From Haloarchaeobius salinus (GTDB taxonomy: Archaea; Halobacteriota; Halobacteria; Halobacteriales; Natrialbaceae), in assembly GCF_024464185.1 (NCBI RefSeq), contig NZ_JANHAU010000001.1, positions 1,178,001 to 1,242,000 of the forward strand: DNA of 64,000 nt. Direction: 5' to 3'. Made by a program: the position numbers and the translations under genes. The notes below the pieces were generated by a model that saw only the letters and a list, made by a program, of their open reading frames with translations, was not told the origin of the DNA and did not search any database. The stretch's first letter is position 1. Each line of letters starts with the position of its first letter. This document shows positions 1 through 64,000 of this stretch, one piece after another.

Positions 1-40
1 CGTGGCCGAAGCCCACCTGGCTGCGCCGACGGCGGACTGA
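1..40 (+). CDS. 3' end of an upstream gene (partial)
   Basis: One reading frame is open from the left edge and ends with TGA at 38-40, giving the tail VAEAHLAAPTAD. The composition fits the end of a haloarchaeal protein, but 12 residues are too few to identify it. It could also be non-coding. The stretch from 41 to 128 holds no gene and probably carries the promoter of the DUF1028 gene. Confidence 0.35.
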   Translation, partial: VAEAHLAAPTAD

Positions 41-128
41 GGCCACGGGTCCGCCCCCTGCCGTCCGGCGCGAAGACGCCCCTGCCGGCGACCGCAGGTT
101 TTTGCCCGATGCCGCCGCAGTGGCGGTC

Positions 129-1079
129 ATGCAGCCACGGCCATCCACGTTCTCTATCGCCGCGCGCGACCCCGAGACCGGCGCGGTCGGCGTCGCCGTC
201 CAGTCGAAGTTCATCGGGGTCGGCGCGGTCGTCCCGTTCGTCAGCGCCGACGCCGGCGCGGTCGCCACGCAGAGCTTCGCGAACGTCGCGTACGGTCCGG
301 AGGGGCTGGACCTGATGCGGGACGGCTCCTCCGCCGCCGAGACCGTCGCGGAACTGACGAGCAGCGACGACGAGGCTCCGCAACGGCAGGTCGGTATCGT
401 CGAGGCCCCCGGCGACGGCGTTGGCGAGCGCGGGGACAGCGTCGCAGCGTTCTCCGGCGAGGAGTGCTTCGACGTGTACGGCGACGTCCAGGGCGACCAC
501 TACACCGTGCAGGGCAACATCCTCGAGAACCGGGCGACGCTGACCGCGATGGCCGAGACGTTCGAGGAGACCGACGGCGGACTCCCCGAGCGCATGCTCG
601 CCGCGCTCCACGCTGGCAACGACGCGGGCGGCGACTCCCGCGGCGAGCAGTCCGCCGCCCTCTACGTCGCCAAGCCCGAGGGCGGCTACGACGGGAAGAA
701 CGACCGCTGGGTCGACGTGCGCGTCGACGACCACGAGCACCCCATCGACGAACTCGAACGGGTGTTCCGGCTCTACGACATCACGCTGCTCGCCCGCGAG
801 GAGCCCGACGACACCCGCGAGCTCTCCGGCGAGACGGCCGAGGCCGTCACCGCGACGCTCGCCGACCTCGGGTTCTACGACGACACGCCCGACGGCGAGT
901 TCGACGACGACGAGCGCGCAGCCCTGGAGGACTTCCGCGGCATGAACAACTTCGAGAACCACAGCGTCGCCGTGCTGGAGGACGCGCTGGCGAGAGGCTG
1001 GGACGACGCCGAAGGCGACGGCGAGGACCGGATGATCGACGCCATCTGGCACGGGCTGCAGCGACTGGAGCGGAAGTAG
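129..1079 (+). CDS. DUF1028 family protein (predicted Ntn-type hydrolase)
   Basis: The N-terminal two thirds match the DUF1028 family: FSIAARDPETGAVGVAVQSK at the start, the family-typical ATQSFANVAYGPEGLDLM, and QGNILENRATLTAMAETFE in the middle. The fold is thought to be Ntn-hydrolase-like; the substrate is unknown. About the last 80 residues (after LLAREEPDD) form an acidic helical extension, LADLGFYDD...FDDDERAALEDF, resembling a peptidoglycan-binding-like module seen in longer family members. An earlier in-frame ATG at 102 would add nine non-conserved residues, so the ATG at 129 is preferred. It stands alone, and the region downstream to 1418 contains a repeat element rather than a gene. 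Confidence 0.8.
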   Translation: MQPRPSTFSIAARDPETGAVGVAVQSKFIGVGAVVPFVSADAGAVATQSFANVAYGPEGLDLMRDGSSAAETVAELTSSDDEAPQRQVGIVEAPGDGVGERGDSVAAFSGEECFDVYGDVQGDHYTVQGNILENRATLTAMAETFEETDGGLPERMLAALHAGNDAGGDSRGEQSAALYVAKPEGGYDGKNDRWVDVRVDDHEHPIDELERVFRLYDITLLAREEPDDTRELSGETAEAVTATLADLGFYDDTPDGEFDDDERAALEDFRGMNNFENHSVAVLEDALARGWDDAEGDGEDRMIDAIWHGLQRLERK

Positions 1080-1100
1080 GGCCGGTTACCGATTTTCCGG

Positions 1101-1335
1101 TGCAAGGCGCGCGACTGGCGAGCGTACCGAACGGAGTGAGGTCGCGAGCCATTTCGCGCGAGGGATGAGCGAGGGAGCCTGCGACCGAGCGAATCGGCTG
1201 GGGAGGCGTGAGGTGCGGAACGGTTGCGGTCGGGTGTCCCCGTGGGCGAGCCTGCGAGCGAACGGGGGCTCGTCGGACCGCAGGTCCGACGGTGGGACTG
1301 AAAGGGGCGACGGGGCTTTCTGCCTGTTCGTGGTC
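1101..1335. repeat. dispersed intergenic repeat, copy 1
   Basis: This 340-base gap between genes is filled by a sequence that recurs at 8665-8966. Positions 1154-1193 are identical over 40 bases to 8718-8757. The 15-mer GGGACTGAAAGGGGC occurs at 1294-1308 and again at 8798-8812. Both copies open with GCGCGCG(A/G)CTGGCGAG and close with GCTTTCTG(C/G)CTGTTCGTGG. The middle of this copy (about 1240-1292) carries a dyad, GGTCGGACC-like arms around CGTCGGACCGCAGGTCCGACG. Short frames inside it (for example one starting at 1165) look spurious. No transposase or target-site duplication was seen. Confidence 0.75.
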
Positions 1336-1418
1336 CAAGCGAGTCCCGCGAACGTCCGGACAGACGTCCATACTCGCTAACGACACGCTTTTTGCCGTCA
1401 CGGGGCCACGAATGGGTA

Positions 1419-3077
1419 ATGAGCACGGAGACGGACCCGACGAACTCGGACGCGTTCGAGGCGGTCTGCGAGACGCTCGTGGAGGGCATCCTCGCGGGCG
1501 AGATCGAACGCGAGGACGTCGAGTCCGCGAAGCTCGCGGCCTGCTCCGAGCACAGCGCGCCGAAGGTGCCGAAGAACTCGGAGATACTGGACTACGCTCC
1601 CCAGGACCGCCGCGAGGAGCTGGAGGCAGCCCTCCGGCGCAAGCCCGTCCGGACGGCCTCGGGCGTCTCGCCGGTGGCCATCATGACCTCGCCGCACATG
1701 TGCCCGCACGGGAAGTGCCTCTACTGTCCGGGCGGGCCAGCGTCGGAGTTCGACAGCTCGCAGAGCTACACCGGGCACGAGCCGGCGGCGGCCCGCGGCG
1801 AGCAGAACGACTACGACCCGTACGGGCAGGTGACGTTGCGGCTCGAACAGCTCCGCGAGATCGGCCATCCGGTCGACAAGGCGGAACTCATCCTGATGGG
1901 CGGGACGATGACCGCCCGGAGCCACGACTACCAGGAGTGGTTCGTCAAGCGCGCGCTGGAGGCGATGAACGACTTCGACGTCGACAAGCAGCCCGAACCC
2001 GCAGAGGGCGAGAGCTTCGCGCAGGACCCCGATGAGTACGAGTTCCGGTACCTGGAGGACGTCATCGCGGAGAACGAGACGGCGGACGTGCGAAACATCG
2101 GGACGACGTTCGAGACGAAGCCCGACTGGTGCGACCCCGAGCAGATCGACCGGATGCTCGACCTCGGCGGGACGAAGGTCGAGGTCGGCGTCCAGACGAC
2201 CTTCGAGCGGATCAACCGCGAGATGCACCGCGGTCACGGCGTGCAGGCGAGCGTCGACGCGAACCGGCGGCTCCGGGACGCGGCGTTCAAGGTCGGCTTC
2301 CACATGATGCCCGGCCAGCCGGGGATGTCGAAGGCGATGTGTCTGGAGGACTTCCGGCGGATTTTCGAGGAGGAGCAGTGGAAGCCGGACTACCTGAAGG
2401 TCTACCCGACGCTCGTCGTCCGTGGGACCCGGGTCTACGACTCGTGGTACCGCGACGAGTACGAGCCGCTGACGAACGAGGAGGCGGCCGAACTCGTCGC
2501 GGAGGCGCTGTCGATGGTGCCGAGGTACACCCGCGTCCAGCGCGTCCAGCGCGACATCCCGGCGGACTTCATCGACGCGGGCGTCTGGAAGTCGAACCTG
2601 CGCCAGCTCGCGTGGCAGAAGATGGACGAGCACGGCTGGGACTGCGAGTGCATCCGCTGTCGCGAGGCCGGGATGAACGACGAGGAGCCCGAGAACGTCA
2701 CGCTCGACACCATCACCTACGAGGCCGGCGGCGGGACGGAGCAGTTCATCAGCTTCGAGGACCGCGAGAAGGACCTGCTCGTCGGCTTCTGTCGGCTGCG
2801 GTTCCCGAACGAACCGGTCAGGCGGGAGCTCGAAGACGCCGCGCTCGTCCGCGAGCTCCACGTCTACGGCGACCAGGTCGGTGTCGGCCAGTCGGGCGGC
2901 GACGGTGACCAGCAGCACCGGGGCTACGGCCGGCGGCTTCTGGCGGAGGCCGAGCGCCGCGCCCGGGAAGCCGGCTTCCGGAAGCTCTCGGTCATCTCCG
3001 GTATCGGCGTCCGGCAGTACTACCGCGAGAAGCTCGGCTACCACCAGGACGGGCCGTACGTGAGCAAGCGGCTGTGA
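1419..3077 (+). CDS. elp3: Elp3-type tRNA uridine-34 carboxymethyl-modifying enzyme (radical SAM/GNAT)
   Basis: Archaeal Elp3 uses radical SAM chemistry and acetyl-CoA to build the cm5U-type modification at wobble uridine 34 of tRNA. The radical SAM cysteines are in MCPHGKCLYCPGGPASEFD near residue 95, followed by the family-typical LILMGGTMTAR and GVQTTFERINREMHRGH. The C-terminal GNAT domain has GYGRRLLAEAERRAREAGF and ends IGVRQYYREKLGYHQDGPYV. At 552 residues it is full length. The ATG at 1419 (MSTETDPTN) is preferred over an upstream TTG at 1392, which would add nine non-conserved residues. Other translation-quality genes (rqcH-like, pelA) lie within 8 kb. Confidence 0.96.
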   Translation: MSTETDPTNSDAFEAVCETLVEGILAGEIEREDVESAKLAACSEHSAPKVPKNSEILDYAPQDRREELEAALRRKPVRTASGVSPVAIMTSPHMCPHGKCLYCPGGPASEFDSSQSYTGHEPAAARGEQNDYDPYGQVTLRLEQLREIGHPVDKAELILMGGTMTARSHDYQEWFVKRALEAMNDFDVDKQPEPAEGESFAQDPDEYEFRYLEDVIAENETADVRNIGTTFETKPDWCDPEQIDRMLDLGGTKVEVGVQTTFERINREMHRGHGVQASVDANRRLRDAAFKVGFHMMPGQPGMSKAMCLEDFRRIFEEEQWKPDYLKVYPTLVVRGTRVYDSWYRDEYEPLTNEEAAELVAEALSMVPRYTRVQRVQRDIPADFIDAGVWKSNLRQLAWQKMDEHGWDCECIRCREAGMNDEEPENVTLDTITYEAGGGTEQFISFEDREKDLLVGFCRLRFPNEPVRRELEDAALVRELHVYGDQVGVGQSGGDGDQQHRGYGRRLLAEAERRAREAGFRKLSVISGIGVRQYYREKLGYHQDGPYVSKRL

Positions 3078-3133
3078 CGGATTCCGGTCGGATATCCGAC
3101 AGTTTTAACGAACATCGTCTCCGACACTAGCAC

Positions 3134-3367
3134 ATGGTGAACCTGAACATGCTGTTCTGGGGCGGTGTGGTCGCCGTCTTCGGAGTCGTGGGCTACCGGT
3201 ACGCCTACGAGCTCTCCCGGTTCAGCGAACAGCTCGACGCGATCGGGAGCAAGCGCGCTGCCGCGGAGGTCGAGCCGGCGGACTGGAAGGTCGCCCTCGA
3301 ACGCGGCGTCTCCGGACTGCTAGCCATCGTTGGTGCGGGGATGGTCGTCGGCGCGTTCGTCCTCTGA
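3134..3367 (+). CDS. small two-helix membrane protein
   Basis: A 77-residue protein with hydrophobic segments at about residues 6-26 (MLFWGGVVAVFGVVGYRYAY) and 57-77 (VSGLLAIVGAGMVVGAFVL), separated by a charged loop. It probably forms a membrane hairpin. It begins 56 bases after elp3 on the same strand, but a TATA-like AGTTTTAAC sits just upstream, so it may have its own promoter. No family is recognised and no function is assigned. Confidence 0.65.
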   Translation: MVNLNMLFWGGVVAVFGVVGYRYAYELSRFSEQLDAIGSKRAAAEVEPADWKVALERGVSGLLAIVGAGMVVGAFVL

Positions 3368-3374
3368 GACGGCG

Positions 3375-3962
3375 TCACGCGCCCTCCTCGCCGGCTATCA
3401 GCGTCAGGATCTCCTCACGCTCGCGACACTCCGGGAGCAGCTCGCGGTCGAACACGCCCGTGGCCCGGGTCACGCCGGGGTGGTCGATACGCTCGCGTTC
3501 GACGGTGAGCGAGCCGCCGACGCGGTGGCCGACGAACTGCGCGAGGGGGAGGGTGACGCTCGACCCGTCGCGGTACTGGAACTCGAACCGGCCGGAGTAC
3601 AGCAGTTCGGTGAGCTCTATCTCGAGGCCGGTCTCCTCGTGGGCCTCCATGTGGACCGTCTCCTCGGGCGTCTGATTGGCCTCGACGACCCCGCCCGGCG
3701 GCTCCCAGTGACCGCTCGGGTTGTAGACGAGGACGGTCTCCTCGCGGGCATCGGTGTAGAACACCACGACGGAGGCGATACCGGCGAGGCGTTCGAGCTG
3801 GCCGTCGACGCTGTCCGGCGGGCCGTCGGGGTCGAAGTGGCGCGGGCCGTACTCGAACGGTTCGACGGTGCGCTCGGTGTCCCACCGCTCCCGGAGGTCG
3901 GCGAGGACGCGGTCGGTCCGGGCGGCGACGCGTTCGCGGACCGCGGGCCAGTCGTCGGTCAT
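3375..3962 (-). CDS. NUDIX hydrolase family protein with an altered Nudix box
   Basis: A 195-residue protein with an N-terminal helical region (MTDDWPAVRERVAARTDRVL) and a C-terminal NUDIX domain from about residue 65. The box reads GGVVEANQTPEETVHMEAHE then ETGLEI. Against the consensus G-x5-E-x7-R-E-U-x-E-E-x-G-U, the first Glu is Gln and the Arg is Met, but the metal-binding core E-x2-EE is kept. NUDIX enzymes hydrolyse nucleoside diphosphates linked to other groups; with these changes, activity is plausible but not certain. It converges with the small membrane protein gene, 7 bases apart. The start is the only well-placed ATG. Confidence 0.85.
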   Translation of the reverse strand: MTDDWPAVRERVAARTDRVLADLRERWDTERTVEPFEYGPRHFDPDGPPDSVDGQLERLAGIASVVVFYTDAREETVLVYNPSGHWEPPGGVVEANQTPEETVHMEAHEETGLEIELTELLYSGRFEFQYRDGSSVTLPLAQFVGHRVGGSLTVERERIDHPGVTRATGVFDRELLPECREREEILTLIAGEEGA

Positions 3963-4105
3963 CGACCACCGTACTCGTTTCAGTTATTTATCAGTTCTGT
4001 GCGGAACGACCGTGAGGGTTGTCCACACCGACCGAGGCTATGCAGGAACCGGCATCGTCCGGGACGAACTGGGGAACTGAAATCCCCGGACGATGTGGAC
4101 GACGT

Positions 4106-5338
4106 ATGGACAGGACGGTGTCGAGCGAGCGACTCCGGGAGCGGTTCGACGAGTTCAACGAGATCGGCGAGACCGAGCGCGGCGGGGTGAACCGACCGTC
4201 GCTCTCTGACGCGAACCGGCGGGCGAGGGACACGCTGGTCGAGTGGTTCGAGGCGGCCGGGCTGACGGTCACCGTCGACGAACTCGGGAACATCTTCGGC
4301 CGCCGACCCGGTCGGAACGACGACCTCCCACCGGTGCTCGTCGGCTCGCACGTCGACAGCCAGTACAACGGCGGGCGCTACGACGGCGTCATCGGCGTCC
4401 TCGGCGGGCTGGAGATCGTCGAGACGCTGAACGACGCCGGAATCGAGACGGAACGACCCATCGAGGTCGTCGCCTGGAGCAACGAGGAGGGCGTGCGCTT
4501 CCAGCCGGACATGCTCGGCAGCGGCGCGTTCGCGGGCAAGTTCGACGTCGACTTCGCCTACGACCTGACCGACAAGGAAGGGAACCGCTTCGGCGACGAG
4601 CTGGAGCGCATCGGCTACCGGGGCGACGCGCCCTGCGAGCCCCGCGACCTGCACTGCTACCTCGAACTCCACGTCGAGCAGGGGCCGAAACTGGAGCAGG
4701 CGGGCCACAGCGTCGGCATCGTCGAGGGCGTCTACGGCTTCGTCTGGTTCGACGCGGCGTTCGAGGGCGCGGCCGACCACGCCGGCCCGACGCCGATGCA
4801 CCAGCGCCACGACGCCCTCGTCGCGACGAGCGACGTGGTCGAGGCGGTCCGGCGCATCGCCGGCACGGGCGGCGACGACCTCGTCGGGACCGTCGGCTCG
4901 GTCGACGTCTCCCCGAACGCCATCAACGTCATCCCCGAGCGCGTGGACTTCACCGTCGACTTCCGGTCGTACGACGACGGGACCGTCGAGCGGGCGGCCG
5001 AGAAGGTCCGGAAGGAGATTGCCCACGCCGCGGACCGCGAGGGCGTCGACTGGGAGTGCGAGGAGGTCATGCGCATCGAGTCGCAGTCGTTCGACGACGA
5101 CCTCGTCGAGACGGTCGCAGACGCGGCCGACGCGCTCGACGCCGAGTACACCCGGCTGGTCAGCGGGGCGGGCCACGACGCCAGCTACCTCAATCGGGTC
5201 TGCCCGACGGCGATGGTGTTCGTCCCGAGCGTCGACGGCATCAGCCACACCGAGGACGAGTTCACCGAGTGGGAGGACGTCGTCGCCGGGACGAACGTGC
5301 TGCTGAACGCGGTGCTGGAGCAGGCGGACGAGTCCTGA
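4106..5338 (+). CDS. M20-family Zn-dependent amidohydrolase (N-carbamoyl-L-amino acid hydrolase / allantoate amidohydrolase type)
   Basis: The 410-residue protein matches the hydantoinase/carbamoylase branch of peptidase family M20. Metal-site motifs are visible: VLVGSHVDSQYNGGRYDG (His and bridging Asp), WSNEEGVRFQPDMLGSGAFA (Glu pair), HVEQGPKLE, and SGAGHDASYLNRVCPTAMVF near the C-terminus. A central lid domain carries ADHAGPTPMHQRHDAL. Such enzymes cleave ureido or carbamoyl groups in hydantoin, ureide or pyrimidine breakdown; the exact substrate cannot be told. The ATG at 4106 (MDRTVSSERLRERFDEFN) is chosen because the in-frame extension to 4019 is unlike the family. No other ureide pathway genes are adjacent. 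Confidence 0.9.
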   Translation: MDRTVSSERLRERFDEFNEIGETERGGVNRPSLSDANRRARDTLVEWFEAAGLTVTVDELGNIFGRRPGRNDDLPPVLVGSHVDSQYNGGRYDGVIGVLGGLEIVETLNDAGIETERPIEVVAWSNEEGVRFQPDMLGSGAFAGKFDVDFAYDLTDKEGNRFGDELERIGYRGDAPCEPRDLHCYLELHVEQGPKLEQAGHSVGIVEGVYGFVWFDAAFEGAADHAGPTPMHQRHDALVATSDVVEAVRRIAGTGGDDLVGTVGSVDVSPNAINVIPERVDFTVDFRSYDDGTVERAAEKVRKEIAHAADREGVDWECEEVMRIESQSFDDDLVETVADAADALDAEYTRLVSGAGHDASYLNRVCPTAMVFVPSVDGISHTEDEFTEWEDVVAGTNVLLNAVLEQADES

Positions 5339-5354
5339 GCCCCGGCGGTCCGAC

Positions 5355-5612
5355 TCAGGGACGCGACGATTCGAAGAAGTCGGTGAGTTCGTCCCACGCG
5401 ACGAGTACCAGGCCGAGCGCGACGAACCCGGCGACCAGCCGGAGGACGGTCGTGTTCACCGGGCGACCGGCCAGCGAGCAGTAGACTCCGTACGCCGTCA
5501 GCGAGACGACGGTGAGCGCGATGGTGGCGACGCCGAGCACCCGTGCAGGGAGCGGAATCAGCGAGCCACCGTTGCCGGAGCCCGACGAGCCGGAGATGGG
5601 ACCGCCGTGCAT
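5355..5612 (-). CDS. small membrane protein, hypothetical
   Basis: From the ATG at 5612 this is an 85-residue protein. A short Gly/Ser-rich N-terminus is followed by two predicted membrane helices (ARVLGVATIALTVVSLTAYG and VLRLVAGFVALGLVLVAWDE) and a short charged tail. An upstream in-frame start would add 27 residues that do not look coding. It converges with the carbamoylase gene 16 bases away and is divergent from the rqcH-like gene. No family is recognised. Confidence 0.6.
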   Translation of the reverse strand: MHGGPISGSSGSGNGGSLIPLPARVLGVATIALTVVSLTAYGVYCSLAGRPVNTTVLRLVAGFVALGLVLVAWDELTDFFESSRP

Positions 5613-5707
5613 CTTCGTCCCTGCCGACACGTCTGGTGGAGAAAGTCCTTTCGACACCGCCACACACGAACGACAGGCCCTTACCCCAGCCACGAAAATT
5701 CGGGGGC

Positions 5708-7864
5708 ATGGAACCGAAGCGCGAACTGACCAGCGTCGACCTCGCCGCGCTCGTCTCCGAGCTGAACGCCTACAAGGGGGCGAAGCTCGACAAGGCGTAC
5801 CTCTACGGCGACGACCTGGTCAGGCTGAAGCTGCGCGACTACGACCGGGGTCGCGTCGAACTCATCCTGGAGGTCGGCGACGTGATGCGCGCCCACGTCG
5901 CCGCGCCGACGCACGTCCCCGACGCGCCCGGGCGGCCGCCGAACTTCGCGATGATGCTACGGAACCGGCTCTCGGGCGCGGACTTCGAGGGCGTCGAGCA
6001 GTACGAGTTCGACCGCATCCTCGAGTTCGAGTTCTCCCGCGAGGACGGCGACACGAAGATAATCGTCGAGCTGTTCGGCCACGGCAACGTCGCGGTCTGC
6101 GACGGGACGTACGAGGTCATCGACTGTCTGGACACAGTGCGACTCAAGTCCCGCACGGTCGCGCCGGGCTCGACCTACGGCTTCCCGGACTCCCGCATCA
6201 ACCCCCTCACCGTGGACTACGAGGGGTTCGCCCACACGATGGACGACTCCGACACCGACGTGGTCCGCACGCTCGCCACCCAGCTGAACTGGGGCGGGCT
6301 CTGGGCCGAGGAGCTGTGCACCCGCGCCGGCGTCGAGAAGGTCCTCGACATCACCGAGGCCGGCGACGAGGAGTACGAACAGTTGTACGACGTGGTCCAG
6401 CGCCTCGCCGAGTCGCTCTCGTCGGCCGACCTCGACCCCCGGGTGTACTACGAGGTCGACGACGGGGACGACGAGGATGGCGAGGACTCCGGCGACGACG
6501 GTCCTCGAGGCGTCGTCGACGTGACGCCCGTCCCGCTGGAGGAGCACGAGATGGACGACTCGCTCGCCAGCGACGCCTACGAGACGTTCAACGGCGCGGT
6601 CGACGACTACTTCTACGAACTCGACCGGAGCGACGACGAGGAGAGCGAGCCGGTCGGCAACACCGGCCCGGACTTCGAGGAGCAGATCGCCAAGCACGAG
6701 CGCATCATCGAGCAGCAGGAGGGCGCGATTTCGGGCTTCGAGGAGCAGGCCGAGGAGGAGCGCGAGAAGGCCGAACTGCTGTACGGCAACTACGGGCTGG
6801 TCGACGAGGTCATCTCGACGGTCCGCTCGGCCCGCGAGGACGACGTGCCCTGGGACGACATCGCCGAGACGTTCGAGGCCGGCGCGGACCAGGGCATCCC
6901 GGAGGCCGAGGCGGTCGTCGACGTCGATGGCTCCGAAGGGACGGTGACGCTCGAACTCGACGGTACGCGCGTCGCGGTCGACGTGGCAGACGGCGTCGAG
7001 AAGAACGCCGACCGGCTCTACACCGAGGCCAAGCGCATCGAGGGCAAGAAGGAGGGTGCGATGGCGGCCATCGAGGACACCCGCGAGGAGCTCGCGGAGA
7101 TCAAGGAGCGCAAGGCGGCCTACGAGGAGCGCGACGAGGACGACAGCGAAGACGAGGACGACGAGCACGAGGTCGACTGGCTCGCCCGCGCCGACATCCC
7201 GATCCGCCGCGACGAGAAGTGGTTCGAGCGGTTCCGCTGGTTCCACACGAGCACGGGCTACCTCGTCATCGGCGGCCGAGACGCCGACCAGAACGAGGAG
7301 CTCGTCAAGAAGTACGTCGAGGGCGGCGACAGGGTGTTCCACACGCAGGCCCACGGCGGCCCCGTCACCGTGCTGAAGGCGACGGACCCGAGCGAGCCCT
7401 CCCGCGAGGTCGACTTCGACGACGGGACCCTGCAGCAGGCCGCCCAGTTCGCCGTCACCTACTCCTCGGTCTGGAAGGACGGCCGGTACGCCGACGACGT
7501 CTACATGGTCGACGCCGACCAGGTGTCGAAGACGCCCGAGAGCGGCGAGTTCCTGGAGAAGGGCGGCTTCGCCATCCGCGGTGACCGGACCTACTTCCGG
7601 GACACGCCGGTCGGCTGTGCGGTCGGCATCCAGTGCGAGCCGTCGACCAGGGTAATCGGCGGCCCGCCGGCCGCAATCGAGGACCGCGTGGAGACGAGCA
7701 TGCGCGTCGAGCCGGGTCGGTACGCCCAGGGCGACGTGGCCAAGCGCATCTACCGCGAGTTCCGCGAGCGGTTCAACGACACCTCCTTCGTCCGCAAGGT
7801 CGCCAGCCCGGACCGCATCCAGCACTTCCTGCCGCCGGGCGGGAGCCGCATCGTGGAGGAGTGA
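5708..7864 (+). CDS. rqcH: Rqc2/NEMF/RqcH family ribosome rescue protein
   Basis: At 718 residues this is the archaeal homologue of eukaryotic NEMF/Rqc2 and bacterial RqcH, which bind obstructed large ribosomal subunits carrying peptidyl-tRNA. The NFACT-N domain starts MEPKRELTSVDLAALVSELN and contains PGRPPNFAMMLRNRLSGADF. A coiled-coil region around residues 315-485 has acidic insertions (for example DDGDDEDGEDSGDDGPR), a halophile trait. The NFACT-R domain is clear: WFERFRWFHTSTGYLVIGGR and DRVFHTQAHGGPVTVLKA, ending IQHFLPPGGSRIVEE. The start at 5708 follows TTCGGGGGC and fits the family; a long upstream frame is spurious. pelA lies 1.2 kb downstream, so two rescue factors are near neighbours. 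Confidence 0.93.
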   Translation: MEPKRELTSVDLAALVSELNAYKGAKLDKAYLYGDDLVRLKLRDYDRGRVELILEVGDVMRAHVAAPTHVPDAPGRPPNFAMMLRNRLSGADFEGVEQYEFDRILEFEFSREDGDTKIIVELFGHGNVAVCDGTYEVIDCLDTVRLKSRTVAPGSTYGFPDSRINPLTVDYEGFAHTMDDSDTDVVRTLATQLNWGGLWAEELCTRAGVEKVLDITEAGDEEYEQLYDVVQRLAESLSSADLDPRVYYEVDDGDDEDGEDSGDDGPRGVVDVTPVPLEEHEMDDSLASDAYETFNGAVDDYFYELDRSDDEESEPVGNTGPDFEEQIAKHERIIEQQEGAISGFEEQAEEEREKAELLYGNYGLVDEVISTVRSAREDDVPWDDIAETFEAGADQGIPEAEAVVDVDGSEGTVTLELDGTRVAVDVADGVEKNADRLYTEAKRIEGKKEGAMAAIEDTREELAEIKERKAAYEERDEDDSEDEDDEHEVDWLARADIPIRRDEKWFERFRWFHTSTGYLVIGGRDADQNEELVKKYVEGGDRVFHTQAHGGPVTVLKATDPSEPSREVDFDDGTLQQAAQFAVTYSSVWKDGRYADDVYMVDADQVSKTPESGEFLEKGGFAIRGDRTYFRDTPVGCAVGIQCEPSTRVIGGPPAAIEDRVETSMRVEPGRYAQGDVAKRIYREFRERFNDTSFVRKVASPDRIQHFLPPGGSRIVEE

Positions 7865-7897
7865 TGGCGATGCGGGACGGGATTCGGAGGGGAAAGC

Positions 7898-8605
7898 GTG
7901 GTCGCTGAGGCGTTCCTCTACCCGTTCCGCGACGGGGCGGACCGGTCGGCCCTCGCCGTGCTGTTCGCCTGCGGGCTCGTGACCGCCATCTGCGGCCAGC
8001 TCGCCGTCGCGCTCTACCCGGCGACACCGTGGCTCGTCCCCGCGCTCGTCGCACCGCTCCCGCTCGTCGCCTGGGCGGGCTTCTGTCGACACGTCGTCGC
8101 GTCGACGGTCACCGACCGGGACGCCCCGCTGCCGTCGTTCGGGAGCGTGCGAGGCCGCTTTCGCGACGGGCTCCTGCTCATCGCCGTGACGGTGGCGTAC
8201 CTCGCAGTCCCGGCTGGGATGTTGCTCATCACGGTGCGGGGCGCGACCCGGATCGACCCGGTGGCCATCACGCTCGAGACCGGGACGGTCGTCCTGCTCG
8301 GCTCGACGCTGACCATGTTCGTCGCCCTCGCCGTCGGCTACGTCTACCCCGCCGTCGTCGCCCGCCGGCTCGACCGCGCGGACGCGCCGCTGTTCCACCC
8401 GGGCGGGCTGCTCTACGTCATCCACAACCCCTCCTACCTCGTCGCCTGGGCGGCCGCGATGGTCGTCGCGTTCGTCGGCTTCGGCGTCTCCGGCCAGCTG
8501 TTCGGCGGCCGCGGCGTCCCGGGGCTGCTCGCCGGGCTCGTGGCGGTGTACGCGAGCGTCGTGGCTGCGAGGCTGGTCGGTATTGGGTACGTACGGGCCA
8601 GGTAG
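7898..8605 (+). CDS. multi-pass membrane protein, DUF4013-like
   Basis: A 235-residue protein starting at GTG with a strong ribosome-binding sequence (GGAGGGGA) about 6 bases upstream. It has about five hydrophobic segments, and the family-typical N-terminus AEAFLYPFRDGADRSALAVL resembles haloarchaeal DUF4013 proteins, which begin with a short amphipathic helix before the membrane domain. It follows the rqcH-like gene by 33 bases on the same strand and is probably co-transcribed, but nothing in it suggests a role in ribosome rescue. Function unknown. Confidence 0.7.
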   Translation: MVAEAFLYPFRDGADRSALAVLFACGLVTAICGQLAVALYPATPWLVPALVAPLPLVAWAGFCRHVVASTVTDRDAPLPSFGSVRGRFRDGLLLIAVTVAYLAVPAGMLLITVRGATRIDPVAITLETGTVVLLGSTLTMFVALAVGYVYPAVVARRLDRADAPLFHPGGLLYVIHNPSYLVAWAAAMVVAFVGFGVSGQLFGGRGVPGLLAGLVAVYASVVAARLVGIGYVRAR

Positions 8606-8664
8606 CCTGCGGAAGTTTACGAATATTGTAAACTTTCAGTGGCGACATCGAAGAATCAGCCGGG

Positions 8665-8966
8665 TGGCGCGCGGCTGGCGAGACTGCGCGACCGCAAGGG
8701 AGCGCGTCTCGCCGCACTCGCGCGAGGGATGAGCGAGGGAGCCTGCGACCGAGCGAAGAGGTTGGGGAGGTGTGAGGTGCGGTGCTGTGCGGTGGGCGGG
8801 ACTGAAAGGGGCCGCTGCTCGACGAACCCGGACGAAGCAAGGACCGCAGGAACGAGGACCACAGCGAGTTCTCCGCGAGCCTGCGAGCGGAGAGCAGCGA
8901 GACGACGGAGGAGTCTCGCCAATCCCGGGAGTCGAGCAGCCGGGGGCTTTCTGGCTGTTCGTGGAG
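8665..8966. repeat. dispersed intergenic repeat, copy 2
   Basis: The 483-base gap before pelA is mostly a second copy of the element at 1101-1335. Shared blocks are 8667-8682 (left end), 8718-8757 (40 identical bases), 8798-8812 (GGGACTGAAAGGGGC) and 8944-8964 (right end). The central segment differs: about 120 bases rich in GCGAG/CTCGC repeats replace the dyad of copy 1. The remaining gap (8967-9088) is the likely pelA promoter region. Short frames inside, such as one from 8639, look spurious. Confidence 0.75.
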
Positions 8967-9088
8967 AGAGATTCAGATGAGTAAGCTGCTGTCGAGGTAT
9001 CATCAGTCGCTTCACGACCACTGCAGATGCATCCACCAAACCACACCGAAAGGAAAGGCATGTAGCCCCGGACACCCGATGCGACCGT

Positions 9089-10156
9089 ATGCAGGTGAAG
9101 AGCCGGGTCCGCGTCGAGGGCGGTCGCGAGCGCATCACGCTCGTCCCCGAGAGCCTCGACGACCTCTGGCACCTCCAGTACGTCCTCGAGCCCGGCGACC
9201 TCGTCGCCGGCGACACCACCCGCCGCATCCAGCGCGACGACGAGGAGCTGCGCGACACGGGCGGCGAACGCGAGCACATGCACGTCACCATCGGCGTGGA
9301 GGAGGTGGAGTTCCACAAGTTCGCGAACCGGCTGCGCGTCTCGGGGACCATCGAGGACTGCTCCAGGGAGGACCAGCTGGGGCTGCACCACACGCTGAAC
9401 GTGGAGGACCACGACGAGATCGAGGTCACGAAGCACTGGAAGCCGGACCAGCTCGAACGCCTCGAGGAAGCCGAAGAATCCGCGGACAACCCGGACGTGG
9501 TCATCGCGACGGTCGAGGAGGGCGAGGCGCACATCCACACGGTCACGCAGTACGGCACGGAGTCGCGGGGCACCTTCACGGGGACGACCGGCAAGGGCGA
9601 GTACGCCCGCGGTCGCGGCGAGCTCTTCGCCGAGCTCGCGACCGCGCTGGCACGGATGGACGCCGACGCGTTCATACTCGCGGGGCCGGGCTTCACGAAG
9701 CAGGACGCCTACGACCACATCGAGAAGAACCATCCCGAGGTTGCGGAGAAGATGACCGTCGTGGACACCGCCTCCGTGGGCGACCGCGGGGTCCACGAGG
9801 TGCTGAAACGGGGTGCCGTCGAGGACGTCCAGCGCGAGACGCGCATCGCGGCCGAGGCGGACGCCATCGACGAGCTGATGGAGCGCATCGCCACGGGTCA
9901 CGAGGCAGCGTACGGGCTGGAGCAGGTCCAGAAGGCGGCGGAGTACGGTGCCATCGACGAGCTGCTGATCCTGGACGAGAAGCTGCGCGAGGAGCGCGGC
10001 CCCGACGGCGAGTGGGTCCTCGACGTCAACGACCTCATCACCGACGTCGAGCGCAAAGGCGGCGAGATCACGGTGTTCTCGAGCGAGTTCGACCCCGGCC
10101 GACAGCTCCGGAACCTCGGCGGTATCGCGGCGCTGCTGCGGTATCGACTGGAGTGA
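9089..10156 (+). CDS. pelA: mRNA surveillance protein Pelota
   Basis: The 355-residue protein is archaeal Pelota (Dom34), an eRF1-like factor that enters the empty A site of stalled ribosomes and, with aEF1alpha and ABCE1, splits them. The N-terminal domain starts [20 protein letters not shown] and has [20 protein letters not shown]. The central domain has [19 protein letters not shown] with no GGQ motif, as expected for Pelota rather than a release factor. The C-terminal domain includes [17 protein letters not shown] and ends [19 protein letters not shown]. Length is normal. It follows a repeat-filled gap and is likely transcribed on its own. Confidence 0.96.
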
Positions 10157-10309
10157 CGCCTACACGGTTTGGTGTCGGTTACTGGGACGTGGCGGAGAGA
10201 GTTCCGGCTGCGGCGTCGAGCCGCCGGTAGCACGGACTGCCGAGACGACGACCTCCGCAACTCGTCGGTTCCGTTCCCCTCTCTCCCCCTGTCCGTCGAC
10301 ACGCGGACC

Positions 10310-10334
10310 GGACGGCCGTACACCCCGGCCGTCC
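10310..10334. terminator. hairpin between convergent genes, possible terminator
   Basis: A perfect 9-base stem (GGACGGCCG at 10310-10318 pairing with CGGCCGTCC at 10326-10334) with a 7-base loop lies between pelA and the TrmB-family gene, which converge. There is no U-tract of the kind archaeal terminators usually need, so the role is inferred from position only. Confidence 0.3.
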
Positions 10335-10348
10335 GCTCCCGGTTCCGC

Positions 10349-11131
10349 CTATCGGTCGACCGGCGAGATGGTCGTCTCGACCAGCTGGACCAGCACCTCC
10401 GCGAATCCGGTTCCGGCGCTCCAGAACGCGGTCTCGCGGTTGATGCCCGGCAGCTCCTCGTCGTCGCCGAGCACGCTCAACAGCAGGATGTCGTCGTCGC
10501 CGAGCAGCGCACGACCTGTGTGCTCGTCGTTGACGTGGGTATCGGTCAGCGGTTCGACCGCCTCGATGCCCGGGTGGTCGTCGTACAGCGCCCGGACCGC
10601 GGGGTCCTCGCTGAAGACGACGACGGCGAGCCCGTCGTCGGCGCGCTCTCGCAGCGCGGTGTCGATGTCATCGCCGACGAGTTCGGGGGACCGCGCGGCG
10701 AACAGGATGGAGTCCTCGGCGCGCCGGATGAGGTCGGCGGCACGGTCGGCGATCCGGTCGTGCCCCCGGACCATCCAGATGTCCTCCTGCTCCTCCTCCT
10801 CGTCGCGGCCGAACTCCTCGCGGACCGTCTCGACGTAGTCGAACGCCCGGTTGGACTCCTGCTCGAAGCGTTCCCGGAGCGTCGAGCGGGCCTCGTCGAT
10901 GCTGACCGCACGGTACTGGATGGGGCTGGACTGCTGCACCTCCACGAGCCCGCGGTCCTCGAGGCTCTCGGTGACGCTGTACACCTGCGAGCGCGGCACG
11001 TCGGTCACGCGCGAGACGTCCCGGGCGGTGCCGGTGCCGAGCTTGTGCAGGGCGATGAACACCTTGGCCTCGTAGCTGGTGAGGCCGAGGCGTTCCATCG
11101 ACTCGATGGCGTCGTCCTCGTCGGCGGTCAT
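10349..11131 (-). CDS. TrmB family transcriptional regulator
   Basis: A 260-residue regulator. An N-terminal winged helix at about residues 10-75 has the TrmB signature MERLGLTSYEAKVFIALHKL, then DVSRVTDVPRSQVYSVTESL. The C-terminal half (from about 110) is the TrmB effector-binding domain, here with a phospholipase D-like sensor pattern (AEDSILFAARSPELVGDDID). Its start codon overlaps the stop of the large MMPL transporter gene by 4 bases (ATGA), so it is translated from the same message and probably controls that operon. Classic TrmB proteins sense sugars; the effector here is unknown. Confidence 0.9.
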   Translation of the reverse strand: MTADEDDAIESMERLGLTSYEAKVFIALHKLGTGTARDVSRVTDVPRSQVYSVTESLEDRGLVEVQQSSPIQYRAVSIDEARSTLRERFEQESNRAFDYVETVREEFGRDEEEEQEDIWMVRGHDRIADRAADLIRRAEDSILFAARSPELVGDDIDTALRERADDGLAVVVFSEDPAVRALYDDHPGIEAVEPLTDTHVNDEHTGRALLGDDDILLLSVLGDDEELPGINRETAFWSAGTGFAEVLVQLVETTISPVDR

Positions 11132-14100
11132 CGGTCGTCCCCCGCCAGCCAGCGGTCGTACAGCGATTCGAGCTCCTCGCTGGTGAGTTCGCCCTCGCTC
11201 GCGAGCTCGCTGGCGCGGTCGAGCGTCTCCCGCGTCACGGGGCCGGACAGGGCCTCACGCAGGAACGGCGTCGTCACCGTCAGTGCGTCGGGGCCGTCGA
11301 AGGTGGCCTCGCCCGCGGCCGAGGAGAGCGTCGCGTCGAACGCGAGCTCCTCGCCGGCGGTCGCGTCGGTCGGGACGGCCGCCTCGTAGGCGAGTGTCAC
11401 GTCGGCCGGCTCGTCGAACTCCCAGGCCACGTACAGCCTGCGGCCGACCATCGAGTACGAGGTCGGCTTCGGCGAGAGCGTCGTGACGCGCCCGCCGGTG
11501 CCGGGCACCGTCTCGGAGAGGACGACACGGCCATCGACGTCCTCGACCGAGAGGGTGACCTGGAACGTCGCGCCGGGCTCGGGTCGCTCGTCGGAGACGG
11601 TTCGGGTCGCCGTCGGGGTGTCGTCGGTGGTGGCGACCGCGGCCGCGCCGGCCGCGCCCGCGCTCCCGACGGCGGTGGGTTCGGTCGTCTCCGCAGTCGT
11701 CTCGTCCGTCGTGGCCGCCTCGGCGTCCGTGACTGCGGTGGCGTCGGCAGCCGTGTCGGCCTCGGTCACGTCTTGCAGGTCGCTCCCGCCGCCGAGGTCG
11801 AGGTCGTCCGACGGGACGGCGTCCGCGGACGCGGCCGCCCGGGTATCGCTCGACGAACCGGCGGCGGACCCCGGCTGGGGTGCTGCGGGCTCGTCGTTCG
11901 TCGTGTCGTGGGCCGCGGGAACGGGGGCGTCCGTCGTCGCCGTCGTCTCCACGGTGGTCGGGTCGTCGGCCCCGCCGTTGGCGGCGGGCACGGCGTCGCC
12001 ACCGTCGTCGAACATCGACCCGACCTCGTCGGGGCCGAGGTAGCGGTGCCAGACGACGAGCAGGCTCGGCAGCACCAGCACGCTCGCGAGGAACGCGTAG
12101 ATGATGGTGAGCGCGGTGATGACGCCGAACTGCTGGAGTGCCGGGAAGATGGCGAAGCTGAGCACCCCGAAGCCGCCGACGGTCGTCGCGGCCGAGCCGA
12201 GCAGCGCGCCGCCGGTCCCGGTGATGGTGGTGCGCATGGCCTCCCACTGGTCCGCGCGGCGGCCGAGCTCGAGGTTGAACCGCTCGGAGACGTGGATGCT
12301 GTAGGCGACCCCGAGCCCGACGGTCAGGCTGGTGATCATCCCGGTCAGCACGTTGAACGGCATCCCGATGAGGTACATCGTCCCCAGGATCCACGTCACC
12401 GAGAGGGCGACGGGGAGCAGGGTGACGATACCCAGCGTCGCGCTCCCCTCGGTGATGCGGTAGGCGATCATGAGGAACGCGAACACGGCGACGAGCGTGA
12501 TGACGAGGCTCTGGATGACGGTGTCGAGCAGCTGCTGCTGGATGACCTCGTTGACGACCGGCGAGCCGGTCGCGATGGCGGTCACCGAGTTGCCGCCGTC
12601 CTCGATGGCGGTCGCGATGGCGCGCATCTCCTCGGTCTGTTCGGAGGTCGTCGTCCCGCCGTCGGTGGGCACGACGAGCCGCATCGCCACGTAGTCGCCG
12701 CCCTCGGTCCGGTAGAGCACGTCCGCGGCCTGCTGCGGGGCGACCTCGAACAGCCGGTCGTACAGCGCCGTGACGTTCTCCTCGGGCACGCCGTCCGGGC
12801 CGAGCGACGCCTGGTAGCTCTCGTTGAAGCTCTCGTTCTCGGCGGCGACCGTCTCCATGACCGTCAGCGGCGAACGGTAGGCGACCTCACCACTCGCGCC
12901 GACGAACGGCGTCTGGTAGGTGTCCTCGTCGCCGAGGAGCTCCTGTTGCTCGTGCAACGCCTGCAACGTGGCGGGGTCGTCGATACCGCTCCCGTCCCCG
13001 CCGGCCTTCATCAACACCTGCGCCTGCGAGTCGTCGCGCTGGAAGTTGTCGTTGACGTAGTCGAGGTTGGACTTGGCGGTGTACTCGCCGGGCGCGAGCG
13101 GCTCGGGCAGGTCGTACATCCAGTTCGGCGGCTCGTCCGCGATGAAGTCCTCGTTCGCGAACGAGGTGTCGACCTGCGTCGCGCCCGCAGCGCCCCCGAC
13201 GGAGAGCAACAGGGCGACCAGGATGACCGCGACGGGAGCCTTCTTCGCGAGCGTCGAGCCGACCGCGAGGAGCTCGCTGAAGCGACCGCCACCGGTCCCG
13301 AACGCGCGCTTCCTGCGGTCCCAGCCGAGGCGGTCCTCGAAGAAGCTGTCGAACTCCACCTTCAGCGCGGGGACGAACGCGCCGAAGACGACGAGCGCGG
13401 CGACGATACCGAACGAGGAGACGACGCCGAAGTCCTGGATGGGCGCGAGCGGGCTCGTGAGGTTCGAGAGGAACCCGATGACCGTCGTCGCGGTCACCCA
13501 GACGAGGGCGACGCCGACGCCGGCGAGCGCGTAGCTCATCGAGCCGCGTACGTCGCTCGGCGTTTCGTCGTCGAGGCGCTCCTCGCGCTGGCGCATGAAG
13601 ATGTGGATCGCGTAGTCGATGGAGAGCCCGATGAGCAACACCGGGACCGCGATCATGATCTGGTTGAACGAGATGTCGGCGTAGCCCATGAACCCGAACG
13701 TCCACGTCAGCACCACGCCGATGCCGAACAGCCCGAGCGCGATGTCGAGCGCGTCACGGTACGCGATGGTGAGCGTGATGAGGACGAAGAGGATGGCGAG
13801 CGGGCCGACGATGGCCAGCGAGTCCTCCATCGACATGTTGATCTCGTTCGAGATGATGCCGAAGCCGAAGACGAGGTAGTCCTCGCCCGAGTTCACGTCC
13901 TGGGCGTACTCCTGCATCTCCAGCTGGGCGTCGATGGTGACGTCCTCGACGGCGGCACCGCCGCCGACGTCGCTGCTGGACTGGGCGACCTGCTGGATGA
14001 TCATCGTCCGCGCGCTGGCCTCCGTGGAGCCGGGCGTGTAGCTCTTCTCCATCAGCCCGACGGCCTGCCCGGCGAACGGCGAGTCGCCGTTCTCACCGTC

Positions 14101-15099
14101 GCCATCGCCCAGGACGGTGGTGAGCACGGAGTCGAGCTCCGAGGCGTTCATCGATTCGAGCTGTTCGCGCTGCTCTGCGAGCGTCGGCGTCGAGGCGTTC
14201 TGGAGCGCGGCCTGCTGCTCCTGGAACGCCGCGAAGTCCTCCTCCAGGGCCGCGCCGCGCTCCTCCAGGGACTCCCGCTGGTCCTGGAGTTCGGCGGCGC
14301 GCTGCTGGAGCGCCGCGCCCTGGTCCTCGAGGGCGTCGTACTGGCCCTGCAGGACGCCGACGGTCCCGAGCTGGTACGCCTGCTCGATCTCGGACTGGCT
14401 CGTCGCGTTCCGGACGTCCTCGCCGGCCTGCTCGAAGACTGCGTACTGCGTCGCGTTCAGGGTGACCGAGCCGTTGGGCTCGACGCCCTCCCACTGCGTC
14501 CGGATGGAGGCGTTGGGGTTCCGCTGGACGACGTTGAGTGCGGCCTGCAGCTGGTCGGCCGTCGCGTTCAGGTCGTCGCTGCGCTGTTGGAGTGCGGCCC
14601 GGTCCGTTTCCAGTTGCTCGAAGGCGTCCTCGAGTTCCGTCTGGTCCTCCTCCAGCCGGTCTTGGCGCTGCTGGAGCGCCGCGCCCTGGGCCTCCAGCTC
14701 GGAGATGCGTTCCTGCTGGATGGCCGCGATGGCCACGATGTTCGAGACGCCAGTGATCGGCTGGTCCTCGACGAGCGTCCCGTTTATCGACTCGTCGTCA
14801 CGCAGCGTCTGCTGGAACTCGATGGAGCGTAGCAGCGACTCCTTCGAGAGGACGTTCCCGTTCTCGCTCCTGACGATGACCTGTGCGGACTGCGTCTGTT
14901 GGTCGCCGGCGGTGAAGTTGTTGGTGATGAAGCTCTGAGCTGCGTCCTCCGGGGTGTCGCTCTGGAACTGTCCGAGATCGGACTGGCTCGAAACGCTGCC
15001 CGCCCCGGCGCCGAGGACGACGGTCATGACCAGCATCACCGCGATGATGACCTTGCTGTACGACGTGACTCCGTCCGTGAGCCGCCGAAGCGCCTTCAT
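11128..15099 (-). CDS. RND/MMPL superfamily transporter, very large, with fused C-terminal domain
   Basis: A 1323-residue membrane protein. After the first membrane helix (about 19-36), a long extracytoplasmic region holds a coiled coil at about residues 125-310 built from repeats such as ALQQRQDRLEEDQTELEDAF. Two bundles of MMPL helices follow; the first (about 430-630) has SDDYAIHIFMRQREE-like character (LSIDYAIHIFMRQREERLDD), the second (about 870-1040) has LTVGLGVAYSIHVSERFNLE. After the last helix come about 280 residues: a Thr/Ala/Asp-rich linker, a beta-rich domain (FQVTLSVEDVDGRVVLSETV) and a short helical end. The substrate is unknown; RND/MMPL proteins export lipids or small molecules by proton coupling. 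It forms an operon with the TrmB-family gene. A dyad at 15166-15186 lies upstream. Confidence 0.88.
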   Translation of the reverse strand: MKALRRLTDGVTSYSKVIIAVMLVMTVVLGAGAGSVSSQSDLGQFQSDTPEDAAQSFITNNFTAGDQQTQSAQVIVRSENGNVLSKESLLRSIEFQQTLRDDESINGTLVEDQPITGVSNIVAIAAIQQERISELEAQGAALQQRQDRLEEDQTELEDAFEQLETDRAALQQRSDDLNATADQLQAALNVVQRNPNASIRTQWEGVEPNGSVTLNATQYAVFEQAGEDVRNATSQSEIEQAYQLGTVGVLQGQYDALEDQGAALQQRAAELQDQRESLEERGAALEEDFAAFQEQQAALQNASTPTLAEQREQLESMNASELDSVLTTVLGDGDGENGDSPFAGQAVGLMEKSYTPGSTEASARTMIIQQVAQSSSDVGGGAAVEDVTIDAQLEMQEYAQDVNSGEDYLVFGFGIISNEINMSMEDSLAIVGPLAILFVLITLTIAYRDALDIALGLFGIGVVLTWTFGFMGYADISFNQIMIAVPVLLIGLSIDYAIHIFMRQREERLDDETPSDVRGSMSYALAGVGVALVWVTATTVIGFLSNLTSPLAPIQDFGVVSSFGIVAALVVFGAFVPALKVEFDSFFEDRLGWDRRKRAFGTGGGRFSELLAVGSTLAKKAPVAVILVALLLSVGGAAGATQVDTSFANEDFIADEPPNWMYDLPEPLAPGEYTAKSNLDYVNDNFQRDDSQAQVLMKAGGDGSGIDDPATLQALHEQQELLGDEDTYQTPFVGASGEVAYRSPLTVMETVAAENESFNESYQASLGPDGVPEENVTALYDRLFEVAPQQAADVLYRTEGGDYVAMRLVVPTDGGTTTSEQTEEMRAIATAIEDGGNSVTAIATGSPVVNEVIQQQLLDTVIQSLVITLVAVFAFLMIAYRITEGSATLGIVTLLPVALSVTWILGTMYLIGMPFNVLTGMITSLTVGLGVAYSIHVSERFNLELGRRADQWEAMRTTITGTGGALLGSAATTVGGFGVLSFAIFPALQQFGVITALTIIYAFLASVLVLPSLLVVWHRYLGPDEVGSMFDDGGDAVPAANGGADDPTTVETTATTDAPVPAAHDTTNDEPAAPQPGSAAGSSSDTRAAASADAVPSDDLDLGGGSDLQDVTEADTAADATAVTDAEAATTDETTAETTEPTAVGSAGAAGAAAVATTDDTPTATRTVSDERPEPGATFQVTLSVEDVDGRVVLSETVPGTGGRVTTLSPKPTSYSMVGRRLYVAWEFDEPADVTLAYEAAVPTDATAGEELAFDATLSSAAGEATFDGPDALTVTTPFLREALSGPVTRETLDRASELASEGELTSEELESLYDRWLAGDDR

Positions 15100-15165
15100 C
15101 CGTCATCCTCCGTGACGAACGCGCCGGCGGCCTTCCTGTGTGTTCCGACCATAATGACAGTGGTG

Positions 15166-15186
15166 TTGTTATGTCGCTACTAACAA
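15166..15186 (-). promoter_or_regulatory. perfect dyad upstream of the MMPL-TrmB operon, possible operator
   Basis: TTGTTA at 15166-15171 and TAACAA at 15181-15186 form a perfect inverted repeat with a 9-base spacer, in a GC-poor patch 67 bases upstream of the transporter start. The spacing (21 bases overall) suits a dimeric winged-helix protein. Because the operon's second gene encodes a TrmB-family regulator, autoregulation through this site is a reasonable inference. Confidence 0.4.
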
Positions 15187-15246
15187 TCTCCCTCGAATAA
15201 AGCTGTCGCTATCCGAAGATGAAACGGAGCGCACGTCGTCACCAGT

Positions 15247-15981
15247 TCACTCGATGCTCAGCGAGAGCATGTCGTCGGCGAAGCGCACGTCCCCGTCGTA
15301 GTGCTCCGCGATGGACGACAGCATCGCCTCGTGCTCGCCGTTTGTGTGCGGGTAGAGGTGCGTGAGGTACACCCGGCCGATCTCGTGGCCCGACAGGGCC
15401 CGCCCCAGCTCCGACGGCGTCGGGTGGTTGTCCACGTCCACGCCGTCCGGGAACGAGCAGTCGTGCGCCAGCACCGCCGCCCCCTCCGCGAACGCCGCCA
15501 GTCCAGGGAACGCCTCCGTGTCACCCGAGAACGCGAACGCGCCGTCGAACTTGTAGGCCAGACACGGCAGCGAGTGCCGCACCTCGAAGGCCTCCACGTC
15601 GAAGCCCGCGACCGAGAACTCGTGCGGCCCGACCTCCCGCACCGTGAGGTCGACCCGTCCGTCGAGGTAGTCGTGCACATCGAGCAACCCGTCCACCAGC
15701 TCCTTCGTCCCCGTCGGGCCCACGACCTCGAGGTGGTCCTCGCCAGCCAGCCAGCGCGCCTTCAGCAGCGCCATGAGGTCCGACACGTGGTCGAGATGGT
15801 GGTGGGTCAGGAGGACCGAGGAGACGCCCTCGTAGCCGACGTTCGTGCGGGCGAGCCGGTGGAGCGTCCCCGCCCCGCAGTCGACCAGCAACGGCCGTTC
15901 GTCGCCCTCCAGCAGGATGCCGGTCTGGTGCCGGTCCGCCGTCGGCATCGCACTCCCCGTTCCGAGAAACGTGACGCGCAT
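15247..15981 (-). CDS. metallo-beta-lactamase fold hydrolase, RNase Z-like
   Basis: From the ATG at 15981 the protein is 244 residues and opens MRVTFLGTGSAMPTADRHQT, as in RNase Z/ElaC-type proteins. The metal motif is TNVGYEG... then LLTHHHLDHVSDLMALL; further ligands fit SLPCLAYKFDGAFAFSGDTE, VLAHDCSFPDG and YLTHLYPHTNG. The domain lacks an obvious long exosite arm of tRNA 3'-processing RNase Z, so it may be a relative acting on other phosphodiesters. An upstream start would add 14 non-conserved residues. It is divergent from lhr across a 278-base gap in which no convincing gene was found. Confidence 0.87.
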   Translation of the reverse strand: MRVTFLGTGSAMPTADRHQTGILLEGDERPLLVDCGAGTLHRLARTNVGYEGVSSVLLTHHHLDHVSDLMALLKARWLAGEDHLEVVGPTGTKELVDGLLDVHDYLDGRVDLTVREVGPHEFSVAGFDVEAFEVRHSLPCLAYKFDGAFAFSGDTEAFPGLAAFAEGAAVLAHDCSFPDGVDVDNHPTPSELGRALSGHEIGRVYLTHLYPHTNGEHEAMLSSIAEHYDGDVRFADDMLSLSIE

Positions 15982-16259
15982 GTATGTCCTGTCGCGTGGG
16001 GTCCGTGAAATGTGTGACGCCACTCGTTCGAGATGTGTGCCCCTTCAGCGGGGAACGCTGGGGACGATAGCAGCCAGAATGCCCTCTCGGTCGTGGGACT
16101 CGCTGGTGACGACAACACCCTGGCCATCGGAATCGCTCCGCGATTTCGAGACAGCCGCGCGCAACCCGGCTGACCGGTCGACATCGACCCGCCCTGACGG
16201 GGTGCGAACGACTTCGCGAGTGCAAAGGCACTTGCCGGTCCATCCCCCAGGGGCCATCA

Positions 16260-19064
16260 ATGGACGCGAGGGCGTTGCTCGCCGAGCTGGATGGGTTCGA
16301 GGGGGAGCCCGACTCGGTCGCCATCGACGACGAGGACGTCTTCGAGCTGCTGGACCCCGCCGTCCAGCGGTGGTGGGTCGAGCAGTTCGGCGAGTTCGTC
16401 CCGGAGAACGGCGGCTTCTTCACGCCGCCCCAGAAGGGGGCCATCCCGCACGTGCACGCCGAGGAGAACGCCCTCATCTGCGCGCCGACGGGCAGCGGGA
16501 AGACGCTGGCGAGCTTCACCGCCATCCTGAACGAGCTGTTCGCCAGGGAGCGCGAATCGGGGCTGGAGAACTCGGTCTACTGCCTGTACGTCTCGCCGCT
16601 GAAGAGCCTCGCGAACGACATCCACCGGAACCTCGAGGAGCCGCTGTCGGGCATCCGCGAGGTGGCCGAGGAGCGCGGCGAGCCCGTCGGCGAGGTGCGC
16701 CACGCGATTCGCCACGGGGACACCGACCAGGCGGAGCGACAGCGGATGCTGGCGGAGACGCCGCACGTGCTGAACACGACGCCGGAGACGCTCGCCATCC
16801 TGCTGAACGCGCCGAAGTTCCGCGAGAAGCTCCGGACCGTGGAGTACGTGGTCGTCGACGAGATCCACAGCCTCGCCGAGAGCAAGCGCGGCACCCACCT
16901 CTCGGTGTCGCTGGAGCGACTGGAGGCGCTGGCGGACACCTCCCCCACCAGAATCGGGTGTTCCGCGACCATCGACCCGCTCGAGGACGTGGCCGAGTTC
17001 CTCGTCGGGAACGACGTGCCGGAGCCCGACGACGCCGAGGCCACGGACGGACGCGGCGGCTTCCCCGAGCCCGAACCCCGCGAGTGCGAGATCGTCGACA
17101 CCCGCTTCGCCCGCGAGTTCGACCTCCAGCTCACCTCCCCGACGGACGACCTCATCGACACCCGGCGGGACGTGGTCACCGAGCGGTTCTACAGCCAGCT
17201 GCACGACCTCATCCAGGAGCACACGAACACGCTCGTCTTCACGAACACCCGGTCGGGGGCCGAGCGCGTGCTCCACCGTCTGCGCGAGCGGTTCGACGGC
17301 TACGACGAGGCGAACTCGGGCTGTCACCACGGCAGTCTCTCGAAGGAGGTCCGCGAGGGCGTCGAGTCGAAGCTGAAATCCGGCGAGCTCGACGTGGTCA
17401 CCTCCTCGACGAGCCTCGAACTCGGCATCGACATGCCCCACGTCGACCTCGTGGTGCAGGTCGGCTCGCCGAAGTCGGTCGCCGCACTTCTCCAGCGCGT
17501 CGGACGGGCGGGCCACCGGGTCGGCCAGACGGTGACCGGACGGGTCGTCGCGCTCGACCGCGACGAGCTCGTCGAGTGTGCGGTGATGCTGAAGAAGGCC
17601 GCCGAGGGGTTCGTCGACAGCGTGGACGTGCCCGAGCGCGCACAGGACGTGGCCGCCCAGCAGGTGTACGGGATGGCCATCGCGGGCATCAGGCCGGAGC
17701 GCGAGGTGCGGCGCATCCTCCGGTCGGCGTGGCCCTACCGCGAGTACGGCGAGGCCGAGTGGGAGCAGCTGATGGCCTACCTCACGGCAGACTACGACGG
17801 CCTTGAGGAGAAGAACGTCTACGCGAAGATCTGGCGCGACACGAACGACGCGCCGTCGGGCGAACACCACTACGAGGAGTACCCCGTCGGCGAGCACCTC
17901 ATCGGGAAGCGCGGCCGGCTCGCCCGGGTCATCTACATGACGAACGTCGGTACCATCCCGGACTCGTTCACCTGCGACGTGTTCACCCGGGCGGGCGACG
18001 AGTGGGTCGGCCAGCTCGACGAGTCGTACCTCGATACGCTCGAACCCGGCGACGTGTTCGTCCTCGGCGGCCAGCACTTCGAGTTCCGCTACCGCCGTGG
18101 CTCGAAGGTGTACGTCGATCCGACGAGCGCCGCACCCACGGTCCCGTCGTGGTACTCCGAGCGCCTGCCCCTCTCGTACGACCTCGGGCAGGAGCTCGCC
18201 GCGTTCCAGGGCGAACTGCTGGACAGACTTGCCGAGGGCGGCCCACCGGCGGTCCGACACTGGCTGAGGGAGTTCCCGCTGGACGACAACACCGTCCGCG
18301 CGGTCACCCGGATGTTCGAGGAGCAGGTCGCCTACGCCGGCCCGGAGAGCGTCAGCACGAGCGACCGGCTCGCCATCGAAGAGGTGGTGGACCGGAACGA
18401 CTACGAGCGCCGCTACCACGTCCACTCGACGTACGGACGGCGGTTCAACGATGGGTTCTCGCGCCTGCTCGCCTATCGGTGTGCGCAGGCGACGAACGCG
18501 AACGTCTCGGTCAGCGTCGCCGACAACGGCTTCACGCTCTCGATGCCGCTGAACCGGAAAGTCGACCTCGTCGGCATCGTCGAGAGCCTCGACGCGGGCG
18601 AGGTGCGCCCGGACCTGCGGGCGAGCCTGCAGGGCACCGAGCTGCTCCAGCGCTACTTCCGCATCGACGCGACGCGCTCGTTGATGATCCTCAAACGGTA
18701 CAAGGGCTACGAGAAATCGGCGAAACAGCAGCAGGTCTCCAGCGAGATGCTGCTGGGCTTCGCCGAGGACCTCGACGACTTCGCGGTGATGGAGGAGACG
18801 TACCGCGAGATCCTGGAGGACAAGCTCAACGTCGCGGGCGTGCAGGAGGTCGTCCGCGCCATCGGGGCCGGGCAGATCGCGGTGAGCCACACCCGCGTCG
18901 AGTCGCCGACGCCGCGGGCGTTCGGGCTCGCGACGCTCTCCGCGAGCGACGTGGTGCTCGCCGAGGACGAGAGCGCCGTCCTGCAGGAGTTCCACGACCG
19001 CGTCGTCGAGGCCATCGGCGACGAGGCCAGTGGGGTGGACGACCTCGCCGGGACAATCGAGTAG
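16260..19064 (+). CDS. lhr: ATP-dependent helicase Lhr
   Basis: A 934-residue superfamily 2 helicase. The Q-like region TPPQKGAIPHVHAEENALIC precedes Walker A APTGSGKTLASF (about residues 79-90). Motif II is VVVDEIHSLAESKRG (DEIH), motif III GCSATIDPLEDVAEF, motif IV LVFTNTRSGAERV, motif V VVTSSTSLELGIDMPHVDLV and motif VI QRVGRAGHRVGQ. The Lhr-specific winged-helix and beta-barrel regions follow (for example YMTNVGTIPDSFTCDVFTR). Lhr translocates 3' to 5' and is linked to DNA repair and RNA handling. Start: ATG directly after GGGGCCATCA; divergent from the RNase Z-like gene. Length matches Lhr-core proteins. Confidence 0.95.
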   Translation: MDARALLAELDGFEGEPDSVAIDDEDVFELLDPAVQRWWVEQFGEFVPENGGFFTPPQKGAIPHVHAEENALICAPTGSGKTLASFTAILNELFARERESGLENSVYCLYVSPLKSLANDIHRNLEEPLSGIREVAEERGEPVGEVRHAIRHGDTDQAERQRMLAETPHVLNTTPETLAILLNAPKFREKLRTVEYVVVDEIHSLAESKRGTHLSVSLERLEALADTSPTRIGCSATIDPLEDVAEFLVGNDVPEPDDAEATDGRGGFPEPEPRECEIVDTRFAREFDLQLTSPTDDLIDTRRDVVTERFYSQLHDLIQEHTNTLVFTNTRSGAERVLHRLRERFDGYDEANSGCHHGSLSKEVREGVESKLKSGELDVVTSSTSLELGIDMPHVDLVVQVGSPKSVAALLQRVGRAGHRVGQTVTGRVVALDRDELVECAVMLKKAAEGFVDSVDVPERAQDVAAQQVYGMAIAGIRPEREVRRILRSAWPYREYGEAEWEQLMAYLTADYDGLEEKNVYAKIWRDTNDAPSGEHHYEEYPVGEHLIGKRGRLARVIYMTNVGTIPDSFTCDVFTRAGDEWVGQLDESYLDTLEPGDVFVLGGQHFEFRYRRGSKVYVDPTSAAPTVPSWYSERLPLSYDLGQELAAFQGELLDRLAEGGPPAVRHWLREFPLDDNTVRAVTRMFEEQVAYAGPESVSTSDRLAIEEVVDRNDYERRYHVHSTYGRRFNDGFSRLLAYRCAQATNANVSVSVADNGFTLSMPLNRKVDLVGIVESLDAGEVRPDLRASLQGTELLQRYFRIDATRSLMILKRYKGYEKSAKQQQVSSEMLLGFAEDLDDFAVMEETYREILEDKLNVAGVQEVVRAIGAGQIAVSHTRVESPTPRAFGLATLSASDVVLAEDESAVLQEFHDRVVEAIGDEASGVDDLAGTIE

Positions 19065-19089
19065 ACAGCGCAGTCGTCGTCGACGCTAC

Positions 19090-19115
19090 CCCATCATCCA
19101 CGTCGTGATGATGGG
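19090..19115. terminator. hairpin between convergent genes, possible terminator
   Basis: CCCATCATC (19090-19098) and GATGATGGG (19107-19115) form a perfect 9-base stem with an 8-base loop, 26 bases after the lhr stop and before the end of the oppositely oriented DUF6789-like gene. No U-tract is present, so this is a positional inference only. Confidence 0.3.
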
Positions 19116-19209
19116 ACAGTACACCGTCGTCGCGTTGCTGTTCAGGATGTCAGCGTCGTCGGCGGATTCGAAGTCCGTCACGGCGTCGAAGTGGAACCGG
19201 TTCTACGGA

Positions 19210-19719
19210 TCAGACGGCGATGTCGGGGGTCTCGCGGTGGCCGGTCAGCCGCCCGGCGACGAAGCCGAGCAGGTAGCCGTACGTGATGTGGGTGGCGATG
19301 GACGTGACGACGAACACCGCGAGGTCCATCCCGGAGTACATGCTCCCGAACGCGACGACGAAACCAGTCCAGAGCACGAGCGCGAAGACGACGCCCTGTC
19401 TGGCACGGGTCCCACCCGGCAGGTACGCACCGAGCGTGGCGAAGGTGAGCGGCCAGGCGAGCGCCCCGGCTCCGAGGAACATCGCCATCCCGAGGGCGAC
19501 GTTGTCGGCTCCGACGCCCGCGAGCTCCGCGAGCGTCGCGAACACGCTGATCTCCGGCGCGTATATCGCGTTCACCGCCAGCAAGACGCCCGTCATCACG
19601 GTCGTGCCGACGATCCCGCCCGCGACCGCTCCCATCGCCGCCCGCAGCTCGTCCTCGCGTTCGGCCGTTCGGTCGAACTGCTCGCTCTCCTCTTCTGCAC
19701 CCGAGTGACTGCTTGCCAT
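19210..19719 (-). CDS. multi-pass membrane protein, DUF6789-like
   Basis: From the ATG at 19719 this is 169 residues: a charged N-terminus (MASSHSGAEEESEQFDRTAE) followed by about five membrane helices, starting AAMGAVAGGIVGTTVMTGVL and ending TSIATHITYGYLLGFVAGRL. The pattern resembles haloarchaeal DUF6789 proteins, whose function is unknown. A longer reading from 20223 runs through the neighbouring PAP2 gene in another frame and is not used. Confidence 0.72.
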   Translation of the reverse strand: MASSHSGAEEESEQFDRTAEREDELRAAMGAVAGGIVGTTVMTGVLLAVNAIYAPEISVFATLAELAGVGADNVALGMAMFLGAGALAWPLTFATLGAYLPGGTRARQGVVFALVLWTGFVVAFGSMYSGMDLAVFVVTSIATHITYGYLLGFVAGRLTGHRETPDIAV

Positions 19720-19807
19720 GTCACGACGTACCACTGCCAGCGTGATAAACGATTGGCCGGTCTGGCGAAGGTGTTCGGCACCGAATTTATCCGGAGAATC
19801 GCCGCTT

Positions 19808-20647
19808 TCAGCCCGTGACGCGCTGGACGAGGTCGAACGCGTCGGCACGGTCGAGCAACGCGGGGAGTCCCAGGATGGCCGCGACGGTCGCCACCCCGAC
19901 GACGAACTGCGCCGGCCGGTTGGTCTCCAGTGCGACCTGCACCGCGACGAGAACGACCGCGAGCACGATACCGACGGCGAGCAGGAACGCCCGCTCGGCG
20001 CGCCCGCGGTCCACCGGGAGCGGCCGTATCGTCCGGCAGGCCCAGACGCCGCCGAGACAGGACCCGAGGACCGCCACCGTCTGCGGGTCGGCCGCGGAGA
20101 CCACGACGGCCGGCACGGCGACGACCGCGCCGAGGCCGTAGCCGACCGCCGGCCGGTCGCGCCAGAGCAGGTGCCCGACGGCGAGGACGCCCAGCCCGAG
20201 CGCCGCCCCCACGAGCACGTCACCGAGGTAGTGGACGCCGAGGACGACCCGCGAGAACCCGACCGAGACGGCGAGCAGGCCCGCAGCCAGGGCCTTCGGC
20301 GGCTCCTCGAACCAGTCGAACTCCACTGCGAGCCCGCCGTAGACGACGACCCCGGCGATGGCGTGCCCGCTCGGGAAGCCGTAGCCGTCCTCCGCGACGA
20401 GCATGACCGACTCCGGAGGGCGCGGCATCGCGAAGAGCTCCTTCAGGAACAGTACGAGCGCGAACGCGAGAAAGGCGTAGCCGACGACCGTCGCGGTCTC
20501 CTCGCGGCGGTACCCCCAGTAGACCAGCGCCAGCAGCACCGTCAGCAGGCCGGGGTTGCCGAGCGCGGTCACGGCCGCGTAGATATCGACGAGTCCGTTC
20601 GGGAACGCCGCCCGGATCGTCTCGCTCGCTGCCTCCAGTCGAACCAT
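19808..20647 (-). CDS. PAP2 superfamily membrane phosphatase
   Basis: A 279-residue membrane protein with the three acid-phosphatase motifs: KELFAMPRPPES (K-x6-RP), YGFPSGHAIAG (PSGH) and SVGFSRVVLGVHYLGDV (SR-x5-H-x3-D). Members dephosphorylate lipid phosphates or polyprenyl pyrophosphates at the membrane. About nine hydrophobic helices are seen; the last four extend beyond the catalytic core. The start is ATG at 20647; a GTG nine bases upstream is possible. It is divergent from none of its close neighbours: the DUF6789-like gene follows and the Dna2-like gene precedes on the same strand, 40 bases away. Confidence 0.9.
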   Translation of the reverse strand: MVRLEAASETIRAAFPNGLVDIYAAVTALGNPGLLTVLLALVYWGYRREETATVVGYAFLAFALVLFLKELFAMPRPPESVMLVAEDGYGFPSGHAIAGVVVYGGLAVEFDWFEEPPKALAAGLLAVSVGFSRVVLGVHYLGDVLVGAALGLGVLAVGHLLWRDRPAVGYGLGAVVAVPAVVVSAADPQTVAVLGSCLGGVWACRTIRPLPVDRGRAERAFLLAVGIVLAVVLVAVQVALETNRPAQFVVGVATVAAILGLPALLDRADAFDLVQRVTG

Positions 20648-20687
20648 ACCTTGCACGTTGCTCGGGGGTGAACTGAACCTTTTCGTT

Positions 20688-23357
20688 TCAGCGGTCCGCC
20701 CAGTCGACCATCCGGCCGTACACCTCGTCGGTCGCGAGCGTCTCGCTGTCGCCGACGAGCACGAGCGAGCGCTTCGCCCGCGTCAGCGCGACGTTCACCC
20801 GGCGGTAGTCCTCGAAGATGGGACTGTCGAGGTCGCCCGAGGCGACGAAGGAGACCACGATGACCTCCTTCGCCGACCCCTGGAAGCGGTCGACCGTGTC
20901 GACGGCGACGCCGTCCGGCACGTCCCGGGTTATCTCGGCGACCTGCGCCCGGAACGGCGCGATGACGCCGATCTCCTCGGGCTGCAGCCCGGCCTCGAGG
21001 TGGGCGTCGACCACCCGGCGGACCTCCGCGGCCTCGACGGCGTCGGTGTGACGGCCGTCGTCGCCCGGTGTGTCGACCATCGAGACGCCGTCCCGGAGCG
21101 AGTCGGGCAGCGCCCCCACGTCGACGTGGTCGAGGTCGGCGAGCGAGCGGCCCGCAACCTCGCCCGTCGCGGGCCGGAGCTGGCCGTCGTAGAACTCCCG
21201 CGAGGGGAACGCCTGGATGCGCTGGGACATCCGGTACTGCCGGTCGAGCAGCACGCTGGCCTCGGGGTGGGTGTCGATGAGACGCTCGAACAGCGACCGC
21301 GAGAGGTCGGTGTCGGCGCGGACGACCGGCGGGAGCTGCTGGTGGTCGCCGACGAGGACGAACCGGTCGGCGAGGTTGACCGCCGCGAGGGTGCCGGGCT
21401 CGGTGAGCTGGCCGGCCTCGTCGACGAGCGCCACGTCGAACGCCTGCTCGCGCATCACGGTCGAGCCGCAGGTCGCGGTCGTCGCGGCGACGAGGCTCGC
21501 GGACTCGAGTTCGCCGGCGCGCTCCTGCGGGTCACCGTGACGGCGCAGCCGGAGGTCCTGCATGTCCTCGCGGACGCCCGATTCCGTGCCGATGCGGACG
21601 ATGTCGCCGAGGTCGTCGTTCTCGAACCCGGTGTCCCGAATCGCCTCCAGCGCGTTGTCCACCGCGCGGTTCGTGAACGCCGAGAGGAGGACGCGCTCGC
21701 CGCGTTCGACCATCGCCCGGACGGCCTGTGCGATGGTGTAGGTCTTGCCGGTCCCGGGTGGGCCGTGGATGAGCGCGCAGTCGTCCGCGGTGACCGCCAT
21801 CCTGACCGCCTCGTCCTGTGCGTCGTTGTTGTCGACGAACGTCTCGTCCGTGGGTTCGAACGTCGGCGATTCGCGGCCGAACAGCACGTCCTTCCGGCGC
21901 TCGTCGCCCTTCAGCAGCGCGTCGTGGACCGCGGTGAGCAGGCGGGAGGGCCCGATGTCCGAGGGGTAGACGTCGAGCCGGTGGACGTCGACGGGCTCGT
22001 CGGCGGTGAGGACGATCTCCTCGTCACCGAGACGGTCGACCGTCGCGAGTTCGGAGTGGCCCCGGATAGGGTCGCCGTCGCTCGCCAGCACGTAGTCGCC
22101 CTCGCGTATCTTCGAGACGGCCGCGGACGTGCGCCGGGCCGTCAGCTCCCAGCGGCCGGCGGGGAGTTCGCGCTTCCGGACGGGTTCGAGGTCGACCAGC
22201 GCGCGGTCGTCGTCCGCGCGCTCGGCGGCGGTCTGTCTCCAGAGCTTCACGAACTCGTCGTGGGCCGCGTCGCGCTCGGCCTCGATGGCGTCGTAGGTGC
22301 GCTCGAAGTACTCGCGCTCGTCCTCGGGGATGGCGGTACCGATCTGGCCGGCCTTGGACTCCTGGTCCAGCCGGCCCGAGACGACCATGCAGGTGTCCTG
22401 CTCGAAGCAGTAGTCGCACCTGGCGTCGGCCTCGTAGCCCGTCGGCACGTCGGCGTCGAACTCCATCGCGGCGATCTCGTTGCGGGCGCGGACGACGAAC
22501 TTCAGGAGGCCGTCGCCGATGGAGAACTCCTTCGCCGGCGAGAAGTCGCCGGTGAACTCGTCGCGGTCCAGGGCCTCGTTCTTCGTGTACAGCAGCGTGC
22601 CGGTGTCGGCGGGGACGCCGCGCTCCTGCAGCAGGAGGGCGTACGCCGCGGCCTGTATCTTGTCGTGGAATCGCGGCTCGCTCTTGAGGTTCTTCCCGGT
22701 CTTCAGTTCGACGGGCTGGCCCCGACGGATGGCGTCGGCCCGTCCCTTGATGCCGAACGTCTCCGAGACCAGCAGGCGCTCCGAGCGCCACTCGTCCTCG
22801 TCCGCCAGTCTGCCCTGCTGGAGCCAGCCCGCGATAGCCTGGGCGTTCTGGGCCACCTCGCGCTCGACGTCCTCGGCGGTGCGGTCGAGGAGGCCGAGTT
22901 CGAGCGCCTGCTCCGCGACGCGGTCCGACACCGCCTCGTCGAACTCCCGGCCGCGGAGCAGGTCGCCGAACACCTCGTGGACGACGGTCCCCTTCACGAC
23001 GGGGTAGGCGAGCGGGACGCTGGAGAGCTTGTTCAGGTAGTACATCCGGGGGCACTGCACCCACTGGCGCACGTCGGTCACGTTGACGAGGAAGTCCGGC
23101 TCGACGACGACGTACGAGTCGCCCGTCGTCGAGTACGAGAGTTCGCCCTCGTACTCCTCCTGTTTCGGCTCGGTGACCAGCAGCTCCATCCCCGGTTCGA
23201 GCACCGCTGCGGTCTCGGTCCAGCGGCCCCACAGCGTGACGGTCGTCGGGGTGTCCTCGGGTCGCTCCAGCCCGACCTCCACGAGTTCACTGGTGCCGTG
23301 GCTCGTGTTCACCGACCGCTCCTCCCCGACCGTCGTGACGATGCCGCGAACGCTCAC
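20688..23357 (-). CDS. Dna2-like nuclease-helicase (Cas4-type PD-(D/E)XK domain plus SF1 helicase)
   Basis: An 889-residue protein. The N-terminal OB-like region (about 1-90) precedes a RecB/Cas4-type nuclease with Fe-S cysteines: Cys102 in VRQWVQCPRMYYLNK and a distal cluster CDYCFEQDTC near 325. Nuclease residues fit GTVVHEVFGDLL, GRADAIRRGQPVELKTGKN and the following Tyr helix. The SF1 helicase begins near 510: Walker A IHGPPGTGKTYTIAQA, motif II DVALVDEAGQLTEPGTL, then LVGDHQQLPPVV, LDRQYRMSQRIQAFPS, DTVDRFQGSAKEVIVVS and RRVNVALTRAKRSLVLVGD. Dna2 homologues act in flap removal and DNA end resection. It is transcribed away from a short divergent gap upstream of a membrane protein gene. 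Confidence 0.93.
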   Translation of the reverse strand: MSVRGIVTTVGEERSVNTSHGTSELVEVGLERPEDTPTTVTLWGRWTETAAVLEPGMELLVTEPKQEEYEGELSYSTTGDSYVVVEPDFLVNVTDVRQWVQCPRMYYLNKLSSVPLAYPVVKGTVVHEVFGDLLRGREFDEAVSDRVAEQALELGLLDRTAEDVEREVAQNAQAIAGWLQQGRLADEDEWRSERLLVSETFGIKGRADAIRRGQPVELKTGKNLKSEPRFHDKIQAAAYALLLQERGVPADTGTLLYTKNEALDRDEFTGDFSPAKEFSIGDGLLKFVVRARNEIAAMEFDADVPTGYEADARCDYCFEQDTCMVVSGRLDQESKAGQIGTAIPEDEREYFERTYDAIEAERDAAHDEFVKLWRQTAAERADDDRALVDLEPVRKRELPAGRWELTARRTSAAVSKIREGDYVLASDGDPIRGHSELATVDRLGDEEIVLTADEPVDVHRLDVYPSDIGPSRLLTAVHDALLKGDERRKDVLFGRESPTFEPTDETFVDNNDAQDEAVRMAVTADDCALIHGPPGTGKTYTIAQAVRAMVERGERVLLSAFTNRAVDNALEAIRDTGFENDDLGDIVRIGTESGVREDMQDLRLRRHGDPQERAGELESASLVAATTATCGSTVMREQAFDVALVDEAGQLTEPGTLAAVNLADRFVLVGDHQQLPPVVRADTDLSRSLFERLIDTHPEASVLLDRQYRMSQRIQAFPSREFYDGQLRPATGEVAGRSLADLDHVDVGALPDSLRDGVSMVDTPGDDGRHTDAVEAAEVRRVVDAHLEAGLQPEEIGVIAPFRAQVAEITRDVPDGVAVDTVDRFQGSAKEVIVVSFVASGDLDSPIFEDYRRVNVALTRAKRSLVLVGDSETLATDEVYGRMVDWADR

Positions 23358-23461
23358 GCTCTCCCCTCGGTCGGCACCGTTCTTAAACGCTGGCTCCCGG
23401 CGAGGGCGATTGCCCGTGGCTTGACGGGGTTTGATAAGGCCCCGTCGGCAACCGTCCCGGT

Positions 23462-23980
23462 ATGTCCAGTCCCGAGGACCGCGAGATACCGGTGTTGACC
23501 CCCCTGGCCGACGCGCTGGAGCGCGTCGTCTTCGCCGACTGGTACCGCTGGTTCGTGCGCGGGCTGCTGGTGGCTGCCGGGCTCGTCGGTGCGGTCCACC
23601 TCGTCCGGGCGACGACCGACCTGCTCGCCCTCTCCGCCGGTGGGGCCGAGCTCCTCACCGTGTTGACGAACGTGGTCGTCACGCTGTTCGTCCTCGCTGG
23701 CGCGCTCCAGCTCCTGATGCTGGCCCGTGGCGTCAGGCGGCGGGAGCTCGTCGTCGCCGAGTCCGCCGCCGGCGTCGAGGAGTCCGCCGAGGAGGTCAAG
23801 ACCGCGGCGAAGGAGCTGGAGGAGACCGCCGCCGATACCGGCGACGAGGAGGTCGAGCGCGAGATATCCGACCGCGTCGAGCAGGTCGAGGAGCAGGCCG
23901 ACGAGGTCAAGGAGAACGTCGAGGGTGTCAAGAACGAGTTGTACGGCCCGAAGCGGGCAGAGAACGACGAGGACGCCTGA
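23462..23980 (+). CDS. membrane protein with coiled-coil tail, hypothetical
   Basis: A 172-residue protein with two membrane helices at about residues 35-52 (LLVAAGLVGAVHLV) and 65-85 (VLTNVVVTLFVLAGALQLLM), then a highly charged helical tail (about 95-165) rich in EE/KE heptads such as EESAEEVKTAAKELEETAAD. It may anchor a cytoplasmic coiled coil to the membrane. It is divergent from the Dna2-like gene. No family recognised. Confidence 0.68.
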   Translation: MSSPEDREIPVLTPLADALERVVFADWYRWFVRGLLVAAGLVGAVHLVRATTDLLALSAGGAELLTVLTNVVVTLFVLAGALQLLMLARGVRRRELVVAESAAGVEESAEEVKTAAKELEETAADTGDEEVEREISDRVEQVEEQADEVKENVEGVKNELYGPKRAENDEDA

Positions 23981-24064
23981 TTCGCGGACGCCGGGACTCC
24001 ACCGGCGGCGGACACGGCTCTCGGCCACCGATACGTTCTTGCGACCGTACGAGCTAGCCCCAGT

Positions 24065-24616
24065 ATGCGCGTTCGAGACTGGGACGACATCGTCGCGGAC
24101 GTGGTCGAGTCGGGCGCGGAGCCCGAGGGCTGGCGCGCGGTCGCCGGCGACCGGGCGACCGGGCTCGGCGAGGACCTGTATCTCGGACACCCGGACAGCG
24201 GCGTCTACCACCTGAAGACGTACGCGAAGAACCCGTTCGAGGTCCACGGCGTCGGCACCCGGGTCGCCCGACGGCTGGACGACGAACTCGAACCCCTGTT
24301 CCCGACGAAGACCGACGGGAGCCGGTTCGCGGTGCAGTCCCCACCCGAGGACGAGGAGGAGGCCGAAGACGCCGCCAAGCGCCTGCAGGCGGTCGTGGAG
24401 GCCCACGCTGACGCACCGACGACGCCAGCCGATTTCTTCGACGACGTGATGGACGCGCTCGACAGCCCGGCGTTCGGGCCGATGGAGTTCGACAACTACG
24501 ACCGACCGGAGGGGCTGGACGACCTCGCGACGACGTTCGCGGACGCAGAGGAGGTGCTGGACACGGAACTCGACGAGGTCATCGAGGACGACGGGGTCGA
24601 CCGGGGGTTCCAGTGA
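24065..24616 (+). CDS. acidic haloarchaeal protein, hypothetical
   Basis: A 183-residue soluble, strongly acidic protein starting MRVRDWDDIVADVVESGAEP. A compact N-terminal part (DLYLGHPDSGVYHLKTYAKN, PFEVHGVGTRVARRLDDELE) suggests an alpha/beta domain; the C-terminal half is helical and acidic (DFFDDVMDALDSPAFGPMEF). The ATG at 24065 has a short upstream AT-richer stretch (GATACGTTCTTGCG). Codon use matches the surroundings. No function recognised. Confidence 0.68.
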   Translation: MRVRDWDDIVADVVESGAEPEGWRAVAGDRATGLGEDLYLGHPDSGVYHLKTYAKNPFEVHGVGTRVARRLDDELEPLFPTKTDGSRFAVQSPPEDEEEAEDAAKRLQAVVEAHADAPTTPADFFDDVMDALDSPAFGPMEFDNYDRPEGLDDLATTFADAEEVLDTELDEVIEDDGVDRGFQ

Positions 24617-24686
24617 GGGGGACGCGGCGGTGGTCGACGCCCCCGGGAACGGGGGTTTCAAACCCGCCGGGGCCGTTGCCCCGGGT

Positions 24687-25070
24687 ATGACTCCCGAGGA
24701 GACCGTCCTGGACTACTACGAGGCGTTGCGCCGGGGCGAGCCGCTGTACCCGTACTTCGCCGAGCGCGAGGAGACGTGGAAGGCGGCCATCAGCACCGAG
24801 TACAGCGGCTACGACGCCGTCAGCGAGGCACTGCGAGAGCAGACACGCACGACCGACGAGTGGACCGTCGAGAGCGAGGCCCTGTCGGTCACCGAGAGCG
24901 AGGGGAGTGCGCTGTTCGACGACGCCGTTCGGATGGCCTGGACCGACACCCGGACGGGCGAGCGGTACGGCTTCGACTCGCGCTGGAGCGGCGCGCTCGA
25001 ACCGGTCGACGGCGACGAGGCGGAGTGGGGGTTCGTCCAGATGCACGTGTCGGCACCGCAGTCCATCTGA
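24687..25070 (+). CDS. SnoaL/NTF2-like fold protein (DUF3225-like)
   Basis: From the ATG at 24687, a 127-residue protein. It has the pattern of small cone-shaped NTF2-like domains: an opening helix TPEETVLDYYEALRRGEPLY, then alternating strands such as WTVESEALSVTESEGSALF and RMAWTDTRTGERYGFDSRWS, ending WGFVQMHVSAPQSI. Such proteins are ligand binders or simple enzymes; none of the catalytic signatures can be assigned. The in-frame extension to 24630 is rejected as non-conserved. It follows a hypothetical gene by 70 bases and precedes a small membrane gene directly. Confidence 0.7.
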   Translation: MTPEETVLDYYEALRRGEPLYPYFAEREETWKAAISTEYSGYDAVSEALREQTRTTDEWTVESEALSVTESEGSALFDDAVRMAWTDTRTGERYGFDSRWSGALEPVDGDEAEWGFVQMHVSAPQSI

Positions 25071-25071
25071 C

Positions 25072-25311
25072 ATGGTCGGACCATCGATGACCGGCGAGGA
25101 CCGTACGGTCGGGATGAAACGCATCCAGTTCGCGTTCGTCGTCATGGTCGCTGCGTCGGGCGCACTCGTCGCGCTGCAGGCGGAGGCGTCGCTGGCCATC
25201 ATCGCGGCGGCGGCGGTCGGCGGGGCCGTCGTCGGTGCGGTGCTCTGGTGGTACCTCGTCAGCACGTTCCGTTCCTCGCAGCGGGAGACGGAGGCGCGGT
25301 CGCGTCGATAG
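25072..25311 (+). CDS. small two-helix membrane protein
   Basis: A 79-residue protein whose ATG follows the previous stop (TGA at 25068-25070) by a single base, so it is probably translated from the same message. Two hydrophobic segments are visible, IQFAFVVMVAASGALVALQA and LAIIAAAAVGGAVVGAVLWW, with a basic C-terminal tail. An internal ATG at 25087 is an alternative start. No family recognised. Confidence 0.6.
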   Translation: MVGPSMTGEDRTVGMKRIQFAFVVMVAASGALVALQAEASLAIIAAAAVGGAVVGAVLWWYLVSTFRSSQRETEARSRR

Positions 25312-25328
25312 AAGACCGCGGGAGCGAC

Positions 25329-26291
25329 CTAGATACCCATCCGGCTGATCCACGTGCCGGGGTCGTCGAGCTCGTCGTCCGTCGGCAGGTTCTCGGGCGA
25401 CTCCCAGACCAGCCCTGCGGCCTCCAGCCCGCGGAGTGCGGCGACGCCCTCGAAGAACGCCTTGCCGCGCTCGTACTGCTGGCGTTTCAGGCCGAGGCCG
25501 AGCAGCCGCTTCGCGAGCTTCGAGAGCGGACCGCCGCCCTGTCTGCGGGCGTCGACCTTCGCGCGGAGGTCGGCGTACTCGTCGTCGAACGCGTGGTCCA
25601 TCAGGAGCTCGGCGTAGCCCTCGACGACGGTCATCGCGACGTTCATCTCGCGGAACGCCTCCCTGTCGAGCCCGCCGTGGGTGAGGTCCTCGAGGCCGTC
25701 CTCCATGCGCTCTTCGAGGTAGGAGGAGAGCCAGGGTGCCGCCCCGAACTCGGCGGCGTGGGTCACCTCGTGGAAGGCGATCCAGCGGCGGAACCGGGGG
25801 AAGTCGACGTGGAGGTCGGCCGCGACCTGCCGGATGTTCGGGTGGACGAAGTAGAGCGCGTGGTCGGCGTCGACCTCGTCGGCGAGCAACAGCGGGTCGT
25901 ACTGGCCGAGGACGTTCCGCGCGAGGAAGCCCAGCATGAACGACATCGTCCCGGTGTTGACGGCGCGGGCGACGCCGGGGAGGAAGTCGGTCTGCTGGCC
26001 CTCGAGCGGTTCGAGCACGCGCCGGAAGGTGGCGACGTTGGCGTCGATCCAGTGGTGGCGGTGCTGTATCTCGATGGTGTCCGGCACGTCGAAGTCGATG
26101 GCGGCGACCTCTCGGACCCGGTCGCGCGCGTCCCGGACGTCTGTCGCGTAGCCCGAGCGTTCGGCGGCGGTCAGGGCGACCGAGCCCGGTTCCGTGCCGG
26201 CGCGGGCCGCCTCGACGACGGCGTCCCAGTCGATGGCACCCTCGCCGCTCCCGGAGGATGCGACCGCACGGACGCTATGGAAGAGGTTCAC
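25329..26291 (-). CDS. zinc-dependent metalloprotease family protein (DUF2342-like)
   Basis: A 320-residue protein of the DUF2342 family, called zinc metalloproteases or coenzyme F420 biosynthesis-associated proteins in some genomes. The zinc motif HExxH is present as WIAFHEVTHAAEFGAAPWL, with downstream ALTVVEGYAELLMDHAF-like residues (VAMTVVEGYAELLMDH) supplying the likely third ligand. Family signatures NTGTMSFMLGFLARNVLGQY and LYFVHPNIRQVAADL are clear. The GTG at 26291 (reading MNLFHSVRAVASSG) fits homologues; a TTG further upstream is less likely. An AAAACGTTT stretch near 26317-26325 is the probable promoter. Confidence 0.87.
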   Translation of the reverse strand: MNLFHSVRAVASSGSGEGAIDWDAVVEAARAGTEPGSVALTAAERSGYATDVRDARDRVREVAAIDFDVPDTIEIQHRHHWIDANVATFRRVLEPLEGQQTDFLPGVARAVNTGTMSFMLGFLARNVLGQYDPLLLADEVDADHALYFVHPNIRQVAADLHVDFPRFRRWIAFHEVTHAAEFGAAPWLSSYLEERMEDGLEDLTHGGLDREAFREMNVAMTVVEGYAELLMDHAFDDEYADLRAKVDARRQGGGPLSKLAKRLLGLGLKRQQYERGKAFFEGVAALRGLEAAGLVWESPENLPTDDELDDPGTWISRMGI

Positions 26292-26344
26292 ACGCCCGGA
26301 TTGGGACCGCGGACGCAAAACGTTTCTGTGTAGTCGAGTCGTCG

Positions 26345-26638
26345 CTACTCCTCGATTTCGACCATCTCGGGCTCGAACTCGTCGATATCCTCCTCGGCAT
26401 CGCCGTCGAGCGCCTTCTTGACGCCGAACGCGACGAGCACGAGCAGGAGGAGGCCGACGAGGACGGCCACGGGGCTCGGGCCCGGGAGGCCGGCGGAGCC
26501 GGAGTCGTCTCCCCAGTCGATATCGACCTCGTCGTCGGCTGCACCCTCCTCGAGTGCCTCCTCCTCGTCGCCATCGCCGAACGTGGGACCGAAGCTCGTG
26601 TCGCCGTCGAAGTGGAGCTCGAACAGTGTAATCTCCAT
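26345..26638 (-). CDS. small acidic single-pass membrane protein
   Basis: From ATG at 26638 the protein has 97 residues. The N-terminus [20 protein letters not shown] is followed by an acidic linker, one membrane helix ([20 protein letters not shown], about 55-75) and an acidic tail ending [11 protein letters not shown]. Proteins of this layout recur in haloarchaea next to M42 peptidases or metalloproteases, but I do not recognise a named function. It is divergent from the M42 gene. Confidence 0.68.
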
Positions 26639-26736
26639 ACGAATCAGTTCGACGACAGTCGACTTATTGATTGTCCCTCCACGTTCGCACGGCGCGGGAC
26701 CGTCGGGTTCAAACCGGGGCCGTTCCATCGACCGGT

Positions 26737-27801
26737 ATGGACGAGCACGAACGCGAGTTCCTGATGGAGCTGCTGGAGACGCCGAGCCCGTCGGGCTACG
26801 AGACGCGCGGCCAGCGGGTGTGGGTCGAGTACGTCGAACAGTTCGCCGACGAGGTACACACGGACGCATACGGCAACGCGGTGGCGGTCGCAGAGGGGAG
26901 CGCCGACGCACCCTCCGTGGCGTTCACGGGCCACGCCGACGAGATCGGCTTCGCGGTCAACCGCATCGACGACGACGGCTTCCTCCACCTCGCGCCCATC
27001 GGGGGCTCCGACCGGACCGTCTCGAAGGGCCAGCACGTCACGGTCCACACCGGCGACGGACCGGTGTCGGGCGTCGTCACGCAGACCGCCATCCACCTGC
27101 GCGAGCGCGACAAGGACGAGTTCGAGGACATCACCGCACAGACCGTCGACATCGGGGCCGCGGACGGCGACGCGGCCCGCGAGACCGTCGAGATCGGCGA
27201 CCCCATCACGTTCGCAAGCGGCGTCGAGGAGCTCATGGGCAGCCGCATCGCGGGCCGCGCGCTCGACAACCGCGTCGGCACGTGGGCGTCCGCCGAGGCG
27301 CTCCGCCGGGCCGTCGCGGCAGACGTCGACGCGACCGTGTACGCCGTCTCGACGGTTCAGGAGGAGCTCGGCGCGCAGGGCGCGAAGATGGTCGGAACGG
27401 AGGTCGACGCCGACGCGGTCGTCGTCGTCGACGTCTCCCACGTCTCGGACTACCCGGGCGGGAAGGCGGACAAGGCGGGCGACACCGAACTCGGCGGCGG
27501 TCCCATCGTCGGCCGCGGCGGCGCGAACCACCCGGTCGTCGCGCAGGCGGTGCGGAAGGCCGCGGCGGACGCGGACATCGACGTGCAGCTGCAGGCCGAC
27601 CCGAACGCCGGCGGCACCGACGCGCGCTCGTTCTACACCGCCCGTGGCGGCGTCCCGACGCTGAACCTCGGCGTGCCGAACCGCTACATGCACACGCCCG
27701 TCGAGGTCGTCGACACCGAGGATCTGGACGCCGTCGCCGATCTGCTCGCCGCGTTCGCCGGCCAGAGCGGCGAGTACGACACGTTCGCCGTCGACGTGTA
27801 A
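26737..27801 (+). CDS. M42 family metallopeptidase (glutamyl aminopeptidase / endoglucanase-type)
   Basis: A 354-residue M42 aminopeptidase. The dinuclear metal ligands are in [13 protein letters not shown] (His), [17 protein letters not shown] (bridging Asp), [14 protein letters not shown] (catalytic Glu pair), [13 protein letters not shown] (Asp) and [14 protein letters not shown] (His). Such enzymes form large tetrahedral assemblies that trim peptides. The ATG at 26737 gives the usual opening [18 protein letters not shown]; upstream in-frame residues are not conserved. Length is normal. Confidence 0.92.
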
Positions 27802-27863
27802 GGGCGGCGACAACGCGTCCACGACTCGGTACGTTTATGAACGCGTCGACAGGCCGTGTGAGT

Positions 27864-28058
27864 ATGAGTGAATCGAGTGGCAGGCCGCTTGACGTGCTCG
27901 AAGCCTCCGTCGGCGAGCAGGTCACGGTCCGACTGAAAGGTGGCGAGGAGTACGACGGCGAGCTCACCGGCTACGACCAGCACATGAACCTCGTGCTGGA
28001 CCGAGGCGACAACACAACCATTATACGAGGCGATAACGTCGTTTCGATAACTCCATGA
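27864..28058 (+). CDS. lsm: Lsm/Sm-like RNA-binding protein
   Basis: A 64-residue archaeal Sm protein (SmAP1). The Sm1 motif is [20 protein letters not shown] followed by HMNLVLDR, and Sm2 is [13 protein letters not shown]. It forms a ring that binds U-rich RNA. The last codons overlap the start of the ribosomal L37e gene (ATGA at 28055-28058), the standard archaeal arrangement. An upstream TTTATGAAC about 30 bases before the ATG is the likely TATA element. Confidence 0.94.
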
Positions 28059-28228
28059 CTGGTGCAGGAACCCCCTCCCAAGGCAAGAAGAACACCACGA
28101 CGCACGTGAAGTGCCGACGGTGTGGTGAGAAGTCCTATCACGTGAAGAAAAGCGTCTGCTCCTCGTGTGGCTTCGGCAAGTCCGCCAAGCGGCGCGACTA
28201 CGAGTGGCAGTCCAAGGCCGGCGAGTAA
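28055..28228 (+). CDS. rpl37e: 50S ribosomal protein L37e
   Basis: A 57-residue zinc-ribbon ribosomal protein beginning [20 protein letters not shown]. The four zinc cysteines are C20-x2-C23 and C35-x2-C38 (KCRRCG and SVCSSCG), followed by the basic [18 protein letters not shown] end. It overlaps the lsm stop by 4 bases and must be translated from the same message. Basic residues make it stand out from the acidic proteins around it, as usual for ribosomal proteins. Confidence 0.95.
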
Positions 28229-28385
28229 CGCCCGATTCTCACTCGCGTTCTCCACCGACGCAGAGCCGTGGCTCCGTGCGTCGCACCCGGGATTATATCC
28301 ACGAACGTGCATATATTTCCCCGGGACAGCGGCCAAGAGAACACAACCACGGGGATTTTTACCGTCCGGTACCTGACCCTCTCAC

Positions 28386-29867
28386 ATGACACACGGGTCG
28401 GGGCAGTCCCCGCACCGGAGCGGACCAACCGAGAAGTGCGGCGTCGTCGGCGTCGCGCTCGCCGACCGCGCCGCCGCGCGGCCGCTGTACTACTCCCTCT
28501 ACGCGCTCCAGCACCGCGGGCAGGAGTCCGCGGGCATCGTCACCCACGACGGGTTCCAGCAGCACGACCACGTCGAGATGGGACTCGTCGGCGACGCCTT
28601 CGACGAGGCCGACATCGACCGGCTCAACGGTGAGTCCGGGATCGGCCACGTGCGCTATCCGACCGCCGGGAGCGTCGACAAGTCCTGCGCACAGCCGTTC
28701 ACCGTCTCGTTCAAGTCGGGCTCGCTCGCGCTCTCGCACAACGGCAACCTCGTCAACGCCGACGAGATCCGCGACGAGCTGGCGGGCATGGGACACGCGT
28801 TCACCTCCGACGGCGACACCGAGGTCATCGCCCACGACCTCGCGCGGAACCTGCTGGAGGCCGACCTCGTACGGGCGGTCAAGCGCACGATGAGCCGCAT
28901 CCACGGCTCGTACTCGCTGACCATCATGCACGACGAGACGGTGCTCGGCGTCCGCGACCCCGAGGGCAACCGTCCGCTCTGCATCGGCGAGATCGAGGAC
29001 GGCTACGTGCTCGCCTCCGAATCGGCTGCCATCGACACGCTCGACGGCGACCTGGTCCGAGACGTGAACCCCGGCGAGCTCGTCGTCCTCCACGAGGACG
29101 GCTCCGGCTTCGACTCCTACCAGCTCGTCGAGCAGGAGAACACCGCGCACTGCTTCTTCGAGCACGTCTACTTCGCCCGGCCCGACTCCGTCATCGACGA
29201 CGAGCTCGTCTACGAGGTGCGGCGCGAGCTCGGACGCCACCTCTGGGACGAGTCCGGCATCGAGACCGACGTCGTGATGCCCGTACCCGACTCCGGGCGT
29301 GCGTTCGCCTCCGGCTACGCCGAGGCCGCACAGGAGGCAGGGGCCGGCACCGAGTTCGCGGAGGGGCTGATGAAGAACCGCTACGTCGGCCGGACGTTCA
29401 TCATGCCCACCCAGGACGAGCGCGAGCGCGCCGTCCGCCTGAAGCTCAATCCCATCAAGTCCACCGTCGAGGGCAAGACCGTCACGCTCATCGACGACTC
29501 CATCGTCCGCGGGACGACCTCGACCCAGCTCGTCGCCCTGCTCAAGGACTGCGGGGCCGAGGAGGTCCACATGCGCATCGGCGCACCGCCCATCGTCGCG
29601 CCCTGCTACATGGGCATCGACATGGCGACACGGGAGGAGCTCATCGCCGCGGGTCAGGACGTCGCGGACATCCAGGCGGAGATCGAGGCGGACTCGCTCG
29701 CGTACCTCTCCATCGACGCCGTCGCGGACGCCCTGAACCGCTCGCGGGCCGACCTCTGTCTCGGCTGCGTCACCGGCGAGTACCCGTACGACATCGAGGG
29801 CGAATCGACCGACCGCGAGGTCGAACGACCCGTCATCGAGGGGCAGGACCTCGCCGCCGACGACTGA
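28386..29867 (+). CDS. purF: amidophosphoribosyltransferase
   Basis: PurF converts PRPP and glutamine to phosphoribosylamine, the first step of purine synthesis. The 493-residue protein has a 17-residue propeptide before the catalytic cysteine (Cys18 in PTEKCGVVGVALAD), the glutaminase residues HRGQESAGIVTHDG and SHNGNLVNADEIRDEL, and the PRPP loop VTLIDDSIVRGTTSTQLV. C-terminal cysteines (DLCLGCVTGEYPY) could belong to an Fe-S or structural site. A T-run (ATTTTT at 28355-28360) sits 26-31 bases upstream of the ATG, fitting a leaderless promoter. The 157-base gap upstream also has two AT-rich patches near 28294 and 28314. Confidence 0.96.
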   Translation: MTHGSGQSPHRSGPTEKCGVVGVALADRAAARPLYYSLYALQHRGQESAGIVTHDGFQQHDHVEMGLVGDAFDEADIDRLNGESGIGHVRYPTAGSVDKSCAQPFTVSFKSGSLALSHNGNLVNADEIRDELAGMGHAFTSDGDTEVIAHDLARNLLEADLVRAVKRTMSRIHGSYSLTIMHDETVLGVRDPEGNRPLCIGEIEDGYVLASESAAIDTLDGDLVRDVNPGELVVLHEDGSGFDSYQLVEQENTAHCFFEHVYFARPDSVIDDELVYEVRRELGRHLWDESGIETDVVMPVPDSGRAFASGYAEAAQEAGAGTEFAEGLMKNRYVGRTFIMPTQDERERAVRLKLNPIKSTVEGKTVTLIDDSIVRGTTSTQLVALLKDCGAEEVHMRIGAPPIVAPCYMGIDMATREELIAAGQDVADIQAEIEADSLAYLSIDAVADALNRSRADLCLGCVTGEYPYDIEGESTDREVERPVIEGQDLAADD

Positions 29868-29936
29868 GGCCACCCCGCGGGGATTGCTACCACACGTTGT
29901 CACTCGTTTAAGAACCGCCGAGGCGGACGTTCGTGT

Positions 29937-30473
29937 ATGCCCGGAGCAGTCTTCCTGGAGGGCGACGACGTCGACCTCTGCACCATCGAGAAAGCGGATG
30001 CGGCGTTCGTCACCGAGGCCCTGAACGACCCCGAGGTGCGGGTCCCACTCGGCATCGCCGAGCCGAAGAACGAGACACAGCACGAGGAGTGGATCGAGGA
30101 GCAGGTGTCGAGCGACGAGGGCTTCAACCTGCTCGTGGTCGCCGACGACGAGCCCATCGGCGTCATCAACTCGAACTGGTTGAGCGAACGCCACGGCCAC
30201 GCGGTCATGTCGGCGTGGCTCGCGGCCGACGCCCAGGGCCAGGGCTACGGCGCGGACGCGACTAGCACGTTCGTCGACTTCCTGATGAACGAACGGCGGA
30301 TGCAGACGGTCCGCGCCGAAGCGTTCGCGTTCAACGAGGCGTCCAACGCGATGCTGCAGTCCATCGGCATGGAGCGCGTCGGCTCCATCCCGAACTGGGC
30401 GTTCGTCGACGGCGAGTACCACGACTCGCACATCTACGCCGTCACGGCCGAGCAGTGGCGGAACCGGCGCTGA
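29937..30473 (+). CDS. GNAT family N-acetyltransferase (RimJ/RimL-like)
   Basis: A 178-residue GNAT protein. It opens with a short beta-strand module (MPGAVFLEGDDVDLCTIEKA) and has the acetyl-CoA-binding signature AWLAADAQGQGYGADATSTF followed by NERRMQTVRAEAFAFNEASN and AMLQSIGMERVG, typical of RimJ/RimL-type enzymes. The substrate (protein N-terminus, amino acid or other) is unknown. The ATG sits 70 bases after purF, with a TATA-like CGTTTAAGAA about 30 bases upstream. Confidence 0.87.
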   Translation: MPGAVFLEGDDVDLCTIEKADAAFVTEALNDPEVRVPLGIAEPKNETQHEEWIEEQVSSDEGFNLLVVADDEPIGVINSNWLSERHGHAVMSAWLAADAQGQGYGADATSTFVDFLMNERRMQTVRAEAFAFNEASNAMLQSIGMERVGSIPNWAFVDGEYHDSHIYAVTAEQWRNRR

Positions 30474-30486
30474 GTGCCCGGCTCGC

Positions 30487-31056
30487 TCAGTAGACGCTCG
30501 CCGGCACCAGGTACAGCAGCACGTAGACGACCGTGCCGAGGACGAACGAGATCAGCCACAGCGGGGCGGCGATCCGCCCGACCTTCGGGTGCGCCGTCTC
30601 GGAGAGCTCGCTCATCGGTCGGGTCACCGCGAGGAGGAGGACGTAGTACAGCAACGGGATACACGCGATGGCGAGTATCATGTGGATCGCCAGGATGGCG
30701 AGGTACGCCAGCTCCGCGACGCCCGAGCCCGGGAACGTGTTCGGGCCCTTCAGCGCCACCTTGTAGAGGTAGAGCGCGAGGAACGCGACGAACAGGACCG
30801 TCGCCGAGAGCATCAGCTTCCGGTGGCGGTCGTACTGGCCCTGCTTGATGGCGCGCAGTCCCGCGAGGATGACGACGACCGCGACGACGCTGATGGCCGC
30901 GTTCACGTGCGGGATGGCCGAGAGCACCCACTCCGGAGCCGCCGGTAGCAGCGCCTTCGGGATGAGCTGCCGTGCAGCGCCGAAGACGAGCGCCAGCGAG
31001 ACGATGGAGAAGACGGCGGTCACCGCCGGGACGTTCCGCTTGACCGTCTGTTGCAT
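30487..31056 (-). CDS. DUF420 family membrane protein
   Basis: From ATG at 31056, a 189-residue protein with five to six membrane helices. Family marks are PHVNAAISVVAVVVILAGLR, the charged loop RAIKQGQYDRHRKLMLSATV and AILAIHMILAIACIPLLYYV with conserved histidines. DUF420 proteins are found with haem-copper oxidase assembly genes, and the conserved histidines suggest haem or metal contact, but no oxidase gene is near. It follows the cupredoxin lipoprotein gene by 32 bases, suggesting joint transcription. Confidence 0.85.
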   Translation of the reverse strand: MQQTVKRNVPAVTAVFSIVSLALVFGAARQLIPKALLPAAPEWVLSAIPHVNAAISVVAVVVILAGLRAIKQGQYDRHRKLMLSATVLFVAFLALYLYKVALKGPNTFPGSGVAELAYLAILAIHMILAIACIPLLYYVLLLAVTRPMSELSETAHPKVGRIAAPLWLISFVLGTVVYVLLYLVPASVY

Positions 31057-31088
31057 ACCCGGGTCTCGGGGCGGGACGCCCAAAGCCG

Positions 31089-31994
31089 TTACTCAGTCGC
31101 CTCGACGAGGAGGACACCCTGCTCGCCGAGGCTCTCGTGGGGCTGGCAGACGAACTCGTAGCGGCCGGTCGCCTCGAAGGTGTGCGTTCGTTCGTGGCCG
31201 GCGTTGAACACGACCCCGTCCTCGTTCGTCCACGTCGAGTCCTCGGGCATCGTCCCCATGTGAACGTTGTGGTTGTCCGACTCCCAGACGAACGTCACCC
31301 GCGTTCCGGGCGGGACGCTCACCGGGCGCTCGGTGCCGGGCTCGAAGACGTAGTCGCCGCCGGCACCGACGCGGATCTCCGCGGTGCCGTCGTCGCCGAG
31401 GGTGACCGGCTCGTCGGAGCCCGGCTGCTCGGTTCCGGTCTCCGGCGGCCGGCCCGTCTCGTTCACGACGATCTCGCCACGCATGCCGAGGGAGTGGTGT
31501 GGCTCGCAGTGGAACCGGTACTCGCCGAGTGTCTCGAACGTGTGGCGGTACTCGAATCCCTCGTTCTCGACGGGCTCGTGGCCCTCCCACTCCGCACCGT
31601 CCGGTGCGCTCTCGACGACGATGTTGTGGCTGTCGGAGGCCCAGTAGAACAGGACCTCGGTCCCGGGCGTGACGTACACGGCCTCGTCGGTCCCGGGCTC
31701 GAAACGGAAGTCGCCGTCCGGCCCGACCTCGATGACCGCACTCGCTCTCGACTGGCCGCCGTCACCGCTTTCGTCGTCGGTCGACGGCTCGGACTCGGTC
31801 GACGGTTCGGGTTCGGACGTCGTCGCCGGTGGCTCGGTGGTGGCAGTCGGGGTCGCGGTCGGCGTGTCCGTCGGCGTCCCGTCGCCGCCACCGTCCGAGC
31901 TACAGCCCGCGAGCGAGCCGAGGAGGAGCGCCGTGCCGGTTGCTTTCAGTACTCCGCGCCGTCGCTTCGCTGGTACGTCGTCGTCGTCGTGCAT
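31089..31994 (-). CDS. Tat-exported lipoprotein with two halocyanin (plastocyanin-like) domains
   Basis: A 301-residue protein. The twin-arginine signal KRRRGVLKATG leads to a lipobox LAGC (Cys31), then a Thr/Ser/Glu-rich linker. Domain 1 (about 85-180) has copper ligands in SHNIVVES and FHCEPHHSLGMRG (His, Cys, His, Met). Domain 2 (about 195-300) has NHNVHMG and FVCQPHESLGEQG: the Cys and His are kept, but the residue in the axial Met position is Glu. It should act in electron transfer outside the membrane. The gene lies between a surface protein gene, whose 3' end overlaps it by 49 bases, and DUF420. Confidence 0.88.
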   Translation of the reverse strand: MHDDDDVPAKRRRGVLKATGTALLLGSLAGCSSDGGGDGTPTDTPTATPTATTEPPATTSEPEPSTESEPSTDDESGDGGQSRASAVIEVGPDGDFRFEPGTDEAVYVTPGTEVLFYWASDSHNIVVESAPDGAEWEGHEPVENEGFEYRHTFETLGEYRFHCEPHHSLGMRGEIVVNETGRPPETGTEQPGSDEPVTLGDDGTAEIRVGAGGDYVFEPGTERPVSVPPGTRVTFVWESDNHNVHMGTMPEDSTWTNEDGVVFNAGHERTHTFEATGRYEFVCQPHESLGEQGVLLVEATE

Positions 31995-33730
31995 CGGGGA
32001 CCAATCCTCGGTTCGTCTACTTGGTCGCCGGTAAAAATACCCCCGAACGTGTTCCCAGCGGCTGGGAACCGAACCGCCGGCGAACCCTGCACTGTCAGGC
32101 TGGACAGCGACGCGGCGCTGTCGTTCCTGACCAGTACGCTGTCGGGAATCTGCTCCCTTCCGAAGCCCGGACCTGCCCAGAACACCGACAACGACTCCTG
32201 GCCGGTCCGTTCGAAGAACGTGACGGTGATGCGGTGGGTGCCAGCCTCCAGGTCGATGGTGCCCGACTCCTCCTCGTAGGGGTGGGTGCCGTCGTTGTCG
32301 ACGACGACCTCGTTGCCGATCTCCAGTCGGCTGCCGTCGTCCGACCCGGTCCAGAACGTGTACTGGCCGTCCTCGGGCACCTCGACGTAGCCGGTGTAGC
32401 GGACGGCGAACTCGTCGTCCCGCTCCCGGACCGAGATGTCGAAGTTGGTGCTCGTGCCGGTCGTCTCCGGCGAGAGGCCGTCGAAGTTCGGCAGGCTGTT
32501 CCAGTAGCCCTCGTGGTACTCGTACTCGAGGCCCTGCGTGGTACTCCCCGGCGAGTCCGGCGCGCGGAGGTCCTCGACGGCCACGGTCTGGCTGGTCGTG
32601 TCGCTCCGTCCGCTCGACCCCTGGACGGTCAGGCTGACGGTCCGGTCGCCGTCAGACGTGTACTCGTGGTCGACCGTCGGTCCGCTCGTGGTCGTCGTGT
32701 TCCCGTCGCCGAACTCCCACTCGTAGGACTGGACCGTGCCGCCATCATCGCGGGACGACCCGGCGTCGAACGAGCAGTTGTAGCCGACACAGGTCGCGTC
32801 GAACGCGGCGACGGTCGACGGCTGGGTGTAGAGCGCGCTTGCCGGCACCGCCTCTTTGCCGAAGGTCGGTCCCTCCCACGACACGTCGAGCACCTCGCTG
32901 CCGGTGTGCTCGAAGTGCGTGACGGTGATCGGGTGTAGGCCCGCCGAGAGCGTGACCGTACCCGAGCGCTCGCGGGCACCGTGCAGCCCCCGGTTGTCGA
33001 CGACCCGGGTCCCGTCGACGTACAGCTCGCTGCCGTCGTCGGAATTCGTGTAGAACGTGTACTGGCCGTCCTCGGGCACCTCGACGTAGCCCGTGAATCG
33101 GAAGGCGAACTCCGACCCGCGGTCGCGCAGCGAGATGTCGAACGTGCTGGTCGGGCCGGTCCGCTTCGGCGTCTCGCTCGCGAAGTTCGGCATCGAACTG
33201 TACTGGCCGCTCGCCTCGTAGTACTCGTAGGTGAGCCCCTGGGCCAGCCCGACGGACGGGGCGGCGTCGGTCGGCACCCGGTACTCGGCGAGGATGGCGG
33301 TCCGGCCGTCGTCGCCCGGTGCATCCCAGACCACCCGGACCGTGTCGCCCTGCCGGAACGCGGTCGGGTACGTCACGTTGCCCGCGACGGGGCTGTTCGT
33401 CGCGTTCAGCCGCAGGCGCTCGCCAGCCCGCATCTCGAAGTCGTTGCCGCCGACCCACGTGTAGTTCCGGCGCATCCCGCCGTCGGCCGGCGACACCTGT
33501 ATCGTCACCGCCCCGGTGTTCGTGTTCGACAGCGACTGCCCGCCGCTGTGGGACACGTCGAGGACACCCGTCTCCGCGTCGTACTGGAACTCGAACTCCG
33601 CCTGCGGCGTCGGCTCGCCGAGCAGCCCGGTCAGACTCGTCCCTGTCAGGAACACCGCCCCGGCCGCGACGAACGCGATGGCGACGATGAGCACGACCGC
33701 GATCTGCGAGTTCAACCCCCGCTCGTCCAT
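31946..33730 (-). CDS. pilin-like anchored surface protein with two PA14 domains and a PKD domain
   Basis: From ATG at 33730, 594 residues. The N-terminus MDERGLNSQIAVVLIVAIAF and following hydrophobic stretch resemble an archaeal type IV pilin-like segment. A beta-rich region follows. PA14 domain 1 (about 165-300) has TGYVEVPEDGQYTFYTNSDD; a PKD domain (about 305-400) has SYEWEFGDGNTTTT; PA14 domain 2 (about 405-545) repeats TGYVEVPEDGQYTFWTGSDD. PA14 domains usually bind carbohydrate. The last 50 or so residues are unlike the rest and run into the next gene's signal peptide region, so a frameshift or late stop is possible. Confidence 0.85.
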   Translation of the reverse strand: MDERGLNSQIAVVLIVAIAFVAAGAVFLTGTSLTGLLGEPTPQAEFEFQYDAETGVLDVSHSGGQSLSNTNTGAVTIQVSPADGGMRRNYTWVGGNDFEMRAGERLRLNATNSPVAGNVTYPTAFRQGDTVRVVWDAPGDDGRTAILAEYRVPTDAAPSVGLAQGLTYEYYEASGQYSSMPNFASETPKRTGPTSTFDISLRDRGSEFAFRFTGYVEVPEDGQYTFYTNSDDGSELYVDGTRVVDNRGLHGARERSGTVTLSAGLHPITVTHFEHTGSEVLDVSWEGPTFGKEAVPASALYTQPSTVAAFDATCVGYNCSFDAGSSRDDGGTVQSYEWEFGDGNTTTTSGPTVDHEYTSDGDRTVSLTVQGSSGRSDTTSQTVAVEDLRAPDSPGSTTQGLEYEYHEGYWNSLPNFDGLSPETTGTSTNFDISVRERDDEFAVRYTGYVEVPEDGQYTFWTGSDDGSRLEIGNEVVVDNDGTHPYEEESGTIDLEAGTHRITVTFFERTGQESLSVFWAGPGFGREQIPDSVLVRNDSAASLSSLTVQGSPAVRFPAAGNTFGGIFTGDQVDEPRIGPRCTTTTTYQRSDGAEY

Positions 33731-33926
33731 TCCCCCTTGCACCTCTATGCCGGAACTTGTCTTGGCGGCTACAAAAGTCGCGCGGCCGTTCGACCAGTAG
33801 TCTCCGCTGGCGAACGACGGCACCGTCGCTGTGCGAGTGGTGCGTCGGAAAGGAATATGCGTGGGTGCTGTCCGTCAGGAGAGCACCCGCATCGTACTGT
33901 GGCCGAGTTGGTGGCCACGTATGCGA

Positions 33927-34011
33927 TGCGTGGGACCGGATTTGAACCGGCGGACCTCTACAGGACAGCGCCCTCAACGCTGCGCCGTTGGCCTGGCTTG
34001 GCTACCCACGC
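33927..34011 (-). tRNA. tRNA-Leu (anticodon GAG)
   Basis: An 85-base class II tRNA. The acceptor stem GCGTGGG pairs with CCCACGC followed by discriminator A. The anticodon stem CAGCG/CGCTG encloses the loop TTGAGGG, giving anticodon GAG (leucine, CUC codons). The long variable arm and the T-arm CCGGTTCAAATCCGG are clear. CCA is not encoded. It is transcribed away from the MBF1-like gene. Confidence 0.95.
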
Positions 34012-34163
34012 TCGCTGTGTCTTGCTGCACTCCTGCGTTTCACCGGGATAAATAAAAGCGTGTCCTTTTGCCGCCGCCGGAGAGGATGGTAGCGATGCGC
34101 AGTCGGCGTGACACGGAACAGCAAAGCGGGGTATTCAAATGGACTCCCACGGTAGGGGTTCGT

Positions 34164-34676
34164 ATGGCGAAGTACTCGACGGGCGACTCGTCGGGTGGTG
34201 GCGACGGTGACACCTGCGAACTCTGCGGTGCGGCCAGCGACCGACTCCGGCTGGCGAACGTCGCCGGAGCGGAACTGGAGGTCTGTCCCGACTGCGCCCC
34301 GCACGACGACGCCCAGAAGACGACGAGCGGTTCCAGCGACGACGGCAGCAGCCGCGAACGCGGCGAGCGCAAGCGCAACGCCGCCCGGAACACGGCCCGC
34401 ACCTCCAACTGGGACGGTGACACCTCCCACTGGGAGGAGGGCGGCACGAACTACGACGACGACCAGCTCCCCTACCTCGTGAAGGACTACGGCAAGACAC
34501 TGACCGAGGCCCGGCAGGACGCCGGCCTCCAGCGGGACGAACTCGCCGAGGAACTCGACACCGATGAGGCCGACATCATCGCCGTCGAGCAGGGCCGGGC
34601 GGCGCGTGCTGGCATCGGCGGCGGCCTCATCGCGAAGCTCGAGGACAGACTCGACGTGCAGCTTTCGGAATCCTGA
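34164..34676 (+). CDS. archaeal MBF1-like transcription factor
   Basis: A 170-residue protein with an N-terminal zinc ribbon (TCELCGAASD and VCPDCAPHD), a linker rich in Ser, Arg and Asn (about 50-100), and a C-terminal helix-turn-helix: LVKDYGKTLTEARQDAGLQR then ELAEELDTDEADIIAVEQGR. This is the layout of archaeal multiprotein bridging factor 1, a co-regulator linked to translation and transcription. ATG at 34164 is used; the upstream extension to 34068 is basic and unlike the family. Confidence 0.9.
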   Translation: MAKYSTGDSSGGGDGDTCELCGAASDRLRLANVAGAELEVCPDCAPHDDAQKTTSGSSDDGSSRERGERKRNAARNTARTSNWDGDTSHWEEGGTNYDDDQLPYLVKDYGKTLTEARQDAGLQRDELAEELDTDEADIIAVEQGRAARAGIGGGLIAKLEDRLDVQLSES

Positions 34677-34739
34677 GCGGACTGCGGATTCTCGTTCTCA
34701 CGCGGCCGCTCGACCGTGACCGCGAAAACGGACGCGTCG

Positions 34740-35987
34740 TTACTCGTACAGCGGGTTCGCGTCGCACAGCTCCGCGACGGTCGCCTCGACCTCGCTCTTG
34801 ACGGCCTCGTCCTCCGGTGCGTCGACGACCTTCTTGATGCAGTCGGCGACGACCCGGAGGTCCTCCTCGTCGAAGCCGCGGGTGGTCAGCGCGGGCGTGC
34901 CGATGCGGATGCCCGACGGGTTGAACGCCGAGCGCGTCTCGCCGGGGACGGTGTTCGCGTTGAGCACGATGCCGGTGTCTTCCAGCGCCTCCTCGGCGTC
35001 GCCGCCGGTGGTGTCCGGGTGGGACGGCCGGAGGTCGACGAGCACGAGGTGGTTGTCGGTGCCCTCGGAGACGAGGCTGAAGCCGTGCTCCTGGAGCCCC
35101 TCGGCGAGCGCCTTCGCGTTCCGGACGGTCTGTGCGGCGTACTCCTCGAACTCGGGCTCCAGCGCCTCCTTGAAGCCGACGGCCTTGCCGGCGATGTTGT
35201 GCATGAGCGGACCGCCCTGCCCGCCGGGGAAGACGGCCGAGTCGATGTCGTCTGCGTACTCCTCGTCGCACATGACGATGCCGCCGCGGCCCGCGCGGAT
35301 GGTCTTGTGCGTCGAGCCGGTGACGAAGTCGGCGATGCCGACCGGGGAGGGGTGCGCGCCGCCGGCGACGAGCCCGGTGATGTGGGCGATGTCGGCGAGA
35401 TGGAGCGCGTCGGCGGCGTCGGCGGCCGCCTGGATCCGCTCCCAGTCCACCGTGCGGGGGTACGCGGAGTAGCCGGAGACGACGATGTCCGGCTCGAACT
35501 CCTCGGCCATCGTGTGGAGCTCGTCGTAGTCGATGTAGCCCGTCTCGGGGTCGACCTCGTACGACTCGACCTCGTAGAGCTGGCCGGTGAAGTTCGCGGG
35601 GTGGCCGTGGCTGAGGTGGCCGCCGTGGCTCAGCTCCATCGAGAGGATCCTGTCGCCGGGTTCGAGCATCGCGAAGTAGACCGCCTGGTTGGCCTGGGTC
35701 CCGGAGTGGGGCTGGACGTTGACGTGCTCTGCACCCCAGAGCTCCTCGGCGCGCTCGATGGCCAGGTTCTCGACCTGGTCGGCGTACTCGCAGCCCCCGT
35801 AGTACCGCTTGCCGGGGTAGCCCTCGGCGTACTTATTCGTCAGTGCCGAGCCCTGGGCCTCCAGCACTGCCTCGGAGACGTGGTTCTCGCTCGCGATCAT
35901 CGCCAGCGTCTCGTTCTGGCGTGTGACCTCGCCAGAGAGGGCGTCTGCGACCGCCGGGTCGACCTCGCGGACGTGCTCGTAGTCCAT
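34740..35987 (-). CDS. glyA: serine hydroxymethyltransferase
   Basis: A 415-residue PLP enzyme interconverting serine and glycine with a folate-type carrier. Signatures: NETLAMIASENHVSEAVLEA, YPGKRYYGGCEYADQVENLA, QPHSGTQANQAVYFAMLEPG, and the PLP lysine in FVTGSTHKTIRAGRGGIV, followed by VFPGGQGGPLMHNIAGKAV. The ATG at 35987 gives MDYEHVREVDPAVADAL; an upstream start adds nine unlikely residues. A TATA-like CACTTATG is about 28 bases before the ATG, consistent with a leaderless message. Confidence 0.95.
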   Translation of the reverse strand: MDYEHVREVDPAVADALSGEVTRQNETLAMIASENHVSEAVLEAQGSALTNKYAEGYPGKRYYGGCEYADQVENLAIERAEELWGAEHVNVQPHSGTQANQAVYFAMLEPGDRILSMELSHGGHLSHGHPANFTGQLYEVESYEVDPETGYIDYDELHTMAEEFEPDIVVSGYSAYPRTVDWERIQAAADAADALHLADIAHITGLVAGGAHPSPVGIADFVTGSTHKTIRAGRGGIVMCDEEYADDIDSAVFPGGQGGPLMHNIAGKAVGFKEALEPEFEEYAAQTVRNAKALAEGLQEHGFSLVSEGTDNHLVLVDLRPSHPDTTGGDAEEALEDTGIVLNANTVPGETRSAFNPSGIRIGTPALTTRGFDEEDLRVVADCIKKVVDAPEDEAVKSEVEATVAELCDANPLYE

Positions 35988-36073
35988 GCGAGAACACCCG
36001 ACCGGTTCGGGCATAAGTGTACTCGTCTCCGGGCGATACTGCCACCGAATATGTACTCACGTGCGGCTCCCGA

Positions 36074-36101
36074 TACATCTAACTTCCATTAGTTACATCT
36101 A
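36074..36101 (+). promoter_or_regulatory. direct repeat upstream of the CHAT gene
   Basis: TACATCTA occurs at 36074-36081 and again at 36094-36101, two helical turns apart, in an AT-rich patch ending 10 bases before the CHAT gene start. It may bind a regulator or include the promoter. This is a sequence pattern only. Confidence 0.3.
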
Positions 36102-36110
36102 CCAGAGCGA

Positions 36111-38171
36111 ATGATAGAGTGGGAGGTGACGTCCACCGGACTCAGGGTCGTCGACCCTGGGAACTCGGAGTTCACGGTCGAAGGACCGAACCTCTCCGTG
36201 GCCGACGACGGCGTCTCGCTCCCACGGCCGGTCGACGCCACGCTCTCCTGCCGAACTGACGAGATCCGGTTCCCCATCTCGGTGGTGTACGTCGCCTCGG
36301 AGTCGAGCGACGCGACCTACGAGCTGGAGAACGACACCGGCCCGCTGGAGCTGCCGAACGGCGAGTACATCGTCGACCTCGACACCGACATCAAGACGTA
36401 CCTGCGCGCGGACGGCCCGTTCGCCATCTCGAAGACGCCGGACTTCGAGGAGGTCGTCGTCAGCTTCGCCGAGGAGACGGACGTGACCCTCGGGTTCCGG
36501 AGTCGGAACGTCCGGCCGTCGGGTCGCATCACCGTCCCCCCGACGCCGCGGGGGCTGGCCGTCGCGCTCAGCCACCTGCCGTCGTCGCACAAGACCACCG
36601 CGCCGGACCGGACGTATCCGACGTTGCGGGGACACCCGCCGCTGGTCGAGACGGGCGACACCGTCGAGGTGTCCTCGGCCATCAGGGACGCGACGCCGGA
36701 CGTCGGTATCGAGCTGCTGGTCCCGCCGTCGTTCGAGGAGCTCTACGTCACCGCCCCGCTCGCGTACTACCTGCAGGCGGATGTGGAGACGGTGCGGGAT
36801 ATCGAGGCCCCGATGCTCTGTGCGCCGGGAGCCGGTATCCGCCACGAACTCGGGACGATGCCCGACCTGGAACGGTGGACGACACGGCTGCTCCGGAAGA
36901 CGTTCTTCCTCGACTGTCTGGTCAGGAACGCCGGGCCGTACGGGACGAACCTCGCCGAGGAGAGCCTGCTCGACGCGCTCGGCCTCGACGCCGAGGCGCT
37001 GTACCACGCAAGTCCGGTGGACCGCCTCGAAACCTACCTCGACGTGCCCTACGCCGCACTCGAACACCGGCTGCCCGACTGGCACCTCTCGATGTACGTC
37101 GAACCGAGCGCGGAGACGCTGGAGACGATTCCGTTCCTGTTGCACGACCTCGCTGCCATCTACATGCCCCGCACGTCGGAGCTGGAGGGGTCGGAGCTGG
37201 TCGAACGCTCGCTCGACGACTTCTACCGGGCGGTCGGCCCCGGCGAGGTCGCCTCCGTCGACATCGTCAAGCCCGAGCTCCGGGCGGGGCGGGTGCACGG
37301 CTGGCTCGCCGACGGCGTCCCCATCGACGTGTTCAAGTGCACGCCGGCGGCGTACCGGAACCGGCTGTCGGTGCTCGACCGACAGCACGAGACCGCAGAG
37401 GTGACCGTGGTGCTCAACGACGAGAAGATGGACGACGAACAGATCGACGTGGGCCGTATCTACCGCGAGCACGCGGCCGACCTCCCGCTGTCGGTGAACG
37501 TCGTCGACCACCTCGGCACCGCCGAACTCGCCCGCGTGTTCGAGGGCGACAACGACTTCGTCCACTACATCGGTCACTGCGAGACGGACGGGCTGCGCTG
37601 TCCCGACGGCTACCTCTCGGCGAGCAGCCTCTCGTCGTGTGGCACCCAGACGTTCTTCCTGAACGCCTGCGGCTCGTTCCACGAGGGGATGGAGCTCGTC
37701 GAGAACGGTGCGGTCGCGGGCGGGGTCACGTTCACGCAGGTGCTCAACGACCACGCGGTGAAGGTCGGTTCGGCGTTCGCCCGGCTGCTCATCCACGGGT
37801 TCAGCTTCGAGCGCGCGCTCCGCATCGCGCGGCGTCGGATCATGATGGGCAAGGACTACGCCGTCGTCGGCGACGGTACCTACACGCTGACGCAGACGAC
37901 GAACCGGCTGCCGACGACCGCCGAGCTGGAACGGCTCGACGACGACCGGTTCTTCCTCACGTTCGACCAGTTCTCGCTGCAGCACGCCGGCAGCTACTAC
38001 CACCCGTACGTCGAGGGCAACGAGTACTCGTACCTCTGCGGGAACGAGTCGGAGTTCGCGCTGTCGAAGACATCGCTACTGGACTTCCTCGAGCGGGCGG
38101 ACACGTCGGTCATCTACGACGGCGAGTTCTGCTGGTCCGACGACCTCTACGTGCAGCTGGCGAACGAGTGA
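36111..38171 (+). CDS. CHAT domain (caspase-like) protein
   Basis: A 686-residue protein. About the first 145 residues are beta-rich (MIEWEVTSTGLRVVDPGNSE). A middle region (150-430) contains helical stretches and TAPLAYYLQADVETV. The C-terminal CHAT peptidase core shows DFVHYIGHCETDGL with catalytic His489 and TQTFFLNACGSFHEGMELV with catalytic Cys520, then VKVGSAFARLLIHGFSFERA. After about residue 600 comes a beta-rich tail ending EFCWSDDLYVQLANE. CHAT proteases cut specific partner proteins in some defence and death systems; the target here is unknown. The gene stands alone, with a direct repeat just upstream and a facing micro-ORF 21 bases past its stop. Confidence 0.82.
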   Translation: MIEWEVTSTGLRVVDPGNSEFTVEGPNLSVADDGVSLPRPVDATLSCRTDEIRFPISVVYVASESSDATYELENDTGPLELPNGEYIVDLDTDIKTYLRADGPFAISKTPDFEEVVVSFAEETDVTLGFRSRNVRPSGRITVPPTPRGLAVALSHLPSSHKTTAPDRTYPTLRGHPPLVETGDTVEVSSAIRDATPDVGIELLVPPSFEELYVTAPLAYYLQADVETVRDIEAPMLCAPGAGIRHELGTMPDLERWTTRLLRKTFFLDCLVRNAGPYGTNLAEESLLDALGLDAEALYHASPVDRLETYLDVPYAALEHRLPDWHLSMYVEPSAETLETIPFLLHDLAAIYMPRTSELEGSELVERSLDDFYRAVGPGEVASVDIVKPELRAGRVHGWLADGVPIDVFKCTPAAYRNRLSVLDRQHETAEVTVVLNDEKMDDEQIDVGRIYREHAADLPLSVNVVDHLGTAELARVFEGDNDFVHYIGHCETDGLRCPDGYLSASSLSSCGTQTFFLNACGSFHEGMELVENGAVAGGVTFTQVLNDHAVKVGSAFARLLIHGFSFERALRIARRRIMMGKDYAVVGDGTYTLTQTTNRLPTTAELERLDDDRFFLTFDQFSLQHAGSYYHPYVEGNEYSYLCGNESEFALSKTSLLDFLERADTSVIYDGEFCWSDDLYVQLANE

Positions 38172-38192
38172 CGAACGAGTGGCGTCCCCGGC

Positions 38193-38273
38193 TCAGGGTC
38201 CGGTGTAGGGGCTGCTTCCGCCGTCGAGGCTGTTCTTCGGGGGCCGTCCGGAGGTGGGGGTGCCACGTCGCAT
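38193..38273 (-). CDS. possible 26-residue protein convergent to the CHAT gene
   Basis: A short frame opens at ATG 38273 and stops at TGA 38195-38193, giving a Gly/Pro/Ser-rich peptide that begins MRRGTPTSGRPPK and ends DGGSSPYTGP. A TATA-like CTATAAG lies at 38308-38302 on the same strand, about 31 bases upstream, the distance of a leaderless haloarchaeal promoter. No homologue can be named from sequence alone. It may be a real small gene, an antisense transcript or chance. Confidence 0.35.
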   Translation of the reverse strand: MRRGTPTSGRPPKNSLDGGSSPYTGP

Positions 38274-38301
38274 GGATACACCGTCCTGTCTCCCAATCTG
38301 A

Positions 38302-38308
38302 CTTATAG
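38302..38308 (-). promoter_or_regulatory. TATA-like element for the micro-ORF
   Basis: CTATAAG on the minus strand sits about 31 bases before the ATG at 38273, preceded by purine-rich CACAAT. On the plus strand the same bases read CTTATAG and could also serve rightward transcription. The remaining gap to 38581 holds no convincing gene; its last 160 bases are AT-richer than the surroundings and end in ATAAAATTAAG at 38542-38552, the likely tbsP promoter. Confidence 0.35.
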
Positions 38309-38581
38309 ATTGTGGGGTCCGAGTCGTGTCGGGTAACCGGAACGTACCTTCGACCATCGAAGCGAGACGGCGCGAACGCCTTCGAACCCGAACCTGTGAA
38401 CGGACTGGTGGGTTTCAGGAACCAAAGTAATTCGACGTCATTTGCCACATCAACCCATGTGATAGCCTCTCAATTTTCCTCTCGTTTACACTGGAGCGGA
38501 ATCAAGAGCCGATTGCCAAGATTTGAGGCCTCACTGGCCAATAAAATTAAGTAGCGCCGGGGCGTTTTGTTGTGCATAGGC

Positions 38582-39400
38582 ATGAGTTCGAATTTACTCG
38601 ACAGACAGATTGACGATATCCTCCACACCGTGCTGGAGGATACCACGGGCGACGTGTTCGTGGTGAACCCGTCGGCCGACGCCATCGAGGAGTTCGTCCG
38701 CGTCGCGACTCGCTTCGAGGGCGAGCTTCCGACGGTCCACATGCTCGCCGACGAGCGGACCCTGAAGGACGTCATGGACGACTTCATCGTGGCGTCGAAC
38801 GCGGCGGACCTCGTCGACCGGGACGCGCTCGAACTCCGCACGGTCGAGGAGACCCCGGAGAACTCGCTGCTCGTCACCGAGGACAGCGTCGTCGCGCTCG
38901 TCACGGCGGGCAACCGTGTCGGTGGGCTGACGACCGAGGACGACGAGTTCGTCGCGACGGCGTACGACGCCTACATGGCGTCCTGGGAGGACGCGGAGGC
39001 GTTCAAGCTCCGGACGCCCCCGATCTCGCGCGTCCGCGAGTCACTGGAGACCGACATCAGCCCCGAGGCCGAGGCGGACTTCACGAACATCCTCGACTCG
39101 CTCGAGACCGCACGTGGTGACGGCGAGGGACTCGACGAGGTCACCATCTCGCTGCTCGTCGCCGCGAAGAACGAGGCACTGCTGTACGACATCAGCAAGT
39201 GGGGCGAGGACGTGGGCATCGCCAGCAAGGCGACGTTCTCCCGCACGAAGACGAAGCTCGAGGACATGGGCCTCATCGACACCGAGAAGGTCCCCATCGA
39301 CGTCGGCCGGCCGCGCCTGCGTCTGAAAATCGGCGACGACCGCCTGCGCAACGCCGACAACGGCCAGCTCGCGACGGTCGCACAGTCCATCCTCAACTGA
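38582..39400 (+). CDS. tbsP: TbsP-like transcriptional regulator (DUF5821)
   Basis: A 272-residue protein. The N-terminal part (SNLLDRQIDDILHTVLEDTT, VVNPSADAIEEFVRVATRFE) resembles haloarchaeal TbsP/DUF5821 proteins, and a C-terminal winged helix is visible: VTISLLVAAKNEALLYDISK, EDVGIASKATFSRTKTKLED and MGLIDTEKVPIDVGRPRLRL. In Haloferax volcanii, TbsP works with TrmB on glucose-related gene control and cell shape. Start ATG at 38582; an upstream start is unlikely. The name rests on recalled family likeness. Confidence 0.8.
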   Translation: MSSNLLDRQIDDILHTVLEDTTGDVFVVNPSADAIEEFVRVATRFEGELPTVHMLADERTLKDVMDDFIVASNAADLVDRDALELRTVEETPENSLLVTEDSVVALVTAGNRVGGLTTEDDEFVATAYDAYMASWEDAEAFKLRTPPISRVRESLETDISPEAEADFTNILDSLETARGDGEGLDEVTISLLVAAKNEALLYDISKWGEDVGIASKATFSRTKTKLEDMGLIDTEKVPIDVGRPRLRLKIGDDRLRNADNGQLATVAQSILN

Positions 39401-39523
39401 GCCGGTCACACCGTTCTTCGCCCGTACACGCCCGGCGAGTGGCCACGCCGTCGGCGAGGTTTCTGTCCTCGTCGAGAGGGCACCGCGTTGGCCGTTTGCG
39501 GTACATTTAAGAGTCTGGCACCG

Positions 39524-39664
39524 ATTGTTTCAGGTGACGCTTCGCTTGGAGGGCCGAAGCGTCAGCGGGGACCAATTCAGGGCGGCAAGCGACCACGCGG
39601 GCCCACTATTCCCGCGTGGTCTGCTTTCCTGTTTCGAACATCACACCCGGAGCTTCAGCTCCGT
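39524..39664 (+). ncRNA. candidate structured RNA with three hairpins
   Basis: The 300-base gap after tbsP has no convincing ORF. It contains three stems in a row: TGACGCTTCG/CGAAGCGTCA (39535-39544 with 39555-39564, 10 bases), GACCACGCGGG/CCCGCGTGGTC (39591-39601 with 39611-39621, 11 bases) and CGGAG/CTCCG with a 6-base loop (39648-39663). The first loop, CTTGGAGGGC, exposes GGAGG. TTTAAG at 39496-39501 could be the TATA element, putting the start near 39524. Strand is inferred from that element. Alternative: tandem terminators for tbsP or the opposing amphi-Trp gene. Confidence 0.4.
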
Positions 39665-39700
39665 CGTAACGACCGAAAGAACGAGCCGCAGCGCTGCCGA

Positions 39701-39991
39701 TTACTCGATGGCGAGGTCGCCGGTGTCGCCGGCACCGCCGGACTGACGTTCGTCCCACTCGAGTTCGAACTCGATGCTGAGCTCGCCCTCGCTTGCGCCC
39801 TTGCTCGTCTCGCGTTCGGCCTTGACCTCGAACTCGACGCGCTCCGGCGGGTCCATCGTGACCGAGTCGTTGCCGGCGGTGAGCGTCAGGGACTCGCCGC
39901 CGTCGAGCTTGTCCGCGACGGTCCGCAGGTACTCGGCGACGTCTGCACGGGTCCGCATCGCCTCTGTCTTGAACAGGACTTCTTCTGGCAT
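39701..39991 (-). CDS. amphi-Trp domain protein
   Basis: From ATG at 39991, 96 residues: MPEEVLFKTEAMRTRADVAE, then YLRTVADKLDGGESLTLTAG and ERVEFEVKAERET, ending SIEFELEWDERQSGGAGD. This is the small amphi-Trp fold found widely in haloarchaea and some bacteria; its role is not established. An upstream frame start (to 40150) is not conserved. It is divergent from the PadR gene; the 227-base gap has AT-rich promoter-like stretches. Confidence 0.84.
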   Translation of the reverse strand: MPEEVLFKTEAMRTRADVAEYLRTVADKLDGGESLTLTAGNDSVTMDPPERVEFEVKAERETSKGASEGELSIEFELEWDERQSGGAGDTGDLAIE

Positions 39992-40218
39992 GGATATCCA
40001 TACGCGCCGACACACCATAAGTGTCTCAACTCGGCGGACATAGACAGATTCCAGACAGCTTTGCCTGTAAATCGGCGGTTCTATCGCCATCGGTGAGCTC
40101 CTGTAGCTACCGAAAACCGGATACATAAGGCAGTTCCTGCCGTTCGACACTGAATATGCAGGGCGGGGCCGACATACTTAATAATAGTCGACAATAAATC
40201 GCGAGCGACGTTCCCCCA

Positions 40219-40491
40219 ATGCACGACCTGACAGGATTCCAGCGCGATTTACTGTATGTAATCGCCGGGAAAGACGAACCACACGGACTCGCGATCAAGG
40301 AAGAGCTAGAGAACTACTACGAGAAGGAGATCCACCACGGTCGCCTCTATCCGAACCTCGACACACTCGTCGACAAGGGCCTCGTCGAGAAGGGCCAGCG
40401 TGACCGTCGGACCAACTTCTACACGCTGACGCGCCGTGGCCGTCGGGAGATCAGCGCCCGCGACGAGTGGGAGTCGCAGTACGTCGAGTGA
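40219..40491 (+). CDS. PadR family transcriptional regulator
   Basis: A 90-residue winged-helix protein with the short PadR layout: MHDLTGFQRDLLYVIAGKDE, then IKEELENYYEKEIHHGRLYP (recognition helix region, with the HHGRLYPNLDTLVDKGLVEK signature) and FYTLTRRGRREISARDEWES. It probably binds DNA as a dimer and lacks a sizeable ligand domain. AT-rich CTTAATAATAG lies about 40 bases before the ATG. Targets unknown. Confidence 0.9.
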   Translation: MHDLTGFQRDLLYVIAGKDEPHGLAIKEELENYYEKEIHHGRLYPNLDTLVDKGLVEKGQRDRRTNFYTLTRRGRREISARDEWESQYVE

Positions 40492-40524
40492 ACAGGCACA
40501 CGCTCGACGACGAGTGACAGGCAC

Positions 40525-41733
40525 TCACTCGTCACTCTGACCCGCAGGGGAGCCACCGGGCACATCTTCTGTTCCAGTCTCCGCCGGTTGGTCCGTCGCC
40601 GTCTCGAAGTGCGACGGGTCGACCGCGTAGGGCTGGACGCGTTCCGCGTTGAGCAGCTCCGGCAGCACCAGTCGTGCGAAGTGGACCGAGAGCACCAGCA
40701 GCATCGGTCCGAGGAAGATGCCGTACCAGCCGAAGAGCAGCGGCCCGAAGATGTACGCGAACATCACCGACCCGACGTGGAGGTTCCGCCCCGAGACGTA
40801 GGGACGCAACACGAGGTCGGGGATGACGTCGACGATGACGAACGAGACGGCGACGAACACCACCGGGAACCAGAACGCGCCGGTCGGCTCCTCGGTCGCC
40901 GCACGGAAGAACAGGAAGCCGGCGACCGGGAAGTAGACGAGCTTCATGCCGACGACCGGGATGAGGCTTGCCGCGCCGGCCAGCAGGCCGACGAGTGCGG
41001 CGTACGGGATGGCTCCGCCCGGGGGCGCGTACACGTTCAGGAGGCTGTAGGAGATGGTCCCGATGATACCCGTGAGGAAGGCGTTCAGGATGTTCCCGAA
41101 GAAGATGTTCCTGAAGTCGCGGTCGACGACGCGGAGGTAGGCCGCGAGCACGCCGCGGTCGTCGCCGAACGTGGTCCGGAACCACCGCGAGAGCCGGTGG
41201 CCGTCCCGCAGCAGGTAGAACGCGATGGCGATCATCACGAACAGGTGGAGCAGGCCGGTGCTCACGAAGCCGACGTACCCCTGTGCGTCGCTCGCGAGGT
41301 TCGTGACGAGGTCGAGGCCCTCCGGGTCCGAGAGGAGCTGTTCGGGGTTGTTGACCGCCGAGGCGATGTCGAAGTACGGCTCGAGCACCTCCGAGATCTG
41401 GTCGACACCCGTGCCGCCGCCGCCGTTCGCCTGTTGCTCCTGGACGTTCTCGAGGAAGGCGTTCAGCTCCTGGAGACCGATGGCGATGGCGTAGGCGAGC
41501 AGGAGTAGGAACGGCAGAGCGAGGGTGAAGATGGCGACGGTCGCCGCCAGGCTCGGTGGTCTGACACCGCGTCGCCGCATCCGGCGGTAGATGGGCCGGG
41601 TCGCGTAGTAGATGAACACGCCGAAGACGAACGTGCCGACGAACGAGTAGAACACCCAGAACAGGATGGCACCGAGGGTGAACGCGAGCAGCCACCACGC
41701 GGCCTCCGAACGTCGGACGTCGTGGCCCCACAT
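40525..41733 (-). CDS. AI-2E family transporter
   Basis: A 402-residue membrane protein of the AI-2E (PerM/TqsA) family. Eight or so helices are visible, with the family-typical GYVGFVSTGLLHLFVMIAIA, FYLLRDGHRLSRWF, the conserved VDRDFRNIFFGNILNAFLTG and the re-entrant region GLLAGAASLIPVVGMKLVYF. The substrate is unknown in archaea. ATG at 41733 is preferred to a start nine codons upstream. It is divergent from the MgtC-like gene. Confidence 0.88.
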   Translation of the reverse strand: MWGHDVRRSEAAWWLLAFTLGAILFWVFYSFVGTFVFGVFIYYATRPIYRRMRRRGVRPPSLAATVAIFTLALPFLLLLAYAIAIGLQELNAFLENVQEQQANGGGGTGVDQISEVLEPYFDIASAVNNPEQLLSDPEGLDLVTNLASDAQGYVGFVSTGLLHLFVMIAIAFYLLRDGHRLSRWFRTTFGDDRGVLAAYLRVVDRDFRNIFFGNILNAFLTGIIGTISYSLLNVYAPPGGAIPYAALVGLLAGAASLIPVVGMKLVYFPVAGFLFFRAATEEPTGAFWFPVVFVAVSFVIVDVIPDLVLRPYVSGRNLHVGSVMFAYIFGPLLFGWYGIFLGPMLLVLSVHFARLVLPELLNAERVQPYAVDPSHFETATDQPAETGTEDVPGGSPAGQSDE

Positions 41734-41819
41734 GTGTATGGACGCGTTGGCGACCAGCAAAAGGTTAACCCGCCCGCACGAGGGCAGGCTTTTTACATGG
41801 GAACGAGGTACGATATGGG

Positions 41820-43121
41820 GTGAACGTCGTGCTTCAGGGGTCCGCGAGCCTCTCGCTGGACAGTACGGTCATCCGGTTGCTCCTCGCCGGAGCCCTCGGG
41901 ATGTTCCTCGGCCTCGAGCGCGAGTGGTCACAGAAGTCGGCCGGGGTCCGGACGTTCTCGCTCATCGCGGTCGCGGGGGGCGTGTTCACGCTGCTCGCCA
42001 TGGAGACCCAGTGGGGCGGGCTGTTGCACATCATCGGTGGTGTCCTCGTCGTCGCACAGGGTGTGGTGCTCGCGGTTCGGGGGCTGATGGAAGGCGGGGA
42101 GAGCGGGCTGGCGCTGACGACCTCGATGTCGATGCTCGTGACCTACGGCGTCGGCGCGCTCGTCGTCGCCGGGTTCGTCCTGGAGGGTGTCACCGTCGCG
42201 GTGCTGTCGTCGATGCTCCTCGTGCTCAAACGGGAGCTGCACTCGTTCGCGGACAACCTCTCGCGCGAGGAGGTGCGCTCGGGGGCGGAGTTCGCCATCC
42301 TCGCGTTCGTCGTCTACCCCCTGCTCCCGCCTGGAGAGCAGACGTACGCGTACGAGCGCCTGGGCGTCGAGGCTATCCAGATCGAGCCACGGGTCGTCTG
42401 GCTCATGGTCGTCACGGTCGCGGCCATCGGCATCGTCAACTACGCGGTCGTGCTGATGTACGGGAGCCGGGGCATCGCCGTCACCGGCTTCTTCGGCGGG
42501 CTGGCGTCCTCGACGGCTGTCGTCGGGTCGATGATGGACCACGTCCGACAGCACGACGACGCCGTCTCCTACGCCGTCGCGGCCATCCTGCTGGCCGACG
42601 CCGCGATGGCGATCCGGAACCTGTTCATCGTCGTCGCCTTCTCGGTTTCGACGGACATCCTCGTCCCGACGGCGGTACCGCTCGTGATGCTCGTCCTGGC
42701 GTCGTTCGCGGTCGCGGCCTGGTCGGCGGACTGGCGCGACAGCGTCGAGATGGACCTGGAGAGCCCGTTCTCGCTGCGGTACGCGCTCGGCTTCGGCGTG
42801 ATGTTCCTCGTGGTTCTCGTGGTCGGTGCCGTGGCGGAGGCCCAGTTCGGGGCGGAGGGGTTCATCGCCACCGCGGTCGCCTCCGGCCTGGTGTCGAGTG
42901 CCGGTGCGACCACCTCGGCCGTCCTGTTACACCGTGGCGGGACCCTCACCACCTCGACGACCGTCATATCGATACTGGCAGCGACGGCCTCCTCGGTGCT
43001 GGTGAAGGCCGCACTCACCGCCGCGAGCCCGAACCGACGGTTCGCGCGGCGGGTCGCCGTCTTCAGCGGCGTGCTCGTCGTCGTCGGCGGTGTCGCCACG
43101 GTCGCCGTCCTGTTCGCGTGA
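41820..43121 (+). CDS. MgtC/SapB family membrane protein with DUF4010
   Basis: A 433-residue protein starting at GTG. The N-terminal MgtC/SapB domain has LLLAGALGMFLGLEREWSQK and AGVRTFSLIAVAGGVFTLLA. The C-terminal part (about 150-430) is a DUF4010-like membrane domain with the motif GFFGGLASSTAVVGSMMDHV and GLVSSAGATTSAVLLHRGGT. About twelve helices are predicted. Function in archaea is unknown; bacterial relatives are linked to Mg2+ limitation. Confidence 0.88.
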   Translation: MNVVLQGSASLSLDSTVIRLLLAGALGMFLGLEREWSQKSAGVRTFSLIAVAGGVFTLLAMETQWGGLLHIIGGVLVVAQGVVLAVRGLMEGGESGLALTTSMSMLVTYGVGALVVAGFVLEGVTVAVLSSMLLVLKRELHSFADNLSREEVRSGAEFAILAFVVYPLLPPGEQTYAYERLGVEAIQIEPRVVWLMVVTVAAIGIVNYAVVLMYGSRGIAVTGFFGGLASSTAVVGSMMDHVRQHDDAVSYAVAAILLADAAMAIRNLFIVVAFSVSTDILVPTAVPLVMLVLASFAVAAWSADWRDSVEMDLESPFSLRYALGFGVMFLVVLVVGAVAEAQFGAEGFIATAVASGLVSSAGATTSAVLLHRGGTLTTSTTVISILAATASSVLVKAALTAASPNRRFARRVAVFSGVLVVVGGVATVAVLFA

Positions 43122-43163
43122 TGGTGTCGCCCCGGGAAAATGTTACGTAGAACTAAACGAATG

Positions 43164-43170
43164 TATTAAA
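43164..43170 (+). promoter_or_regulatory. TATA-like element of the aminotransferase gene
   Basis: TATTAAA is centred 27 bases before the ATG at 43194, in a GC-poor patch, as expected for a leaderless haloarchaeal promoter. Confidence 0.55.
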
Positions 43171-43193
43171 CGAGCCCTCCCCGTAGCGGGAAT

Positions 43194-44564
43194 ATGGACA
43201 GAGACACGGCCGAGCCACGGGTACGAGAGATGCCCGGGGCGAAGGCGAAACAGTGGGTGGAGTACCACCACCAGTTCTCCGCACCGAGTACGTACGTCTA
43301 CGACTTCGTCTGGGACATCACCGAGGAGTCCACGGGTCCGTTCTGTACCGACGTCGACGGCAACGTCCTGCTCGACTTCACGAGCCACGTCGCCGCCGCA
43401 CCGCTCGGGTACAACAACCCGAAGGTGATGGAGCCGCTCTCGGAGCTCGAGCTGTTCGACCCGGTGAAGATCGCCGGACAGGACTTCTACGCCAGCGGTG
43501 GCTGGCCGCCCGAGGACCCCGACATCCCGACCCCGACGCAGCTGATGGACCGGCTCGTCGACGCGACGGACCACTACGACATGGACCGGGTGTTCCTCTC
43601 GAACTCCGGTGCAGAGGCGGTCGAGAACGCGATCAAGATCTGCTACAACCGGCGCGGCCACCGCGCCTTCACGTTCGAGGGGGCGTTCCACGGGCGGACG
43701 CTCGGCGCGCTCTCGCTCAACCGCTCGAAGACGGTCCACCGGAAGGGCTACCCCGAGGTTCCCGGCATCGTCTCGCTCCCCTTCATCTCGACCGAGGAGG
43801 AGTACCAGCAGCGCTGGCGGACCGACGGTCACGGCGGGAACGTCCTCGCCGACAGGCTCCACGCCGCCGGCAACGTCGACCCCGACGAGGTCGCCTACAT
43901 CATCCTCGAACCCGTCCAGGGCGAGGGTGGCTACCGCGTCCCCCACGACGGCTTCATCCGGGACATCGCGGACATCCGCGACGAGCACGGCATCTACGTC
44001 ATCGCCGACGAGATACAGGCCGGTCTCGGCCGCACCGGCGAGATGTGGGGCATCGACCACCTCGACCTCACGCCCGACGTCATCACGTCCGCGAAGGGCC
44101 TGCGCGTCGGTGCGACCGTCTCCCGCTCCGACGTCTTCCCCGAGGAGAAGGGTCGCCTCTCCTCGACGTGGGGTGCGGGCGACATCCTCTCCGCGGCACA
44201 GGGCGTCGTCACGATGGACGCCATCCACGAGTACGACCTCCTCGAGAACGCCCGGACCCGCGGTCGCCAGCTCTGGGAGACCATCGCCGACGCCGACCTC
44301 GATAGCGTCGTCGACATCCGTGGCCGCGGGCTGATGTTCGCCGTCGAGTTCGACACCAAGGACCGCCGCGAGGCCGTTGTCAAGGAGGCGCTCCACCGCG
44401 GACTGCTCACGCTCGGCTGTGGCTACAAGAGCCTGCGCCTGCTCCCGCCGCTCGACGTCACCGAGCGCGAGATCGAGCTCGGTGCGAACCTGTTCGTCGA
44501 GGCCGCCGAGGCCGCCGAGCGCGACGCACCCGTCGCCACGACCGACTCCAGCGACGCGTACTGA
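43194..44564 (+). CDS. class III PLP-dependent aminotransferase (4-aminobutyrate aminotransferase-like)
   Basis: A 456-residue enzyme. Family marks: DFTSHVAAAPLGYNNPKVME, SNSGAEAVENAIKICYNRRG, AFHGRTLGALSLNRSKTVHR, ILEPVQGEGGYRVPHDGFIR, VIADEIQAGLGRTGEMWGID and the PLP lysine in DVITSAKGLRVGATVSR. The C-terminus has RGRGLMFAVEFDTKDRREAV. Substrates could be 4-aminobutyrate, ornithine or another omega-amino acid; the sequence does not decide. A leaderless promoter is visible upstream. Confidence 0.9.
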   Translation: MDRDTAEPRVREMPGAKAKQWVEYHHQFSAPSTYVYDFVWDITEESTGPFCTDVDGNVLLDFTSHVAAAPLGYNNPKVMEPLSELELFDPVKIAGQDFYASGGWPPEDPDIPTPTQLMDRLVDATDHYDMDRVFLSNSGAEAVENAIKICYNRRGHRAFTFEGAFHGRTLGALSLNRSKTVHRKGYPEVPGIVSLPFISTEEEYQQRWRTDGHGGNVLADRLHAAGNVDPDEVAYIILEPVQGEGGYRVPHDGFIRDIADIRDEHGIYVIADEIQAGLGRTGEMWGIDHLDLTPDVITSAKGLRVGATVSRSDVFPEEKGRLSSTWGAGDILSAAQGVVTMDAIHEYDLLENARTRGRQLWETIADADLDSVVDIRGRGLMFAVEFDTKDRREAVVKEALHRGLLTLGCGYKSLRLLPPLDVTEREIELGANLFVEAAEAAERDAPVATTDSSDAY

Positions 44565-44594
44565 GACACGCCCGAGTTTTCCAGCGACCCCGCG

Positions 44595-44915
44595 TCAGAA
44601 CTGGTAGCGCCGGTCGTCGTTCGTCTCCGGCTGCGGGAAGCTCCCGCCCGTCATCTCCTCGTAGGTCATCCCCGAGAGGTACTCGTCGTAGGTCACGTCG
44701 TACTCCGACCGCAGCTGGAAGTCCAGCTTGCCCGAGTCGACGGTCGTCTGGAAGAGCAGGTGGACCGCACGCTCGAGCAGCTGGTCGGTGTCGGTGCCCA
44801 GGCCGGCGGCGAGCATCGCCAGCTCGTTCTTCGTCTCGCGGTCGAGGTCGAACTCGCGGTCGATGTCCTCGTACGCGTCGGTCACGTCCGTCTGCAGGTC
44901 GTCGAGTCCACTCAT
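44595..44915 (-). CDS. acidic haloarchaeal protein, hypothetical
   Basis: From ATG at 44915, 106 residues, mainly helical and acidic. It begins MSGLDDLQTDVTDAYEDIDR, continues TKNELAMLAAGLGTDTDQLL and ERAVHLLFQTTVDSGKLDFQ, and ends MTYEEMTGGSFPQPET. The helical part resembles a small ribbon-helix-helix-like or dimerising segment, but I cannot name a family. It converges with the aminotransferase gene 30 bases away and is divergent from the cysE region. Confidence 0.7.
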   Translation of the reverse strand: MSGLDDLQTDVTDAYEDIDREFDLDRETKNELAMLAAGLGTDTDQLLERAVHLLFQTTVDSGKLDFQLRSEYDVTYDEYLSGMTYEEMTGGSFPQPETNDDRRYQF

Positions 44916-45045
44916 GGCTGCGGGTAGTCGGTCGCGACTGAAGCGCGTTTCGTGTCCGGGTCGAGGGAGACGGACGTCGCTGACACCGACAGCGGTCTGG
45001 CCGCCACGACCGCGGCTGTGCGTCCCGGTCGCGGAACCGTACCCC

Positions 45046-45050
45046 TTTTT
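45046..45050 (+). promoter_or_regulatory. TATA-like T-run before the cysE leader ORF
   Basis: CCCCTTTTTGCC is centred about 27 bases before the leader ORF start at 45075, matching a leaderless start at or next to that ATG. The T-run is less canonical than TTTAWA, hence moderate confidence. Confidence 0.4.
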
Positions 45051-45074
45051 GCCGCTCCGCTCCCAGGAGTGTGT

Positions 45075-45182
45075 ATGTCGGTCACAGCTGCACCCGACCG
45101 TATCGCCGTCGACCACCGCCGGTCGAGCACGGCGTGTCGCTGTTCCCCGTCGGGTGCACGTGGCCACGGGGTGGGGGGCTGA
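45075..45182 (+). CDS. 35-residue leader ORF with Cys-Arg-Cys, coupled to cysE
   Basis: The frame starts at ATG 45075 ([18 protein letters not shown]), contains TACRCS with two TGT cysteine codons (Cys21 and Cys23), and ends TGA at 45180-45182. The final A of that stop is the first base of the cysE ATG (TGATG). A TATA-like T-run lies about 27 bases before the ATG. Cysteine is rare in these proteins, and the next gene makes the cysteine precursor, so this may be a leader peptide whose translation reports cysteine supply. It is basic rather than acidic, so it is unlikely to be a stable folded protein. Chance is an alternative. Confidence 0.45.
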
Positions 45183-45802
45183 TGCTCGCCCGACTCCGCG
45201 AGGACGTCGCGGCGGTGCTGGAGCGCGACCCCGCCGCGAAGAGCAGACTGGAGGTGCTGACCTGCTACGCCGGCCTGCACGCCGTCTGGGCCCACATCGG
45301 CATCCACCGGCTCTGGGAGGCCGGTCTCCACCTGTCTGCACGGCTGCTCTCGCAGTTCGTCCGGTTCATGACCGGCGTGGAGATCCACCCCGGTGCAGAG
45401 CTGGGACGTCGCGTCGTCATCGACCACGGGATGGGCGTCGTCATCGGCGAGACGGCCGAAGTCGGCGACGACGTGCACATGTACCACGGCGTCACCCTCG
45501 GCGGGAACTCCCCGAAGCCCGAGAAGCGGCACCCGACGCTCGGCGACGGTGTCGTCGTCGGCGCGAACGCGACGCTGCTCGGTGACATCCACGTCGGCGA
45601 CGGCGCGCGCGTCGGGGCGGGCTCGGTGCTGACGAAGGACGTCCCAACCGGCGAGACGTGGGCGGGGGTCCCCGCGGCCCGGGTCGACGGGCCGGCCGAG
45701 GCGTCGGAGGCCGGCGCGGACGAGGCCGAGACGGCCGACACCGCGGGCACCGATGACCCGGGTGTTCCGGGCGACGGGGCCGAGGTCGAGGCCGACGACT
45801 AG
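45182..45802 (+). CDS. cysE: serine O-acetyltransferase (short EpsC/CysE type)
   Basis: CysE acetylates serine with acetyl-CoA, the first step of cysteine synthesis. The 206-residue protein has a short N-terminal helical part ([32 protein letters not shown]) and a left-handed beta-helix with [40 protein letters not shown] and [20 protein letters not shown]. About the last 35 residues are an acidic tail ([17 protein letters not shown]), probably a halophile addition. Translation is likely coupled to the leader ORF. Its stop overlaps that of the opposing gene in CTAG. Confidence 0.93.
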
Positions 45803-46641
45803 TCGAGCGGCACCGACCCGTCGATGGGTTCGCCCCGGCCACAGCGAGGCACCGTGACGAGCACGCCGTCGGCGGTCCCTTCGGCGGTCGCACCTTCGGC
45901 GGTTATCGGGAACGGTGGCACGATGCGAGCGACGCGTTCGGTCCGGTCGACGCCGTCCTCGCGGTCGGTCTCGCCGAGCAGCCACACGCAGAGCGCGCCG
46001 TTCGCGACACGGATCTCGGCGTGTGTCTGTGCGCCCGGCGTGGGGTCGAATCGGACGACGAGCTCGTCGCCGGTCACGGTCACGTCGCCGTCGCCGATGC
46101 GCTCGCGGAGGCCGAAGGCGCGCTGTGCGACCCCGGCGATGGCGGGGACGACGACGCCGGCGAGGAACCCGCTCCCGCGGAGTCGTTCGAGGGTGTACGA
46201 GGGCGGGGTGTCGGGGGGTGTCGGTGGGCCCTGTCGGCCCTCGCGGACGAACCGGTCGCCGTCGCGGCGGAACGTCGCCTCGTGTGCGACCGACCCGTCT
46301 ACGTCGCAGGTCCGGAGTGTCGGGCGGACGAGCCGAACGTCGGAGGCGGGGCCGGGGAGTTCGGTGACGAGGACTCGCGCGCAGGCCAGCGTGACGTGGT
46401 GGCCGAGCTCGGCGGTGGTCGTCAGCTCCTCGTCGGCGTGCAGGACGCGGTCGACCAGGGAGCCCTCGTCGGTGGGTCGGACGCGGAGGGTCACCGCCTC
46501 GGTCTCCCCGACGGCGGAGCGGAGCCGACAGGTGAGCGACTCTGGCGAGACGCTCGGAGGTCGTTGGCCGGCCGCGTCACCACGCTGCCCGTCGGTTCCG
46601 TCGTTGTCGTCCCGTTCCGGGTCGGTCCTGCCGGTAGCCAT
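45799..46641 (-). CDS. haloarchaeal protein of unknown function
   Basis: A 280-residue protein from ATG at 46641. The N-terminal 35 residues are disordered-looking and polar. The middle has strand-rich stretches ([40 protein letters not shown]). The C-terminal third (about 195-280), with [37 protein letters not shown] and [11 protein letters not shown], looks like a beta-sandwich, faintly like Hsp20/GvpH-type domains; this is a weak impression. It converges on cysE, sharing the CTAG stop overlap. Confidence 0.62.
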
Positions 46642-46741
46642 CGGTGGTGGCAACGAGGGCGACCGTAATAATTTTCAGGGCGTCCAGGTGAGAAACCGCC
46701 GACAGGTTCGGGCCTCGTCGGGGGCCGAACCGCGTTCCCGC

Positions 46742-47884
46742 TCAGGCGTCGTCGCCGAGCAGGTGCCGTGCGATGATCTTCTTCTGTATCTCCGTGGTGC
46801 CCTCGTAGATGGTGAGGATCTTGGCGTCGCGGTAGAACCGCTCGACCGGGAAGTCGGTTGTGTAGCCGTAGCCGCCGTGTATCTGGACGGCCTCGTTGGT
46901 CACGTCCATCGCGGCCTCGCTGGCGAAGTACTTCGCCTGGCTGGCGAGGAACGCGGTCTCCATACCCGCGCCCGCTGCCTTCTTCTGGGCGGCCTCGTGG
47001 GTGAGCAGGCGACCGGCCGTGACCTGTGTCTGCATCTCCGCGAGCTTGTGTCGGATGGCCTGGAAGTCCGAGATCGGCTGCTCGAACTGCTCGCGCTGCT
47101 GTGCGTACTCGACGGCGGCGTCGAGGGCGGCCTGGGCGAGCCCGACGGACTGAGCACCGATGGCGATGCGCCCGCCCGTCAGGATCTGGAACGCGGCGGA
47201 GAGTCCGCGGCCCTCCTCGGTGAGCTGGTACTCGGCGGGGATGCGTGCGCCCTCGAAGATGAGCGTCGTCGTGTCCGAGGCACGGAGACCGAGCTTGTCC
47301 TCCTTCTTGCCGACGCTGACGCCGTCGGTGTCCGCGGGGACGAGGAACTGGGTGATGGAACCGGGGTCGTCGCGGTCGGTCTTCGCGAAGACGACGTAGA
47401 CGCCGGCGCGGCTCCCGTTCGTGATCCACTGCTTCTTGCCGTTCAGGACGAACTCGTCGCCCTCGCGGGTGGCGGTCGTCGACATCTCGGCGGGGTTCGA
47501 GCCGGCCTCCGGCTCGGAGAGCGCGAACGCGCCGACTGGACGACCGTCGACCATCTCGGGGAGCCACTCGTCGTGGACGTCCTGCGAGCCGAACTCGTCG
47601 ATGCAGGAGGTCGCGAGCCCGTGGACCGACAGCGCGGTCGCCACGGCGAGCATCCCGTGGGCCAGCTCCTCGTTGATGATGGCGTAGGTCACCGGGTCGG
47701 CGTCGTAGCCGCCGTACTCCTCGGGGACGGTCAGCCCCGTCAGGTCCAGCTCCGCCAGCCCGTCCCAGACGTCCTCGGGGAAGGTCTGCTCCGCGTCGCA
47801 CTCCCGCGCGACCGGCCGTAGCTCCTCCGCCGCGAACTCGCGGACCACGTCGCGGACGGCGGCCTGCTCCGAACTCAGATTCAT
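46742..47884 (-). CDS. acyl-CoA dehydrogenase
   Basis: A 380-residue FAD enzyme oxidising acyl-CoA to enoyl-CoA. Signatures: YAIINEELAHGMLAVATALS, GAFALSEPEAGSNPAEMSTT, KQWITNGSRAGVYVVFAKTD, QTVGLAQAALDAAVEYAQQR-type helix (AQSVGLAQAALDAAVEYAQQ), QIHGGYGYTTDFPVERFYRD and the catalytic Glu in ILTIYEGTTEIQKKIIARHL. The ATG at 47884 gives MNLSSEQAAVRDVVREF, the usual opening. Chain-length preference is unclear. No other beta-oxidation gene is adjacent. Confidence 0.94.
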   Translation of the reverse strand: MNLSSEQAAVRDVVREFAAEELRPVARECDAEQTFPEDVWDGLAELDLTGLTVPEEYGGYDADPVTYAIINEELAHGMLAVATALSVHGLATSCIDEFGSQDVHDEWLPEMVDGRPVGAFALSEPEAGSNPAEMSTTATREGDEFVLNGKKQWITNGSRAGVYVVFAKTDRDDPGSITQFLVPADTDGVSVGKKEDKLGLRASDTTTLIFEGARIPAEYQLTEEGRGLSAAFQILTGGRIAIGAQSVGLAQAALDAAVEYAQQREQFEQPISDFQAIRHKLAEMQTQVTAGRLLTHEAAQKKAAGAGMETAFLASQAKYFASEAAMDVTNEAVQIHGGYGYTTDFPVERFYRDAKILTIYEGTTEIQKKIIARHLLGDDA

Positions 47885-47960
47885 ACCCCTGCCTTCGCGG
47901 GCGAGTGGAAAAAGTTGCCCCATTCGCGCGACGACCGCGTCGTGCCCGACGGGTCCGTCC

Positions 47961-48752
47961 TCAGTCCTCGAGGAGCGCCTCGACCGGCATCGCCCGCTCC
48001 CAGATCCGTTCGAACACCGTCGCCCCCCAGTCCGCGGCGTCGTCGGACTCCCTGACGAGTTCGGTCTGGGGGTCGTACGTGCCGTCCAGTCGTGGGAGCG
48101 AGAGGTACACCCCGGACTCGGTGACGGTCATGGCGAACTCGACCGGGACGACCCGGATATCCACCAGTTCCGCGAACGGCGGGGGCTCGTCGCCGTTCGG
48201 GTCGTCCTCCGGTGGGAGCTCCAGTATCTCGGGGTCGAGCACCAGACGGACGGCGTCGGGGTCGCCCTCCAGCAGTGCGTCGGCGAAGCGGTCGTCGTAG
48301 ACGGGTGCGAGCACGGAGATATCGTCGGCGTCCGCGATGGCCGTGCGGACCCGACGCGCCGCCCGGAACGGGTCCGTCTCGGGGGAGTCGACGACCTCAC
48401 AGCCGGCGAGCTGGTGCAGCTCGCGTCGGTCGGGTTCGGGCAGGACGCCGAGGTCGTGCTCGTCGAAGTAGGGGCGAGCCTCCTCGACGACCGATTCGAC
48501 GGTGCCGACACGCTCCAGCAGGTCCGCGACGGCCCGTCCGGTCCCCGTAAGCGCCACCCGGCCGTCCTCGCGCTCGTAGCAGAAGCCGCGGTCCGACAGC
48601 CGGTTCAGCGCGTCGTACACGGCCGACTCGCTGGCCGCGGTCGAGGCAACGACCGCCTGTCGCTCCCGGGGCTCGCTCGCGAGTGCGATGAGCACCTCCT
48701 GTCGGGAGCGCGAGCCACAGACGAACTCGACGCGTTCGGTCGGACCGACCAT
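47961..48752 (-). CDS. HTH transcriptional regulator with C-terminal sensor domain (FilR1/DUF1724-like)
   Basis: A 263-residue protein. The N-terminal winged helix (about 5-75) reads EFVCGSRSRQEVLIALASEP, then VVASTAASESAVYDALNRLS and the wing FCYEREDGRVALTGTG. The C-terminal two thirds resemble the methanogen/haloarchaeal FilR1-type sensor region (DDISVLAPVYDDRFADALLE and DGTYDPQTELVRESDDAADW). Effector unknown. The 227-base upstream gap has no gene; it contains a short dyad AGTACGTTACGGTACT at about 48878-48893. Confidence 0.82.
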   Translation of the reverse strand: MVGPTERVEFVCGSRSRQEVLIALASEPRERQAVVASTAASESAVYDALNRLSDRGFCYEREDGRVALTGTGRAVADLLERVGTVESVVEEARPYFDEHDLGVLPEPDRRELHQLAGCEVVDSPETDPFRAARRVRTAIADADDISVLAPVYDDRFADALLEGDPDAVRLVLDPEILELPPEDDPNGDEPPPFAELVDIRVVPVEFAMTVTESGVYLSLPRLDGTYDPQTELVRESDDAADWGATVFERIWERAMPVEALLED

Positions 48753-48979
48753 ACAGGAGGTGACGCCGCGGCGGTCATATGTGTTTTCCTCTCGGTTGTA
48801 TTACCAAAGTTTCCGAGGATGCCGGAACGCTCCACCCTGGTTCGGTCGTTTCGTGGAGGTCGGAATGGTAACCTTTAGACAGTACGTTACGGTACTTTCC
48901 GATGCTGCCCGTCGGTGCTTTCGGCGTACGTCTCCCTCGTCGTACGCCTTCGCCATCCACCCGTGCCGAGCCGGGGGGT

Positions 48980-50215
48980 TCAGGAACCCGCGCCGCCGAG
49001 CCCCTCGGCCACCCTCGCTGGCGAGGCGTCGATACCGCCACCCTGCGCGAACGACCCGCTGCCGCCACCGCCGCCGCCGTAGTCGGCTGTCACGGTCTCC
49101 ACGACGGCCGAGGCGTCGTGCTCCGGTCCCGACGCGACCGCGACGAAGGTTCCGCCCGACTCGCCGACCGCCACCACGACGTCCGCATCCCGCCCCGCTG
49201 ACGCCTGGAGCGGTTCACGGCAGTCGTTCGCCTCGACGCCCTCGACCGTCGCGACCAGCCACGTCGCTCCGTCGCGCTCGAACGGGTCGGCCGCCGCCAG
49301 CGCCGACTCCACCAGACGCCGCCGCGCCGACGAGAGCTCGGACTCCAGCGCCTCGACCTGCCCGGAGAGCCGCGTCGCCGCCTCGGCGAGGTCCGCCGGT
49401 GCGGCGTCGAGTTCCCGGCCCGCGTCGAGCACCGCCCGCTTCTCGGCCGCCCGGTGCTCGATGCCGCGTTCTCCCACCGCGAACTCGACCCGGGTCATCC
49501 CCTCACCGGGGTTCGACCGCGAGAGCAGCGTGACCGGGCCGATCTCGCGCGTGTTCCGGACGTGGGTGCCACCGCAGGCAGCCACGTCCCACGGGCGCTC
49601 CCGCGGCTCGCCCGGCACCACGTCGCCCTCGCCGACGGTCACGACGCGCACCTCGTCGGCCCCCTCGAAGACGCCCTCCTCGGTCTTCGTGTTGAACGCG
49701 ACGAACTCGTCGTCGCGCAGCTCCGACAGCGGGACCGACTTCCAGCCGACCTCGCGGGACTCCCACACCGCCATGTTCGCCAGCCGCTCCAGTTCGACCA
49801 GCGTCTCGTCGGTCACGTCGCTCGACGTGGTCAGGTCGACCCGGACCTTCTCCTCGTCGATGCCGAACCCGCCGTAGCCCAGGTCGTCACAGAGCCGCCG
49901 CGCGGCCCCGTACAGTACGTGGCTCGCCGTGTGTGCCCGCATGCAGTACATCCGGAACGTCCAGTCGACCTCGCAGAGCACCGCCGAGCCCTCGTCGAAG
50001 GCCGGCTCCTCGGCCAGCGTGTGCACGTGCTCGCCATGTCGGTGCTGGACGTCGACCACGGGCACGTCGCCCACGGTGCCCCGGTCGCTCGGCTGGCCGC
50101 CGCTCTCGGCGTAGAAGTAGCTCGTCTCCAGTCGGACCTCGCGCCCGTCGACGCCCGTGACCGTGGTCTCGAAGCGCGTCGTGTACGGCTGGCTCGCGGC
50201 GAGTTGGCCTGTCAT
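48980..50215 (-). CDS. alaX: alanyl-tRNA editing protein (AlaX type with DHHA1 domain)
   Basis: A 411-residue protein that hydrolyses mischarged tRNA-Ala. The start MTGQLAASQPYTTRFETTVT leads into the editing domain: SYFYAESGGQPSDRGTVG, zinc ligands in RAHTASHVLYG (HxxxH) and VAACGGTHVRNTREIGPVTL (CxxxH). A helical linker (about 265-310) precedes a DHHA1-like C-terminus with the Gly-rich run GGGGGGSGSFAQGGG near residue 390. The ATG at 50215 is preferred; an upstream start is unlike the family. Confidence 0.92.
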   Translation of the reverse strand: MTGQLAASQPYTTRFETTVTGVDGREVRLETSYFYAESGGQPSDRGTVGDVPVVDVQHRHGEHVHTLAEEPAFDEGSAVLCEVDWTFRMYCMRAHTASHVLYGAARRLCDDLGYGGFGIDEEKVRVDLTTSSDVTDETLVELERLANMAVWESREVGWKSVPLSELRDDEFVAFNTKTEEGVFEGADEVRVVTVGEGDVVPGEPRERPWDVAACGGTHVRNTREIGPVTLLSRSNPGEGMTRVEFAVGERGIEHRAAEKRAVLDAGRELDAAPADLAEAATRLSGQVEALESELSSARRRLVESALAAADPFERDGATWLVATVEGVEANDCREPLQASAGRDADVVVAVGESGGTFVAVASGPEHDASAVVETVTADYGGGGGGSGSFAQGGGIDASPARVAEGLGGAGS

Positions 50216-50434
50216 TACGCGACTGCAGACGGGCGGGCGAGAAAAACGTGCCGCCGGTCGGGGTTCCCGACCGCGCGCCGCGCTGGACGCCACCCGCCAT
50301 CCCGGCAGGGGGTCGACCCGTACGGGTGCGTCGCACCCGGGCGTTCGGTCGGTCCTGACCGTCGAATCCCGCGACTGTCGGGACTCACGGACCGGCGAGC
50401 AGCAGAGAAGCCGATTGGACGGTGAGCGCGGCGT

Positions 50435-52651
50435 TCAGGCGAACGAGTTCGCGATCGCGGTGACGGCAGCGTTCAGCACGTCCTCGCGTTCGCCGCGGAG
50501 GAACTCGACGTGCCCGTCACGGCCACCGACGACGCTGACGCCGGCCTCGGGGACCTCGGCGTCGACCGTCTCGCCGAGGTCGCGCACGTCGATGGGGCTG
50601 GTGCTCCGGACGTGGAGTTCGTCCTCGTCGAGGCCGAGGGTGACGAGCTCCGCGTCGGTCTCAGCGCCCTCCTCGCGGTGGAGCGCGTCGAGGAGGAGCT
50701 CGGTCGGCGGGAAGTCGAACCGGTTGCTGAACGCGTCGGCGTCGAGGACCGCGAAGTCGACACCGGCGGCGGTGCGCCGCGAGAGGTTCCGCTGGGCCGT
50801 CTCGACCTCGCGGTCGAGCTTGGTGCGGAACTGCTCGCTCACGTGGCCGGCGAGCCCGTCGGCCGCCTCGAACAGGATGTCCGTGATGAGCTCGCGCTTG
50901 TCCTTGTAGGACTGGTAGAACGCCTCCAGGCCGACGGCCTCGCGGAGCTCGGCGGTCTCCTCGGCGGTGTAGCCGGCATCGCTGGCGAGGTCGGTGTAGG
51001 CCGTGGGGGTGTCCTGCCAGTAGCTCACCGCGGGGAGGTGTGCGAGATCGTCGCGCACGTCGTCGTTGACGTGGGCGGCGACGTTCGCGGCGAGGGCGGT
51101 CGTCGTCACGTCGGTCACGTCGCCCGCGAGGTGCGGGTCGACGATGCCGCCGAGGTCGTCGACGACCTCCTCGTCGGGGTAGCCCGAGTCGACGACGAGG
51201 CACTCGGCACCGTAGACGTCGAGCAGCTCGTAGCCCTCGCGGGACTCGAGCGTGCTGCCGAGGTCGACGAGGACGACGAGCGGGAGCTGCTCGCCGTGGC
51301 GCTCGCGGGCGTCGAGCATGTCGGTCACGTCGTCGGTCGCGGCGTCCATGCCGTAGACGGTGTCGTCGAGCGGGCGGCGCTCGCAGAAGTGGTACTGGGC
51401 GTCCTGGCGCTCGTGCTCCGCCTCGACGAGGGGCAGGACGGCGCGCTCGATGGCGGCACCGGCGACGTAGCCGTCGGCGGTGGCGGTGTGGCGGACGACG
51501 ACGGGGCGGCCCTGGATGACCGCGCGGCGGATCTCGGTCGCCACGTCGCGGATCTCGCCGGCGACGGCGGCGACGGCGTCGTGGTCGGCGAGGAGGTCGA
51601 CGCTCCCGGGGTCGGCCTGCTCGTCCAGCGCGGCGTCCATGCGCTCGGAGACCGCGGTGGCGTCCTCGGCCTCGAGCGTGGTCAGCACCTCGGTCTCGAG
51701 CTGGACCTCGTCGTGGTGGCGCTCGACCTCGCCCTCGAGGCGGACGACGTCGTCGACGTCCACGTCGGGGTAGGCGCGCACGCCGGCCTCCTCGAAGGCG
51801 GCGGCCTCGACGACGCCGGTCTCGTCGCGGATCTCGAAGACGGTCGGGCCGGACGTCTGCCGGATGCTCACGATCTCGCCCTCGATGCGGACGACCTGTC
51901 CGATGAGTTCCGAGACGTTGTCGACCGTGCTGCGTGCGAGCTGGGACTGTTCCCCGGGCTCGGCCGCGTCGTCGTCGGTGTCGGCGGTTTCGTCGGCGGT
52001 AGCGGCGTCGGTCCCGTCGTCGTCGGTGTCGGCGGTCTCCTCGACTGCGTCGACCGTCTCGTCGCTACCCTCGGCCTCGCCCTCTGAGGGCGCTTCCTCG
52101 GTGGCGTCCGACTCGGTCGTCGCGGGGGTCGCGTCACCCTCATCGGGGGTCCGGACCTGCTGCTTCGCGGCGGCGTTCCCGCCGGCCGTGACCGGTTCGG
52201 TCTCCTCCACGTCGGGCTCGTCGGGCTCGTCGGGCTCGTCGGGCTCGTCGGGCTCGTCGGGCTCTTCGGGCTCTTCGGGGAGCTCGTCGCCCTCCGGGGT
52301 CTGGATGAGCTTGCCCCGGAAGTCGGACTCGCGCTGGCGGATGGACCAGCCGAGGTCGACGTTGCCGTTGTCGCGGATGTCGGTGACCTGCACGTAGACG
52401 GCGTCGCCGGAGTCCCAGTCGAGGCTGTCCAGTCGGCGGTCGAGTTCGCTTCGGTGCAGCAGGCCGGTGACGGAGGTACCGATGTCGACGAACACGCCGA
52501 ACTCGGCGAACCCGTCGACCGACCCCTCGTAGTAGCGGCCGGGCTTCAGCTGGTTGGCTCGGTTGCCTTCGAACGTGAAGACGACGTCCTCCTCGTGGCT
52601 CGAACAGATGTGCCCGTCGACGGAGGCACCACAGATGATACAGTTACCCAT
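50435..52651 (-). CDS. DHH/RecJ-like protein with zinc motif, S1 and OB domains
   Basis: A 738-residue protein. It opens with a zinc motif (MGNCIICGASVDGHICSSHE), then an S1 RNA-binding domain (about 35-110; GFAEFGVFVDIGTSVTGLLH). A highly acidic linker (about 115-240) includes the (DEP)n run described separately. An OB-fold (about 245-320) has GQVVRIEGEIVSIRQTSGPT. The DHH region follows, with HTATADGYVAGAAIERAVLP, VVLVDLGSTLESREGYELL and LVVDSGYPDEEVVDDLGG. The DHH triad itself is absent (DSG instead), so catalysis is doubtful. Similar proteins in archaea relate to RecJ/Cdc45. It is followed on this strand by alaX. Confidence 0.82.
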   Translation of the reverse strand: MGNCIICGASVDGHICSSHEEDVVFTFEGNRANQLKPGRYYEGSVDGFAEFGVFVDIGTSVTGLLHRSELDRRLDSLDWDSGDAVYVQVTDIRDNGNVDLGWSIRQRESDFRGKLIQTPEGDELPEEPEEPDEPDEPDEPDEPDEPDVEETEPVTAGGNAAAKQQVRTPDEGDATPATTESDATEEAPSEGEAEGSDETVDAVEETADTDDDGTDAATADETADTDDDAAEPGEQSQLARSTVDNVSELIGQVVRIEGEIVSIRQTSGPTVFEIRDETGVVEAAAFEEAGVRAYPDVDVDDVVRLEGEVERHHDEVQLETEVLTTLEAEDATAVSERMDAALDEQADPGSVDLLADHDAVAAVAGEIRDVATEIRRAVIQGRPVVVRHTATADGYVAGAAIERAVLPLVEAEHERQDAQYHFCERRPLDDTVYGMDAATDDVTDMLDARERHGEQLPLVVLVDLGSTLESREGYELLDVYGAECLVVDSGYPDEEVVDDLGGIVDPHLAGDVTDVTTTALAANVAAHVNDDVRDDLAHLPAVSYWQDTPTAYTDLASDAGYTAEETAELREAVGLEAFYQSYKDKRELITDILFEAADGLAGHVSEQFRTKLDREVETAQRNLSRRTAAGVDFAVLDADAFSNRFDFPPTELLLDALHREEGAETDAELVTLGLDEDELHVRSTSPIDVRDLGETVDAEVPEAGVSVVGGRDGHVEFLRGEREDVLNAAVTAIANSFA
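52211..52273. repeat. 9-base tandem repeat inside the DHH-like gene
   Basis: GTCGGGCTC is repeated six times perfectly at 52211-52264 and once with one change at 52265-52273. On the coding strand it encodes DEP-type tripeptides (DEPDEPDEP). The region is likely to change length between strains by slippage without breaking the frame. Confidence 0.9.
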
Positions 52652-52698
52652 TTGACCGAGTAGAGTGGACCCGGCCTAAAACGGTTGTCGAATCTATC

Positions 52699-52995
52699 TC
52701 AGCGATAGAGCGACAGGTAGAGCATGCTGAACCCGACGATGAACGGGATCGTCTCCGCGACCTGAAAGTACGTCGCGGTCTCTGCGGTGGCCTGGCGGGT
52801 AATCTGCGTGCTGATGGTCGTCAGTGCGACGCCCATGCTGATGAACGCGAAGCCGATGAACGCCGACTCCAGTCGCTTGCCACCCTTCTGGTTGTACGCC
52901 TGGAAGCTGATGAACGTCAGCCCGAGCGCCAGCGCGAAGAGCACGAGGCGAAGCCCCATCAGGAGCACGTCCGCTATCGCGCTCAGCTCGACCAC
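52699..52995 (-). CDS. small membrane protein, DUF7521-like
   Basis: A 98-residue protein starting at GTG 52995, with three hydrophobic segments: VLLMGLRLVLFALALGLTFI, ESAFIGFAFISMGVALTTIS and IPFIVGFSMLYLSLYR. A short charged loop QAYNQKGGKRLES separates the first two. Haloarchaea often pair such DUF7521-type proteins with an ArsR-like regulator, as here: the regulator gene lies 48 bases upstream on the same strand. Function unknown. Confidence 0.75.
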   Translation of the reverse strand: MVELSAIADVLLMGLRLVLFALALGLTFISFQAYNQKGGKRLESAFIGFAFISMGVALTTISTQITRQATAETATYFQVAETIPFIVGFSMLYLSLYR

Positions 52996-53043
52996 CGGGT
53001 CTCACCCCCCGGTCGCCGTGTGGGACCATCCAGTCGTGGTGAC

Positions 53044-53391
53044 TCACCGACCGAGTTCGTCCCAGAGGCTGGAGAAGCGGTCCGGCAGGTTCTCCTTGCG
53101 GTAGATACGGATGTCGTACTCATCTTCCTTGAGTCGAATGACGGTGGCGTCGAAGTTCGACTTGAACGCGTCGTAGTGGTTCCCGTCGCGGGCTACGAGC
53201 GTCTCCGACGTTATCAGGTCGTGTTCTTTGAGCATCTCGATGCGGCGGTAGACGGTGGGGAGCGAGAGGTCACAGAAGTCGGCCACCTCCTTCGCCGACC
53301 GTGGCTCCTCACTCACGGCTGCGAGGACCTCCCGTGCGTTCTCGTCGCCGATTGTATCGAGTATCTCTTCGATTGGCCGCTCGTCGTCCAC
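53044..53391 (-). CDS. ArsR-like winged-helix regulator
   Basis: A 115-residue protein. The winged helix has ARREVLAAVSEEP-type start (NAREVLAAVSEEPRSAKEVA), recognition helix LSLPTVYRRIEMLKEHDLIT and a wing with DGNHYDAFKSNFDATVIRLK. It has no evident metal-binding cysteines. It probably controls its own operon with the small membrane protein gene. A TATA-like CCTTTTAG (53422-53415) is about 27 bases upstream, fitting a leaderless start. Confidence 0.86.
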   Translation of the reverse strand: MDDERPIEEILDTIGDENAREVLAAVSEEPRSAKEVADFCDLSLPTVYRRIEMLKEHDLITSETLVARDGNHYDAFKSNFDATVIRLKEDEYDIRIYRKENLPDRFSSLWDELGR

Positions 53392-53414
53392 GAGTTTACG
53401 TGACCGGTTGGTGA

Positions 53415-53420
53415 CTAAAA
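53415..53420 (-). promoter_or_regulatory. TATA-like element of the ArsR-like gene
   Basis: TTTTAG on the minus strand is centred about 27 bases before the ATG at 53391. Confidence 0.5.
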
Positions 53421-53515
53421 GGTTTGTGTCCGAAGAGTTTCACCTGTCGGATAGCGGGGCGATAAACGCGGTAGATAACCCGGTTATTACATCGGGTGAA
53501 AACGCTAACTGGACG

Positions 53516-53521
53516 TTATAT
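53516..53521 (+). promoter_or_regulatory. TATA-like element of the zinc-ribbon gene
   Basis: TTATAT is centred about 26 bases before the ATG at 53544. The shared divergent region (53392-53543) also holds the palindrome TAACCCGGTTA at 53477-53487, which could be a regulator site. Confidence 0.5.
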
Positions 53522-53543
53522 GGGTGGCCGATAATGGGCATGT

Positions 53544-53744
53544 ATGGCAACGACTGACGACTCCATAGACGGGTTGACCGAACACTGCGACCACTGCGGT
53601 ACGGAGACGCTGCACAAGGTTTCCGTCCAGATCATCACCGAGAGCAGCAAGCGTGAGAACGCCCAGTTCTCCCGCGAGCCGTACCGCGTGAAGGAGTGCC
53701 AGACCTGCGGCGAGCGCTCCAGCCAGCGGATGAACAACGCCTGA
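53544..53744 (+). CDS. small zinc-ribbon protein (DUF7835-like)
   Basis: A 66-residue protein with two CxxC knuckles: HCDHCGTETLH near residue 15 and ECQTCGERSSQ near residue 51. The spacing fits a zinc beta-ribbon. Between them lies IITESSKRENAQFSREPYRV. Such small ribbons are common in haloarchaea; no partner is known. It is divergent from the ArsR-like gene, with its own leaderless promoter. Confidence 0.83.
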   Translation: MATTDDSIDGLTEHCDHCGTETLHKVSVQIITESSKRENAQFSREPYRVKECQTCGERSSQRMNNA

Positions 53745-53777
53745 CCGTTCGGCGATCCCACATCGGAGTCGGGGCGG

Positions 53778-54041
53778 TCACTCGAAGACCGGGGAGTCGG
53801 CCGCCAGCGACTCCACGTCTGCCGCTATCTCTGCTGCTTCCTCGGGGAACAGCGATACCTGCACCTCGTTCCCGGAGTCGTCCTCGAAGACGAACTTGAG
53901 ACGCTTGTCGCCGAACTCCCGCACCTCGACGGACTCGACGTCGAACAGCTTCGCCGAGGCGGACTTGTTCGTCGGGCCCACGTTCTTGATGCTGCCGTCT
54001 TTCAGTTCGACCATGAACTCGTCGAGTTCGAGTGCGAGCAT
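53778..54041 (-). CDS. small acidic protein, hypothetical
   Basis: From ATG at 54041, 87 residues: MLALELDEFMVELKDGSIKN, then SASAKLFDVESVEVREFGDK and RLKFVFEDDSGNEVQVSLFP, ending in an acidic helix. Strand-rich with one C-terminal helix, it looks like a compact soluble domain. No family recognised. A much longer open frame through it is a shadow of the next gene. It converges with the zinc-ribbon gene and is divergent from the UPF0173 gene. Confidence 0.7.
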   Translation of the reverse strand: MLALELDEFMVELKDGSIKNVGPTNKSASAKLFDVESVEVREFGDKRLKFVFEDDSGNEVQVSLFPEEAAEIAADVESLAADSPVFE

Positions 54042-54191
54042 TGTCGACCGTTCGCCACACCGGACCATAGTCGTGGGTGGTGTCCGTCCGCGCGGCCACC
54101 TCGCCCCGCCCCTCAGTTCGGTCCCCGCCGTCGATTCCCTGCTTCCGACGCGCGTACCTTGAAGTAGCCACCGGCCGAACTCGAGAGTGCC

Positions 54192-54929
54192 ATGGAACTC
54201 ACCTGGTACGGACACTCGACGTTCGGTGTGACGGTCGGCGAGACGGAGCTGCTCATCGACCCCTTCTTCGACAACCCGAAGACCGACACCGACCCGGAGG
54301 AGCTCGATCCGGACTACGTCCTGCTCACACACGGGCACGCCGACCACGTCGGCGACGTGGACCGTTACGAGGGGACGGCGCTCGTGGCGACGCCCGAGGT
54401 CGTGGAGTACTGCCGGGACGAGTTCGGCGACTACGAGGCCGTCGGCGGCATGGGGATGAACATCGGCGGCACCGTCGAGTGCGGCGACGCCTACGTCACG
54501 ATGCACCGCGCAGACCACACCAACGGGATGGAGACCGGCTACGGCACCTCCGGCGGGATGCCGGCCGGCTTCATCATCTCCGATACGAAGCCCACGCAGG
54601 TCTCCGACGAGGAGAGCGAGACGTTCTACCACGCGGGCGACACCGGGCTGATGACCGAGATGCGCGACGTCATCGCGCCGTACCTCGAACCCGACGCCGC
54701 CGCGGTGCCCATCGGCGACCACTTCACGATGGGCCCGTGGCAGGCCGCAATCGCCGTCGACTGGCTCGACGTGGACTACGCGCTGCCCATCCACTACGAC
54801 ACGTTCCCGCCCATCGAGCAGGACCCCGACGACTTCGCCCGCGAGGTGCGCGCGACCGGAACCGACGCCGAGGTCGTCGTCCTGGAGGGTGACGAGAGCT
54901 GGAACCTGAGCGAGAACCTGCTCGACTGA
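54192..54929 (+). CDS. metal-dependent hydrolase, UPF0173 family
   Basis: A 245-residue metallo-beta-lactamase-fold protein of the UPF0173 group. It opens [20 protein letters not shown], has the metal motif [18 protein letters not shown] (HxHxDH), then [42 protein letters not shown] and [20 protein letters not shown]. The reaction is not established; relatives act on lactone or phosphodiester-like bonds. ATG at 54192 follows a TATA-poor but GC-lower stretch. Confidence 0.9.
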
Positions 54930-54960
54930 GCCGCGGGCCAGCCGCGCCCGAGAGCGACGG

Positions 54961-56139
54961 TCACTCCTGGAACGTCATCCCCGATATCTCGAATCGAAGG
55001 CCGCCGTCCGGCACCGCCTCGACGTCGACCGTCCAGTCGTGGGCTTCGGCGATCTCCTCGACGATACCGAGCCCGAGCCCGGTCCCGTCGGGCTTCGTCG
55101 AGAAGCCGGTCTCGAACAGCTGCTCCGGTTCCAGCTCGGGGTCCGTCAGACCGACGCCGTCGTCCCGGACGACGATGGTGTCGTCGTCCGACTCGACGTG
55201 GACGCAGAGGTCGTCCGTCGTCACCGTTCCCTCGTCCCCGCGAGCATGTGAGCGGGGGCTCGTCGAGCCGTGCTCGACGGCGTCCTCGTGAGACGAAGTC
55301 GAACGAGGGCTCGTGGAACCGTGTTCCACGGCGTCCCCGCGAGCGTGCGAGCGGGGGCTCGTCGGGCCGTGCTCGACGGCGTTCCGGAACAGGTTCTCGA
55401 ACAGCTGTCCCAGCCGGCTCCAGTCGGCCAGCACGATGCCCGCGGTCTCGTTCTCGAGCGTCGCGCCGTCAGTCTCGACGTTGTTCCACGACTGCGAGAC
55501 GAGCGTCGAGAGCGGCGTCGGCTCCAGCTGTTCGGTTTGCTCGCCCTCGCGTGCGAGGGTGAGCAGCTGTGTCGTGAGCCTGTCCATCCGGTCGAGGCTG
55601 CGCCCTATCTCGTCGAGGTGGTCGCTGTCGGACTCCTCGCGGGCGAGCTGGAGGCTCGTCGTCGCGACGCTGAGGGGGTTCCGCAGGTCGTGCGACACCA
55701 CGGAGGCGAACTCCGCGAGTCGTTCGTTCTGCCGTTCGAGCTCCGCCTCGTGGCTGGCGCGCTCGGTCACGTCGCGGTAGAGCCAGATGTTCGCCTCCCC
55801 GTCCGGCAGGTCGTGGGGGATGTAGGTCCGTTCGAGCGTCCGCCCGTCCGCGAGGACCACCTCCTCGTCGTGGACCGGCTCGCGCCGTTCGAGCAGCTCG
55901 TCGAGGCGGGTGACGAACGCGTCGGGGTCGGCGAACCTGTCGGCGGCGTGTTCCCCGACCGCCTCGCAGTCGGTGCCGATCAGCTCGCCGGGGTCGCTGG
56001 GGATGTCGAGCAGCTCGCAGAGGCGGTCGTTGACGAGGAGTATCTCCCTGGCGGCGTCCTCGATGAGCACGCCCTCCGGCAGGTGCTCGACCAGCGTCTC
56101 GAGGACGAGGTCCGAGGACTCCAGGGAGCTGTCGGTCAT
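54961..56139 (-). CDS. PAS-domain sensor histidine kinase with repeat insertion after the N-box
   Basis: From ATG at 56139, 392 residues, no membrane helix. A PAS domain occupies about 10-128 (EHLPEGVLIEDAAREILLVN). The HisKA helix has phospho-acceptor His150 in FASVVSHDLRNPLSVATTSL. The ATPase has the N-box LFENLFRNAVEHG (248-258), G1 VVRDDGVGL and G2 DGTGLGLGIVEEIAEAHDWT. Residues 254-302 are three near-copies of AVEHG(P/S)TSPRSHARGD, inserted right after the N-box, which is unusual for this ATP-binding domain. No response regulator gene is adjacent. Confidence 0.92.
   Translation of the reverse strand: MTDSSLESSDLVLETLVEHLPEGVLIEDAAREILLVNDRLCELLDIPSDPGELIGTDCEAVGEHAADRFADPDAFVTRLDELLERREPVHDEEVVLADGRTLERTYIPHDLPDGEANIWLYRDVTERASHEAELERQNERLAEFASVVSHDLRNPLSVATTSLQLAREESDSDHLDEIGRSLDRMDRLTTQLLTLAREGEQTEQLEPTPLSTLVSQSWNNVETDGATLENETAGIVLADWSRLGQLFENLFRNAVEHGPTSPRSHARGDAVEHGSTSPRSTSSHEDAVEHGSTSPRSHARGDEGTVTTDDLCVHVESDDDTIVVRDDGVGLTDPELEPEQLFETGFSTKPDGTGLGLGIVEEIAEAHDWTVDVEAVPDGGLRFEISGMTFQE
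55236..55382. repeat. triplicated 48-51 base unit inside the histidine kinase gene
   Basis: Three tandem units: 55236-55283 (48 bases), 55284-55334 (51 bases) and 55335-55382 (48 bases). The outer two differ at only three positions; the middle one is more diverged. Each holds a dyad such as GAGCACGGCTCGACGAGC-type arms. On the plus strand, the unit GAGCGGGGGCTCGTCGGGCC resembles the dyad part of intergenic repeat copy 1 (GAACGGGGGCTCGTCGGACC, 1259-1278). Confidence 0.88.
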
Positions 56140-56212
56140 GGAACACCGGTTCGGCACGGAGCCGAATAACCGTTCTGACCGTCGGGCCGAGAAAAGCCGC
56201 CAGCGAGGAGCG

Positions 56213-56920
56213 CTACTCGTCCGCGCCGTCTTCGTCCGTGCCGTCCCCGTCCGCGCCGGCGAGGTGGTCCTTGCTCACCCAGCCGACGGCGAGGCCGAGC
56301 GCGATAGCGAAGCCGAGTGCGAACGCCTGGATGATCGAGAACGCGATGCCGCCCGCGCCGGTCGACGCCGCCAGCGCACCGAAGCCGACCGCGATGGCGA
56401 TGAGGTAGACGAACACCTGGACGGCGGCACCGAACAGCGCGCCGACCTGCCCGTCGCCCAGCTCGGAGTCGCTCATGCGGTCCTCGACGAGGTCGGCCAG
56501 CCAGAAGCCGAGCGCCACCACGACGGCCGCGATGATGGCGGTCGGGAGGAACTCCACGGCACCGTTGAACGCGGCGGCGACCCGGCCGATGCCGAGCTCC
56601 TGCATCACCAGTAGTCCGACGAGCAGGTAGATGTACAGCGTCGCGAACTGGCCGAGCAGTCGGCTCAGGTCACGGCCGGGGAGGAACCCGCCGACGGGCG
56701 AGTCCTCGGCCAGCTCGTCCAGCCCCATCCGTCGCGTCACCTTCACGACCGCGCCCGAGACGAACCTGGCGACGAGGAAGCCCACGACCAGGTAGATGAG
56801 CGCGTACACCAGGTTCGGCGCGATGCCCTGGAAGTCGGTGACGATGCGCGAGAACACGTTGTCCAGCCACCGGATGAGCGGCGTCGGCGTGATCTGGAAG
56901 TTGTCCTGGAGGGGAATCAC
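56213..56920 (-). CDS. membrane protein with mechanosensitive-channel-type conserved helices
   Basis: From GTG at 56920, 235 residues with about five membrane helices. It carries the conserved TM-helix repeat found near MscS-type channels: APNLVYALIYLVVGFLVARF, then GLDELAEDSPVGGFLPGRDL, and a second copy EFLPTAIIAAVVVALGFWLA with DLVEDRMSDSELGDGQVG. It lacks the MscS pore and cytoplasmic cage. An alternative GTG is at 56929. The tail is acidic. Confidence 0.78.
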   Translation of the reverse strand: MIPLQDNFQITPTPLIRWLDNVFSRIVTDFQGIAPNLVYALIYLVVGFLVARFVSGAVVKVTRRMGLDELAEDSPVGGFLPGRDLSRLLGQFATLYIYLLVGLLVMQELGIGRVAAAFNGAVEFLPTAIIAAVVVALGFWLADLVEDRMSDSELGDGQVGALFGAAVQVFVYLIAIAVGFGALAASTGAGGIAFSIIQAFALGFAIALGLAVGWVSKDHLAGADGDGTDEDGADE

Positions 56921-57110
56921 GCCGAACACCCCGCTGCCGTCGATGCTCGGTGACCGTCCTCTGTCCACGTCTTGGATTGCACTGTCATGGCGCGTTCGTG
57001 CTGTCGTCCGTCCTGTAATTAAAATTTTCGTACACGATTCGTCTGAGACAGAGTCCCGCTCGCCCGCAAGAACAACTATCAAGGCGCTGCCGGGCGTCAA
57101 CACGAACGCA

Positions 57111-57503
57111 ATGTCCAAGGAAGTCCACAGCGTCTCCGAGGAGGGATACAGCACCGAGAACACGATCCGCGACTTCGAGACGACGGTCGACGCGACCGGC
57201 GAGGCTGCGCCCGACACACTCGAGGCGCTGCTCGCCGCCTACGCCTCCTGCTACGTCCCCGCGCTCCGTGTCGGCGCGGAGCAGCGGCAGGCCGGCGACC
57301 TCGGCCGCATCGAGATCGACTCGACCGGCGAGCTGAACGACGACGACAAGCTCGCGTCGGTCCACTTCGACGTGAAGGTCGCCGGCGACATCGGCGACAA
57401 GGGCGACGCCATCGTCGAGCGGGCCCACGAGCTCTGCAAGGTCGGTGACGCCGTGAAGGCGGAGCTCGAGGCCGAGGTCGACATCGAAGGCGACGCGTTC
57501 TGA
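57111..57503 (+). CDS. OsmC family protein
   Basis: A 130-residue OsmC/Ohr-like protein. It has the core helix PDTLEALLAAYASCYVPALR with the single conserved cysteine (ASCYVPALR), followed by strand-rich IEIDSTGELNDDDKLASVHF and ERAHELCKVGDAVKAEL, which holds the second cysteine. Ohr/OsmC proteins reduce organic hydroperoxides. ATG at 57111; the upstream frame is a shadow. It is divergent from the MscS-type gene. Confidence 0.86.
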   Translation: MSKEVHSVSEEGYSTENTIRDFETTVDATGEAAPDTLEALLAAYASCYVPALRVGAEQRQAGDLGRIEIDSTGELNDDDKLASVHFDVKVAGDIGDKGDAIVERAHELCKVGDAVKAELEAEVDIEGDAF

Positions 57504-57534
57504 GGTCGGTTCCGCACCGAGGGTTCACTCCGCC

Positions 57535-58386
57535 TCAACCGTCGGTATCCGGCCGCGGGAGGGCGGTGAACGACCGTTCGACGATCTCGAACGGGTCGTA
57601 GACGGACTGGTGGCAGCCGCAGTAGCTCTTGTTCGCGGCACCGAACTTCGGCGCGTCGCTGCTGTCCTTGAACCCCGGGATACAGCAGAAGTGCGTGCAC
57701 TTGTTCAGGAAGGCGATGAACCCGTCGACCGTGGTCTCGGCGAGCCACTCGTCGTCCTCGGCGGCACGCTCGACGCGCGTGCTGCGGATGATCTGGATGG
57801 GGAGTGTCTCCTCGCTGTCGACCTCCTGCGAGCGCCAGGTGCAGTTCGCGGGCTTGCCGTAGCCGTCCTCGCCGATGTCGTTGCCCCACTCCGCGTAGTC
57901 GTCGAACTGGTCGACGTGGGCGCGCTCGCCGATGCTCGTCTGTTCGGTCTGCCAGTCGAGGCGGGTGTTCGCGCTGTAGCGCATGTAGTTGTCGTGCTCG
58001 CTCTCGGGCTGGACGTTCTGGAACGTCTGGCAGCCGCAGTACTGGAACCACTGCGTGGAGTAGGTCACACCGCCGAGTTCCATCTCGGCGACGGTGACAG
58101 TGGTGCCGTCCTCGAGCTCGCGCTCCTCTGCCTCGGGCCAGACGCCTTTGAGGTAGCCCTCGTCGTCGAGTTCGAGCGGAATCTGTGGGATGCCTCGGGG
58201 GGCGGGGCCGTCGGTGTTCTTCGCCGCGCGGTAGGTGACCGTCCCACCGCCGGTGCCGACGCCCGTCGTCGTGCCCTCGATGGCGGCACCGGCGGCGGTC
58301 GTGATGGCGGCCATCGCCGCACCGCCCGCGACACCTTTGACGAACCGTCGTCTGTCGCTCTCCGTCGGATACTTGTCGGAATCCAT
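57535..58386 (-). CDS. Tat-exported Rieske Fe-S protein
   Basis: From ATG at 58386, 283 residues. The Tat signal is SDRRRFVKGVAGGAAMAAIT. The 2Fe-2S ligands are in LNKCTHFCCIPGFKDS (CxH, with an extra Cys of the disulfide) and KSYCGCHQSVYDPFEIVE (CxxH). This is the Rieske subunit layout of cytochrome bc or related quinol-oxidising complexes. No cytochrome b, c or halocyanin gene is adjacent, so its partner is elsewhere or it works alone. It converges with the OsmC gene, 31 bases apart. Confidence 0.9.
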   Translation of the reverse strand: MDSDKYPTESDRRRFVKGVAGGAAMAAITTAAGAAIEGTTTGVGTGGGTVTYRAAKNTDGPAPRGIPQIPLELDDEGYLKGVWPEAEERELEDGTTVTVAEMELGGVTYSTQWFQYCGCQTFQNVQPESEHDNYMRYSANTRLDWQTEQTSIGERAHVDQFDDYAEWGNDIGEDGYGKPANCTWRSQEVDSEETLPIQIIRSTRVERAAEDDEWLAETTVDGFIAFLNKCTHFCCIPGFKDSSDAPKFGAANKSYCGCHQSVYDPFEIVERSFTALPRPDTDG

Positions 58387-58534
58387 GGGGACCACCCGAG
58401 ACGAGTCGGCACGGACAGATATACCGGGTCGTGAGTTCCCGTCAGGTGTCAACTGGAGCAACTTTCTTGAGCGATGCCACCGCAACGTGCGCGCGAGCGC
58501 AATCCTGATACGGATGCTCACGAAAGGCCACGAC

Positions 58535-59023
58535 ATGAACAACCGCTGGACGGATCAGGTCGTCGGTGAGCGGATGACGGTCGACAAGGAGTTCACCCAG
58601 GACGTGATGAACTCGGAGTTCACCAACCAGGAGTGGGACCTCATCATGAGCGCGGTCGAGTTCGAGATCGAGAACCCCGACTCCCCGGCGGATGCCCGCA
58701 TCGTGGCGAACACGGAGAAGGTGGCGACCATCGTGCCCGAGCTCGACGACATCAATGCCCAGATGCAGGCGATGGGCGGCGCGCCGGGTGGCGGCTCCAG
58801 CGACCGCGGTTCGAGCGGTGGCGGTATCGTCGACTCCGTGAAGTCCGCGCTCGGGATGGGCGGCGGTGGCGGGGACGACGAGCCCGACCAGGAGCGCATC
58901 GACGCGGCGAGCGAGCTCGCGGGACGCTACGGCGAGGAGCTACAGGACCACCTCGAGTCGAAGGGGCGCTGGGAGGAGATCTGTGCGGTCGCGGCGCGGT
59001 CGCAGTCCGGGGACGGGTCCTAG
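58535..59023 (+). CDS. haloarchaeal protein, DUF5799-like
   Basis: A 162-residue soluble protein from ATG at 58535: MNNRWTDQVVGERMTVDKEF, then TQDVMNSEFTNQEWDLIMSA, VEFEIENPDSPADARIVANT, a Gly-rich linker, and a C-terminal helical part ending GRWEEICAVAARSQSGDGS. It resembles DUF5799 proteins of haloarchaea; function unknown. An earlier ATG at 58514 is possible. Its stop overlaps that of the opposing small gene in CTAG. Confidence 0.76.
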   Translation: MNNRWTDQVVGERMTVDKEFTQDVMNSEFTNQEWDLIMSAVEFEIENPDSPADARIVANTEKVATIVPELDDINAQMQAMGGAPGGGSSDRGSSGGGIVDSVKSALGMGGGGGDDEPDQERIDAASELAGRYGEELQDHLESKGRWEEICAVAARSQSGDGS

Positions 59024-59166
59024 CCGTCGCCCGACCGGAACATCGTCAGCTCCTCCGCCTCGTAGATGTTCATCAGCTCCGTGACGAGCTCGTCGTAGCT
59101 CTCGTCGTCGACCCGGAGGCTGTCGAGTCGCTCTACGGTCTCCTCGCGGAGTTCAATCTCCGGCAT
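59020..59166 (-). CDS. 48-residue RHH-like protein (DUF7557-like)
   Basis: A short, clearly protein-like frame: ATG at 59166, MPEIELREETVERLDSLRVD, then DDESYDELVTELMNIYEAEE, ending LTMFRSGDG. The opening strand plus two helices looks like a ribbon-helix-helix antitoxin-type domain; similar proteins are labelled DUF7557 in haloarchaea. No toxin gene is adjacent. It follows leuB's 3' side and converges with the DUF5799-like gene, sharing CTAG. Confidence 0.8.
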   Translation of the reverse strand: MPEIELREETVERLDSLRVDDESYDELVTELMNIYEAEELTMFRSGDG

Positions 59167-59202
59167 ACGTTACCATACGACGAGGTGACGGAAAACTCTA
59201 TC

Positions 59203-60180
59203 TCAGAGCCGGGCCAGCACGGCGTCGCCAACGTCCGCCGTGGTCGCGTCACCGCCGAGGTCCGGTGTCTTGGGGCCGTCCGCGAGCACGTCCTCGACGG
59301 CAGCGCGGACGCGGTCGGCCTCGTCGTCGTAGCCGAGGTGGGCGAGCAGCATCGCGGCCGAGAGCAGCGTCGCCGACGGGTTCGCGACGCCCTCGCCGGC
59401 GATGTCCGGCGCGCTCCCGTGGACCGGCTCGAACAGGCCGTTCTCGGGACCGACGTTCGCGGAGGGGAGCAGGCCGAGCCCGCCGACGAGGCCGGCGGCG
59501 AGGTCCGAGAGCACGTCGCCCGCGAGGTTCGGGCAGACGACCACGTCGAACTGTTCGGGGTCGAGGCAGACGTGGGTCGCGAACGCGTCCATCAGCACCT
59601 CCTCGGTGTCGACGCCGTGCTCGTCGGCGACCGAGACGACGGCGTCGCGGAACCGGCCGTCCGTCTCGCGCATCACGTTCGCCTTGTGCGCGACGTGGAA
59701 GCCCTCGATACCGCGCTCGTCGACGTAGTCGCAGGCGAACTCGGCGAGTCGTTCGGAGGCCGAGGTCGTGACGACGCGCGTGAGCGTCGAGAGGTCGTCG
59801 GAGAGCCGGTCCTCGTGGCCTGAATAGACGCCCTCGGTGTTCTCGCGCAGGAAGACGAGGTCGGTCTCGGGCCGGAGCGCGTCGACGCCCGGGTAGGCGC
59901 GTGCCGGCCGGACGTTCACGAACGAGTCGACGGCCTCGCGGAGCGGGAGCACCACGTCGGCGGCGGTCTCGCCGGCCGCCCCGAAGATGGTCGCGTCGGC
60001 GTCGGCGACGAGGTCGTACGTCTCCTCTGGGAGTGCGGTGCCGGTCTCGGCCTTCGTCGCGTCGCCCGCGTCGCCGTGGACGAACTCGAACTCGCCGACC
60101 GCGTCGAGCACGTCGACGGCGACCGGGACGACCTCCTGGCCGATGCCGTCGCCGGGAATGACGGCGATCTGGTCTGTCAT
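59203..60180 (-). CDS. leuB: 3-isopropylmalate dehydrogenase
   Basis: LeuB oxidises and decarboxylates 3-isopropylmalate in leucine synthesis. The 325-residue protein opens [20 protein letters not shown] and has [80 protein letters not shown] and [20 protein letters not shown], covering substrate, Mg2+ and NAD sites. The ATG at 60180 is clear; a longer frame is a shadow. Its usual partners leuC and leuD lie 2.6 kb away on the same strand, beyond three opposite-strand genes. Confidence 0.96.
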
Positions 60181-60266
60181 GCGGGTAGGGACTCGTCGTG
60201 TCCAAATCAGGATTCCGGAAGGGGCCACATACGCCAGGGGCCACAGCCAACCGCCCCACCCCAAGC

Positions 60267-60273
60267 TATTTAA
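60267..60273. promoter_or_regulatory. TATA-like element in the leuB/NUDIX divergent gap
   Basis: TATTTAA at 60267-60273 is readable on both strands and lies about 90 bases upstream of leuB. The 301-base divergent gap also contains AAATAATTACATGCAATAG (about 60285-60303), the most AT-rich stretch, and no convincing gene. Confidence 0.35.
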
Positions 60274-60481
60274 CCCTACGCGAGAAATAATTACATGCAA
60301 TAGCTGTGCGAATAGAAATCGGCAGTTTCTTGTATCAGTCTCCAGTACCAACTGTTCCCGGCAGCGCGCCGGCACCGACGACAGGCCACACATCCCGCTG
60401 ACGACGGTGTACCGCCCGATACCGAGCGACAGCCACGGCGTTCGCCGAACGAGCAACGCGACGCCACCGCCTACATCCCAC

Positions 60482-61009
60482 ATGCACGACACGACCCAGA
60501 ACACGGTAGACGTTCCGAGCGACCCGACACGACTCGCCGACCGCGACGACATCGAGGAGATCACCGACACGTTCCCCCACGGCGACGATGACCACTGCGA
60601 GGCCGACTACGCCGGCCGAGCCATCGTCGGCGTCACGAACGACGCTGGCGACCTGCTGCTCGTCGTCGACGACGAAGCCGGCCGTGCAGTCCTCCCGAGC
60701 CCGAAGGTCGAGTACGAGGGCGACTGGACGGCCACCGCCCGCGAGGAGATAGTCGAGGTGGCCGGCTTCGACGTCCGTATCACCGGCGTCGAGCGTGTCC
60801 GCCACGCCGAACACGTACTCCAGGACGACGACGAGGTCTTCGACGAGACGACCCACCTCGTGCTCGCCGCCGAACCCGTCGCCGACGAGCCCGAGCTCCC
60901 CGACCTCGAAGCCGAGGACTGGTCACTGGAGTGGCACGACAGCTACCCGTCGGACCTGTTCGAGGACGGGAGACCGGAAGCCGAGGACGCCCGGCTGTTC
61001 GTCGACTGA
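60482..61009 (+). CDS. NUDIX-fold protein with degenerate Nudix box
   Basis: A 175-residue protein from ATG at 60482. The region [20 protein letters not shown] through [14 protein letters not shown] has NUDIX-like strand order, but the box reads [20 protein letters not shown]: the Arg and one metal-binding Glu of R-E-U-x-E-E-x-G are replaced (E and V), and the upstream Gly and Glu are missing. Catalysis is unlikely; a binding or regulatory role is possible. Similar to other haloarchaeal NUDIX-like proteins. It starts the three-gene plus-strand block between leuB and leuD. Confidence 0.72.
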
Positions 61010-61082
61010 CCGCGCCGGCCCTTCACCGTTCACCGAGCTGCAGCCAGCACCGCCGACGACCGACCCACCACCAGCCACAGCC

Positions 61083-62330
61083 ATGTCAGAACTCTCACCA
61101 CAGGACCCGAGCACAGCCGACGACCAGCGAGACACCGACACCGACGGTGCGCTCGCCATCCACGCCCCGCCGGAGAGCGCGAACGACGAGGCGATTCCGG
61201 TCGAGGTGACCGGCCTCGCGCCCGACGAGTCGGTCGACTTCACGGCCGAACTTCGCGCTCACGACGGCGTCACCTGGCGCTCCGAGGCGACGTTCACCGC
61301 CGACGAGGACGGCACCGTCGCCCTCGCCGCACACGCCCCCGACGACGGGAGCTACGACGGCGTCGAACCGATGGGCTGGTACTGGTCCATGACCGCCACC
61401 GACGACGAGACGCGCTTCCCGGCCATCAGCGACGAGCCGACCATCGAGGTCGACCTGCGAGCGACCGCGGGCGACCGACGCGCGACCCGGACCATCACCC
61501 GCCGCGTCTCCGACGAGGGCGTGACGGGCCGACCTGTCGATCACGACGAGTTCGTCGGCACGCTGTTCGAACCCGCCGGCGAGGGACCCCACCCGGGCGT
61601 CCTCGAGCTGCACGGCTCCGCCGGTCGGCTCTCGAACTCGACCGCGAAGGCGCTCGCGAACGAGGGGTACGCCGCGCTCGCCATCGACTACTTCGGCGAG
61701 GGCGAACCCATCCCCGACGACCATCGGCGGGTCCCCCTCTCCTACTTCGACACCGCGGTCGACTGGCTGCACGCCCAGCCCGGCGTCTGCGAGGGTCCGG
61801 TCGGGCTCGTCGGTGCCTCCCGTGGCGCCGAACTCGCCCTCCTGCTCGGCGCGCGCCGGGACTGGGTCGGCGCGGTCGTCTCCTACGCCGGCAGCGCCAT
61901 CATGTGGGACACGCCCTCGGGGGAGCCCGCGTGGACCGACGACGGCGAGCCAGTCCCCCACGTCGTCGCCGACCCGACCCCCGGCGCGTCCGTCGAGAAC
62001 GGGCTCACCGACGAGCAGGTCGAACGCGCGACCCCGCGCGTCGAGGAGACGCACGGGCCGGTCCTGCTCCTCTCCGGTGGCGACGACGAGGTGTGGCAGT
62101 CGCGGTACCTGTCGGACCTCGCGATGGCGCGGCTGGAACGGGCCGACTTCCCGCACCGCTTCGCGCACCACACCTACGACGGCGTCGGCCACTTCATCGG
62201 TCGACCGTACGTCCCGATGGCCGGCGTCGGCCCCGCCGACCGTGTGCAGGCGACCGCCCACGCGGCCGCGGACTCCTGGCCGCGCGTGAAGGCGTTCCTC
62301 GCGGACGGACTTCGGGGGGCAGACGAGTGA
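61083..62330 (+). CDS. BAAT/acyl-CoA thioester hydrolase family protein
   Basis: A 415-residue protein with an N-terminal Ig-like domain (about 35-155; VTGLAPDESVDFTAELRAHD) and a C-terminal alpha/beta hydrolase of the BAAT/acyl-CoA thioesterase type. The nucleophile elbow is LVGASRGAELALLLGARRDW (GxSxG), with the acid in SGGDDEVWQSRYL and the His in VGHFIGRPY. Family members hydrolyse acyl-CoA or conjugate acyl groups to amino acids. The start is ATG at 61083. The stop overlaps the next gene (GTGA). Confidence 0.88.
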   Translation: MSELSPQDPSTADDQRDTDTDGALAIHAPPESANDEAIPVEVTGLAPDESVDFTAELRAHDGVTWRSEATFTADEDGTVALAAHAPDDGSYDGVEPMGWYWSMTATDDETRFPAISDEPTIEVDLRATAGDRRATRTITRRVSDEGVTGRPVDHDEFVGTLFEPAGEGPHPGVLELHGSAGRLSNSTAKALANEGYAALAIDYFGEGEPIPDDHRRVPLSYFDTAVDWLHAQPGVCEGPVGLVGASRGAELALLLGARRDWVGAVVSYAGSAIMWDTPSGEPAWTDDGEPVPHVVADPTPGASVENGLTDEQVERATPRVEETHGPVLLLSGGDDEVWQSRYLSDLAMARLERADFPHRFAHHTYDGVGHFIGRPYVPMAGVGPADRVQATAHAAADSWPRVKAFLADGLRGADE

Positions 62331-62764
62331 AGAAGACGGTCATCGCCCCCGGTCAGGGTGTGGTCGAGTCGGACGAACTGGACGAACCGCAGACCTCGCT
62401 CGCGGTCGCGACCCACCGCAGCGACTGCGTCCACGTCGAGTGCAACGGCCTCGTCTACCCCGAGGGCGACGTGCGCGAGCAGACCCGCGAGCTGTTCGGG
62501 CTTGTCGCGAAGATGGTGGGCGAGTTCGACGGGACGCCGAACGACCTCGTCATGCTCCGATGGTACGTCGAATCGGGTGAGTACACGCCCACGACCCGGG
62601 GGGCGGTCCAGGAGGTGCAGGCCGAGTTCGTCGACCGACCGCACTACCCGGCCGGCTGTGTCGTCACGACGCCCGAGATTCCCGTCGATGGCGCGCTGCT
62701 CGAACTCGACGCGACGGCGACGATCCCGGCCGACGGCTGGACCGTCGAGACGATAGAAGAGTGA
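62327..62764 (+). CDS. RidA family protein
   Basis: A 145-residue protein starting at GTG 62327, whose first bases overlap the previous stop (GTGA). RidA/YjgF-like features: PQTSLAVATHRSDCVHVECN, GLVYPEGDVREQTRELFGLV, DLVMLRWYVES and GALLELDATATIP. Typical RidA proteins hydrolyse reactive enamine/imine products of PLP enzymes; the canonical Arg is not obvious, so this may be a divergent subgroup. It converges with leuD 6 bases away. Confidence 0.75.
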   Translation: MKKTVIAPGQGVVESDELDEPQTSLAVATHRSDCVHVECNGLVYPEGDVREQTRELFGLVAKMVGEFDGTPNDLVMLRWYVESGEYTPTTRGAVQEVQAEFVDRPHYPAGCVVTTPEIPVDGALLELDATATIPADGWTVETIEE

Positions 62765-62770
62765 CCGGAA

Positions 62771-63391
62771 TCAGGCGGTGTCGACGTACGGCAGGCTCGC
62801 GGCGGTCTCCGCGACCGCGCCCGCGTTCGCCTTCATCAGCGCCGTGGTGTCCCAGACGCCCTCGACGAGCGCCTTGCGCTGGGCGTCGTCGACGGTCACG
62901 TCGACGGTGGTCTCGCCGTAGGTGACCGTCTCCGCGGCCACGTCCACGTCGATGTCGCCGTCCGGGTTGTCGTCCACCCACTCCTGGAGTGCTTCGACCG
63001 TCTCGGCGTCGGCCGTGACCGTCGGCACGCCGAGCGCGAGGCAGTTGCCCGCGAAGATCTCGGCGAACGACTCGCCGATGATCGCGTCGATGCCCCAGCG
63101 CACGAGCGCCTGCGGGGCGTGCTCGCGCGAGGAGCCACAGCCGAAGTTCGCGTTGACGACCATCACGGAGGCGTCGCGGAAGCGGTCCTCGTTCATCGGG
63201 TGGTCCTTCTCCTCGTCGTCCTCCGTGAACCGCTGGTCGAAGAACGAGAACTGCCCGAGGCCGTCGAACGTGACGACCTTCATGAACCGCGCCGGGATGA
63301 TCTGGTCGGTGTCGATGTCGTTCCCGCGCACCGGGATGCCGCTACCCGAGACGTGTTCGACGGTCTCGGCGGGGCCGTCGGAATCAGTCAT
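62771..63391 (-). CDS. leuD: 3-isopropylmalate dehydratase small subunit
   Basis: LeuD and LeuC together isomerise 2- to 3-isopropylmalate. The 206-residue protein has the swivel-domain signatures GRVIPVRGNDIDTDQIIPARF-type (SGIPVRGNDIDTDQIIPARF), NANFGCGSSREHAPQALVRW and SFAEIFAGNCLALGVPTVT. Its start overlaps the end of leuC by 8 bases, so the two are translated together. Length is normal. Confidence 0.95.
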   Translation of the reverse strand: MTDSDGPAETVEHVSGSGIPVRGNDIDTDQIIPARFMKVVTFDGLGQFSFFDQRFTEDDEEKDHPMNEDRFRDASVMVVNANFGCGSSREHAPQALVRWGIDAIIGESFAEIFAGNCLALGVPTVTADAETVEALQEWVDDNPDGDIDVDVAAETVTYGETTVDVTVDDAQRKALVEGVWDTTALMKANAGAVAETAASLPYVDTA

Positions 63392-64000
63392 CGACGACCA
63401 CCTCCGCGGTCTCGAGGTCGCGAACGTCGGTCACTTCGCCCTCGATGGCCGCGGCGGCGACCATCCGGGGGTTCATCAGGACGGTGCGCCCGTCCTTGCT
63501 CCCCTGTCGGCCGACGAAGTTCCGGTTGGAGGAGGAGGCACAGGCCTCGTCGCCCTCCAGCTGGTCCTCGTTCATGCCGAGGCACATCGAGCAGCCGGCG
63601 TTGCGCCAGTCGAAGCCGGCGGCCTCGAAGGTCTCGCGCAGGCCCTCCTCCTCGGCGGCCCGCGCGACGCGCTGGCTGCCCGGGACGACCATCGCGCGGA
63701 CGTCCGGGTGGACCTCGCGCCCCTCGACGATTCGGGCCGCACGGCGCAGGTCGGGCAGCCGGGCGTTCGTACAGGAGCCGAGGAACGCCACGTCGATGGG
63801 GTAGCCGGCCATCGTGTCGCCCGGTTCGACGCGCATGTGCTCCTGTGCGCGCCGGGCGGTATCCTGCTTGTCGGCGGGCAGGTCCTCGGGGGCCGGGATG
63901 GGCTGGGTGACGCCGACGCCCTGTCCCGGGGTCGTGCCCCAGGTGACCACCGGCTCCAGCTCGCTCCCGTCGATGGTGACCACGTCGTCGTACTCGGCGT
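63384..64000 (-). CDS. leuC: 3-isopropylmalate dehydratase large subunit (5' end beyond the window)
   Basis: The C-terminal part of LeuC, cut by the right edge. Visible: PVVTWGTTPGQGVGVTQPIP, DVAFLGSCTNARLPDLRRAA with the first Fe-S cysteine, then NAGCSMCLGMNEDQLEGDEA with the other two, and SSSNRNFVGRQGSKDGRTVL, LMNPRMVAAAAIEGEVTDVR. It is transcribed leftward, leuC first, then leuD. Confidence 0.95.
   Translation of the reverse strand, partial: AEYDDVVTIDGSELEPVVTWGTTPGQGVGVTQPIPAPEDLPADKQDTARRAQEHMRVEPGDTMAGYPIDVAFLGSCTNARLPDLRRAARIVEGREVHPDVRAMVVPGSQRVARAAEEEGLRETFEAAGFDWRNAGCSMCLGMNEDQLEGDEACASSSNRNFVGRQGSKDGRTVLMNPRMVAAAAIEGEVTDVRDLETAEVVVDD

Follow-up and report, generated by a model that had tools for sequence, protein, structure and literature searches.

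Most known cases of palindromic elements inside protein genes come from Rickettsia and Wolbachia; one further example is from a methanogen. The elements of these two bacterial genera are short and non-autonomous and are found in intergenic DNA as well as in frame within unrelated housekeeping genes (PMC10969869, PMC2996958); those of Rickettsia (RPE) are about 150 bp long (PMC10969869). Coding palindromic repeats of Methanocaldococcus jannaschii are mentioned in PMC2996958, which cites Suyama et al. (2005) for them. REPs are palindromes of 20–40 bp, tagged at one end by GTAG or CGTC. Intragenic members of both the GTAG and the CGTC superfamily lie partly in genes, including those for tRNA synthetases and DNA repair, and the CGTC REPs have no known transposase (PMC3733652); no word starting with "halo" occurs in the main text of that paper. 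For haloarchaea, PMC3119063 describes the PATEs and small mobile repeats of Haloquadratum, which are transposase-free and cause no target duplication, some of them being 52 bp long. According to the same paper, PATEs are related to IS605 ends and have near-terminal palindromes, and SMR-A, of ~110 bp and with terminal inverted repeats, inserts into other mobile repeats.

A repeat in a sensor histidine kinase gene of Haloarchaeobius salinus very probably belongs to a haloarchaeal family of non-autonomous, dispersed DNA elements of 45–58 nt, which form two hairpins and insert in genes as well as between them. Like the RPE, this family is dispersed and palindromic, has intergenic copies as well as in-frame copies in unrelated genes, and has empty sites. 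By analogy, it may be regarded as the haloarchaeal counterpart of the Rickettsia palindromic elements, the likeness being one of kind. Unlike the RPE, it measures only 45–58 nt, has two separate hairpins with strongly covarying stems, prefers GAC|GCC-like sites, grows in tandem repeatedly at one protein motif, and belongs to a different lineage. With the M. jannaschii repeats, as far as PMC2996958 describes them, it shares an archaeal host, palindromes and coding potential, but the host belongs to a different archaeal class. A REP consists of one palindrome tagged by GTAG or CGTC; the present element forms two hairpins, and its hairpin B differs at the foot from copy to copy. Like the PATEs and small mobile repeats, it lacks a target duplication (at Elp3), and like SMR-A it inserts into another repeat; in-frame protein insertions, in contrast, are not reported for PATEs or SMRs in the passages of PMC3119063 consulted. 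A MITE would have terminal inverted repeats and often a target duplication; here hairpin A is unlike hairpin B, a long terminal inverted repeat is lacking, and no duplication is seen in Elp3. A short GTCCC/GGGAC match appears at the intergenic copy only when flanking bases of its host repeat are included. No earlier description of the two-hairpin family was found in the open-access literature searched, and priority is not certain.

The kinase gene and its repeat units

The window analysed here is a stretch of 64,000 nt of the H. salinus genome. On its minus strand, positions 54961..56157 hold an open reading frame for a sensor histidine kinase of 398 amino acids with PAS, HisKA (residues 147–205) and HATPase_c domains (Pfam matches: HATPase_c 1.4e-15, HisKA 9.7e-14, PAS_4 8.5e-9). 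The N-box, ENLFRNAVEHG, is encoded at 55366..55398 (minus strand). Immediately after it, at 55234–55380 on the same strand, lies an array of three in-frame units of 48, 51 and 48 nt, where the first-pass annotation had noticed three repeats, and the HATPase_c match begins at residue 305, after this insert. Unit 1 starts with the 15 nt that encode the AVEHG of the N-box, and it is the left arm of hairpin B that encodes AVEHG, in line with the idea that each unit re-creates the end of the N-box.

Unit 1 (48 nt, AVEHGPTSPRSHARGD, 55333..55380, minus strand) matches the covariance model described below with 70.5 bits; its hairpin B (~55360–55378) contains one A-C mismatch, and its hairpin A lies at ~55335–55356. 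Unit 2 (51 nt, AVEHGSTSPRSTSSHED, 55282..55332, minus strand) scores 59.5 bits, and unit 3 (48 nt, AVEHGSTSPRSHARGD, 55234..55281, minus strand), in which both hairpins are perfect, 73.8 bits. The peptide AVEHG(P/S)TSPRSHARGD, previously ascribed to all three units, is found in two of them, units 1 and 3; the middle unit of 51 nt differs and reads PRSTSSHED.

Among the kinases retrieved for comparison, no clear one-to-one orthologue of this protein was found. An AlphaFold model of its catalytic part (43 sequences, mean pLDDT 79.4) has the N-box helix at residues 107–124 of the modelled fragment, a segment without secondary structure at 125–178 (pLDDT ~50), and the next strand from 179. The repeat is predicted by this model to be a flexible, disordered loop behind the N-box helix, in line with the loop-type insert proposed earlier; such a loop does not mean that kinase activity is unaffected.

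Elsewhere on the minus strand of the window, at ~52190–52300, there are some 5–6 copies of a tandem 9-bp repeat (GACGAGCCC), whose translation would be an acidic DEP repeat. They are the source of several near matches to the core pattern treated in the next section.

Two-hairpin fold and intergenic copies

Two adjacent hairpins, A and B, are predicted for each of the three kinase units and for the intergenic consensus, with fold z-scores near -3. Hairpin B has a stem of ~8 bp and a loop of usually 2–4 nt, and hairpin A a stem of at least 6 bp and a longer loop. In the coding orientation of unit 3, B is GTCGAGC-ACG-GCTCGAC (VEHGST) and A is CCCCGC...GCGGGG. The B stem of unit 2, GTGGAAC-ACG-GTTCCAC, keeps VEHGST through synonymous paired changes. 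Inside proteins, the element adds ~15 to 19 amino acids.

The intergenic core quoted in the first-pass annotation lies at ~1260–1280 of the window. The core GGGGGCTCGTCGG has 14 matches in the 3.85 Mb genome of H. salinus (reversed control: 0), of which 11 belong to one intergenic element and one to the kinase. Over 59 genomes, the exact core pattern is too specific and matches only this genome and one other (G019). A strict AVEHG-to-AVEHG DNA pattern, applied to 20 relatives, misses even the array of the window, and a palindrome pattern and a covariance model were used instead. The model was trained on 50 different kinase units of 48 nt, the majority of them from other species; as a few units of the H. 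salinus genome are in the training set, kinase matches are not independent, whereas intergenic matches are. With this kinase-only model, intergenic copies score 32–37 bits; the background does not exceed 17.0 bits in the window and 14.3 bits in 72 kb of GC-rich bacterial DNA. The 58-nt intergenic copy of the window (1236..1293, minus strand) forms two hairpins like the kinase units and reaches 37.0 bits, the next best score elsewhere in the window being 17.0. By fold and covariance score, the likeness between kinase units and intergenic copies extends beyond the GC-rich core and spans the whole unit of 48–58 nt, and copies outside genes in many genomes share the two-hairpin fold. An Rfam search with the element gave no match.

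Distribution and host genes

Covariance-model matches at E 5e-4 or better are dispersed over 39 of the 59 sampled Halobacteria genomes and 26 of their 32 genera. A pattern scan of GTDB genomes found the unit in Natrinema, Natrialba, Halorubrum, Haloferax, Halosimplex, Halorussus, Halorientalis and others, nearly always at kinase N-boxes. The number of units per kinase ranges from one to at least seven; one array consists of seven near-identical units (L082). Bacterial matches of the same scan form no array and were discarded as chance. A nitrite/sulfite-reductase-like match (L149, L158, L138; ADEHGSGEVRLTQRQN) was also rejected, as a conserved protein motif matching by chance.

The host range of the element is far wider than kinases. 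When 80 further matches were sorted by open frame and codon score, ~31 lay at kinase N-boxes, ~20 in frame in other proteins, and ~29 had no recognised gene; among these 29, a few are probably low-scoring kinases. In-frame hosts include the tRNA synthetases IleRS (L253), GluRS (L226) and TrpRS (L125), as well as Elp3 (L152), biotin protein ligase (L133), PurA (L126), Kae1 (L122), acyl-CoA dehydrogenase (L239), acyl-CoA synthetase (L252), a CbiE-like protein (L224), a thiamine-diphosphate enzyme (L249) and a glutamine amidotransferase (L225); enzymes of the metallo-beta-lactamase fold (L208, L284, L216) carry inserts at two or more different sites. All these names come from reading the sequences, and those of Elp3, biotin ligase, PurA and Kae1 alone are backed by database matches. 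The in-frame copies in non-kinase proteins occur in both orientations. The reading frames remain open, and some of the host genes, such as those for IleRS and GluRS, are normally essential, which suggests that the host proteins are still functional. The finding of whole-codon inserts in genes is partly forced, because a frame-breaking copy would count as intergenic; outside genes, the length is not a multiple of three in 11 of 23 copies.

Three single cases stand apart. In Natrinema thermotolerans (AOIR01000063.1, L064), a pair of units lies in a protein without a Pfam match and reads AVEHGSTSPDSQARQD without an N-box, which suggests transfer of a kinase-type unit. The contig JAHENZ010000221.1 (L109), labelled as the bacterium Salinivenus, encodes a haloarchaeal-type kinase with two units; it is probably mis-binned and possibly a case of transfer. 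In H. salinus itself, an incomplete and diverged copy of the hairpin repeat (G000:C2:69126–69166, L029) is located directly 3' of the end of an apparent tRNA-Arg gene.

Filled and empty sites

Insertion of the element as a unit can be read where filled and empty versions of a site are available. The elp3 gene of one relative (G005) is filled with a 48-nt in-frame insert, TTCCCGAGC[GTTGCC...GACGGT]GACCCGGTT. Empty counterparts are TTCCCGAACGACCCGGTT in G004, TTCCCGAACGACCCGGTA in G002 and TTCCCGAACGAACCGGTC at 2802 of the window, where the elp3 gene (1419..3077, plus strand) has the empty site TTCCCGAAC|GAACCG at 2802–2816. The filled and empty Elp3 sites reveal no target duplication, and this rules out a fixed 3-bp duplication. 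The inserts in Elp3 and PurA fall in alignment gaps relative to the solved Elp3 and PurA. An enzyme of the metallo-beta-lactamase fold reads GAC[48 nt]GCC in G051 and GAC GCC in five relatives. The acyl-CoA dehydrogenase insert is 48 nt long in G049 and G152, appears in a 51-nt version in G248, and is absent in G066, G140, G018 and G190. For IleRS, three relatives read G(A)DF(D/E)GGTVYVDT without the insert; the insert-bearing locus was not re-matched by motif. The biotin ligase case is weaker because the insert sits in a loop whose length varies among relatives.

The intergenic copy at 1236–1293 is itself hosted by a second dispersed intergenic repeat (1190..1312, plus strand), which ends in GGTGGGACTGAAAGGGGC. 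Its filled form, ...CGGGT[GTCCCC...GACGGT]GGGACTGAAAGGGG, contrasts with the empty form ...CGGGTGGGACTGAAAGGGG, and the genome contains ~9 filled and at least 10 empty copies. This host repeat (1190–1312 in the window; L031–L040) exists in roughly 20 or more copies and represents a landing site for the two-hairpin element.

Oriented alike, the flanks of 20 insertions give the consensus G16 A16 C19 | G18 C14 C16, which partly reflects haloarchaeal codon bias and for which most of the 20 boundaries come from model hits and not from empty sites that were read. This consensus equals the junction between tandem units. In four insertions, the left arm of the element is a close match to the sequence just downstream (12/12 in L211; 11/12 in L224, L225 and L208). 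This match suggests homology or recombination at the junction; it also fits a duplication, and the exact boundary is blurred in such cases.

Covariation of the stems

In 50 distinct units, 94.6% of stem cells are paired (79.9% when shuffled), with 112 double changes against 42.6 in the shuffles; the covariation score is 0.373, compared with 0.128 after shuffling. None of 500 shuffles reached these values, with the caveat that related sequences can exceed shuffles. The VEHGST pattern is present in 247 of 391 genomes, its reversed control in none of them. At 150 listed sites, third codon positions covary between V and S (odds ratio 59, p 5e-20) and between E and G (odds ratio 18, p 3e-12), relatedness being ignored, and unpaired synonymous control positions yield p 1.0 and 0.11. 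Perfect palindromes number 91 at the VEHGST sites, where 30.5 are expected. In hairpin A, the variable codon is exactly complementary to its partner in 38 of the 50 units (shuffle mean 6.2), and here pairing alters the amino acids: CGG/CCCGAG gives PRS..PED, GAC/CGTCAG gives PDS..RQD, and GCT/CAGCAG gives PAS..QQD. Stem mismatches on the coding strand comprise 6 of the G-T type (G-U in RNA) and 21 of the A-C type, against 29 and 45 expected. As G-T is not favoured over A-C, folding of the kinase mRNA is unsupported and a cause at the DNA level is preferred. The hairpins are thus very probably kept at the DNA level, synonymous codons and amino acids changing in compensating pairs.

An alternation of stem types in neighbouring units is not significant (57 of 97 differ, 48.6 expected, p 0.11); p 0.007 is obtained only when three homogeneous arrays are dropped, and alternation is not claimed.

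Probable copying between kinases of one genome

Unit 2 of the window is identical (51/51) to the single unit of another H. salinus kinase (G000:C1:95822–95872), and the flanks of the two are only 59–65% identical. A further kinase array of this genome (G000:C3:33361–33507) has the same order of A hairpins as the window array (55234–55380). Its B-stem types are swapped in all three units, both arms together. The identical unit and the shared A order are read as recent copying of units between kinases. The earlier proposal of a palindromic element that moves or expands inside genes agrees with the intergenic and in-frame copies, the filled and empty sites and the identical unit in diverged kinases, except that the element has two hairpins and not a single dyad.

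Proposed mode of spread and competing explanations

The sites of entry would be similar to the junction of two units joined end to end, which in one orientation reads GAC|GCC. Between genes its length would be free; within genes only frame-keeping copies would persist, in either orientation and usually as a flexible insert. In kinases, where the left arm of hairpin B encodes AVEHG, a copy inserted ahead of the native AVEHG would supply the final residues of the N-box anew, as would every additional unit, leading to in-frame tandem growth. Because the left arm can encode AVEHG and each insertion restores the motif, we infer that the N-box is a favoured home. The conserved N-box could also supply the homology for copying units between paralogous kinases. 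Moving or copying would require the hairpin, either by hairpin-assisted template switching and recombination or by an IS200/IS605-type transposase acting in trans. The hairpins would be maintained by template-switch correction of imperfect palindromes or by the hairpin requirement of such a transposase. Against this explanation stands that movement was not seen and that no autonomous partner or transposase came to light incidentally; because no partner element was met, slightly more weight is given to template switching. The kinase units could also have spread among kinases by gene conversion alone.

Plain tandem expansion in kinases, by slippage or unequal crossing-over with gene conversion between N-boxes, would treat the intergenic likeness as incidental. 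The tandem arrangement, the near-identical array of seven units and the units common to paralogous kinases agree with it, and units may have spread among kinases chiefly in this way. Taken as the whole explanation, plain expansion is improbable and contradicted by units in Elp3, IleRS, acyl-CoA dehydrogenase and other proteins, in both orientations and with some empty sites read, by the recovery of intergenic copies with a kinase-only model, and by compensatory stem changes, which slippage does not predict. It is likewise rather unlikely that the AVEHGSTSP... peptide is a selected functional module of haloarchaeal kinases, its palindrome serving mRNA structure or regulation. Such a module would fit the large share of sampled copies behind the N-box and the many genomes with VEHGST-type sites, but the amino acids follow the DNA palindrome, as in the three hairpin A variants, insertions occur in unrelated enzymes in both orientations, and the missing excess of G-U over A-C does not favour mRNA folding.

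The stable hairpins with their low fold z-scores and the intergenic copies could also point to a REP-like regulatory or terminator RNA whose gene-internal copies are accidental. This reading, which does not exclude mobility, is held to be improbable given the lack of an Rfam match and the ~20 of 80 sampled copies in non-kinase genes. An artefact of GC-rich, GAC/GCC-rich haloarchaeal coding sequence is barely credible: the 13-nt core with at most two mismatches does yield 29 weak matches in the window against 13.8 expected, but the reversed patterns are absent from all 391 genomes, GC-rich bacterial DNA stays at low scores, and exact filled and empty sites exist.

Implications

A dispersed two-hairpin DNA element is the explanation preferred here. 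A bolder version of it is tentative and rather doubtful, namely that the element is still active, copies via a DNA hairpin, rewrites its stems as complementary pairs, and repeatedly builds in-frame protein loops, including those in essential tRNA synthetases and the tandem loops at kinase N-boxes. A family that is widespread in haloarchaea and whose filled and empty sites can be read would allow tests of movement and of protein reshaping; species of Haloferax, a genetically tractable host group, carry units. It is unusual for a DNA palindrome to make amino acids covary. In haloarchaea, loops of kinases and other enzymes may be footprints of insertion, which matters for annotation, alignment and phylogeny.
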